The notes beneath the pieces were generated by a model. That model worked only from the letters and a program-made list of their open reading frames with translations, was not told where the DNA came from and made no database searches. From an uncultured Endomicrobiia bacterium (GTDB lineage: Bacteria; Elusimicrobiota; Endomicrobiia; Endomicrobiales; Endomicrobiaceae): DNA of 34,763 nt. Below are positions 1 to 34,763 of this stretch, piece after piece. A program made the translations under genes and the position numbers. The first letter of the stretch is position 1. Each line of letters opens with the position of its first letter. The stretch is from the NCBI GenBank assembly GCA_905234925.1, contig CAJOJJ010000004.1, positions 9,717 through 44,479 of the forward strand, in the 5' to 3' direction.

Positions 1-621
1 ATCAATATTCTTTGATTGTGTTTTTGTTAAAATATAAACATCATAATAATCTCTCGGTCTTGTGCTTTGGTCTCCTCGAGAAATAATCGCTTCCAATTTT
101 TCTGCCAATATTGTTTCCAAATTGTAAGCCAATACTTTTATTTCCCTGTCTTCAAACATCAGTTTATATTTATAATTTATTTCTTTTGGAATAATTTTAT
201 CTCCAGAAGTAATATCCATTTTTAAAGGAACGGACATCAGTTGATAATTTGCAGATAACGCTACTCTATATCCCGAGTATTCGTCATTTTCCCTTATTTC
301 TTCTATGCCGGTAAAAACAAAATTGATATCATCTTCAATTTTAATCTTAATAATTTCTTGTATCATATCTTTAATTGTATCTTCTTTTACAGGATATTGT
401 TTTATTGTTGCATCAATATCCATCGTTGCTCTCGTATCAAGACCAACCATAGATGCAATTAAAAATCCGCCTTTTATAATAAAATTATTTTTATATTTTG
501 AAACAGATACTCGTTCTAAAAACCGTTCCATCATATAATTCTGCAACACAAGTTGTGCAGATATTTTCTTTTTAACAGCAATATTTTTTACGATTGCTTT
601 TAATTGCATAACATTTTTCAT
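1..621 (-). CDS. abiEii: AbiEii/AbiGii-type nucleotidyltransferase toxin (partial, cut by window edge)
   Basis: I translated 207 codons from ATG at 621 with no stop before base 1, so the C-terminus lies outside the window. The nucleotidyltransferase signature is visible: a GG pair near residue 51, then a DxD (MDIDAT) about 17 residues later. The AbiEii hallmark AEKLEAIISR followed by RPRDYYDVYIL is near the cut end. The start codon overlaps the stop of the antitoxin gene upstream (ATGA, 618-621), so the pair is translationally coupled. AbiEii proteins are known as GTP-binding nucleotidyltransferase toxins of a type IV toxin-antitoxin system acting in phage defence or plasmid stability. The family call is firm; the activity of this copy is inferred. 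Confidence 0.88.
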   Translation of the reverse strand, partial: MKNVMQLKAIVKNIAVKKKISAQLVLQNYMMERFLERVSVSKYKNNFIIKGGFLIASMVGLDTRATMDIDATIKQYPVKEDTIKDMIQEIIKIKIEDDINFVFTGIEEIRENDEYSGYRVALSANYQLMSVPLKMDITSGDKIIPKEINYKYKLMFEDREIKVLAYNLETILAEKLEAIISRGDQSTRPRDYYDVYILTKTQSKNID

Positions 622-1211
622 AGCAATACCTCTAAATATGAACGGATTTTATTTTCTACATTAAATATTTTTGCATATTTTGAAAGCAAAGGAATATTTT
701 TATCCTTTAAAGAAACATATTTTTTAAAAGCTCCTGTTATGGATTGTATATCAATATTATTTCTTTTTCTTAGTATATCACATAATGTTCTTTCTTTATT
801 GTAAGCTCTTACTTTATTTCCTGCAGGAGTTTTTATAAATTTAATACCTATTTTATAAAAAGGTATTTTTACATTATGGCATAAAATTCCTTCTTTTTTT
901 GGATTGGTAAGATTATATGTTCCCGGGAAAGTCATACAAAATTTATTTGGAGTTCTGTCTGTAATATTGTTTAAAAACAATGCCGTATCCAGAGAAAAAA
1001 TTCCTTGCCTGTATCTGTTCTGTATATTTACAAATTCGTCTTCCAAAATATTTGGTAAAGTATAAACTCCTCTTGAAACTTTTTCTAACATTCCATTATC
1101 GGACAAATATTTTAAACTTCCGCGAGGAATACCTGCCGCAACAACCATAGCTGTGGTTATTATTCCGTTACCTTGCTCTGCAAGCTTTAATATTTTTTTA
1201 GAAAAGTTCAT
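618..1211 (-). CDS. abiEi: AbiEi-type antitoxin / transcriptional repressor
   Basis: A 197-residue protein. It has an N-terminal winged-helix domain (residues about 1-52) with the family pattern GIITT, GIPRGSLKYLSDNG, then RGVYTLP, followed by the larger C-terminal antitoxin domain. In known AbiE systems this protein represses its own promoter through inverted repeats and neutralises the nucleotidyltransferase toxin. The start ATG at 1211 has an upstream GAGGAAA ribosome site and a near-consensus promoter at 1242-1270. The gene ends in a 4-bp overlap with the toxin gene. It stands apart from argG in its own transcription unit, as expected for a horizontally acquired module. Confidence 0.87.
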   Translation of the reverse strand: MNFSKKILKLAEQGNGIITTAMVVAAGIPRGSLKYLSDNGMLEKVSRGVYTLPNILEDEFVNIQNRYRQGIFSLDTALFLNNITDRTPNKFCMTFPGTYNLTNPKKEGILCHNVKIPFYKIGIKFIKTPAGNKVRAYNKERTLCDILRKRNNIDIQSITGAFKKYVSLKDKNIPLLSKYAKIFNVENKIRSYLEVLL

Positions 1212-1241
1212 AATATTTCCTCATTTACTTTATTGCTTAAT

Positions 1242-1270
1242 ATTATAGTGCAAATAAGCATAAAAGTCAA
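1242..1270 (-). promoter_or_regulatory. Sigma-70 promoter of the abiE pair
   Basis: On the minus strand, TTGACT (1265-1270), a 17-nt spacer, then TATAAT (1242-1247). The predicted start is near 1235, giving a leader of about 25 nt with GAGGAAA before the antitoxin ATG. Confidence 0.8.
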
Positions 1271-1303
1271 TAATATAATTTATTTTTAATCCGCAATAAC
1301 ATA

Positions 1304-1343
1304 GAAACTGAAAGCTTTTAATTCTGTCAAAGCTTTCAGTTTC
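1304..1343. repeat. Perfect 15-bp inverted repeat behind the abiE promoter
   Basis: The arms 1304-1318 (GAAACTGAAAGCTTT) and 1329-1343 are exact reverse complements around a 10-nt loop. No clean U-tract follows on either strand, so it is a doubtful terminator. It lies 34 bp upstream of the -35 box of the abiE promoter and about 270 bp beyond argG. It could be a regulator site or a transcription boundary hairpin. Confidence 0.7.
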
Positions 1344-1380
1344 TTGTCATAAAATAAAAAATTTTAATTAAACAAAAAAA

Positions 1381-1445
1381 ATATAACAACACAGAAAAAC
1401 AGCTACATTTGAGGTGAAACGAAGAAATGCAACCACACTTTTATA
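1381..1445. repeat. Half copy of the covarying palindrome family (A')
   Basis: Matches the left half of the neighbouring full element at 1472-1603: a TAACRACACAGAAAAA segment, then GTGAAACGAAGAAATG, then CCACACTT. The right arm is missing, so it cannot fold like the full copies. It is probably a decayed or truncated tandem neighbour. Confidence 0.55.
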
Positions 1446-1471
1446 AAAAAATAAAAATTAATCAGCAAATA

Positions 1472-1603
1472 TAACGACACAGAAAAAACAGCATAGTTTG
1501 TGACGAAATGAAGAAACTCGCAAACGCAGTGTACATATCCGTAAGGGGTACATAAGTTTGCGAGTTTCAATATTGTAGTCCAAAATTTGCTGTTTTTTCG
1601 TTA
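1472..1603. repeat. Covarying palindrome element, copy A
   Basis: A long imperfect palindrome filling the spacer downstream of argG. The inner stem GAAACTCGCAAAC (1513-1525) pairs perfectly with 1556-1568. A smaller helix TGTAC/GTACA (1530-1534/1548-1552) caps it around CCGTAAGG, a possible GNRA-like loop. Outer arms around TAACGA and AAAAAACAGCA pair with 1586-1603. Together with 1212-1471 this accounts for the 403-bp gap between argG and abiEi; no gene is seen in it. Confidence 0.7.
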
Positions 1604-1614
1604 TAAAATTAACC

Positions 1615-2814
1615 TTACTTTCTTAACAGTGCCTGCACTTTCGTCGGCAGTCCGAAAAGATTTATAAATCCTTCGGCATCTTTCTGATTGTAAATTTCAT
1701 CCTTATCGAATGTTGCAAGTTCTTCCCAATAGAGCGGATTTTTCGCCTTTCTGGAAACAACCGTCATATTTCCTTTATACAGTTTTACCGTTACGGAACC
1801 TGTAACATATTTCTGCGTTACATCAATAAATGCATCGAGAGCTTCTCTTAAAGGATTAAACCATAAACCATTGTAAGCAAGCTCCGCATATTTGTGAGCA
1901 ATTAATTCTTTATAGTGGGCAGTATCCCTGTCGATAGTCATAGTTTCAAGTTCATTATGAGCAAAGTACAAAAGTGTCGCAGCAGGAGCTTCATATACTC
2001 CTCTTGACTTCATACCGACAAGTCTGTTTTCAATAATATCAATTCTTCCTACACCGTTTGCACCGGCAACATCGTTAAGTCTCTGTACCAAAGAAACAGG
2101 ATCAAAAGTTTTACCGTTAATTGCTACGGGAATACCTTTAACAAAATCTATTTTTACATAAGTTGCCTTGTTTGGAGCATCTTTCGCAGATACAGTCATT
2201 TGGAACATATCTTCATCCCATTCATTTTCCGTATCTTCCAATACTCCGCCCTCATAAGAAATATGCCAAAGATTTGCATCGGAAGAATAAGGTTTTGCTT
2301 TCGTTACGGGAACAGGAATTCCTCTTTTTTTTGCATAGTCTATTGCATCGTTTCTTGACTTAATATCCCAAATTCTCCAAGGAGCAATAATTTTTGCATT
2401 AGGCATCAATGCCTTAAAAGCAAGCTCGAAACGAACTTGGTCGTTACCTTTTCCAGTCGCACCATGACAAATTGCATCAGCTTTTTCTTTCTTTGCAATT
2501 TCTACAATTTTCTTTGCGATAACAGGTCTTGCCAAAGATGTGCCGAGCAAATATCTGTTCTCATAAAGAGCATTTGCTTTTATTGCCGGGAATATATAAT
2601 CCGTTACAAATTCTTTTTTAGCATCGATAACATAACACTTAGAAGCCCCTGTTCTCTTTGCTTTTTCTTTAAGACCTATAACTTCTTTATCCTGCCCTAC
2701 ATTTACGCAGCAAGCTATAACTTCTGCATTGTAAGTTTCCTTTATCCATGATAAAATAATGGATGTGTCCAGTCCCCCGGAATAAGCTACTACTACTTTT
2801 TTGATGTCTGCCAT
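1615..2814 (-). CDS. argG: Argininosuccinate synthase
   Basis: A 399-residue protein of full family length. It joins citrulline and aspartate with ATP to make argininosuccinate, the penultimate step of arginine synthesis, in the cytoplasm. The N-terminal P-loop [10 protein letters not shown] (about residues 10-19) is the PP-loop ATP pyrophosphatase signature. The segments [13 protein letters not shown] and [14 protein letters not shown] match the substrate-binding regions. The ATG at 2814 lies inside the end of argD (22-bp overlap), with a GGGGGA ribosome site inside argD, so the two are one operon. A further step, argH, is not in the window. Confidence 0.97.
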
Positions 2815-3995
2815 TTGAATGCATCCCCCAATATTTTAATTGTTTTATCTATATCTTTTTTAGTTATCACAAACGGAGGTAAAAATCTTAACACATTTCC
2901 CTGCGTACAATTTATAAGCAATCCGTTGTTGATACAAAATTCTACTATATCTTTGCCCGGAAAATCAAGTTCTACACCTGCTAACAATCCCAAATTCCTT
3001 ACTTCTTTAATGCAGGAATATTTCTTCTTAAGTTCATTTAAACCTTTAACAAAATATTTTGCTTTGTCGGAGATATCTTTTAAAAGTTTCGGTGTTATCT
3101 GTTTAAATACGGCAGCTGCCGCAGCACAAGAAACAGGATTACCGCCGAAAGTTGAACCATGATCTCCGTAGTTAAAAACTTCAGCAACTTTTTTATCGGC
3201 AACAACTGCACCTAACGGAAGCCCGTTAGCTATAGATTTTGCAAGCGTAAAAATGTCCGGTTTTATACCGTAATTCTGCCAAGCAAAAACTTTGCCCGTT
3301 CTTGCCATACCGCACTGAATTTCATCACAGATTAAAAGAAGATTATTTTTATCACAGAGCTTTCTCAATTCCTGTACAAACTTTTTGTCGGCAATATTTA
3401 TTCCGCCTTCGCCCTGCACTATTTCCAACATTATTGCAACGGTTTTTTTATTTATCAATTTTTTAACGGAATCAATATTATTAAATTCCGCAAAAACGAA
3501 TTTCTCCTGCAGAGGTTTAAACGATGTATGGAACTTTTCCTGTCCAGTCGCCGCCAAAGTGGCAAGAGTTCTTCCGTGAAAAGAATTTTTGAAAGCGATT
3601 ATTTCATATCTTTTCGTTCCGTCTTTTAACGGGTTATCACTTCCCCACTTTCTTGCAATTTTTATTGCACCTTCGTTTGCTTCAGCACCGGTATTCGCAA
3701 GAAATACTCTTCCGTTTTTGAAAGACTTTTCAAGTATGGCTTTTGCAACATCAACTTGCGGTTTGGAATAGTACACATTGGAACAATGTGTAAATAAATC
3801 CAACTGTTTTTTTGCTGCATCAATTACAGCCTTATTTCCGTGTCCGAAAGAGCAGACGCTTATACCCGAGAAAAAATCAAGATATTTTTTCCCGTTCTCA
3901 TCCCAAACATACTGTCCTTTGGCTTTTTTAACCGAGACATTATATCTTTTATAAGTCTTCATTAAATATTTATTTTCCTGCTGTTGAGTATTCAT
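2793..3995 (-). CDS. argD: Acetylornithine aminotransferase
   Basis: A 400-residue class III PLP-dependent aminotransferase. It converts N-acetylglutamate semialdehyde to N-acetylornithine in arginine synthesis. The PLP-lysine is in [15 protein letters not shown], preceded by the family aspartate in [15 protein letters not shown]. The N-terminal block [18 protein letters not shown] is typical. The start ATG at 3995 has a good AGGAAGG site 5 nt upstream. It overlaps argG by 22 bp. A dual succinyldiaminopimelate aminotransferase role is possible, as in other ArgD proteins, but cannot be seen from sequence. Confidence 0.94.
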
Positions 3996-4020
3996 AGTTA
4001 CCTTCCTGTATTAAAAATTG

Positions 4021-4680
4021 CTACGCATTTTTTATCAATGACATCATTCTTTCGTCGGTCTTTTCTCTTCTGTACGAATAAAACATTTCATATTCATGGC
4101 ACGTACAATGCGAAGATGCATAAACTTTTGCAATTTTCAGTTTCTTCATTTGTTCTTGAGCCTGTTTTACAAGAGAAAGATATTCTTTGTTCGAAGAAAC
4201 ATTAAATATTTTTTTTAAATCTTCCCCAACTTGATAACAGCACTCTCTTATATGCGGCCCGATATATGCAAAAATATCTGCCGGGCTTACACCGAAATTC
4301 CGTAAAAAACTTGTTACGGCACTTTCTATTATTCCCTCTGCCAAGCCCCTCCATCCGGAATGAATAAGAGAGACTATGGAACCGTCTCTTGAAGTTAAAA
4401 ATATCGGCATACAATCGGCCGTAAATATACAAAGATAAATATTTTTATCTTTTGTTATAAGCCCGTCACAAGCTTCAATAAATTTTCCGCAGTCATGCCG
4501 AGAAACTTCTTTTACCAAAGTACCGTGTACTTGATTAGCAAAAACTATTTTACTCTCGTCTATTCCGACAGATTTACAGAAAGTTTTTCTTGCGCCGGCA
4601 TCTTTCATATTACCGCAAAACTTTGTGGTAGTAAGATGAAAAGGCTTGAAGTTACCATCAGAAACAATTTTATTATTCAT
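4021..4680 (-). CDS. pgeF: Multicopper-oxidase-like laccase-domain protein PgeF/YlmD (purine nucleoside / peptidoglycan editing enzyme)
   Basis: A 219-residue DUF152 family protein. Metal and active-site segments are NQVHG (residues about 49-53), TADCMPIF and HSGWRGL, with a C-terminal YSYRRE segment. Members act as purine nucleoside phosphorylase/deaminase, and PgeF in E. coli edits misincorporated serine in wall precursors. Its place right after ftsZ matches ylmD of Gram-positive division clusters. The C-terminal codons and stop are built into a short hairpin (4014-4036), with the TAG in the loop. No good ribosome site is seen before the ATG at 4680. It is separated from ftsZ by a 97-bp repeat spacer. 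Confidence 0.88.
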   Translation of the reverse strand: MNNKIVSDGNFKPFHLTTTKFCGNMKDAGARKTFCKSVGIDESKIVFANQVHGTLVKEVSRHDCGKFIEACDGLITKDKNIYLCIFTADCMPIFLTSRDGSIVSLIHSGWRGLAEGIIESAVTSFLRNFGVSPADIFAYIGPHIRECCYQVGEDLKKIFNVSSNKEYLSLVKQAQEQMKKLKIAKVYASSHCTCHEYEMFYSYRREKTDERMMSLIKNA

Positions 4681-4683
4681 TGT

Positions 4684-4782
4684 TTATTAACATGGATTCC
4701 GCATCAAGTGCGAGATGACACCGCTTCGCGGTTTTTGTCGTTTTATTGTACATTGTAAAAATTCACGGAGTGAATTTTTACA
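4684..4782. repeat. Composite repeat spacer and ftsZ-end triloop hairpin
   Basis: Holds an ATGGATTCCGC...GCGAGATGAC palindrome (about 4690-4720), ACCGC-TTC-GCGGT (4722-4735) and a TGTACATTGT unit. It also has the exact hairpin TGTAAAAATTCAC / GTGAATTTTTACA (4754-4766/4770-4782, loop GGA). The last hairpin contains the ftsZ stop codon in its right arm on plus, which is the 5' arm in the mRNA. Confidence 0.7.
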
Positions 4783-5869
4783 GTCTTCTCGGCTTATGTA
4801 CTTCACATGCAGGCTGAGCAAAAGGATCTCTGTTTTTATCGTCCTGCATTTCAATCCGCTGCTGTACCTGCTTTATCTCCTGTTTTTCTTCTTTACGTGC
4901 ATTTTCAAATAAATCGGAAGCAGGTTCGTTCTTCTTCTGGAACGAAGCTATTATGGAAACTCTCATTTTAGTATTTAAATTATTGTCTATAACATTACCG
5001 ATTTTTAAATAAGGTCTTTCCTTACATTCTTTTTTCACATACTCATTTGCGTTCTTCATATCTTCTACGGTAAAGTTGTTATTTGTAGAATAGGAAACAT
5101 TAATTAAAATTTTGTTGGCTTCCGTAATATCTTTACCTTCAACAAATTTATTATTTAGTGCCTTATTGAAAGCCTCCTGAAAGTTTTGTCCGTCGCCAAG
5201 ACCTATAACGGCACTTTCCGAATTGGACAATACGCCTTTCACGTCGGCAAAATCAATATTTATAACACCTGTTTTTGTAATTGTATCTGTTATGGATTCT
5301 ATAGATCTTCTTAAAACATCGTCAATATTTTCAAAAGCTTTTTCATAAGGTGTTTTCTCGTCCATCAATGAAAATATATTGTCATTAGGTATAACAATCA
5401 AAGCGTCGGTAAATTCTCTCAATTTTGCTATTCCGTTGTTAGCATACTGAGTTCTGTCCGGACCTTCCATTTCAAACGGTTTTGTTACTACTCCAACCGT
5501 CAATATTCCAAGCTCTTTTGAAATTCTCGCTATAACAGGAGAGGCTCCCGTTCCTGTTCCTCCGCCCATACCGGTAGTAATAAATACCATATCCGTACCG
5601 GAAAGCATATCTTTCAACTGTTCTTCGGCTGCTTCGGCATATTTTTGTGCTTTAAGAGGATCTCCGCCGGCACCTAAGCCGTCTTCTCCAAGCTGAACTT
5701 TATTTTCTGCACCGGATTTTCTTAAAGCCGACGAATCCGTATTTACCGCAAAAAATTCCACATTAGACACGTTGGAAACTATCATTCTGTTTACGGCATT
5801 TGCTCCGCCGCCGCCGACACCGATAATCTTAATTACGGCAGGCTGTTCACTTGGTAATATTATATCCAT
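4778..5869 (-). CDS. ftsZ: Cell division GTPase FtsZ
   Basis: Tubulin-like GTPase that polymerises into the cytokinetic ring. Visible motifs are IGVGGGGANAVNRM, the tubulin signature GGGTGTGASP, and the T7 loop NIDFADVKGVL. I chose ATG at 5869 (363 aa): GAGGTG sits just before it, and the GTG two codons upstream is part of that ribosome site. The variable linker is rich in E, K and Q. The C-terminal tail is PFAQPACEVHKPRRL, in which the usual FtsA/ZipA-binding peptide (pattern PxFLRR) is poorly conserved; only a terminal RR is left. It follows ftsA after a short hairpin-rich spacer. Confidence 0.98.
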   Translation of the reverse strand: MDIILPSEQPAVIKIIGVGGGGANAVNRMIVSNVSNVEFFAVNTDSSALRKSGAENKVQLGEDGLGAGGDPLKAQKYAEAAEEQLKDMLSGTDMVFITTGMGGGTGTGASPVIARISKELGILTVGVVTKPFEMEGPDRTQYANNGIAKLREFTDALIVIPNDNIFSLMDEKTPYEKAFENIDDVLRRSIESITDTITKTGVINIDFADVKGVLSNSESAVIGLGDGQNFQEAFNKALNNKFVEGKDITEANKILINVSYSTNNNFTVEDMKNANEYVKKECKERPYLKIGNVIDNNLNTKMRVSIIASFQKKNEPASDLFENARKEEKQEIKQVQQRIEMQDDKNRDPFAQPACEVHKPRRL

Positions 5870-5968
5870 TTTCACCTCAATTTATAACTTATAATTAAAA
5901 ATCGTTTCACGATTTTTTAGCTGATATATTGTACATTGTACATTTAAAAATTGCCTTCGGCAATTTTT
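5870..5968. repeat. ftsA-ftsZ spacer with two perfect triloop hairpins
   Basis: AAAAATCGT/ACGATTTTT (5897-5905/5909-5917, loop TTC) and AAAAATTGCC/GGCAATTTTT (5946-5955/5959-5968, loop TTC). A TGTACATTGTACA unit lies between them. The second stem encloses the ftsA stop codon (5967-5969). On mRNA each has A-rich 5' and U-rich 3' arms, like short intrinsic terminators or processing hairpins. Confidence 0.75.
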
Positions 5969-7196
5969 ATGATATTTCCTTAAACAAACCTACGATTTTA
6001 CTGAAAAATCCTTTTGATTTCCTCTCCGACTTAACAAAGTTTTTAGCTTCGTTTTTTATTACGGAAAGCGAAGTGGTATATATCTGGCTGTCAAGCACGT
6101 TTTTATCGGAACAGATAACATCTTCGTCGGTAAAATTCGCAATTTTCGCAACAGTATTAAAATATTTTTCAAAAGCTTCAGGCATACCTTTCAAAAGCGC
6201 ACCTGCACCCGTAAGAATAAAACCTCCGACGTACTCATCGACCATTATATTTTTTTCTTCCAACTTTTCTTCCAACTTTCCAAGCTGTAAATCTATCTGA
6301 GGCTTGATAATATCAACCAGCTGTCTCTTGGTTACCAATTGTTTCTTGCTGTTATATGTAGTATACTCTATTTCAACATTTTCATTTTCGCTAATCAAAT
6401 CTTCCAAAACAATACCGTATTTTTCTTTTATATTCGAAGCTTCTTTTTGATTAACTTTCAATTCTTTTATTATGTCTCTTGTAACGTAATAAGAACCGAA
6501 ATTCAACTCGAAACAACATTTTATTTTCCCTTCACGATAGACAACGACACCCGTCGTCATATCACCGATATCTATAAAAATACAATTATTTTTCTTATCC
6601 TCTTTGGAAACAAGCACATCACTTATGGCGATATATCCGTACTTCAAAACAGGATCATTCGCCGCCTTTCTGATGTTGTTCATATTATTTTTGGTTCCCA
6701 CAACTACCAGTGCCATAAGTTCCAAATATTTTCCGCTCATTCCTACGGGGTCAACAACTTTTTGATCTTCGTCTATAATATACTGCTGAGGAATAATATC
6801 AACTATTTCTTTTTTCTCCTCAATTTTATTATTTTCCTCAAGCCTTATTCTTATATCTTCAACCGTTTCTCTCGTAATTTCCACTTCATATTCTTCGGCA
6901 ATTTTATATCTTGCACCTGCATTAAACACTTCTATTAAAGAACCTCTCACGGCACAAAGAATATAGTCGAATTCTTTTATAAAAAAATCTTTCTCCGCAT
7001 TAATAAAAAATTTTTCTATTGTATACTTTGCATCCTGTATTGCAGTAATTGCTCCGTCTTTTATACCGTCGCAAAAATAAGTATTGGCAGATAACACTTC
7101 TATTTTTGAGTTTATATTATTGTATTTCGCAACAACACCGTGTACGGAATTGGTTCCGATATCCAAACTTAAAATATTCAAATCTTCGTTTTCCAT
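5967..7196 (-). CDS. ftsA: Cell division protein FtsA (actin-like membrane tether of FtsZ)
   Basis: A 409-residue actin-fold ATPase. The phosphate-1 motif is LSLDIGTNSVHGVV at the N-terminus; IFIDIGDMTTGVVVY (about residue 200) and GFILTGAGALLKG are the second phosphate and adenosine motifs. The SHS2/1C subdomain lies between. The C-terminal KSKGFFSKIVGLFKEIS is the amphipathic membrane-targeting helix. Start ATG 7196 has GGAG 5 nt upstream. Gene order ftsQ-ftsA-ftsZ is the classic division cluster. The stop codon is inside a triloop hairpin. Confidence 0.96.
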   Translation of the reverse strand: MENEDLNILSLDIGTNSVHGVVAKYNNINSKIEVLSANTYFCDGIKDGAITAIQDAKYTIEKFFINAEKDFFIKEFDYILCAVRGSLIEVFNAGARYKIAEEYEVEITRETVEDIRIRLEENNKIEEKKEIVDIIPQQYIIDEDQKVVDPVGMSGKYLELMALVVVGTKNNMNNIRKAANDPVLKYGYIAISDVLVSKEDKKNNCIFIDIGDMTTGVVVYREGKIKCCFELNFGSYYVTRDIIKELKVNQKEASNIKEKYGIVLEDLISENENVEIEYTTYNSKKQLVTKRQLVDIIKPQIDLQLGKLEEKLEEKNIMVDEYVGGFILTGAGALLKGMPEAFEKYFNTVAKIANFTDEDVICSDKNVLDSQIYTTSLSVIKNEAKNFVKSERKSKGFFSKIVGLFKEIS

Positions 7197-7208
7197 TTTT
7201 ACTCCAAT

Positions 7209-8105
7209 TTATAATTTTTCTTCCTGCTCCGCATTTTCTTCGGGAACAATTTTAACTATAATTCTATCCTTGTTATCGTCTATAAGACTTAAATCTATAT
7301 ATTTTGCATTTATATTTTTATCCGACAAATCTTTTAATACCGTTTTTAATTTATCTGCCTTTTCTTCCGTTTTTTTATATTGAATCTGTCCCCAGCATAC
7401 CGTTTTATCGTCCAAATTTAAAATGATATCTTCAGTTTCTCCGAACTTTATCTCCGTTATAAAGGGAATATATTCCGCCATATATATTTTAAACTGTTCA
7501 AAGAAATTCAACAAACTTTTCTTTTCCTGTTCGGTATAATATGTCAATACGGGAATTTTCATATCAAACATATTCCCTCGCAAAGAAAAAGGTTTATTGT
7601 CAAAATCAAGACCTATTTTATTTCCGTCTTTAAGTATAAATACTTCCGGCGTTCTCTCTTCGAGAGAAATTATAATCTTTTTATCTTTCCAACTTCTTTT
7701 TAAAGATATATTTTTTAATTCCGGCTTTTGGTCCTGCAGCTGTGCTTTCGTGGATGCGAGACAAATTTTCAACATATTATCGCCGACTTTAAACGGAATA
7801 AGATTTTTAATTTCCGTTTCGGTTACATTACCGCAGCCTACAACTTCAATATCGTCTATAAACAATCTTTCATCATCGTAAAGATATGTCTTTGCATAAT
7901 CATATGCACGAAACAACAAAATAAAAACACAGACAAGAACGCCTAAAACAAGTATTCTCAAAAGAGTCTTCTTTAATACCTTTCCGAATTTAAACAATAA
8001 ACTTTCGCCTCTGCGTGTTCTTCTCTGAGACGCAGCAAAAGAAAACTTCTTAACGTAGGTTCTTTTACTTTTATACTTTTTCGGTAAAGGTCTTTTCTTT
8101 ATCAT
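7209..8105 (-). CDS. ftsQ: Cell division protein FtsQ/DivIB with POTRA domain
   Basis: A 298-residue bitopic membrane protein. It has a very basic cytoplasmic N-terminus (residues 1-45), one membrane span (about 48-68, LLRILVLGVLVCVFILLF), then a POTRA domain beginning FIDDIEVVGCGNVTETEIKNL and the FtsQ beta domain (ISLEERTPEVFIL). It scaffolds the FtsQLB divisome complex. Position between ddl and ftsA supports the call despite low expected sequence identity. It ends 12 bp before ftsA. A 195-bp spacer full of hairpins separates it from ddl. Confidence 0.92.
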   Translation of the reverse strand: MIKKRPLPKKYKSKRTYVKKFSFAASQRRTRRGESLLFKFGKVLKKTLLRILVLGVLVCVFILLFRAYDYAKTYLYDDERLFIDDIEVVGCGNVTETEIKNLIPFKVGDNMLKICLASTKAQLQDQKPELKNISLKRSWKDKKIIISLEERTPEVFILKDGNKIGLDFDNKPFSLRGNMFDMKIPVLTYYTEQEKKSLLNFFEQFKIYMAEYIPFITEIKFGETEDIILNLDDKTVCWGQIQYKKTEEKADKLKTVLKDLSDKNINAKYIDLSLIDDNKDRIIVKIVPEENAEQEEKL

Positions 8106-8314
8106 TTAAAAAAATGCTCCGCATTTTTTAGCTGAGTCGGAAAATGCTTTGCATTTTCCTAGCTGAGCCGGAGACTTAGTCTCCTCAGCTGAAGAGCTTA
8201 AGAGTTTTCGGTAAAATTTGCTTTGCAAATTTTCTATTTAACCATCAAAAATCGCCAAGCGATTTTTACAACAAACCTTTCAGCTTTTCAGCTAAAGTTG
8301 TCATCGACAACTTT
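8106..8314. repeat. Cluster of six triloop hairpins between ddl and ftsQ
   Basis: Perfect stems with 3-nt loops: AAAAAATGC-TCC (8109-8129), GAAAATGC-TTT (8140-8158), GGAGAC-TTA (8170-8184), AAAATTTGC-TTT (8213-8233), AAAAATCGC-CAA (8247-8267) and AAAGTTGTC-ATC (8294-8314). They are separated by degenerate AGCTGAG/CAGCTT units. The last hairpin contains the ddl stop codon. No gene is present. Confidence 0.8.
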
Positions 8315-9200
8315 TTAAAATTTCCAACACTAACTCTTCAAAACTCATTCCGATATATTTTGCCGCATCCGGAAACAATGAAGTTTTCGTCATACCCGGC
8401 AATGTATTTAATTCCAAAACATATATTTTGTTATTTTTATCAACTATCATATCCGCTCTGCAGGTTCCTTTACAACGGAACTCTTCATATACCTTAAGTG
8501 CAATTTTTTGAATTTGCTTCAACACTTTTTCAGGAAGTCTTGCCGGGATAATATGTTTCGATTGTCCGACGGTATATTTTGATTTAAAATCGTAAAACTT
8601 ACCCTTAGGTACTATTTCTATAACGGGAAGAGGATTACCGTTTAAAACTCCTGCAGTAACTTCTACGCCTTTAATGTATTTTTCCACCAAAACTCTGTCT
8701 TCATATGAAAATGCCAGTTTAACGGCTTTTTCAAATTCCTTTTTATTTTTTACTATTGATATTCCTATCGCAGAACCTTGAGACGCAGGTTTTACGACAA
8801 CGGGGAAATCTATTTCTTTAAAAGGTTTATTTTTTTCTATAACCGTCCATTCGGCAGTAGGGATATCCGCATATTCAAATATTTTTTTTGAAACTATTTT
8901 ATCTATACTTGCGGCACTTGAAAATACTCCGCAGCCCGTGTAAGGTATGCCCATCACTTCCAACATTCCCTGAATAGTTCCGTCTTCACCCGGCGTTCCG
9001 TGCAGAGTGATATAAGCAACATCTATTTTTTCTTTCTTTAATTTTTCGGCAACGTTCTTATTAACATCTATCAATACAACTTTGAAACCGAGCTTTTTTA
9101 TTGCATCATAAACTGCCTTGCCCGACATTAAAGATATTTCTCTTTCCGATGATGTTCCGCCGCACAACACACCTATTTTTTTATTTTTTAAATTTATCAT
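8301..9200 (-). CDS. ddl: D-alanine--D-alanine ligase
   Basis: A 299-residue ATP-grasp enzyme that makes D-Ala-D-Ala for the wall pentapeptide. N-terminal GVLCGGTSSEREISLMSG is the Ddl signature 1 (HG after LYITL: AYITLHGTPGEDG). The ATP-grasp lysine region is VEKYIKGVEVTAGVL. The C-terminal signature is VLELNTLPGMTKTSLFP. Length is normal. The ATG overlaps the murB stop by 4 bp (9197-9200), so translation is coupled. Its own stop codon lies in the arm of a perfect hairpin (8294-8314). Confidence 0.96.
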   Translation of the reverse strand: MINLKNKKIGVLCGGTSSEREISLMSGKAVYDAIKKLGFKVVLIDVNKNVAEKLKKEKIDVAYITLHGTPGEDGTIQGMLEVMGIPYTGCGVFSSAASIDKIVSKKIFEYADIPTAEWTVIEKNKPFKEIDFPVVVKPASQGSAIGISIVKNKKEFEKAVKLAFSYEDRVLVEKYIKGVEVTAGVLNGNPLPVIEIVPKGKFYDFKSKYTVGQSKHIIPARLPEKVLKQIQKIALKVYEEFRCKGTCRADMIVDKNNKIYVLELNTLPGMTKTSLFPDAAKYIGMSFEELVLEILKSCR

Positions 9201-10162
9201 TTTACTATCCGTATTTCAGTTTCAAGTTCTATATTATATTTTTCAAAAACTTTCTTTTTTACATACTCTATAAGTGCCAGCATATCTTTTGCTGTCCCTT
9301 TATTTTTATTAATGAAAAAATTTGCATGTTTAGATGATATTTCTATTTCACCGATGTTATAATTTTTCAGATTTAGGCTATCTATTAATCGTCCTGCGGA
9401 ATCGTTTTTAGGATTTTTAAATACGCACCCTGCATTTTTAACACCTGCAGGCTGAGTATTCTTTCGTTTTTCAAGTTCTTGTGAAATATTTATTAGAATA
9501 TCATTTTTATCAGCATTTTTCAACTTAAAAAAAGCTCTTGTTATTACACAATTTTCAAGTCCGCTTTTTCTATACTCAAAATTTATATCTTTTCTGTCTA
9601 AAATTTTCTTATTCCCGTCGAAATCTATAATTTCTATCTTTATCAAATTGTCGGATATAGAACATTCTTTCACACCTGCATTACCGAATATTGCTCCGCC
9701 AATTGTCCCGGGAATACCTGCAAGATGTTCAAAACCGCTTAAGCCCTGCTCTGCAGTCTGTTTTACAACCGCCGGCAAACTTGCCGCTGACGAAACAGAT
9801 ATTTTTTCTGTCGTCATTGCGAGCTCGTCAGAGCGTGGCAATCCGGCGTCTTTGCCGTTGCAAATCTTCCAATCCTCTAATCTTCCAATATTCTTAAAAT
9901 TGTTGTTCTGCGATAATTTTATTACTATCCCCTTAAAACCCTCATCGGGAAAAAGTATATTCGTCCCCCCGCCGAGAATAAAAAACTTAAATTTGTTTTC
10001 TTTTATAAACTTCAGCAAGAAAATTAACTTTTCTTCCGTGTCAACTTCAACAAAAAAAGAGGCATCCCCGCCGATACCAAGCGAAGTATGTTTTGATAAC
10101 GGTTCATTAATTTTATATTTGAAATTTCCGAACGATAGAAAATTTGCTATATCAGGTTTAAT
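9197..10162 (-). CDS. murB: UDP-N-acetylenolpyruvoylglucosamine reductase MurB, predicted AUU start, in-frame repeat insert
   Basis: Flavoenzyme making UDP-MurNAc. The frame has no ATG, GTG or TTG until a TTG at 10018, which would remove SLGIGGDASFFVEV, part of the FAD domain. The ATT at 10160-10162 has GGGAG 7 nt upstream and yields an ordinary N-terminus (KPDIANFLSFG, then EPLSKHTSLGIGG), 321 aa in total. Conserved parts are ILGGGTNIL, LSGFEHLAGIPGTIGGAI, FEYRKSG, and TQPAGVKNAGCVFKNP with SSKHANFFIN. Residues about 93-118 (GRLEDWKIC then LPRSDELAM) have no place in the family and are encoded by spacer repeats. The gene follows an inserted ATPase gene by 29 bp and overlaps ddl. Confidence 0.93.
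   Translation of the reverse strand: MKPDIANFLSFGNFKYKINEPLSKHTSLGIGGDASFFVEVDTEEKLIFLLKFIKENKFKFFILGGGTNILFPDEGFKGIVIKLSQNNNFKNIGRLEDWKICNGKDAGLPRSDELAMTTEKISVSSAASLPAVVKQTAEQGLSGFEHLAGIPGTIGGAIFGNAGVKECSISDNLIKIEIIDFDGNKKILDRKDINFEYRKSGLENCVITRAFFKLKNADKNDILINISQELEKRKNTQPAGVKNAGCVFKNPKNDSAGRLIDSLNLKNYNIGEIEISSKHANFFINKNKGTAKDMLALIEYVKKKVFEKYNIELETEIRIVK
9811..9889. repeat. Two dispersed repeats inserted in frame within murB
   Basis: Bases 9811-9850 are a GTCATTGCGAG...GTGGCAATCC palindrome (ATTGC/GCAAT with inner GCTC/GAGC) of the kind found in several spacers here. Bases 9868-9889 are the TCTTCCAATCCTCTAATCTT block also found at 13041-13062 and 13715-13739. Together they add about 26 codons without breaking the frame. 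Confidence 0.8.
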
Positions 10163-10191
10163 AGTTTTTCTCCCTGTTACCGAATATTTTT

Positions 10192-11331
10192 CTATAAAAT
10201 AAATTCAAAAAAATTATCTTTTGAAACAACCTTAAATTCAGAATCAGGATATGCATCTATCCAAGTAGACGGAACTTTATATTTTTTATTATGCGTATTG
10301 TATTTAAACTCATAAGCATAAAGTTTTTGTTCTTTTTCCTCTACATAATCAATTTCAACATTGGTATATGTTCGCCAAAAATATCCGTTAGCTCTTAAAT
10401 TGTTATAGTCAATATATTTTTTTCTTTCACTTATAAGAAAATTTTCCCATACCTTACCTACATCATCTCTCAGTTTTAAATTATTAAAATTATTTATCAA
10501 TACATTTCTTATACCGTTATCATAAAAATATATTTTATCCATTTTTGTTACTTCTTTTCTTAAATTTTTACTATATCCCGATAACCTGAAAACGATAAAA
10601 GCCTGCTCTAATATTGAAATATATTTTTCCACGGTTGCTTTATTCATTGACAACTGTGTCGCAAGTTCCGACATTGAAACTTCACTGCCAACCTGAAAAG
10701 CTAAAAGTTGTAACAAATCTTCAACTTTATTTATATTTTTTATCGATTCCAAATTTAATATGTCCTTATAGATGTAAGACTGTGTCAACTCTTTTAAATT
10801 TCTGTATTTATATTCCAAATTCTGCTGATTAAAAACATCAGGATATAAACCATATACTAAAATATTATCCAACATTGATTCTAAATCAATTTTTGAAAAA
10901 TAATTTTTTAGTTCGCACAAAGCCAATGGATAAAGTTTGAAAGAAATATTTCTTCCGGTTAATGGTTCTTTTGTTTTGTTTGCCAAATCAAAAGAAGATG
11001 AGCCTGTAACTATTATTTTTAAATTTGGTATTTGATCGTGCATTATTTTTAAATTAAGACCTATGTCGGGAACCCTTTGTGCTTCATCAATAAAAATTAT
11101 ATTTGAGTCTCCAATAAGCTCTTTTAATTTAATAGAATCTTGTGAGGATAAAATGTCTCTGAATCTTTTTTCATCGGCAGATATTTCTAAAATTTTTTTA
11201 TCAGTGTATTTTTGTAAAATATCCCTGGACAAGGTTGTTTTGCCAACTTGCCTCGGTCCATAAATAATTATTATTTTATCTAAATTTAGTGTTTCAATAA
11301 TTGATTGTTTTAATGTTCTTGTTATCTTCAT
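10192..11331 (-). CDS. AAA_14 / DUF4143 family ATPase, inserted between murC and murB
   Basis: A 379-residue protein. Walker A is IIYGPRQVGKTTLSRD (about residues 24-33 core), Walker B is NIIFIDEAQRVPD, and sensor 1 is IIVTGSSSFDL. Then comes an LTGR/FKLYPLALCEL segment and a winged-helix region (STLSMNKATVEKYISIL type). The C-terminal DUF4143 domain has the nuclease-like pattern VEIDYVEE...AYEFKYN. The family is widespread and patchily distributed; its biological role is unknown. It has its own strong promoter with nested inverted repeats and ends 29 bp before murB. It splits a wall-synthesis pair that is normally adjacent, so it looks like an acquired cargo gene. Confidence 0.9.
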   Translation of the reverse strand: MKITRTLKQSIIETLNLDKIIIIYGPRQVGKTTLSRDILQKYTDKKILEISADEKRFRDILSSQDSIKLKELIGDSNIIFIDEAQRVPDIGLNLKIMHDQIPNLKIIVTGSSSFDLANKTKEPLTGRNISFKLYPLALCELKNYFSKIDLESMLDNILVYGLYPDVFNQQNLEYKYRNLKELTQSYIYKDILNLESIKNINKVEDLLQLLAFQVGSEVSMSELATQLSMNKATVEKYISILEQAFIVFRLSGYSKNLRKEVTKMDKIYFYDNGIRNVLINNFNNLKLRDDVGKVWENFLISERKKYIDYNNLRANGYFWRTYTNVEIDYVEEKEQKLYAYEFKYNTHNKKYKVPSTWIDAYPDSEFKVVSKDNFFEFIL

Positions 11332-11337
11332 ACATAT

Positions 11338-11409
11338 ATAATATATTAAATTAGGCTATTTGTCAAGCCCGAATTCGATATAATTCGGACTTACACAGTA
11401 GCCTAATTT
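11338..11409 (-). promoter_or_regulatory. Promoter with nested palindromes for the DUF4143 ATPase
   Basis: TTGACA (11361-11366), 17-nt spacer, TATTAT (11338-11343) on minus. An outer inverted repeat AAATTAGGCTA (11348-11358)/TAGCCTAATTT (11399-11409) encloses an inner one AAGCCCGAATT (11365-11375)/AATTCGGACTT (11382-11392, one mismatch). One outer arm lies in the -10/-35 spacer and an inner arm touches the -35 box, as operators do. Confidence 0.75.
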
Positions 11410-11555
11410 GATTTAATTTGGTATTATTAATACTTAGTTTACTCACAAAATGCGAAAAAATTAGAAAATAATTTAGCATATATTACAGAAAATGAGGAAA
11501 TTCGAAAAATATCACATATGTGTATTAACTTTTCTATCGAAAGCTCGTATACATA

Positions 11556-12929
11556 CTACATTTTTTCTAACGAATATTCAAAAAATTTTAACAGTTCTTC
11601 GCCCTGTTGCCAAACGTTGCCGGCACCGAGAGTCAGTAAAATATCATTTTCTTTTAATATTTTTGAAACTGACTGTATATCCGTAAATTTAAACACATTA
11701 CACTTATTTTCTTTCGCGGCGTTTATTATCAAATCTGAAGTTACACCCTTTATGGGCTTTTCGCTTGCAGGATAAATATCCATAACATATACAACATCTG
11801 CTTTCTTTAAAGCCTTACCGAATTCTTTGTATAAATTTTGTGTTCTTGTATATCTGTGCGGCTGAAATATTGTCACAAGTCTTTTGTTCGGATAATTGTG
11901 TTTCAATGCCGAAAGAGTGGCAACAACTTCCGTCGGATGATGCCCGTAATCGTCAATAACCGTTATGCCGTTTTTAATACCTTTAATTTCCAATCTTCTT
12001 CCTACTCCGCCGAAATTAGCCAAAGCATTTTTTATGCTGACAAAAGGTATATCAAACTGCATTCCCACACCTATTGCCGCAAGAGAATTTAACACATTGT
12101 GTTCGCCTGGAACTTTTAATACTATTTTCCCTAACTTTTTGCCTTTATAAATAACATTATATTCAGTGTTCCCGTTAACAACGGTAATATCTTTTGCAGT
12201 TATATCGGGCGTTCCGGTAAAACCGTAAGTAATACATTTTCTGGTCGTAAACGGTAAAATTTCTTTTACCAGTTTACTGTCGGTACATACCAAAGCGACA
12301 CCGTAAAACGGCAAACTGTTAATATGTTTAATAAATGCCTGTTTTAAATTATCCATATTCCCGTAATAATCCAGATGATCGTTATCAATATTTGTTACTG
12401 CCGTTATTACGGGAGATAATTTCAAGAAAGATCCGTCGGATTCGTCGGCTTCGGCAATCATATATTCACCTTTACCCAAGCGGGCATTTGTTTTAAGATT
12501 TTTCAGTTTTCCGCCGATTACTATCGTGGGGTCAAAGCCTCCCTCGTCGAGAACCATAGACGTAAGCGATGTTGTGGTAGTTTTGCCGTGCGTTCCTGCA
12601 ATGGTAATGGTATATTTCAATCTTGCAAGTTCCGCAAGCATTTCCACACGAGGAATAATAATAATTTTATTTTTTATTGCTTCTTTTACTTCGGGATTAT
12701 CTTTTGAAATTGCCGTAGATGTAACAACAACATCGACATTTTTGATATTTTCGGCTTTATGTCCGATATAAATTTTTGCGCCAAGTTCTTTTAATCTTTG
12801 AGTAACTTCGGTCTTTTTTATGTCGGAACCTGATACCTGATGTCCTAAATTCAATGCTACTTCGGCAATACCGCTCATACCGGCACCGCCGATACCTACG
12901 AAATGAATTCTTTGTTTACCGTTAAACAC
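11556..12929 (-). CDS. murC: UDP-N-acetylmuramate--L-alanine ligase
   Basis: A 457-residue Mur ligase that adds the first amino acid to UDP-MurNAc. N-terminal Rossmann motif HFVGIGGAGMSGIAE, ATP site IAGTHGKTTTTSL (about residues 110-122), AEADESDGSF, NIDNDHLDYY, and the C-terminal DDYGHHPTEV and QPHRYTRT. The start is GTG at 12929 with GGAG 5 nt upstream. The next gene on the strand should be murB but an ATPase gene and a 224-bp promoter region intervene. The upstream spacer holds AATTTATAATTT repeats. Confidence 0.97.
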   Translation of the reverse strand: MFNGKQRIHFVGIGGAGMSGIAEVALNLGHQVSGSDIKKTEVTQRLKELGAKIYIGHKAENIKNVDVVVTSTAISKDNPEVKEAIKNKIIIIPRVEMLAELARLKYTITIAGTHGKTTTTSLTSMVLDEGGFDPTIVIGGKLKNLKTNARLGKGEYMIAEADESDGSFLKLSPVITAVTNIDNDHLDYYGNMDNLKQAFIKHINSLPFYGVALVCTDSKLVKEILPFTTRKCITYGFTGTPDITAKDITVVNGNTEYNVIYKGKKLGKIVLKVPGEHNVLNSLAAIGVGMQFDIPFVSIKNALANFGGVGRRLEIKGIKNGITVIDDYGHHPTEVVATLSALKHNYPNKRLVTIFQPHRYTRTQNLYKEFGKALKKADVVYVMDIYPASEKPIKGVTSDLIINAAKENKCNVFKFTDIQSVSKILKENDILLTLGAGNVWQQGEELLKFFEYSLEKM

Positions 12930-12933
12930 GATT

Positions 12934-13063
12934 ACTCCAATTTATAATTTATAATTTACAATTTATAATTAAAAATACCTTTTTGCTTCCGACCTTCCGA
13001 CCATCTGACCTTCTGAGATTCTGCCGTTTCCATACTTCTACTCTTCTAATCCTCTAATCTTCC
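12934..13063. repeat. Spacer of AATTTATAATTT and polypurine/polypyrimidine repeat units
   Basis: Tandem AATTTATAATTTACAATTTATAATT next to murC, then degenerate units of the type CTTCCGACCTTCCGACC and CTTCTACTCTTCTAATCC up to 13063. On minus these read GGAAGATTAGAGGATTAGAAG. The same block recurs at 13705-13739 and inside murB. No gene is present. Confidence 0.65.
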
Positions 13064-13072
13064 AAAAAGTTG

Positions 13073-13525
13073 CTACTGCAATTTTTTCTTCTCGTCTTCT
13101 TTTTTCTTTTTCAAATATTTCAAATAATCGGAGAAAGGAACAATATGTCTTCCTCTTTCATTCGTATAAGAAACATATGCACCATAAGTCTTGGTCAGTT
13201 CTATTTTTTCAAGATTATCCGAAACTTGGTCATCAAACCAAGCGGATATAATAACGGTATCTTTTATATTTTTCGAATTTACATAAGTTAAAAGTTCCGT
13301 TTTTAAAATTTTGTTCAATTCACTTAAAACAGGAACGGAATCTTTAAAAACTACATACATTATGACAGGGTATTTTTTGTCATACTGTTTTATTTGAATA
13401 TTATATTCTTCTTTTTCGATAACTTTTACGGGAACATTCTGATTACTTTGCTCCGCAAAACAAATGCAGGGTAAAGCAAATAAAATTGCTAAAATTGATA
13501 TAACAAAATACTTTTTTATACACAT
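13073..13525 (-). CDS. Small exported protein of unknown function
   Basis: A 150-residue protein. A signal peptide is clear: KK, then the hydrophobic stretch FVISILAILFALPCICFA, with likely signal peptidase I cleavage after CFA (about residue 24). The mature part has alternating hydrophobic strands (YPVIMYVVF, DTVIISAWF) and a lysine/glutamate-rich tail (YLKKKKEDEKKKLQ). I do not recognise the family. It has a GAGG site upstream of ATG 13525 and lies between murC and aroK in the same orientation. The end of the gene is next to a hairpin and the GGAAGATTAGAGGATT repeat, and the stop codon comes from that hairpin region. Confidence 0.7.
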   Translation of the reverse strand: MCIKKYFVISILAILFALPCICFAEQSNQNVPVKVIEKEEYNIQIKQYDKKYPVIMYVVFKDSVPVLSELNKILKTELLTYVNSKNIKDTVIISAWFDDQVSDNLEKIELTKTYGAYVSYTNERGRHIVPFSDYLKYLKKKKEDEKKKLQ

Positions 13526-13555
13526 TTTTCTATACCTCTAAAATCACGAAATAAT

Positions 13556-13739
13556 TTTTCAGCTGAGAAGCTGAGAAAGCTGAGAACGAAGTTGCCTTGC
13601 AACTTCTTAGCTGAGAGTTTAAAGTATTTTATGACATAGATTCCCGCCAAAATGCGACGCGGGAATGACAAACTAACGACCATTTATAATGTACAATGTC
13701 GTTTCCAATCTTCTACTCTTTTAATCCTCTAATCTTCCA
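13556..13739. repeat. Composite spacer between aroK and the small exported gene
   Basis: Contains AGCTGAGAAGCTGAG units (13560-13585), a perfect hairpin GAAGTTGC-CTT-GCAACTTC (about 13585-13603) and an ACATAGATTCCCGCC...GCGGGAATGAC palindrome (about 13633-13670). A TGTACAATG unit and the polypyrimidine block 13705-13739 follow. The last block encodes the aroK C-terminus GRLED plus stop. Confidence 0.7.
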
Positions 13740-14239
13740 AAAAATTGCTCCGCAATTTTTTCTGCAACTTCCTCGGGAGTTATATTTTCCGTATTTATTG
13801 CAAAGTCACACTGTTCATATGCTTTTTTTCTTTGGGCAAGCAGTTTCACTATTTGCTCAAAAGGGTTTGTCATTTTTTTTATCAAAGGTCTTGTATCATC
13901 CTGTCCGAGCCTTTTAAGAATATGGTCTGCAGATGCATACAAATTAAAAATTACACCGTTTTTTCCAAGATTTTCAATATTTCTCGGATCAACTGCCGCA
14001 CCGCCGCCGCATGAAATAACGCTATCATTCATTCTCGATATCAATGCAATAGTCTGCACTTCAAATTCTCTGAATTTCGGTTCGCCAATATTTTTAAATA
14101 TCTCGCTTATCGTCGCACCAAGCTTTTCTTCTATTATCGCATCGGTATCAACGAACTCTCTATTTAATTTTTTTGCAAGTATTTTACCGACGGTAGTCTT
14201 CCCCGTTCCCATAAAACCCGTAAGAACAATATTTTTCAT
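13721..14239 (-). CDS. aroK: Shikimate kinase
   Basis: A 172-residue P-loop kinase that phosphorylates shikimate for chorismate synthesis. Walker A GFMGTGKTTVGKILAKKL, shikimate-binding DTDAIIEE, GEPKFREFE and VISCGGGAAVD, and the lid region GQDDTRPL are all present. ATG overlaps the aroC stop by one base (TAATG). The extreme C-terminus is unusual: AEKIAEQFF is encoded by a perfect triloop hairpin (13738-13760), and the last GRLED by the GGAAGATTAGAGGATT spacer repeat. The original end therefore seems to have been replaced by repeats without loss of the fold. Confidence 0.95.
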   Translation of the reverse strand: MKNIVLTGFMGTGKTTVGKILAKKLNREFVDTDAIIEEKLGATISEIFKNIGEPKFREFEVQTIALISRMNDSVISCGGGAAVDPRNIENLGKNGVIFNLYASADHILKRLGQDDTRPLIKKMTNPFEQIVKLLAQRKKAYEQCDFAINTENITPEEVAEKIAEQFFGRLED

Positions 14240-15396
14240 TATATTTTTTGTATCCTTGAAATATAATTTTTGTAATTTACTTTCATATCTTTTATGCAGT
14301 CTCCGCCGAACTTTTCTATCATGGCATTTGCCAATTCATAAGCAACGGCAGCCTCGCCCACAATACCTGCTGCGGGAACTGCACAAACATCACTTCTGAC
14401 TGCTTCGGCTTTTTCGGCTTTTTTGGTTTTAATATTAACTGATTTTAACGGTCTTACAAGAGATGGTATCGGCTTCATGGTACAGCTGATTTCAATATTT
14501 TCTCCGTTAGTCATTCCGCCTTCCGTTCCGCCCGCTCTGTTTGTCGTTCTGTAAAAACCTCTTTTGCTCGAATAGAAAATTTCATCATGCGCATCGGAAC
14601 CTGATACTTCGGCAAACTTAGTACCGATACCCACTTCAACAGCCTTTACTGCCTGTATCGACATTAAACTCTGCGCCAGTTTACCGTCGAGTTTTTTATC
14701 CCATTGTGTATGGCTTCCTAAACCTGCCGGAATATTTTCGGCTATTATACGAAACTTCCCGCCGAGAGTATCTCCTTTGGCTGTTGTCTTTTTTATCAAC
14801 TGAATCATTTTTTCTTCGGCATTTTTATCCGGACATCTTACCTGAGATTTTTCTGCAAAAGTTTGAATTTTTGATTTGTTTATATTTGATATTTTTGCCG
14901 AAACAGAACCTATAGTTTCGACATAAGAATAAATATTTATTCCGAACTCTTTTAACAAAGCTTTACATACTGCACCGACGGCAACTCTTGCAGCAGTTTC
15001 TCTTGCCGAAGCTCTTTCCAAAATATCTCTGAAATCGGAAGAACCGTATTTCATTAAACCTGCCAAATCCGCATGACCGGGACGGGGTCTGTTTAAAGAG
15101 TTATCTTTTTTATCCAATTCAGTAGGCGACATTATTGTAGTCCAATTTTCCCAATCTTTATTTTTTATCATTAATGTTATGGGAGAACTCATTGTATATT
15201 TGTGACGAACACCGGACAAAATATTAACTTTATCCGTCTCGATATTCATTCTCTGTCCTCTGCCGTATCCTTGCTGTCTTCTTGCAAGATCAGCATTTAT
15301 ATCTTCAATATTTATTGTTAATCCTGCAGGAATACCCTCAAGTATTGCGACAAGGGCTTGTCCGTGTGATTCCCCTGCCGTTGAAAATCTTAACAT
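14239..15396 (-). CDS. aroC: Chorismate synthase
   Basis: Converts EPSP to chorismate, using reduced FMN. Signatures GESHGQALVAILEGIPAGL, RRQQGYGRGQRM, RPRPGHADLAG, RASARETAARV and GGMTNGENI are all present. I chose ATG at 15396 because AGAGGT precedes it by 4 nt and the protein then starts MLRFSTAGESHG, as in the family; an in-frame start at 15432 would only add 12 residues. Length is 385 aa. It is immediately followed by aroK with a one-base overlap. Confidence 0.97.
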   Translation of the reverse strand: MLRFSTAGESHGQALVAILEGIPAGLTINIEDINADLARRQQGYGRGQRMNIETDKVNILSGVRHKYTMSSPITLMIKNKDWENWTTIMSPTELDKKDNSLNRPRPGHADLAGLMKYGSSDFRDILERASARETAARVAVGAVCKALLKEFGINIYSYVETIGSVSAKISNINKSKIQTFAEKSQVRCPDKNAEEKMIQLIKKTTAKGDTLGGKFRIIAENIPAGLGSHTQWDKKLDGKLAQSLMSIQAVKAVEVGIGTKFAEVSGSDAHDEIFYSSKRGFYRTTNRAGGTEGGMTNGENIEISCTMKPIPSLVRPLKSVNIKTKKAEKAEAVRSDVCAVPAAGIVGEAAVAYELANAMIEKFGGDCIKDMKVNYKNYISRIQKI

Positions 15397-15420
15397 ATTT
15401 ACCTCTTTTAAATATTTATA

Positions 15421-15540
15421 ACGACCGCACATTTTGGACTACGTCATTGCATTTGGCTCCCTTATGTGCCCGCCGCTCCGCTATACTTCAGCACACCGTA
15501 CTCGCCAAATGCTTCGGCTTGTCTCAAACTTTGCGGTCTT
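15421..15540. repeat. Covarying palindrome element, copy B
   Basis: Outer arms GACCGCA (15423-15429)/TGCGGTC (15532-15538). Middle arms GCATTTGGC/GCCAAATGC (about 15449-15457/15503-15511). Apical TGTGC/GCACA around 15465-15495. Loop residues GTAGTCCAAAAT (minus) and CATAAG match copy A although the stems differ. It occupies the aroC upstream spacer; the rest of 15397-15731 is a small RNA candidate. Confidence 0.65.
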
Positions 15541-15577
15541 GGAAAGCAGTGAAACAGCTACGCGATTTATATTTATC

Positions 15578-15606
15578 TTGACTTTTTTATGTTTTTAAGT
15601 TATACT
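15578..15606 (+). promoter_or_regulatory. Sigma-70 promoter on plus, facing the radA 3' end
   Basis: TTGACT (15578-15583), 17-nt spacer, TATACT (15601-15606). A 31-nt block with only two differences recurs at 18495-18526. No coding region follows on plus; a terminator-like hairpin begins 7 nt downstream. Confidence 0.65.
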
Positions 15607-15610
15607 ATCA

Positions 15611-15671
15611 GCAAGCTTCAAAGCCCCGCTGTTTGTAACGGCGGTAACGTTTTGAAGCTTTTATTTTCGTC
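15611..15671 (+). ncRNA. Candidate small RNA: promoter-proximal nested hairpin with U-tract
   Basis: Starts about 6-8 nt after the -10 box. Arms AAGCTTCAAA (15613-15622) and TTTGAAGCTT (15651-15660) are perfect, with an inner CCGC/GCGG stem (15626-15629/15641-15644) and a following TTATTTTC. Predicted RNA of about 55-60 nt. It is convergent with radA, whose stop is 60 bp away, so it could instead simply be a terminator blocking a spurious promoter. Confidence 0.45.
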
Positions 15672-15731
15672 AAGGTCGTAAAATAAATTACCTCTATCAT
15701 CTTTGAATACAGATAATATTTTTTTCATTTT

Positions 15732-17102
15732 TTATCTTATTTCTCTGATGGCGCTACCGACGTTTGTTACGCCGACAATTTGTATATTTCCTTTATAATC
15801 CAAACTTCTTAAATTGCTTTTAGGAACAATAGCTTTTTCAAAACCGAGCTTTTCGGCTTCCTGCAATCTTTCTCTTATTTGGCTGACAGCTCTTACTTCC
15901 CCCGCCAAACCTACCTCGCCGAAAACTACCGTCTTTGCAGGGCAGATACTGCCGTAATTTGCACTTGCTATTGCACAGGCTATCGCCAAATCCGTTGCCG
16001 TTTCTTTTATCTTTATACCGCCGACAACATTTATGAATACATCCTGATTGTCCAGCGGAATACCTATTCTTTTTTCAAGTACGGCAATAATTATTATTAC
16101 TCGGTTCAAGTCATAACCCGTTACCATTCTTCTGGGTAACCCGAAATTCGTCCTTGCAACAAGCGACTGAATTTCTATCAAAAGAGGTCTTGTTCCCTCG
16201 ACGGATGTTGTTATAACATTTCCTGCAACATTGTTTGAATTTTCACTGATAAAAAGCTGTGACGGATTTTTTATTTCAGCAAGTCCGTTATCTTTCATCT
16301 CGAAAATTCCCACTTCATTTGTCGGACCGAACCTGTTTTTGTATGCTCTTAAAATCCTGTATATCTGCTGTTTTTCGTTTTCAAAATATAAAACGGTATC
16401 GACAATATGTTCCAAAATTCTCGGTCCTGCCAAATCGCCGTCTTTTGTAACATGTCCTAAAATAAATACCGTTATATGTCCGGATTTTGCTATTCTTAAA
16501 AGCTCTGCGGAGCATTCCCTTACCTGGCTTACCGAGCCGGGTGCAGCGGAAAGTTCAGGATGATATGTAGTCTGAATTGAATCTATAATTAAAAACTGCG
16601 GTTTAGTGTTATTTACTGCAGAAACTATATTTTCAAGGTTTGTTTCCGATGCTAAAAAAATATTATCTTTATTTACATTTAACCTTTCCGCACGGGATTT
16701 TACCTGAGATAAAGATTCCTCGCCTGAAATGTATAAAACCGTGCCGACTTTTGACAATGCACCGGAAATCTGCATCATCAAAGTGGATTTTCCTATTCCA
16801 GGAGCTCCGCCCAAAAGCGTAAGCGAGCCGGGGACAATTCCCCCGCCTATCATATTGTCAAATTCGGAAATACTCGTTTTTATTCTTTTAAAACTTTTAA
16901 CCGCAACATCGTTAAGCGCAAAAGTCCCTGAAGAAAAACCCGTCAACTGACCTGTAGCTTTTGCGGATATAGATTTATCCCTGTCGTCGATTTGCTCGAC
17001 GAATGTATTCCATTTATAGCAACCGGGACACTTTCCAAGCCATTTGGGAGATTCGTACCCGCAATTGTTACAGACAAATATTGTTTTAGATTTTTTAGCC
17101 AT
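15732..17102 (-). CDS. radA: DNA repair protein RadA/Sms
   Basis: A 456-residue branch-migration ATPase of the RecA superfamily, aiding recombination intermediates. N-terminal zinc finger CNNCGYESPKWLGKCPGC, Walker A GGAPGIGKSTLM, the diagnostic KNRFG in RAYKNRFGPTNEVG, and a C-terminal Lon-protease-like domain (IGIPLDNQDVFINVVGG onwards). Start ATG 17102 has AAAGG upstream. It is probably monocistronic or leads into aroC across a 335-bp repeat spacer. A leader hairpin lies upstream at 17144-17178. Confidence 0.97.
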   Translation of the reverse strand: MAKKSKTIFVCNNCGYESPKWLGKCPGCYKWNTFVEQIDDRDKSISAKATGQLTGFSSGTFALNDVAVKSFKRIKTSISEFDNMIGGGIVPGSLTLLGGAPGIGKSTLMMQISGALSKVGTVLYISGEESLSQVKSRAERLNVNKDNIFLASETNLENIVSAVNNTKPQFLIIDSIQTTYHPELSAAPGSVSQVRECSAELLRIAKSGHITVFILGHVTKDGDLAGPRILEHIVDTVLYFENEKQQIYRILRAYKNRFGPTNEVGIFEMKDNGLAEIKNPSQLFISENSNNVAGNVITTSVEGTRPLLIEIQSLVARTNFGLPRRMVTGYDLNRVIIIIAVLEKRIGIPLDNQDVFINVVGGIKIKETATDLAIACAIASANYGSICPAKTVVFGEVGLAGEVRAVSQIRERLQEAEKLGFEKAIVPKSNLRSLDYKGNIQIVGVTNVGSAIREIR

Positions 17103-17143
17103 AATACCTTTATTGCGACATTATCTTTTGAATTTTTACTGCG

Positions 17144-17178
17144 TTGAAAATCACAATTTATATTCTTGTAATTTTCAA
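17144..17178 (-). promoter_or_regulatory. Inverted repeat in the radA leader
   Basis: TTGAAAATCACAA (17144-17156)/TTGTAATTTTCAA (17166-17178), 12 of 13 pairs. It lies about 45 bp before the radA ATG. It could be an operator or an RNA hairpin; no promoter could be assigned with confidence. Confidence 0.4.
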
Positions 17179-17289
17179 ATTGTATTTCTTGTAAAAATAT
17201 ACAAATCTTATAATAACGAGAATTATTTTACAAAATTTTTAAAGAAATGCGAAGTATTTTTTTACTATATTAAAGACAAGAAAAGCAAC

Positions 17290-17351
17290 CGTGGTATAAT
17301 ATCAACAGTTGCTTTGTTATGAAACGGAATTGTTGCTATGTGACAATCCCC
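17290..17351 (-). terminator. Pilin 3' hairpins: conserved-loop hairpin and terminator
   Basis: In the sense of the upstream pilin: GGATTGT/ACAATTCC stem (one bulge) with loop CACATAGCA (17326-17350), then AAGCAAC...GTTGCTT (about 17283-17314) followed by TTCTTG, a terminator-like tail. The loop octamer ACATAGCA (17334-17341) is shared with the 3' hairpins of the other two pilin genes. Confidence 0.65.
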
Positions 17352-17395
17352 AAAAAAACAAATTAATTTCTTATTGAGATTTGAGACAATATATT

Positions 17396-17860
17396 TTAAA
17401 TTTCTCTGTATGTTGCCACTTCTCCATTTCCTTCAAATATATGAGCTCCTAAAGTAACATTATATTGAAGTATCATACTTGCATTACTTTTCCCTATATC
17501 AGCAGCTTTGAAGGCATCACAAACAAAATAATATTTGAATCTACTATCCCCGCCGGAACCATTTACAGCAAAAATTGTAAAATACTTATTTCCTCTTGCA
17601 TCAATATTTAAAACTGCCTCATAATTAGAATATGTTTTACTACTGGTATCAGAGATTTTTAAAAAATTACCATATTCGGAATAATAATTTTTCTGTGCAG
17701 AGAGTATTTGCCCTAAAAGTGCATACCCTTCAGACATCTTCGCCTTATCGACATAACCTCTGTAAATAGGTACTGAAATTACCGACAAAATTATCACTAT
17801 TGCGATAGTGATGACCAACTCTACCAATGTGAAACCTCTACTTCTTTTTAGGATGTTCAT
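17396..17860 (-). CDS. Type IV pilin-like / PulG-like protein
   Basis: A 154-residue prepilin. Short basic leader MNILKRSRG, cleavage before FTLVEL (G9/F10, Glu at +5), then the hydrophobic helix VITIAIVIILSVISVP. The helix is followed by a PIYRGYVDKAKMSEGYALL segment near-identical to the two other pilins here, and a divergent C-terminal domain. It would be processed by a prepilin peptidase and assembled into a pilus or type II secretion-like fibre; none of that machinery is in the window. The ATG sits in AAATGCTATGAAC: GGAG upstream is closer to the first ATG, which reads ATG-CTA-TGA and overlaps the pilin start. Confidence 0.93.
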   Translation of the reverse strand: MNILKRSRGFTLVELVITIAIVIILSVISVPIYRGYVDKAKMSEGYALLGQILSAQKNYYSEYGNFLKISDTSSKTYSNYEAVLNIDARGNKYFTIFAVNGSGGDSRFKYYFVCDAFKAADIGKSNASMILQYNVTLGAHIFEGNGEVATYREI

Positions 17861-18147
17861 AGCATTTCTCCTTTTTGTTTTTTAGCTGATAAGTTGAGAA
17901 CGAAAAACTTTGTTTTTCTTAGCTGATAGGCTGATAAGTTTGTTGTAAAAATTCACTTTGTGAATTTTTGTTTTAACATAGATTGCGGATCGGAGTCCGC
18001 AATGACAGACACTTAGTGTCCGCAGAGCGGTTGTTATTTGGTTTTCGTTTGTCATTCCGTGCTTGACACGGAATCCATGTTATAAAAGTTCCTTAAACTC
18101 TCAGCTTCTCTGCTTTTCAGCTCTTCAGCTTCTCAGCTGTCTTTGTT
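17861..18147. repeat. Mosaic repeat region upstream of the pilin
   Basis: AGCTGATAAG units, perfect hairpins GAAAAAC-TTT-GTTTTTC (about 17902-17918) and AAAAATTCAC-TTT-GTGAATTTTT (about 17946-17968). Palindromes ATTGCGGA...TCCGCAAT (about 17981-18002) and GTCATTCCGTG...CACGGAAT (about 18051-18074), then AGCTTCTCAGCTGT units. No gene is seen. Confidence 0.7.
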
Positions 18148-18422
18148 TTTTTGGATTATCTGAAAGGAGAGAGCTTTTGTTTCGGCAAATTCGGCTGTCG
18201 GCGTTATTCTTCCATAGCAAAAAAATAACGGCTGATTTATTTCATGGCATCTCAAGCACACAAAATAAACAGCCGTGACTCAATAACCCGCAAAGTGGCT
18301 AATGAATACTTGGAATAAAATATTTAAGTAATGAGCTGAAATATATTATTCCTATTACGTCTGTTTTTGGCTTGAGATGCGTTTTGCTTTCACAAAACTG
18401 CGTCCTTTCGGACATCCAAAAA
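18148..18422 (-). ncRNA. Large structured RNA candidate with a pseudoknot, leader of the pilin or independent RNA
   Basis: A closing helix: 18148-18168 pairs with 18403-18422 (GGAT..CTGAAAGGA with TCCTTTCGG..ATCC). Inside are hairpins CGTTATT/AATAACG (18202-18208/18224-18230), GGCTGATTTATTT with AAATAAACAGCC (18230-18242/18263-18274), GGAATAAAATATTT (18312-18325/18339-18352) and GTTTTG/CAAAAC (18381-18386/18393-18398). The loop GCATCTCAAGC (18247-18257) is exactly complementary to 18370-18380, an 11-bp pseudoknot. A strong minus-strand promoter ends just upstream. I recognise no known class (not tmRNA, RNase P, 6S or SRP by eye). Confidence 0.55.
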
Positions 18423-18460
18423 CATTTATATTAAGTTTTATTTTTTACTTTACAACTTCT

Positions 18461-18489
18461 ATTATAACCGATAACTACATTTCAGTCAA
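18461..18489 (-). promoter_or_regulatory. Sigma-70 promoter of the structured RNA / pilin leader
   Basis: Minus strand TTGACT (18484-18489), 17-nt spacer, TATAAT (18461-18466). Predicted start near 18454, about 30 nt before the structured element and about 590 nt before the pilin ATG. Confidence 0.75.
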
Positions 18490-18496
18490 CAGTATC

Positions 18497-18525
18497 TTAA
18501 CTTTTTTACGTTTTTAAGTTATACT
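18497..18525 (+). promoter_or_regulatory. Degenerate second copy of the plus-strand promoter block
   Basis: TTAACT, 17-nt spacer, TATACT; nearly identical over 31 nt to 15577-15607. The core AACTT...ACGT...AAGTT is itself a palindrome, so this may be a binding site rather than a promoter. It faces the 3' end of the MCE gene; no transcript unit is apparent. Confidence 0.4.
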
Positions 18526-18587
18526 ACATTTTGATGCTTATTTTATTTATAAAATGATGAAATAAATTTATATTATCTTTGCAATTT

Positions 18588-19895
18588 TTATTTGCTGCTG
18601 GTGGCGGCGATACCTGCCACACCGAACATCGATGCCAAATCTTCATCGGTAATCTTCAACCTGATATACGGCATAAAGTTCGTTCTTGTCAGCATATCTT
18701 CTACCTGAACACCGACATACAGCCAGTGGAATACGCCAAGTCTTGCACCGATAATAACATTCGGTTTATCTCTGTCTTTATCGTCTTTTTTGGCAGTTTC
18801 CGTTCTAAATATCGCTTCCGCATTAATATATAGTTTTCTGTCGCTTCCATAAATCTTATCAAACGGCGACCAGCCTACACCCACGCCGCCTTTGCTCCTC
18901 ATAATACCGCCGTAAGCTTCCAAGTTTTCGGATCTGAAACCGAGCAATGCGTCAATCTTGTTAAGATTATTTCTTTCAAATTCGTCATCTTCGTTGGTAT
19001 AATTACCTATATTGGATATACCGACATAATAAAATTTATGTTCGTTCGGTCTAAACCTGATACCGAAATCATTGCGAAATTTACTGTTGCGTGTATCAAA
19101 CCTGCCCATATATTCCCAATCGATTCCGAGTTTCTTTGTTTTACCGACAAAAGCCTGAAGCCCGTCAACCGTATCTTTAAGTTCTTTAGACATTTCTTTA
19201 TCATTAATAAGCCTTGCAAGCGTTCCGTCACCATTATTAATCTTGTTAATAATCTCATCAAGTTTTACAACAATATCTCTTATATCCTGTTTGTTTTTGC
19301 TTGTTATTTCATAAATATCTGCAGAGAAGTTTCTAAAATTGTCTATTATATCGTCAATTTCGCCTCTCTTATTTTCAATAGTTTGGCTTACTTTCTTTAA
19401 ATTTTCGACGGTATCGTGTAAACTCTGAAAGAAATCGTCATTCAGACCTTTCTTTGCACTGTCCAAAACAGCATCCAGTTTCTTAACGGCATTTCCTATA
19501 ATCTCTTCAAGAGATTCTCCGCTGAGAGACCGTATTGTTTCGCCGTGTTTTATAGGGTTGCCTACTGCGGTTCCGGGATGAATATCAATATACTTTGTTC
19601 CTATAATACCCATAGAAACTATCTTTGCAGTTGCATCAGGATAAAGTTTTATTTTTCTGTCGATAACAAGAACAACTTTCGCTTTGCCGTGTTCCAAAAC
19701 AATATCTTTAATATTTCCGACATCAACACCGGAAATTTTTACTTTAGCTTTTTTCGGCAGACCGGCAGTATTTTCAAAATAAGTATTAACTACATATTTT
19801 GAAGTTAAACTGTAATTTCCCAACAGCATTATGGTTAATAATACCGCTAAGATTCCTATTGTTACAAAAATTCCCAATCTTAATTCGTTAGACAC
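18588..19895 (-). CDS. mlaD: MCE/MlaD-family lipid-transport protein with beta-rich C-terminal domain
   Basis: A 435-residue protein. N-terminal membrane anchor (about residues 8-27), then the MCE domain from VVNTYFENTAGLPKKAKVKISGVDVGNI to about residue 115 (GIIGTKYIDIHPG). A helical region follows (about 125-255), then a strand-rich C-terminal half (YYVGISNIG, VGVGWSPFDKIYG, LYVGVQVEDML) that could be a barrel. MlaD hexamers form the lipid channel of the Mla phospholipid system between inner and outer membranes. The start is GTG with AAGGA 7 nt upstream. It follows the RCC1-like gene and the MlaF-like ATPase. Confidence 0.88.
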   Translation of the reverse strand: MSNELRLGIFVTIGILAVLLTIMLLGNYSLTSKYVVNTYFENTAGLPKKAKVKISGVDVGNIKDIVLEHGKAKVVLVIDRKIKLYPDATAKIVSMGIIGTKYIDIHPGTAVGNPIKHGETIRSLSGESLEEIIGNAVKKLDAVLDSAKKGLNDDFFQSLHDTVENLKKVSQTIENKRGEIDDIIDNFRNFSADIYEITSKNKQDIRDIVVKLDEIINKINNGDGTLARLINDKEMSKELKDTVDGLQAFVGKTKKLGIDWEYMGRFDTRNSKFRNDFGIRFRPNEHKFYYVGISNIGNYTNEDDEFERNNLNKIDALLGFRSENLEAYGGIMRSKGGVGVGWSPFDKIYGSDRKLYINAEAIFRTETAKKDDKDRDKPNVIIGARLGVFHWLYVGVQVEDMLTRTNFMPYIRLKITDEDLASMFGVAGIAATSSK

Positions 19896-19912
19896 TTATA
19901 ATTCCTTTTTTA

Positions 19913-20034
19913 TAACGATTTGCAATTTCTAGTTACGACTTTATATTTGGCTCGCTTATGTGCCAACCACTTCGTTTTTATTTCAGCACACCGCACTCGC
20001 CAAATATTTCGTCTCACTAACGAACTTGCAAATC
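19913..20034. repeat. Covarying palindrome element, copy C
   Basis: Outer arms ATTTGCAA/TTGCAAAT (19918-19925/20026-20033), middle ATATTTGGC/GCCAAATAT (about 19943-19951/19999-20007), apical TGTGC/GCACA. The apex is close to copy B (CTTATGTGCC... and ...TTCAGCACACCG). It fills the spacer upstream of the MCE gene. Confidence 0.65.
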
Positions 20035-20043
20035 TAAATATGT

Positions 20044-20150
20044 AAAAGTGCTTTGCACTTTTGTTATTTTAACAAAAAATTTCCAGTCTCTGAAATCGCT
20101 TCGCGATTTATTGTACATTGTACATTATAAAAATTGCTTCGCAATTTTTA
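20044..20150. repeat. Triloop hairpins and TGTACATTG units after the RCC1-like gene
   Basis: AAAAGTGC-TTT-GCACTTTT (about 20045-20063), AAATCGC-TTC-GCGATTT (about 20093-20109), two TGTACATTG units, and AAAAATTGC-TTC-GCAATTTTT (20129-20149). The last overlaps the stop codon of the RCC1-like gene. Confidence 0.7.
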
Positions 20151-22820
20151 TTTGCGTTTTCTTGTTGCGGCTTTTGCTGCCGAACTTGAAGATGAACTTA
20201 CAGATTGCTCAGAAGCACTCTTAGTATAGCCTGCATCTTCTATAATATTACCTTTTTCATCCAAATTTTTCATCAAAAAGTTAATATGTCTTACAGTATC
20301 TAAATTTTTGTTTCCGACAACAACAACCGTTCCATCTTTCTTTAAACCGAAACTACACTCATATCCGCATGCAATATCAATAATATCTTTCCAGTCCTTC
20401 GTATTACATTGTCCCTTATCTTTCCTGCCTGCAGAAATAACGGTTCCATTATCTTTCAAACATAAAATATGGGAACCGCTTCCTTCAATTTTAATCACAC
20501 CGTAAGCCAAATATATTTTATCTTTATCTTCTTCGGTAAAATCGGATAAAAGAGAAGGTTCTACTAAAGAAACTTGAGTTTCTTTGGTCAGCCCTGCCAA
20601 ATACGAATAACCGTGTTTAACCGCAACAACTTTTTTCCAACCGTGTGAATATTTGATTTTATCCCATTTTTTCAAATAATCGGGATCTTGAACATCTAAT
20701 GTTTTTGTATCTTCCGGTTCTTTCATTTCTTTTAAATAATAATCACCTATACCGGCTGTAAGAAAAGTACCATCTTTCTTTATTCCGACAGTTGAAGAAT
20801 TCCCCGCAGATATTGCAACAATATCTTTCCAATTTTTAACATTACACTGACCTTCTTCATTGCTGCCTATCGCAATAACTGTTCCGTCGCTTTTAAGACC
20901 GACGGTATGATTTTCTCCTGCCGCTACGGCAACTATATCTGACCAATTTTCAACATTGCATTTCCCGTATTTATTTTCTCCTTCGGCTATGACGGTTTTA
21001 TCTTTTCTTATTCCTAAAACAGTACCAAAACCTTCACTAATTGCAACAAGATCTCTAAAAACATACATTTTAGAATTATAATTCGTGGAAGAAACTGTTC
21101 CGTCTGCCTTTAATGCTAAAGCATCATAACCTGCAACAATTGCAACTATCCTTTTAATATACGGCTTAACTTTATTTATATAATTTTGTTTATCTAAAAT
21201 ATCTCCGTTTTTAAGTTCCGTCAAAATCGGAGACATAAAATTTTTGTTTTTATCCAAATCGGAATTCCGGTAAGCACTATTGAATTTAACTCCGTAAGAA
21301 TTTATTTCTCTTCTTACCTCGTCCAATTCGGACATATGTTTCAGTGTTTTTAATATTTCGTCGAGTTCTTTATATTTTTCTATTTCTTTTATCTCGGCAA
21401 GTTCTTCCAAATTTACATTTTTATATTTACTCTTTCTCAAATCCCAAGTTCTTTCGGCATTCGTCCCGAGATGCTTACTATAAAAGCCGACAAGCTCCGG
21501 TTTCATATCGTTATTTACCGAAAACATCGGTTCCATAACAAACTGTTTTTGTGTTTTATATAACAATTGAGCTTTTTCTATACCGATATCGTCAAAATCA
21601 TATCTTAAACTATACTTTTCACCTTTATATTTTATGTTTATCGGGAAATACTTTTCATCGGCATTTGCATAACCTAAAGACTCAACTTCGAAAGTTTTTC
21701 TGCTTTTATCAAAATATTTCCCGTTTTGAAGTTCTTTCAATCTCTTTTGGAACGGTTCAAGAGTTACAAACATAGAGTCCAAAGTTTTAATATTATATTC
21801 GAAAATATTATCGGCTTTCTCCTCTTCAAGATTCTGTTTAAATGTTTTACCACTCTTTATTCTTTCATTGTATTGTTGCTGAGTTTCCCACATTCCTTTT
21901 GAGGAATCATTAACAGCTAATTTTATCTGTTCATCATAATTTTTTATTAAATTATCTCTGTTAGCTTTTATTAAAGTTTCAAAATTTGTCGTTATCTCGG
22001 AAATTTTCTTTCTCAAATTTTTTGTTTCTTCTATAGCTTTCTGAACGGTCATAGAGTTTGTTTTCGCATTATAATTCTTTAATTCATTTTTTGCTTTATT
22101 TTCCAGTTCTTTTATTCTTGTTTGGTTTTCAAGTTCGGCTTTTTTGATATTATTCTGTTCCTGTGCTATTTTATTCTTAAGTTCAAGAATTTCTTTTTCT
22201 CTTTCTGCAGTCTTTTTATCCTGTTCTTCTTTTGCTTTAGCATATTCCTGTTTGGCTTTCAGTGTTAATTTTTCTATTTCAAGTTCCTGTTTTTTCTGAA
22301 GTTCAACCTGCTGCTTTACCTGCGTTGAAAGTTCTTTTTCATACTGTTGCTTTGTGGATGTCTTCAACTGCTTTTCAAGTTCCAAATTTTTCTGTCTTAA
22401 TTCTTCTGCTTCTTTTTTGTATTCATTATCCTGCATTATTTTTTCAAGATATGTTTTTACATTATCGGTATTTACGGTAACATTTAATTTCACTTTAACA
22501 TATTGCTGATTGTTTTTTGTAAAGGTTTCTTTGTTTTCCACTTTTACTTTTGATATCGCTCCCGCAAAACTGGAAAACTCGTCTTTTGTTATCTCATAAT
22601 TTTTTATATTAAGTTCAGATGTAATAAATGTTCCGGCTTCTTCCGTTGCTTCTCTGGTAAGTTTTTGGGTAAGATACGCTATTACCTGATCCTGCGACTG
22701 ACTGGCAGGAACAACTTCAACAGCTTCTTTCATAAAAGTTTTTTCTTTGGCAAAAGATATTGTTGTAAAAAATATTAAGAAAAATAAAACCGCTAAAAAT
22801 TTTATATTTACTCTGATCAT
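20148..22820 (-). CDS. Exported coiled-coil protein with C-terminal RCC1-like repeats
   Basis: An 890-residue protein. Signal peptide residues 1-24 (FLAVLFFLIFFTTISFA). Residues about 25-130 resemble LPP20/FlgT-type small periplasmic domains (YVKVKLNVTVNTDNVKTYLE). Then a long K/E/Q-rich coiled coil (about 135-300) and a helical region to about 550. Residues 555-835 are RCC1-type repeats of the form DIVAVAAGENHTVGLKSDG followed by IAIGSNEEGQCNVKNW. The tail is serine-rich and ends basic (AATRKRK). It lies between the two Mla genes, suggesting an envelope role, but no function is known. The N-terminal domain assignment is weak; coiled coil and RCC1 are clear. Confidence 0.85.
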   Translation of the reverse strand: MIRVNIKFLAVLFFLIFFTTISFAKEKTFMKEAVEVVPASQSQDQVIAYLTQKLTREATEEAGTFITSELNIKNYEITKDEFSSFAGAISKVKVENKETFTKNNQQYVKVKLNVTVNTDNVKTYLEKIMQDNEYKKEAEELRQKNLELEKQLKTSTKQQYEKELSTQVKQQVELQKKQELEIEKLTLKAKQEYAKAKEEQDKKTAEREKEILELKNKIAQEQNNIKKAELENQTRIKELENKAKNELKNYNAKTNSMTVQKAIEETKNLRKKISEITTNFETLIKANRDNLIKNYDEQIKLAVNDSSKGMWETQQQYNERIKSGKTFKQNLEEEKADNIFEYNIKTLDSMFVTLEPFQKRLKELQNGKYFDKSRKTFEVESLGYANADEKYFPINIKYKGEKYSLRYDFDDIGIEKAQLLYKTQKQFVMEPMFSVNNDMKPELVGFYSKHLGTNAERTWDLRKSKYKNVNLEELAEIKEIEKYKELDEILKTLKHMSELDEVRREINSYGVKFNSAYRNSDLDKNKNFMSPILTELKNGDILDKQNYINKVKPYIKRIVAIVAGYDALALKADGTVSSTNYNSKMYVFRDLVAISEGFGTVLGIRKDKTVIAEGENKYGKCNVENWSDIVAVAAGENHTVGLKSDGTVIAIGSNEEGQCNVKNWKDIVAISAGNSSTVGIKKDGTFLTAGIGDYYLKEMKEPEDTKTLDVQDPDYLKKWDKIKYSHGWKKVVAVKHGYSYLAGLTKETQVSLVEPSLLSDFTEEDKDKIYLAYGVIKIEGSGSHILCLKDNGTVISAGRKDKGQCNTKDWKDIIDIACGYECSFGLKKDGTVVVVGNKNLDTVRHINFLMKNLDEKGNIIEDAGYTKSASEQSVSSSSSSAAKAATRKRK

Positions 22821-22948
22821 TGTTTTTTCAAACTAGCCTCACTTTGCTGTTGTAGTCCGCAATCTATGTTAATCGTCCGCAGGACACCGAATTTGCTCAT
22901 TTCTAATTATCTTTTCGTTGTTTATTGTACATTATACATTGTACATTA

Positions 22949-23734
22949 TTAAAAGTCGCTGAGTGACTTTTCCACCGGTATCGGGCCTGCACTCGAGCCG
23001 TCAACAAATTGCTTTAACATTTTATCTTCCGTTGTCTTCGGGTTGGCTATCGTCGCTTTTAATTTATCGACACTTCCTTCAAAAATAATTCTTCCCAAAT
23101 ACAGCATTATAATTCTGTCGGCTATCTTATATGCCGAATTCATATCATGGGTAACAACTATTGAAGTAATTCCCAGTTCTTTTTTTAAGTGGATTATCAA
23201 CTCCCCGATAACATCCGACATTATCGGATCAAGCCCGGTCGTAGGTTCGTCGTAGAAAACATATTTAGGCTTGTAAGCTATCGCTCTTGCAAGACCGACT
23301 CTTTTTTTCATACCGCCGGAAAGTGCAGACGGTTTTAACTTTTCTATATTTTTAAGACCTACCATATTCAAACACAAGGTAACTCTTTTTTTCATTTCTT
23401 CTTTTGACAAATTTGTAAGGTTTTTCATACCGAAAGCAATATTTTCTTCTATAGTCAAAGAGTCAAACAATGCAGCTTCCTGAAACAAAAAACCAATCTT
23501 TTTTTGAGCCTCGCGGATTTCGTCTTTATCGGCAGTTATCATATTTATATTATCAATCAAAATTTTACCAGAATCGGGTTTAATAAGCCCGACGAGATTT
23601 TTAAGCAAAATACTTTTTCCCGTTCCGGACCCGCCGATAATAACAAGAGTTTCGCCGTCTTTCACTTCCAAACTCACACCGCAAAGAACTTTCTTGGTAT
23701 CAAAAGATTTATATAAATTTTCTACTTTAATCAT
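22949..23734 (-). CDS. mlaF: MlaF-family ABC transporter ATPase
   Basis: A 261-residue ABC ATPase. Walker A GGSGTGKSILLKN, Q-loop FLFQEAALFDSLT, signature LSGGMKKRVGLARA, Walker B YVFYDEPTTGLDP, and H-switch VTHD. The FDSLTIEENIAF and DPIMSDVI segments are typical of MlaF/Ttg2A, which energises phospholipid transport. The expected permease mlaE is not beside it in the window. The last codons (KSLSDF and stop) form an imperfect hairpin (22952-22972). Upstream, TTGCAA-17 nt-TACAAT overlaps the hairpin at 23757-23779 and would give a very short leader. Confidence 0.93.
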   Translation of the reverse strand: MIKVENLYKSFDTKKVLCGVSLEVKDGETLVIIGGSGTGKSILLKNLVGLIKPDSGKILIDNINMITADKDEIREAQKKIGFLFQEAALFDSLTIEENIAFGMKNLTNLSKEEMKKRVTLCLNMVGLKNIEKLKPSALSGGMKKRVGLARAIAYKPKYVFYDEPTTGLDPIMSDVIGELIIHLKKELGITSIVVTHDMNSAYKIADRIIMLYLGRIIFEGSVDKLKATIANPKTTEDKMLKQFVDGSSAGPIPVEKSLSDF

Positions 23735-23755
23735 ATTGTTTATATTGTATAATAA

Positions 23756-23781
23756 AAAAAATTGCTTTGCAATTTTTTTAT
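23756..23781. repeat. Perfect triloop hairpin between divergent mlaF and ybaK
   Basis: AAAAAAATTGC-TTT-GCAATTTTTTT, the longest AT arms of the family. Unlike most copies it lies between two divergent gene starts rather than at a gene end, and it overlaps a possible -35 box of mlaF. Confidence 0.6.
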
Positions 23782-23789
23782 TATAGTAT

Positions 23790-23818
23790 TTGCTCCTTTA
23801 ATTATTTTTTTATATAAT
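23790..23818 (+). promoter_or_regulatory. Sigma-70 promoter of ybaK
   Basis: TTGCTC (23790-23795), 17-nt spacer, TATAAT (23813-23818). Leader of about 37 nt with AAAAAGGA before the ATG at 23861. Confidence 0.7.
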
Positions 23819-23860
23819 GACCGGCAAAAGAAAATATATAAAAAAGGATTAAAATAGAAA

Positions 23861-24334
23861 ATGATAAAAACTAATGCAATGAGAATTTTGGACAGGAATA
23901 AAGCAGAATATAAAACTTACGAATACGATAACACACAGGCAATAAGCGGTGCGGAAGTAGCAAAACAGTTAAATCAAAATCCTTCCTGTGTATTTAAAAC
24001 ACTTGTAACAACATCAAAATCAAAAAATCATTATGTATTTTTAGTTCCTGTTGCTGAAGAGCTGGACTTAAAAAAGGCAGCTTCAGCCGTAGGAGAAAAA
24101 TCCGTAGAAATGTTAAAGCAAAAAGATTTGTTCCCTCTTACCGGATATGTGCATGGAGGATGTTCCCCGCTTGGTATGAAAAAACAATTTACTACCGTTA
24201 TTGATATTTCAGCACAAGAGCAGGGAAAAATTATTTTCAGTGCAGGGAAGATAGGATACCAAATACAAACAACACTTTTGGAACTGGCAAAAGCGTTGTC
24301 TTTTAAACTGGCGGAGATAACGGAAAAATCGTGA
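23861..24334 (+). CDS. ybaK: Cys-tRNA(Pro)/Cys-tRNA(Cys) deacylase YbaK/EbsC
   Basis: A 157-residue trans-editing enzyme that hydrolyses mischarged Cys-tRNA(Pro). The family lysine is in SCVFKTLV (about residue 46), with YVFLVPVAEELDLKKAA and the C-terminal GYVHGGCSPLGMKKQFTTVID block. Length is normal for YbaK. It is one of only two plus-strand genes, with its own promoter, divergent from mlaF. The end of the gene runs into a decayed triloop hairpin (GAAAAATCGTGAAACAATTTTT-like) and AGCTGAG repeats. Confidence 0.94.
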   Translation: MIKTNAMRILDRNKAEYKTYEYDNTQAISGAEVAKQLNQNPSCVFKTLVTTSKSKNHYVFLVPVAEELDLKKAASAVGEKSVEMLKQKDLFPLTGYVHGGCSPLGMKKQFTTVIDISAQEQGKIIFSAGKIGYQIQTTLLELAKALSFKLAEITEKS

Positions 24335-24339
24335 AACAA

Positions 24340-24433
24340 TTTTTAGCTGAGAAGCTAAGAACAGCGAAACTACAACGACACCGGATTACCACTCTCGACG
24401 AAGTCTCGCTCGAGATGACAAGTCATTTTTTGA
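24340..24433. repeat. AGCTGAG units and GGATTACC...GAGATGAC palindrome
   Basis: Holds AGCTGAGAAGCTAAG (24343-24357) and a CGGATTACCACTCTCGACG...CTCGCTCGAGATGACA palindrome (24384-24421). This is the same class as the repeats at 27290-27360 and in the third pilin leader. Confidence 0.6.
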
Positions 24434-24541
24434 GCGACCAAAAAGATTTTAAGCGAAATGAAGAAACGCAAGAATGAAGTGTATGTCTTATAATACTAGA
24501 GTTCTTGCGTTTCAATATTGCAGCCAAAATATTTCGGTCGC
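24434..24541. repeat. Covarying palindrome element, copy D
   Basis: Outer arms GCGACC/GGTCGC (24434-24439/24536-24541). Inner stem GAAACGCAAGAA/TTCTTGCGTTTC (24463-24474/24502-24513, perfect 12 bp). The flanking CGAAATGAAGAAAC and TTTCAATATTG blocks are the same as copy A, while the stem sequence differs. Confidence 0.7.
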
Positions 24542-24556
24542 AATAAAATTTAGTTG

Positions 24557-25666
24557 TTATTTTATAACAACTAAATTATCGCGATGTATAACTTCTTCGC
24601 ATAACATATTCGGGAAATCTTTCTTAATTTCCTGAGACGATTTCCCCATAATCTTTTTCAAGTCCTGCCAGTCATAATTCGACAATCCTCTGGCAACTTC
24701 AATATTCTGTTTTTCTATGGGATCAAGCACCATAATGCTGATGGTATCTCCGCGGTTAAAGCTGCCGCCTGATGAAATAATACCTGAAGCCAAAAGGCTT
24801 TTGTTCTTATTTCTTACGGCAACGGTTGCATTGGCATCTATAACAACAAAGCCTTTAGGCTTCTTACCGAATGCTATCCAAGATTTTCTTGACTGAAGTT
24901 TTTTATTCGGAAGAATACACGTGCCGATTTCTCTTCCGTCAACAGCATCATAAATCAAATCCAGCTTGGAACCGTTTGTGATAAACGTGGTTACACCGGA
25001 ACTTGCCGCAATTTTAGCGGCGATAAGTTTGGTTTTCATTCCGCCCGTACCTTTTCCGCTGGAAGAGTTAGGCGAAGCTATTTCCAAAAGTTCGTCGGTA
25101 ATTTTTGTTATTTGCCTAATGATATTTGATTTCCCGGGAACACCGTCATATAATCCGTCAACATCGGTAAGGATAAACAGCATATCCGCCTGTACGGATG
25201 CGGCAACTACTGCACTTAACGTATCATTGTCGCCGAAATTTATCTCATCGACGGAAATAGTATCATTTTCATTAATTATGGGAATAACGTTTTTCATAAG
25301 AAGAAGTTCATTAAGAGAACTCCTTATATTTATGTACCTTTGCCTGTCGTCAAAATCATATCTTGTTAAAAGCATTTGCGATACCATTAAATTTAACGGT
25401 TTAAAAGCCTGCCTGTATGCCTGCATTATAAGAGGCTGACCGATAGATGCAAATGCCTGTTTCTGTCTTAAAAGTTTCGGTTTTTTTGTTAAGCCCATAT
25501 AGCTTAAGCCGGCGCGAATAGCACCTGAACTGACGATAATAATATCGACGTTCTTTTCTTTTTTAAGTAATGCAATTTCTTTGGCAAAAGAATCTATATA
25601 CGGTGTATTAAGTATTCCGTTTTTGTCGGTTAATGTACTGGTACCAATTTTAATTACTATTCTCAT
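24557..25666 (-). CDS. proB: Glutamate 5-kinase with PUA domain
   Basis: A 369-residue protein making gamma-glutamyl phosphate, first step of proline synthesis. Amino acid kinase domain: VIKIGTSTLTD, IIVSSGAIRAGLSYMG, NENDTISVDEINFGDND, LFILTDVDGLYDG, GTGGMKTKLIAAKIA. The C-terminal PUA domain starts near residue 280 (GFVVIDANATVAV). Full length, and the usual site of proline feedback control. Start ATG is 4 nt after the transglycosylase stop, so it is the last gene of that operon. proA is not in the window. Confidence 0.96.
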   Translation of the reverse strand: MRIVIKIGTSTLTDKNGILNTPYIDSFAKEIALLKKEKNVDIIIVSSGAIRAGLSYMGLTKKPKLLRQKQAFASIGQPLIMQAYRQAFKPLNLMVSQMLLTRYDFDDRQRYINIRSSLNELLLMKNVIPIINENDTISVDEINFGDNDTLSAVVAASVQADMLFILTDVDGLYDGVPGKSNIIRQITKITDELLEIASPNSSSGKGTGGMKTKLIAAKIAASSGVTTFITNGSKLDLIYDAVDGREIGTCILPNKKLQSRKSWIAFGKKPKGFVVIDANATVAVRNKNKSLLASGIISSGGSFNRGDTISIMVLDPIEKQNIEVARGLSNYDWQDLKKIMGKSSQEIKKDFPNMLCEEVIHRDNLVVIK

Positions 25667-25670
25667 TTTT

Positions 25671-27185
25671 TTACTTTTTATTATAATATTTTCTTCCGGG
25701 GCGTATAACTAAAATTTGATTCGGCTGAAGATATTTTTGCTTTTTCAGTTTAGGGTTATCTTCTTTTATTGCATTGACCGTTGTCTTAAAATCTCTCGCA
25801 ATTTTTTCCAGATATTCGCCTTTTTTAACTTTATATTTTATAAAGCCCGGACTGGGATTTAAATCCTTCTCTTTAACTATATTTTCATAAAAAATTTCTT
25901 TTGTTCCCTCGGGAATATGCAGTTCAAAATTTTTATATCCGTGCGGCGTACACCAAGCAAGAAGTGCAGGATTAAGTTCTTTTATTTTTTCAACCGTCGT
26001 ACCTGCACATTTTGCAACAATTTTTAAATCAATAACTTTATCTATAATAACCGTATCATAAACAAACGGCTCTTCAAACCGTAAATTTTTAAATCCGTAC
26101 TTTTCCGGATCTTTTGCAATTTTAACAGCCACTATAAACTGCGGAACATAATTCTGCGTTTCTTTAGGCGTGGCATTTCTGTTTTTCATATCAATCATTG
26201 ACGAAGAATTGGAAAACTTCAAATCGCTTATCAAACCGTACTCGCCTCTGTTGTATGCCGAAAGAGCAAAATGCCAGTCATCCAGCAAAAAGAAAAGTTC
26301 CTGCAGATATTTTGCCGCAGCTCTTGTAGCTTTTTCCGGGTCGCGTCTTTCGTCTATCCAATAATTTATTTTAAGCCCGAGAGCCTGCCCTCTGTGTGCC
26401 ATTATCTGCCACATACCGACGGCTTTTGCACGGGAAACACAGTTATTATTAAAATAGCTTTCGATAACAGGAAGATATAAAAGTTCTTCGGGCAAATCAT
26501 ATTCTTTTAAAATTGAAAGAATCATATCTCTGTATTTACCGCTTCTTTCAAGAGCAATTCTCATATTATTTTTCGCAGTTCCTTTCTCATTCGTATAAAT
26601 ATTCATCCATTTATCAATAACAATATCATCGTAATCCAACGGTATTTCCGACATCTTGCTTCTGTACAAATTATTTTTATTCACATAGATATCGTTCATA
26701 TTTTTTATTTTACGCAACATATTTTCACAATCGGTAAGCAAAAACTCTATTTCTTCGGGCATTAAATCCAAAGAATTTATTTTATCCAAAAAGTTATGAA
26801 ATTTTTCTTCTACATTTTCGTAATCACCCTCAATACATCCGCTTACCGCACCGTTAAGCTCGTCACTTGCCTGCATAATAAGTTTTTTGGTTTTGCCTTT
26901 TGAATTTTTCTTTGAAATATAATTAGTTATAAAAGATGGTTTTTCTTTCTTTTCTTCTTTAACTTCTTTTGCAAGTTCTTTTTTCGTTCCGTTTTTTTCT
27001 TCAATCTGTTCTTCGGAAACATCCTCTTCTTCCGCATCAAACATTTCTTCAGCTTGTTCTGCTTGTTCCGTCTGCACGGTTTCAATATTTTGTTCGTCGT
27101 CTTCCGCATAAACGGAAAAACCTGCAAGAAATAACATTCCCGCAGTAACAGAAAGTATTAAGAATAATTTAAAATTTTTTAACAT
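25671..27185 (-). CDS. mltD: MltD-like membrane-bound lytic transglycosylase with LysM domain
   Basis: Cleaves the glycan backbone of peptidoglycan. Signal peptide LFLILSVTAGMLFLAGFSVYA after the start at 27185 (504 aa); a low-complexity E/Q/K region follows (residues about 26-75). The GH23 domain has the catalytic Glu in LPVIESYFNN, then GMWQIM and ALSAYNRGEYG. The C-terminal LysM is KVKKGEYLEKIARDF to ILVIRPG. A TTG one codon earlier has better spacing from GGAG, so the exact start is uncertain. That GGAG sits in the loop of a perfect hairpin (about 27186-27207). One LysM rather than the usual two in E. coli MltD. Confidence 0.92.
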   Translation of the reverse strand: MLKNFKLFLILSVTAGMLFLAGFSVYAEDDEQNIETVQTEQAEQAEEMFDAEEEDVSEEQIEEKNGTKKELAKEVKEEKKEKPSFITNYISKKNSKGKTKKLIMQASDELNGAVSGCIEGDYENVEEKFHNFLDKINSLDLMPEEIEFLLTDCENMLRKIKNMNDIYVNKNNLYRSKMSEIPLDYDDIVIDKWMNIYTNEKGTAKNNMRIALERSGKYRDMILSILKEYDLPEELLYLPVIESYFNNNCVSRAKAVGMWQIMAHRGQALGLKINYWIDERRDPEKATRAAAKYLQELFFLLDDWHFALSAYNRGEYGLISDLKFSNSSSMIDMKNRNATPKETQNYVPQFIVAVKIAKDPEKYGFKNLRFEEPFVYDTVIIDKVIDLKIVAKCAGTTVEKIKELNPALLAWCTPHGYKNFELHIPEGTKEIFYENIVKEKDLNPSPGFIKYKVKKGEYLEKIARDFKTTVNAIKEDNPKLKKQKYLQPNQILVIRPGRKYYNKK

Positions 27186-27413
27186 CAAAAAAATTACTCC
27201 GTAATTTTTAGTTAATAAGCTGAGATAGCTGAGCAGCTGATAAGTTTTCGGCACTTTTTTAATTATGGATTCCCGACAAACAGATTAACGACAGATCTCT
27301 CACTCTCGCTACGCTCGGTTCGAGATGACATAAATGTCACCTTTGGGAATGACACCGCTACGCAGTTTTCGTCGTTTATTGTACATTATACATTTTATAT
27401 TATACATTGTACA
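27186..27413. repeat. Mosaic repeat spacer between rpe and mltD
   Basis: Hairpin AAAAATTAC-TCC-GTAATTTTT (about 27188-27208), AGCTGAGATAGCTGAGCAGCTG units (27218-27240), and palindromes around 27264-27360 (CTCTCGCTACGCTCGGTTCGAG and TGACAT/ATGTCA). Several TGTACATTATACATTG units (27378-27415) follow. No gene seen. Confidence 0.65.
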
Positions 27414-28070
27414 TTAAATTTTGCTACGCAAAATTTTAATCGTTTCTTTCGGATTTTCAGCAGAGAAAATAAAACTTCCGCTGACCAAAACATCAACACC
27501 GGCATCTATACATATTTTCGCCGTATCAAAGTTTATTCCGCCGTCAACTTCCACTAAACAACTATATTTATTTTCGTCTATAAGTTTTCTGAGCTCGGAA
27601 ATTTTCCCGACCATATCGTGCATAAAACTCTGTCCGCCGAAACCCGGCTCTACAGTCATAACAAGCACCACATCAACAAGAGGCAAAAGTTCGACAATAT
27701 CTTTAACGGGGGTTTTGGGTTTTATTGATATACCTGCTTTTATTCCCGCTTTTTTAATATTTTTAATTAATTCTTTTTTATCACAGTCAACTTCGGCATG
27801 AAATACTATCAAATCGGCACCGGCTTTATAAAAACTTTCCCAATATTTTTCCGGATTTGTTATCATAAGATGTACATCAAAAAACATTTTGGAACATTTT
27901 TTTATGGATTTTACTACTACAGGACCTATAGTTATATTCGGCACAAAATGTCCGTCCATCACGTCTATATGCAGCCAGTCTGCACCGGCATTTTCCACAA
28001 CGGAAATATCCCTGCTTAAGTTTGCAAAGTCTGCAGATAAAATTGACGGAGCTATTAAAATATTTTTCAT
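27414..28070 (-). CDS. rpe: Ribulose-phosphate 3-epimerase
   Basis: A 218-residue TIM barrel of the pentose phosphate pathway that interconverts ribulose 5-phosphate and xylulose 5-phosphate. Signatures APSILSADFANL, HIDVMDGHFVPNITIGP, FDVHLMI, VLVMTVEPGFGGQ and VDGGINFDTA contain the metal-binding His/Asp residues. Start taken at ATG 28070; TTG at 28076 is the alternative with better spacing from AAGGA. The last seven codons (KILRSKI, stop) are encoded by a perfect hairpin AAATTTTGC-TAC-GCAAAATTT (27416-27436 region). It follows the PASTA gene by two bases. Confidence 0.96.
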   Translation of the reverse strand: MKNILIAPSILSADFANLSRDISVVENAGADWLHIDVMDGHFVPNITIGPVVVKSIKKCSKMFFDVHLMITNPEKYWESFYKAGADLIVFHAEVDCDKKELIKNIKKAGIKAGISIKPKTPVKDIVELLPLVDVVLVMTVEPGFGGQSFMHDMVGKISELRKLIDENKYSCLVEVDGGINFDTAKICIDAGVDVLVSGSFIFSAENPKETIKILRSKI

Positions 28071-28072
28071 TA

Positions 28073-29029
28073 TCAATTGAGTTCCTTTTCTTCTATTGAA
28101 ATATTATTAATAAATATTTTTATTTTTGCCTTTCCGTTAAATTTCACGGGAATTGAAATTTTTGTTTTGCTTTCTCTTACGCCGTTAAAAATATCTTTTT
28201 CACCGTTTTCATCACTTAATACAAGACGGACTCTTTTGCTTTCTTTTCCGTCCGGAACAATATATTCAAAAGTCCTTTCTTCCATAGCAAGCTTACTTTC
28301 TTCATTTGCAACATAAAAAATAATTTTTGTATCGGATTTTATTATTTCATCGGCTTCAGGCTTCTGTTTAAAAACGTATCCCGGCTCAGCAAGAGAAGTT
28401 TTATCGGATACGACCTCTACGTCGTAATTTTCCTCAACAGCCCATTTTTTTGCCGCTTCGGCAGGTTTACCTATCCATTCAGGCATCAACACCAAACCAT
28501 CTACAGGAGCACCGTTAGACACCAACAGATTCACGGAAGAATCCTTTTCTATGGTGGAATTCGGTGCAGGGTCCTGGCCGAGAACAATTCCCTCTTCATA
28601 TTTTAAAGAAGCTTTTTTTGTAAGCTCTCCGAGTACCAAACCTAACGAACGCAACGATATTGTAGCCGCCCTGACCGTCTGTCCCTGCAAATCGGGAACA
28701 TAAACTATTTCTCCGCCCTGACTGATGGTAATTCTGATAACTTTACCCTCTTTAACATTCATACCTGCAGGAGGTACCTGTCTGATAACAATTCCTTCGG
28801 GAACATCCTGATTAAATTCCGCACCCTCTTTCATTAATGCAAGTTTTGCCTGAGAAAGCATTTCCAAGCATTCAGTTAAACTTTTCCCCTGTAAATCGGG
28901 AACAAGAACTTCCTCTTTCTCCTGCACAAATGCGGACATTATGATGTTAAAAGAATAATAACCCGCAATCGCAAGAATTACAAGAATAATAAAAGCTTTT
29001 ATACAAAATACAAAAAATTTTTTAATCAT
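28073..29029 (-). CDS. Membrane-anchored PASTA-domain protein without kinase domain
   Basis: A 318-residue protein from ATG 29029 (GGGGA upstream). One N-terminal membrane span (FCIKAFIILVILAIAGYYSF), then three extracytoplasmic PASTA domains beginning VLVPDLQGKSLTECLEML (about 38-108), VYVPDLQGQTVRAATISL (about 109-178) and LVLMPEWIGKPAEAAKKW (about 180-245). A strand-rich C-terminal domain follows. PASTA domains bind muropeptides or wall material in Ser/Thr kinases and PBPs; here no kinase is attached. Neighbours coaX and rpe are cytoplasmic; its role is unknown beyond likely wall sensing or scaffolding. Confidence 0.9.
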   Translation of the reverse strand: MIKKFFVFCIKAFIILVILAIAGYYSFNIIMSAFVQEKEEVLVPDLQGKSLTECLEMLSQAKLALMKEGAEFNQDVPEGIVIRQVPPAGMNVKEGKVIRITISQGGEIVYVPDLQGQTVRAATISLRSLGLVLGELTKKASLKYEEGIVLGQDPAPNSTIEKDSSVNLLVSNGAPVDGLVLMPEWIGKPAEAAKKWAVEENYDVEVVSDKTSLAEPGYVFKQKPEADEIIKSDTKIIFYVANEESKLAMEERTFEYIVPDGKESKRVRLVLSDENGEKDIFNGVRESKTKISIPVKFNGKAKIKIFINNISIEEKELN

Positions 29030-29044
29030 TTTCATCCCCAAGAA

Positions 29045-29836
29045 TTATTGTTGTTTAGACGATATAATTTTTATTCCCTCAAGCGTCAGTTCGGGAATAA
29101 CTTCCTCGATATCTTCCATTTCTTTAACCATAAGATACGAAAGCCCGCCGGTTGCGATAACTTTTATTTTATCTTCGTTCATTTCATTTTTTATTCTGTG
29201 AAGAATTTCTTTTACAAGCCCGATATATCCGTAATAAAGACCAGACTGTATTCCCTCAACCGTCGTACGCCCGATAATTTTTACCGGCATACTTAAATTT
29301 ACTTGAGGAAGCTTAGCGGTTTTCTGTGTTAATGCCTCTGCAGAAATTAACGGACCTGCAGTAATTACACCGCCCAAATAACATCCGTTTTTATCTATAC
29401 AGTCAAAAGTTGTTGCCGTTCCGAAATCTATAACTATTGCCGCACTCTTATACCTTTCATAAGCGGCAACGGCATCGGCAATTCTGTCTGCACCGACTTC
29501 TTCCGGATTATTATACTGAAACCTTAATCCGCCGGAATTTTTGCTTGATATGAACAGTGCTTCTTTCTTAAAATATCTTTTAGTCAAATCCGCAAAAACG
29601 TTATCCAGCGACGGCACAACGCTTGCTATTGCAACGGATTGAATCTGTTCTTTTGTTATATCTATTTTGGAATAATAAAAAATATCAAGAATTTTTATTG
29701 CATATTCATCGGCTGTTTTCTTTTTAGATGTTGCAATACGCCAAATCTGAAAAGGTTTATCGTCAATAATATTGTTATTTATTTTGAATAATCCTAAAGT
29801 TATATTAGTGTTACCAATGTCTATAGCTAAAAACAC
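29045..29836 (-). CDS. coaX: Type III pantothenate kinase
   Basis: A 263-residue ASKHA-fold kinase, first step of CoA synthesis. Motifs FLAIDIGNTNITLGLF (phosphate 1), NNPEEVGADRIADAVAAY (pantothenate/dimer region), AIVIDFGTATTFDCI (phosphate 2) and VIATGGLSYLM (adenosine). The start is GTG with AAGGAGA 6 nt upstream and overlaps the fumarase beta end by 10 bp. Type III enzymes need a monovalent cation and resist CoA feedback, from family knowledge. Confidence 0.96.
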   Translation of the reverse strand: MFLAIDIGNTNITLGLFKINNNIIDDKPFQIWRIATSKKKTADEYAIKILDIFYYSKIDITKEQIQSVAIASVVPSLDNVFADLTKRYFKKEALFISSKNSGGLRFQYNNPEEVGADRIADAVAAYERYKSAAIVIDFGTATTFDCIDKNGCYLGGVITAGPLISAEALTQKTAKLPQVNLSMPVKIIGRTTVEGIQSGLYYGYIGLVKEILHRIKNEMNEDKIKVIATGGLSYLMVKEMEDIEEVIPELTLEGIKIISSKQQ

Positions 29837-30339
29837 GTTTTGTCTCCTTGGATACCGACTATCAGCGGAAAATCTTCTATTTTAATCTCATAAATTGCTT
29901 CCGGACCTAAATCTTCAAAAGCAATCAATTTAAAACTTTTTACTCTCTCCGCTATCAAAGCACCTACTCCGCCCGTTGCAAGCAAATATATTGCTTTATT
30001 CTTCTTTATTGATTTAACAACTTCATCGCTTCTCTTGCCTTTACCGATAAGAATTTTTACGCCGTTATCAAGAAGTTTCGGTGTATATACATCCATTCTT
30101 GACGATGTAGTAGGTCCGCAAGAACCAATAATTTTATCCGGGGCATTCGGGCATGGCCCGCAGTAATAAATGCAGGCATTTTTTAAATTTATCGGCAAAG
30201 GGTTACCGCTTTCCAAAAGTTCAACAAGCCTTTTGTGTGCTTGGTCTCTTGCCGTATAAATCGTCCCAGACAGTTCTATTCTGTCGCCCGCCGACAATTT
30301 ATCGATATTCTTTATTAATTCTTCTGTCGTTAGTTTCAT
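29827..30339 (-). CDS. Fumarate hydratase class I, beta subunit / C-terminal domain
   Basis: A 170-residue subunit. Signature YYCGPCPNAPDKIIGSCGPTTSSRMD and IGKGKRSDEVV, LLATGGVGAL, LIAFEDLGPEAIYEI. With the alpha subunit it forms an oxygen-sensitive 4Fe-4S fumarase (or the related tartrate dehydratase) linking fumarate and malate. I use ATG at 30339, which gives the usual start (MKLTTEELIKNIDKL); the in-frame TTG at 30381 has no ribosome site. TTGTAA-17 nt-TATAAT (30349-30377) lies just upstream in the tail of the ATPase gene, which would give an almost leaderless message. The ATPase separates it from its partner gene. Confidence 0.91.
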   Translation of the reverse strand: MKLTTEELIKNIDKLSAGDRIELSGTIYTARDQAHKRLVELLESGNPLPINLKNACIYYCGPCPNAPDKIIGSCGPTTSSRMDVYTPKLLDNGVKILIGKGKRSDEVVKSIKKNKAIYLLATGGVGALIAERVKSFKLIAFEDLGPEAIYEIKIEDFPLIVGIQGDKTCF

Positions 30340-30386
30340 ATTTGTTCTATTATATAATTTGTGTAAAGAATTTACAAACAAAAATT

Positions 30387-31655
30387 CTACAGTTCCAAAC
30401 TGTCAGGATTTAACAAAAAATCTTTTATGTTTATTATTACAATTCCTTCGTCGGTTCTTCTGACAGGCAGCAAAGAATCTTTCACAATCACAATTTTTTT
30501 AAAAGAGTCATGTATTTTTGTTAAAGAGTTTGTTTCCTGTTCCATTTTTTCTTTATTAGGTATAGCATATGCTGTTTGTATATAATATCTTCTGCTTCCT
30601 TGATTACAAACAAAATCTACTTCAAGCTGTTTTTTTTCTTTTTTTTCTTCTTTTTCATTTTTTATATAAACAGTATGCTCTACTATTCCAACATCAACAT
30701 TAAAATCTCTAACTTTCAACTCATTGTAGATAATATTTTCTAATAAATGTTCTTCTTCAATTTGTCTAAAATTTAATCTGGCATTTCTTAATCCGATATC
30801 TGCAAAATAATATTTTGACTGTGCAGATATATATTTTTTCCCTTTAATGTCATATCTTTCAACTTTATCTATTATAAAAGAGTCTATTAAATAATTCACA
30901 TAATTTGATATAGTATTAAAAGACACTTCTTCAAACCCTTCATTTTTAAATCTGTTTGCTATTCTATTTATATTTGTTAAAGAACCTTCAGCTGAAGCCA
31001 ACATATTAATAACATTATCCAACACATCATTTTTCTGCAAATTATTCCTGTTTAAAATATCAGTTATATACGTTTTTTGAAAAAGTTCATTTAAATACTG
31101 AGATTTTAGTTTTTCTGTTTTTTTATCCAAAATCAACGGCATACCACCATAATACAAATAATCATTCCAAGCTTCATCTTTCGTACCTTCGTATGCACTT
31201 AAAAATTCAGAAAAATTTAAAGGCTGTACCCTAACCTCATCACCTCTGCCTCTAAATTCAGTAACGATATCCGATGATAAAAATTTTGAATTGCTTCCCG
31301 TTACATATATATCAACATTTTCCTTTCTTAATAAACCATTTAAAACCGATTCAAAATTATTTACAAACTGAATTTCATCCAACAGGAAATAATACATTTT
31401 TTTATCTTTTATTAAACTTTCAAGATAATCAAATAAAATTAAAGAATCATGATATTTTTTGTTTCTTGGAGAGTCAAAATCTATTTTTACTATATGAGAA
31501 TCATTAACACCTTCTTTTTTTAGATAATCTGAAAATATCGTATTTAACAAATAAGATTTTCCACAACGTCTTATTCCTGTAATTATCTTAACAAGTCCGT
31601 TCTCTTTTCTTTCTATTAATTTATTTAAATAAATAGGTCTTTTTATTTGTTTCAT
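30387..31655 (-). CDS. AAA_14 / DUF4143 family ATPase, inserted between fumarase subunits
   Basis: A 422-residue protein. Walker A VKIITGIRRCGKSYLLN, Walker B YYFLLDEIQFV, sensor IYVTGSNSKFL, then RGRGDEVRVQPLNFSEFL, a winged-helix region (about 200-260, FNTISNYVNYLIDSF) and the C-terminal DUF4143 nuclease-like domain (QLEVDFVCNQGSRRYYIQ). It is only distantly like the other ATPase at 10192-11331. It has its own promoter and a hairpin leader, the leader being duplicated upstream. Function unknown; patchy, mobile distribution is family knowledge. It interrupts the fumarase alpha-beta pair. Confidence 0.9.
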   Translation of the reverse strand: MKQIKRPIYLNKLIERKENGLVKIITGIRRCGKSYLLNTIFSDYLKKEGVNDSHIVKIDFDSPRNKKYHDSLILFDYLESLIKDKKMYYFLLDEIQFVNNFESVLNGLLRKENVDIYVTGSNSKFLSSDIVTEFRGRGDEVRVQPLNFSEFLSAYEGTKDEAWNDYLYYGGMPLILDKKTEKLKSQYLNELFQKTYITDILNRNNLQKNDVLDNVINMLASAEGSLTNINRIANRFKNEGFEEVSFNTISNYVNYLIDSFIIDKVERYDIKGKKYISAQSKYYFADIGLRNARLNFRQIEEEHLLENIIYNELKVRDFNVDVGIVEHTVYIKNEKEEKKEKKQLEVDFVCNQGSRRYYIQTAYAIPNKEKMEQETNSLTKIHDSFKKIVIVKDSLLPVRRTDEGIVIINIKDFLLNPDSLEL

Positions 31656-31733
31656 ATATACTCCACTGAAATTTTTAGAGATATATCTCCTTTTTTTCAG
31701 TGATATTATACAAAGTATTTTCAGTCAGGTCAA
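31652..31733 (-). promoter_or_regulatory. Promoter and hairpin leader of the second DUF4143 ATPase
   Basis: TTGACC (31728-31733), 17-nt spacer, TATAAT (31705-31710) on minus. The leader has CACTGAAA/TTTCAGTG arms (31664-31671/31695-31702) enclosing an inner GAGATATATCTC palindrome. The right arm in RNA touches the GGAG before the ATG, so the hairpin could control translation. Confidence 0.7.
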
Positions 31734-31770
31734 TAAAATTTTAAATTACAATACATAAAAATACAAATTT

Positions 31771-31830
31771 TCATATATAAGCCACTGAAATTTTTAGAGA
31801 TATTTCTCCTTTTTTTTCAGTATAATAAAG
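31771..31830. repeat. Second copy of the ATPase leader without its gene
   Basis: About 60 bp nearly identical to 31652-31712, including CACTGAAA...TTTCAGT, GGAGA and TATATATG. Behind this copy only a 14-codon frame follows on minus. It looks like the relic of a duplicated or earlier insertion. Confidence 0.7.
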
Positions 31831-31908
31831 TTTTATTTAGAGATAAAAAAATGAGATTGCTTTTATGATACAATCACACTTTTTTGTTATACATTTTACG
31901 TTGAAAAA

Positions 31909-32763
31909 CTATATGATTATAGTTTTTCTTCTGCAGGAGTGGCACTGGATATTTATTGCAACAGGCATTGAAGCAATATGGCACGGTTTTGTTTCTATAA
32001 ATACTGCCAACGCCGTCGGCATCCCGCCAAGCCCCATCGGGCCGATATTTAATTTATTTATCTCTTCCAAAAGTTCCTGCTCTTTAGTGTTATATTCTTC
32101 TTTAATATTTTTACTGCCGATTTTTCTAAGCAAAGCTTTCTTTGCAAGAAGCCCGACAGAAGCAAAATCGCCACCGATCCCAAGCCCGACAATTACAGGC
32201 GGGCAAGCATTTGCACCTTTTAATTTTATACTTTCAATAACAAAATTTTTTATCCCGTTCCAACCGTCAAGAGGCGTAAGCATTTTTAAAAAGCTTGCAT
32301 TTTCGCTTCCTCCGCCTTTGGCGAGCATTGTAATTTCTATTTTATCGCCGTCAACATAATCAATATAAATATTTGCAGGGGTATTATCTTTAGTGTTTAT
32401 TCTGTTTAATGGGTCTGACACAATGGATTTTCTCAAATAATATTTTGTATATCCGTCAGAGACACCTTTATTTATTGCAGAAAGAATATCACTTTTTTCG
32501 TCATTATCATCGACAACTTCAACATCTCTTCCTATTTTTACAAAAAAGTTTGCGGTACCGGTATCTTGGCACAATGCAATTTTTTTCTCTTTGGCAATTT
32601 TGGCATTTTCAATAATTTGCTTTAAAATATCATCGGAAACGGAATTGTCGTTTTTAATATAAGACGACACGGCATCATAAACATCCTGCGGAAGGTTAAA
32701 ATTGATATCCCCGCAAAGTTCGGACACTTTATTTATAATGGTATCGGTTTTTATTTTTATCAT
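31909..32763 (-). CDS. Fumarate hydratase class I, alpha subunit / N-terminal domain
   Basis: A 284-residue catalytic subunit. Cluster cysteines are visible in ALCQDTGTANFFVKIG, GANACPPVIVGLGIGG and NIQCHSCRRKTI; the last two blocks also hold the GGMPTALAVFIETKPCHIASMPVA segment. It binds a 4Fe-4S cluster and hydrates fumarate to malate with the beta subunit at 29827-30339. Start ATG 32763. An extended -10 promoter (TGC TATAAT, 32777-32785; TTTATA at 32800-32805) lies just upstream, predicting a leader of about 7 nt. The beta gene is 1.5 kb away because of an inserted ATPase gene. Confidence 0.93.
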   Translation of the reverse strand: MIKIKTDTIINKVSELCGDINFNLPQDVYDAVSSYIKNDNSVSDDILKQIIENAKIAKEKKIALCQDTGTANFFVKIGRDVEVVDDNDEKSDILSAINKGVSDGYTKYYLRKSIVSDPLNRINTKDNTPANIYIDYVDGDKIEITMLAKGGGSENASFLKMLTPLDGWNGIKNFVIESIKLKGANACPPVIVGLGIGGDFASVGLLAKKALLRKIGSKNIKEEYNTKEQELLEEINKLNIGPMGLGGMPTALAVFIETKPCHIASMPVAINIQCHSCRRKTIII

Positions 32764-32776
32764 AACAGTGTGTTAA

Positions 32777-32805
32777 ATTATAGCATTTTTAAAAAATAAT
32801 ATAAA
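32777..32805 (-). promoter_or_regulatory. Extended -10 promoter of fumarase alpha
   Basis: TTTATA (32800-32805), 17-nt spacer ending TGC, TATAAT (32777-32782) on minus. Start predicted near 32770, so the leader is very short and has no ribosome site. Confidence 0.55.
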
Positions 32806-32845
32806 GTAAATAATACAATTATCTCGTATGTTTTATAAAAATTTT

Positions 32846-33193
32846 TTATTTTTTATCAATATTTTTTATTTTATCTTTCAAATATTTTATTTCGATTTCA
32901 TGTCTTTTCAGTTTTTCCTCAAACAAATCCATTCTGGAAATAATATTTTTATCTTCATCTTTTTTTAATGAAGAAGAAAATTTGTTCTCTTCCAAAAAAT
33001 ATGAAATCGGTAAATCTAAAGCCTTTGCTATCTTTTCTATTGATTTTAATGTAGGAACTTTATCTCCTGTTACCCATCTGCTAACCATTGGTCCATCGAC
33101 GTTAATTTTTTTTGCCAAATCTTTTTGAGTAAGTCTTTTTTCAAACAAAGCTTTTCTTAATTGGTCTGCAAGAAAAGTTTTCGCAAATTTCAT
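32846..33193 (-). CDS. XRE-family transcriptional regulator with C-terminal coiled coil
   Basis: A 115-residue protein. HTH_3 domain residues about 8-66: FEKRLTQKDLAKKINVDGPMVSRWVTGDKVPTLKSI, with PISYFLEEN at its end. The C-terminal third (EEKLKRHEIEIKYLKDKIK) is a predicted coiled coil for dimerisation. GGAGA precedes ATG 33193. It is divergent from a pilin gene, and an 11-bp palindrome lies between them over the pilin -10 box, so it most likely represses that pilin and perhaps itself. Regulation is inferred from position only. Confidence 0.9.
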   Translation of the reverse strand: MKFAKTFLADQLRKALFEKRLTQKDLAKKINVDGPMVSRWVTGDKVPTLKSIEKIAKALDLPISYFLEENKFSSSLKKDEDKNIISRMDLFEEKLKRHEIEIKYLKDKIKNIDKK

Positions 33194-33221
33194 ATATATT
33201 TCTCCTTCTAAAATAAAATTC

Positions 33222-33250
33222 TTGACAAATTAATAAAAATAAGTTATAAA
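33222..33250 (+). promoter_or_regulatory. Sigma-70 promoter of the plus-strand pilin
   Basis: TTGACA (33222-33227), 17-nt spacer, TATAAA (33245-33250). Predicted start near 33257, giving a leader of about 200 nt. Confidence 0.8.
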
Positions 33251-33273
33251 TATGTCCTAAGAGACATATTTAT
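33246..33273. promoter_or_regulatory. Palindromic operator over the pilin -10/+1
   Basis: ATAAATATGTC (33246-33256)/GACATATTTAT (33263-33273), perfect 11-bp arms, 6-bp centre. It covers the -10 box and start point, the classic place for a repressor; the divergent XRE gene is 53 bp away. Confidence 0.7.
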
Positions 33274-33327
33274 TGTTTTAACGAACAAAATAATTGTCTT
33301 AAAAATATTATTAAAGATATAAATTTA

Positions 33328-33422
33328 AAGCCGGGCAAGTTAAAGTATACCAAAATTTGTTTACTTTAATTTGTAAAAAGATAAAAACTTTTCCGGAGTC
33401 ATTTATCTCTCGGCTTATTATA
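33328..33422 (+). ncRNA. Foldable pilin leader: possible three-way junction
   Basis: AAGCCG...CGGCTT closes the structure (about 33328-33333 and 33412-33417). Inside are TTAAAGTA/TACTTTAA (about 33341-33367) and AGATAAA/TTTATCT (about 33379-33408). Unpaired GGGCAAG and CCGGAGTC segments could form a binding core. It does not match the cyclic-di-GMP riboswitch consensus by eye. Confidence 0.4.
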
Positions 33423-33455
33423 GCAAATAAAAAATTATAAAGAAAGGAGAAAATT

Positions 33456-33893
33456 ATGAAAAGATTAAAAGGTTTTACTTTAGTAGAATTGGTAATAACA
33501 ATAGCTATTGTTATTATTCTGTCTGTAATTTCTGTACCTATTTACAGAGGGTATGTTGATAAGGCAAAGATGGCTGAAGTTTATGCCTTAGCAGGAACTA
33601 TTCTTTCAGCACAAAAAAATTATTATTCTGAATATGGATATTTCTATTTTCTTGGTCCTAATTACTATTGGACATCCAATAATATCGACTTAGGTATTGA
33701 TATAAGAGGAAACAAATATTTTACAAGTTTCTTTACTACTGCTCATAATTTAGATATGGCAAAGTATAAATTTTATTCTTACATTATGAAACCGACAGAA
33801 ATACAAGAACCGGGAAAAAGAGTTTTTGGATTTAATTATAACATAACAGAGGGAATACGTTTTGTTGATAGAGATGATACAGGAAATGAATAG
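33456..33893 (+). CDS. Type IV pilin-like / PulG-like protein
   Basis: A 145-residue prepilin. Leader MKRLKG, cleavage before FTLVEL (G6/F7), hydrophobic helix VITIAIVIILSVISVP, then PIYRGYVDKAKMAEVYAL; the C-terminal domain is unlike the other two pilins beyond DIRGNKYFT. AAAGGAGA precedes the ATG. It has its own promoter, operator and leader, and a strong terminator 30 bp after the stop. It is the only pilin on plus here and the only one with a normal promoter region visible. Confidence 0.95.
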   Translation: MKRLKGFTLVELVITIAIVIILSVISVPIYRGYVDKAKMAEVYALAGTILSAQKNYYSEYGYFYFLGPNYYWTSNNIDLGIDIRGNKYFTSFFTTAHNLDMAKYKFYSYIMKPTEIQEPGKRVFGFNYNITEGIRFVDRDDTGNE

Positions 33894-33928
33894 TTTATAG
33901 TATGTTTAAAGAATACTCAATAATATAA

Positions 33929-33965
33929 GCAGGGGTAAAACATAGCATTACCCCTGCTTTTTTAT
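33929..33965 (+). terminator. Intrinsic terminator of the plus-strand pilin, loop ACATAGCA
   Basis: GCAGGGGTAA/TTACCCCTGC stem (33929-33957) with loop AACATAGCA, followed by TTTTTTATG. The loop octamer (33940-33947) is the one shared by all three pilin 3' ends. Confidence 0.9.
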
Positions 33966-33983
33966 GATTGTATATTTGTATTT

Positions 33984-34050
33984 AATACAAGAGGCAAGGA
34001 AAAGATTCCCCGCCTCTCATATCCAGGAATATTGCTATGTTAAGATTCCC
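33984..34050 (-). terminator. 3' hairpins of the third pilin
   Basis: On minus, GGAAT/ATTCC with loop containing ACATAGCA (34025-34049; octamer 34033-34040), then GAGGC...GCCTC (about 33991-34017) followed by TTGTATT, a weak terminator. Same order as behind the pilin at 17396. Confidence 0.6.
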
Positions 34051-34088
34051 TACATTACATAAAATATATAAGAAAAATTTTTAAAATA

Positions 34089-34757
34089 TTATAACCAAGA
34101 ACTATCTTTTTCTTGTTTATAAATAATTTTCCCACCCAAAGTAATATTATACTGCAACAAAAACATTGTTTTATTTGGAATCATCAATTCTTGCGGAATA
34201 GCCATATAAGAATGAAAATATTTTTTCAAATCATGCTCAGGAGTAGCAGGACCTGCTTGAAACCAAGTAAAATATTTATTTCCTCTGGCATCTATATTAA
34301 GTACCGTATTATTATCCGTCCATTCTCCACCTTCATAACGACCCAAAAAATTTCCATATTCAGAATAATAGGCTTTTTGTGCAGAAAGAATTGTTCCAAA
34401 CAAAGCATAAGCTTCCGATATTTTTGCTTTATCGACGTATCCCCTGTAGATTGGTACTGAGATTACTGATAAGATAATAACGATGGCAATTGTGATTACA
34501 AGTTCTACCAATGTGAAAGCGGCACGGCTAAAAGGTGTTTTATTAACATCAACAGAACAAACTGCAGATCTCTCGTCGCTTCGCTCACTCGAGATGACAG
34601 GAATGTCTATTTCGGGAATGACAGATGAACTACAACGACACCGGATTGCCACGCCGACTTCGTTGCCTCGCAATGACAACCTGTTTTGGTTGTTGTCGTT
34701 TGTTGTACATTGTACATTATACATTGTACATTTTTGTTTCCTTTCAAGGTTTTTCAT
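34089..34757 (-). CDS. Type IV pilin-like protein with an 80-residue repeat-derived leader
   Basis: A 222-residue frame. Residues 81-222 are an ordinary pilin (FTLVELVITIAIV, then PIYRGYVDKAKISEAYALF, and NIDARGNKYFT). The first 80 residues are open in frame but encoded by dispersed repeats: a TGTACA array (KCTMYNVQCTTN), a GGCAATCC/CATTGCGAG palindrome and a CTCGAGTGAGCGAAG palindrome. The residue before F81 is Ala, not the Gly usually required by prepilin peptidase. No ATG, GTG or TTG lies nearer the helix. The start ATGCTATGAA context equals that of the pilin at 17860, supporting it. Either a functional long leader or a pilin damaged at its start. Confidence 0.75.
   Translation of the reverse strand: MKNLERKQKCTMYNVQCTTNDNNQNRLSLRGNEVGVAIRCRCSSSVIPEIDIPVISSERSDERSAVCSVDVNKTPFSRAAFTLVELVITIAIVIILSVISVPIYRGYVDKAKISEAYALFGTILSAQKAYYSEYGNFLGRYEGGEWTDNNTVLNIDARGNKYFTWFQAGPATPEHDLKKYFHSYMAIPQELMIPNKTMFLLQYNITLGGKIIYKQEKDSSWL
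34566..34735. repeat. Repeat cluster inside the third pilin reading frame
   Basis: CTCTCG...CGAGA (about 34571-34595), GGATTGCC...GCAATGAC (34642-34678) and TGTACATTGTACATTATACATTG (34703-34732). All three families also occur as non-coding spacers elsewhere in the window. Confidence 0.75.
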
Positions 34758-34763
34758 AGCATT

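What the first reader, a model, noticed from the sequence alone, without database searches (positions are those of the whole stretch)
18148..18489. Structured RNA of about 275 nt with an 11-bp pseudoknot behind a strong promoter
Closing helix, four hairpins and a loop-to-downstream pairing (18247-18257 with 18370-18380) are exact, and a TTGACT-17-TATAAT promoter stands 30 nt before it on minus. The element ends 290 nt before a pilin gene. I cannot match it to a known class. The closing arms could also be terminal inverted repeats of a small non-autonomous mobile element.
Basis: partly seen in the sequence, partly recalled or inferred. Interest (0 to 1): 0.75.

Follow-up and report, generated by a model that had tools for sequence, protein, structure and literature searches.

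The report
Pilin-gene leader RNA, a terminator switch
A previously uncatalogued RNA switch sits in front of many pilus genes, and some DNA-modification and surface genes, in gut and rumen Elusimicrobiota; by folding two ways it probably decides whether the gene behind it is read, and each copy carries its own private matching pair of sequences.

Summary
The structured RNA is real. It is not a mobile element and matches no Rfam 15 family. It is a leader found 28 times in the window's genome (a rumen Ruminimicrobiellum-like Endomicrobiaceae) and in two families of Elusimicrobiota. I compiled 107 copies. The first gene behind it is a type IV pilin in 54 of 83 cases. The rest include DNA methyltransferases and restriction genes, glycosyltransferases and other surface genes.

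Its two arms differ in almost every copy yet stay complementary (all ten aligned pairs show changes on both sides). Its more likely context differs: A lies just before strand b (CCAAAAACAGnCG) and A' just after strand c (CGGCTGTTT..). Strand b can pair with the 5' arm of P1 or with c; c can pair with b or with the terminator strand d, which precedes a T-run. So A+b: c+A' is one nested antiterminator helix.

Folding agrees: with the nascent RNA ending at A', the antiterminator is the minimum-energy fold in 104/107; at full length the terminator is in 97/107. Best reading: a bistable, riboswitch-like transcription attenuator. The signal is unknown and nothing has been tested experimentally.

The parts
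18461..18489 (-). promoter TTGACT-17-TATAAT
   Evidence: promoter-like sites upstream of 53 of 58 Endomicrobiaceae-type copies, but the shuffled rate is 0.69
18425..18437 (-). conserved unpaired 5' tail AACTTAATATAAA
   Evidence: alignment of 47 copies
18416..18424 (-). strand a, TGTTTTTGG: 5' arm of P1
   Evidence: P1 standard-paired in 100% of cells, 36 sequences
18402..18413 (-). P2 hairpin, GNRA-type loop
   Evidence: covarying
18381..18398 (-). P3 hairpin
   Evidence: covarying at its base
18370..18380 (-). strand A, copy-specific lock strand
   Evidence: 8-13 nt exact complement downstream in 107 selected copies; 49 of 53 copies found without using A:A'
18358..18370 (-). strand b, CCAAAAACAGACG: pairs with a (P1) or with c (antiterminator)
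18312..18352 (-). P4 hairpin
   Evidence: base covaries; loops enriched in palindromes
18277..18309 (-). P5 hairpin
   Evidence: folds of middle domains
18259..18276 (-). strand c, ACGGCTGTTTATTTTGTG: pairs with b (antiterminator) or d (terminator)
18247..18257 (-). strand A', complement of A; loop of the terminator hairpin
18228..18246 (-). strand d, 3' half of the terminator stem
   Evidence: helix 7
18217..18227 (-). T-run after the terminator
   Evidence: sequence; within 8-26 nt of A' in all 107 compiled copies (a selection criterion)
   Evidence: MFE; match of 7 or more to the P1 arm in 40 of 58 Endomicrobiaceae-type copies against 16% after shuffling
17396..17860 (-). downstream gene, type IV pilin (154 aa)
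   Evidence: N_methyl E 1.5e-6; ComP_DUS E 8.6e-6, just below its cut-off

Best explanation
It is the 5' leader of the pilin gene and works as a bistable transcription attenuator. Transcription starts at its own promoter. P1, enclosing P2, P3 and strand A, forms first. When strand c and then A' emerge, c invades P1 by pairing with b, and A' pairs with A; the long helix A+b : c+A' encloses P4 and P5 and withholds c from the terminator. A few nucleotides later strand d emerges and competes for c; if c:d forms, followed by the T-run, transcription stops. Whatever stabilises P1 (most likely something sensed by the conserved 5' tail and P1-P3 domain) should favour termination; whatever stabilises the three-way junction of the A+b helix, P4 and P5 should favour read-through. 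Shown by sequence: the strands, their alternative complementarities, covariation, genomic placement. Inferred: that termination and read-through occur, which state is the default, and that a signal sets the choice. A:A' probably looks hypervariable because it pairs only with itself and one-sided conversion between paralogues would break it, while a, b, c and d have two partners each and stay frozen.
For: Covariation: 36 copies, 94.4% of cells paired against 82.7% shuffled, score 0.373 against 0.150, 0 of 500 shuffles; all ten A:A' pairs change on both sides. Copies found by the 5' domain alone: 49 of 53 with enough downstream sequence have A' (8 nt or more) about 90-105 nt on (counted by hand; L047 and L048 re-read). 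In own-genome copies A is 37% identical on average against 81% for the 5' domain, yet own A:A' averages 10.3 of 11 pairs against 4.7 between copies. Prefix ending at A': antiterminator in the MFE of 104/107, P1 in none; full length: terminator in 97/107. Shuffling A' lowers the prefix antiterminator to 68% and nearly abolishes it at full length, 0.65% against 10/107. The two folds differ by only -1.1 +/- 4.1 kcal/mol. In the window copy the MFE switches at 58, 173 and 193 nt, with the T-run at 198. The first downstream gene is a pilin in 54 of 83.
Against: No RNA-seq, termination or probing data. Copies for the folding test were chosen for having A:A' and a T-run, so those counts are partly built in; the energy balance and the A' shuffles are not. 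MFE ignores pseudoknots and kinetics. No ligand or regulator identified. In the own genome repeats often separate RNA and gene by several hundred bases, so tight coupling there is assumed. A minority of pilin genes seem to have it: 28 RNAs against 70 N_methyl hits in a fragmented assembly, and the window's two other pilin genes lack it.
Confidence: 0.74

Rival explanations
1. A free-standing small RNA about 225 nt long. The terminator always works, A:A' is a true pseudoknot of the finished molecule, and the RNA acts in trans; neighbouring pilin genes are co-inherited by chance or have their own promoters.
For: Own promoter and terminator; the terminator fold is the full-length MFE in 97/107; a wide, repeat-filled gap before the pilin in many own-genome copies.
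Against: In most copies the T-run is at most 120 nt from the start codon (66 of 88 with a called gene); strands b and c stay complementary and A:A' extends exactly that helix, pointless for a fixed RNA; no excess third site for A/A' within 400 nt downstream (5.6% against 4.4%).
Confidence: 0.14
2. A/A' are DNA inverted repeats flanking an invertible segment; inversion moves the 5' half of the terminator and switches the gene on (phase variation).
For: Downstream genes (pilins, restriction-modification, glycosyltransferases, lipoproteins) are classic phase-variable types; locus L029 holds two 5' domains head to head around one middle domain.
Against: Apart from L029, none of the fetched copies is inverted; the exact inverted-junction pattern is absent from all 11 genomes of the genus; the arms share no sequence a recombinase could recognise.
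Confidence: 0.04
3. A small non-autonomous mobile element; the closing arms are its terminal inverted repeats.
For: Dispersed, 28 copies in 1.37 Mb; different genes follow in different genomes.
Against: No target-site duplications (8.9% against 5.5% in swapped flanks); always promoter to gene orientation; no match to the exact pattern in viral contigs; structure and its alternatives conserved across two families.
Confidence: 0.04
4. Locus-specific A:A' is an identity tag: the leader RNAs meet each other (kissing P4 loops) and A:A' keeps each leader from cross-pairing.
For: P4 loops are palindromic far above chance (6-nt: 19 of 43 distinct loops against 2.1); five pairs of copies from different genomes keep the same A while the rest differs by 11-17%.
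Against: Cross-complementarity is not lower than in column-shuffled sets; many loops share TAATTA by descent; nothing shows trans contacts.
Confidence: 0.04

Closest known systems
c-di-GMP class II riboswitch before pilA1 of Clostridioides difficile (Cdi-2-4; PMC6366702)
   Same: A leader that ends or continues transcription through an intrinsic terminator before a type IV pilin gene.
   Different: No match to any Rfam riboswitch model; different architecture; dozens of copies in some genomes; ligand unknown.
Cobalamin (AdoCbl) riboswitches with the L5-L13 kissing loop
   Same: From general knowledge: a sequence-variable loop-to-loop helix couples the sensor domain to the expression platform.
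   Different: No Rfam match; here the variable helix is 8-13 bp, can be nested in the antiterminator, and differs among nearly all paralogues of one genome.
Terminator/antiterminator attenuators (T-box, trp/pyr leaders)
   Same: Mutually exclusive antiterminator and terminator sharing one strand.
   Different: No T-box match in Rfam; no leader peptide looked for; the shared strands are nearly invariant while the lock helix is copy-specific.

Membership tests
Any described RNA family (Rfam 15, including c-di-GMP-I/II, T-box, cobalamin) | covariance-model score at the gathering cut-off | tested here: not met
   no hit in the window; none relevant up to E 10; only two tRNAs in 20 other loci fetched for copies
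Intrinsic-terminator attenuator | G+C-rich stem followed by a T-run, upstream of a gene | tested here: met
   helix 7 plus T-run; next gene a pilin. The simple scan misses it because it allows loops of at most 8 nt
Intrinsic-terminator attenuator | a mutually exclusive antiterminator sharing a strand | tested here: met
   (computed folds only)
Intrinsic-terminator attenuator | termination and read-through observed | not testable with these tools
   no transcript data
Riboswitch | binds a small ligand that sets the fold | not testable with these tools
   no binding data; conserved 5' tail and junction segments only suggest a sensor
Non-autonomous mobile element (MITE) | target-site duplications next to terminal inverted repeats | tested here: not met
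   element ends are not sharply defined, so small duplications could be missed
Invertible promoter/terminator switch | both orientations found | tested here: not met
   only the unusual locus L029

The most novel reading that the evidence does not exclude
A phylum-level regulon of surface and DNA-exchange genes in which each gene has a homologous RNA switch with a private lock helix that is kept between orthologues and differs between paralogues, the leaders meeting through palindromic P4 loops, so that near-identical leaders stay individually addressable.
Probability: 0.1. Interest if true: 0.85.

Novelty: new variant of a known kind. Interest (0 to 1): 0.62.

Why it matters
It would be a large, uncatalogued family of cis-regulatory RNAs in a phylum with little experimental genetics. 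Pilins are the only cell appendages reported for Endomicrobiaceae (PMC11257099). It links pilin genes with restriction-modification and surface genes under one type of switch, and it is a natural library of about 100 matched helices in one scaffold, useful for studying how antiterminators and terminators compete and how paired strands escape homogenisation among paralogues.

Tried and rejected
Known RNA class: Rfam at gathering and at E 10, negative. Mobile element: no duplications, no viral-contig matches. Invertible segment: no inverted copies apart from L029. A or A' pairing with a third site up to 400 nt downstream: not above cross-control; upstream 2.8% against 1.2%, three copies. Selection for orthogonality of A among paralogues: not seen. 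The E. minutum genome paper is not held.

Full report
OBSERVATION. On the minus strand the finding's features are all present: promoter TTGACT-17-TATAAT (18461-18489), hairpins, the exact 11-nt pairing 18370-18380 with 18247-18257, closing arms, and a pilin gene 288 nt beyond. The 342-nt stretch folds better than every one of 100 shuffles, z -5.1.

COPIES. A DNA search of the window's own genome (1.37 Mb, 106 contigs, 86% complete) gave 27 matches, the best of them covering most of the query. A covariance model of the 5' domain (47 sequences, 80 positions) finds 28 strong copies in the own genome, matches in 15 of 77 genomes of the same family, and in 69 of 295 sampled genomes of the phylum; the latter fall in the own family and in one distant family. 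Named carriers include Candidatus Ruminimicrobiellum caprinum and R. ovillum and many Elusimicrobium/Elusimicrobiaceae gut genomes. Ruminimicrobiellum is an Endomicrobiaceae genus of the rumen (PMC11257099). Of 22 genomes from other phyla with a chance match to the P1 pattern, none has a model hit at E 0.001.

THE VARIABLE PAIRING. Among copies chosen only by their 5' domain, I count 53 with enough sequence downstream; 49 have a perfect complement of strand A, 8-13 nt long, about 90-105 nt on (L047 and L048 were mis-anchored there and re-read). In 108 compiled elements the A' strings are 103 different ones, and a string of one copy occurs in another in 0.7% of pairs (one chance match, L149, was dropped afterwards, leaving 107). 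In 36 aligned copies all ten A:A' pairs show changes on both sides, with up to five pair types each; whole-structure covariation 0.373 against 0.150 shuffled. In the own genome A is 37% identical between copies while the 5' domain is 81% identical.

TWO FOLDS. Folding the segment from b to A' alone showed that CAGnCG, right after P1, pairs with CGGCTG, the 5' half of the terminator. So A+b and c+A' form one nested helix around P4 and P5. Strand b is shared between P1 and this antiterminator; strand c between the antiterminator and the terminator. With the transcript ending at A', the antiterminator is in the MFE of 104 of 107 copies and P1 in none; at full length the terminator is in 97 and P1 in 96. 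Shuffling A' cuts the first to 68% and leaves 0.65% antiterminator at full length. Forced-fold energies differ by -1.1 +/- 4.1 kcal/mol. In the window copy P1 appears at 58 nt, the antiterminator at 173, the terminator at 193, the T-run at 198. These are equilibrium computations without pseudoknots, and the set was selected for A:A' and a T-run.

GENES BEHIND IT. Of 83 first downstream genes of 60 aa or more, 54 match the type IV pilin N-methylation motif; the rest include type III and other DNA methyltransferases, an HsdR-like protein, a helicase/PLD protein, family 2 and 8 glycosyltransferases and lipoprotein-like or other membrane proteins. By comparing, 12 of the 28 own-genome copies are followed on the same strand by a pilin, 12 run into a contig end, and 4 (two of them the L029 pair) have no listed pilin.

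WHY A:A' VARIES. Similarity of A hardly follows similarity of the rest (rank correlations 0.22-0.26): copies about 90% identical elsewhere have A at about 5 of 11, while five pairs from different genomes keep A (10-11 of 11) with the rest at 83-89%. L049 and L051 share A but have different P4 hairpins. The simplest account is exchange between paralogues that spares A and A', because replacing one arm breaks the pair; this is inference. No sign of selection for orthogonality was found.

OTHER FEATURES. A distal segment resembling TCCTTT..TCCAAAAACA after the terminator matches the P1 arm in 40 of 58 Endomicrobiaceae-type copies against 16% in shuffles, and in 15 of 48 against 7.5% in the other family; it may add a translational layer, since in several copies a CTCCTTT stretch can cover the ribosome-binding site (by eye). 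P4 loops are enriched in palindromes, TAATTA, TCATGA, TTATAA, TTCGAA among others; many are related by descent.

VERDICT. A new family of leader RNAs, best read as bistable transcription attenuators. It works like a riboswitch, but ligand binding is untested, so it is not filed as one.

Noticed in passing
L029 (G000:C15:11692-11950): Two 5' domains, each with its own promoter, face each other around a single middle domain; neither has strand d or a terminator. Could be a real rearrangement or an assembly artefact.
   Followed up: partly
own genome G000: 70 type IV pilin N-methylation hits in 1.37 Mb, many at contig ends.
   Followed up: partly
17880-18147 and the same place in other own-genome loci: Dispersed short repeats (AGCTGAGAAGCTGA..., TGACGAGCGTAGCGATGTCATC...) fill the gap between leader and pilin gene.
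   Followed up: no
L022, L023, L025, L034, L036: Pilins with pre-sequences of tens of residues before GFTLVEL that look like translated repeats.
   Followed up: no
L068 (G010:C15): Two tandem elements with the same A; the second has a degenerate A' and precedes a gene I did not identify by search.
   Followed up: no
P4 loops of 107 copies: 6-nt palindromes in 19 of 43 distinct loops against 2.1 expected.
   Followed up: partly
window 33456-33893 (+) and 34089-34757 (-): Two further pilin genes without this leader.
   Followed up: no
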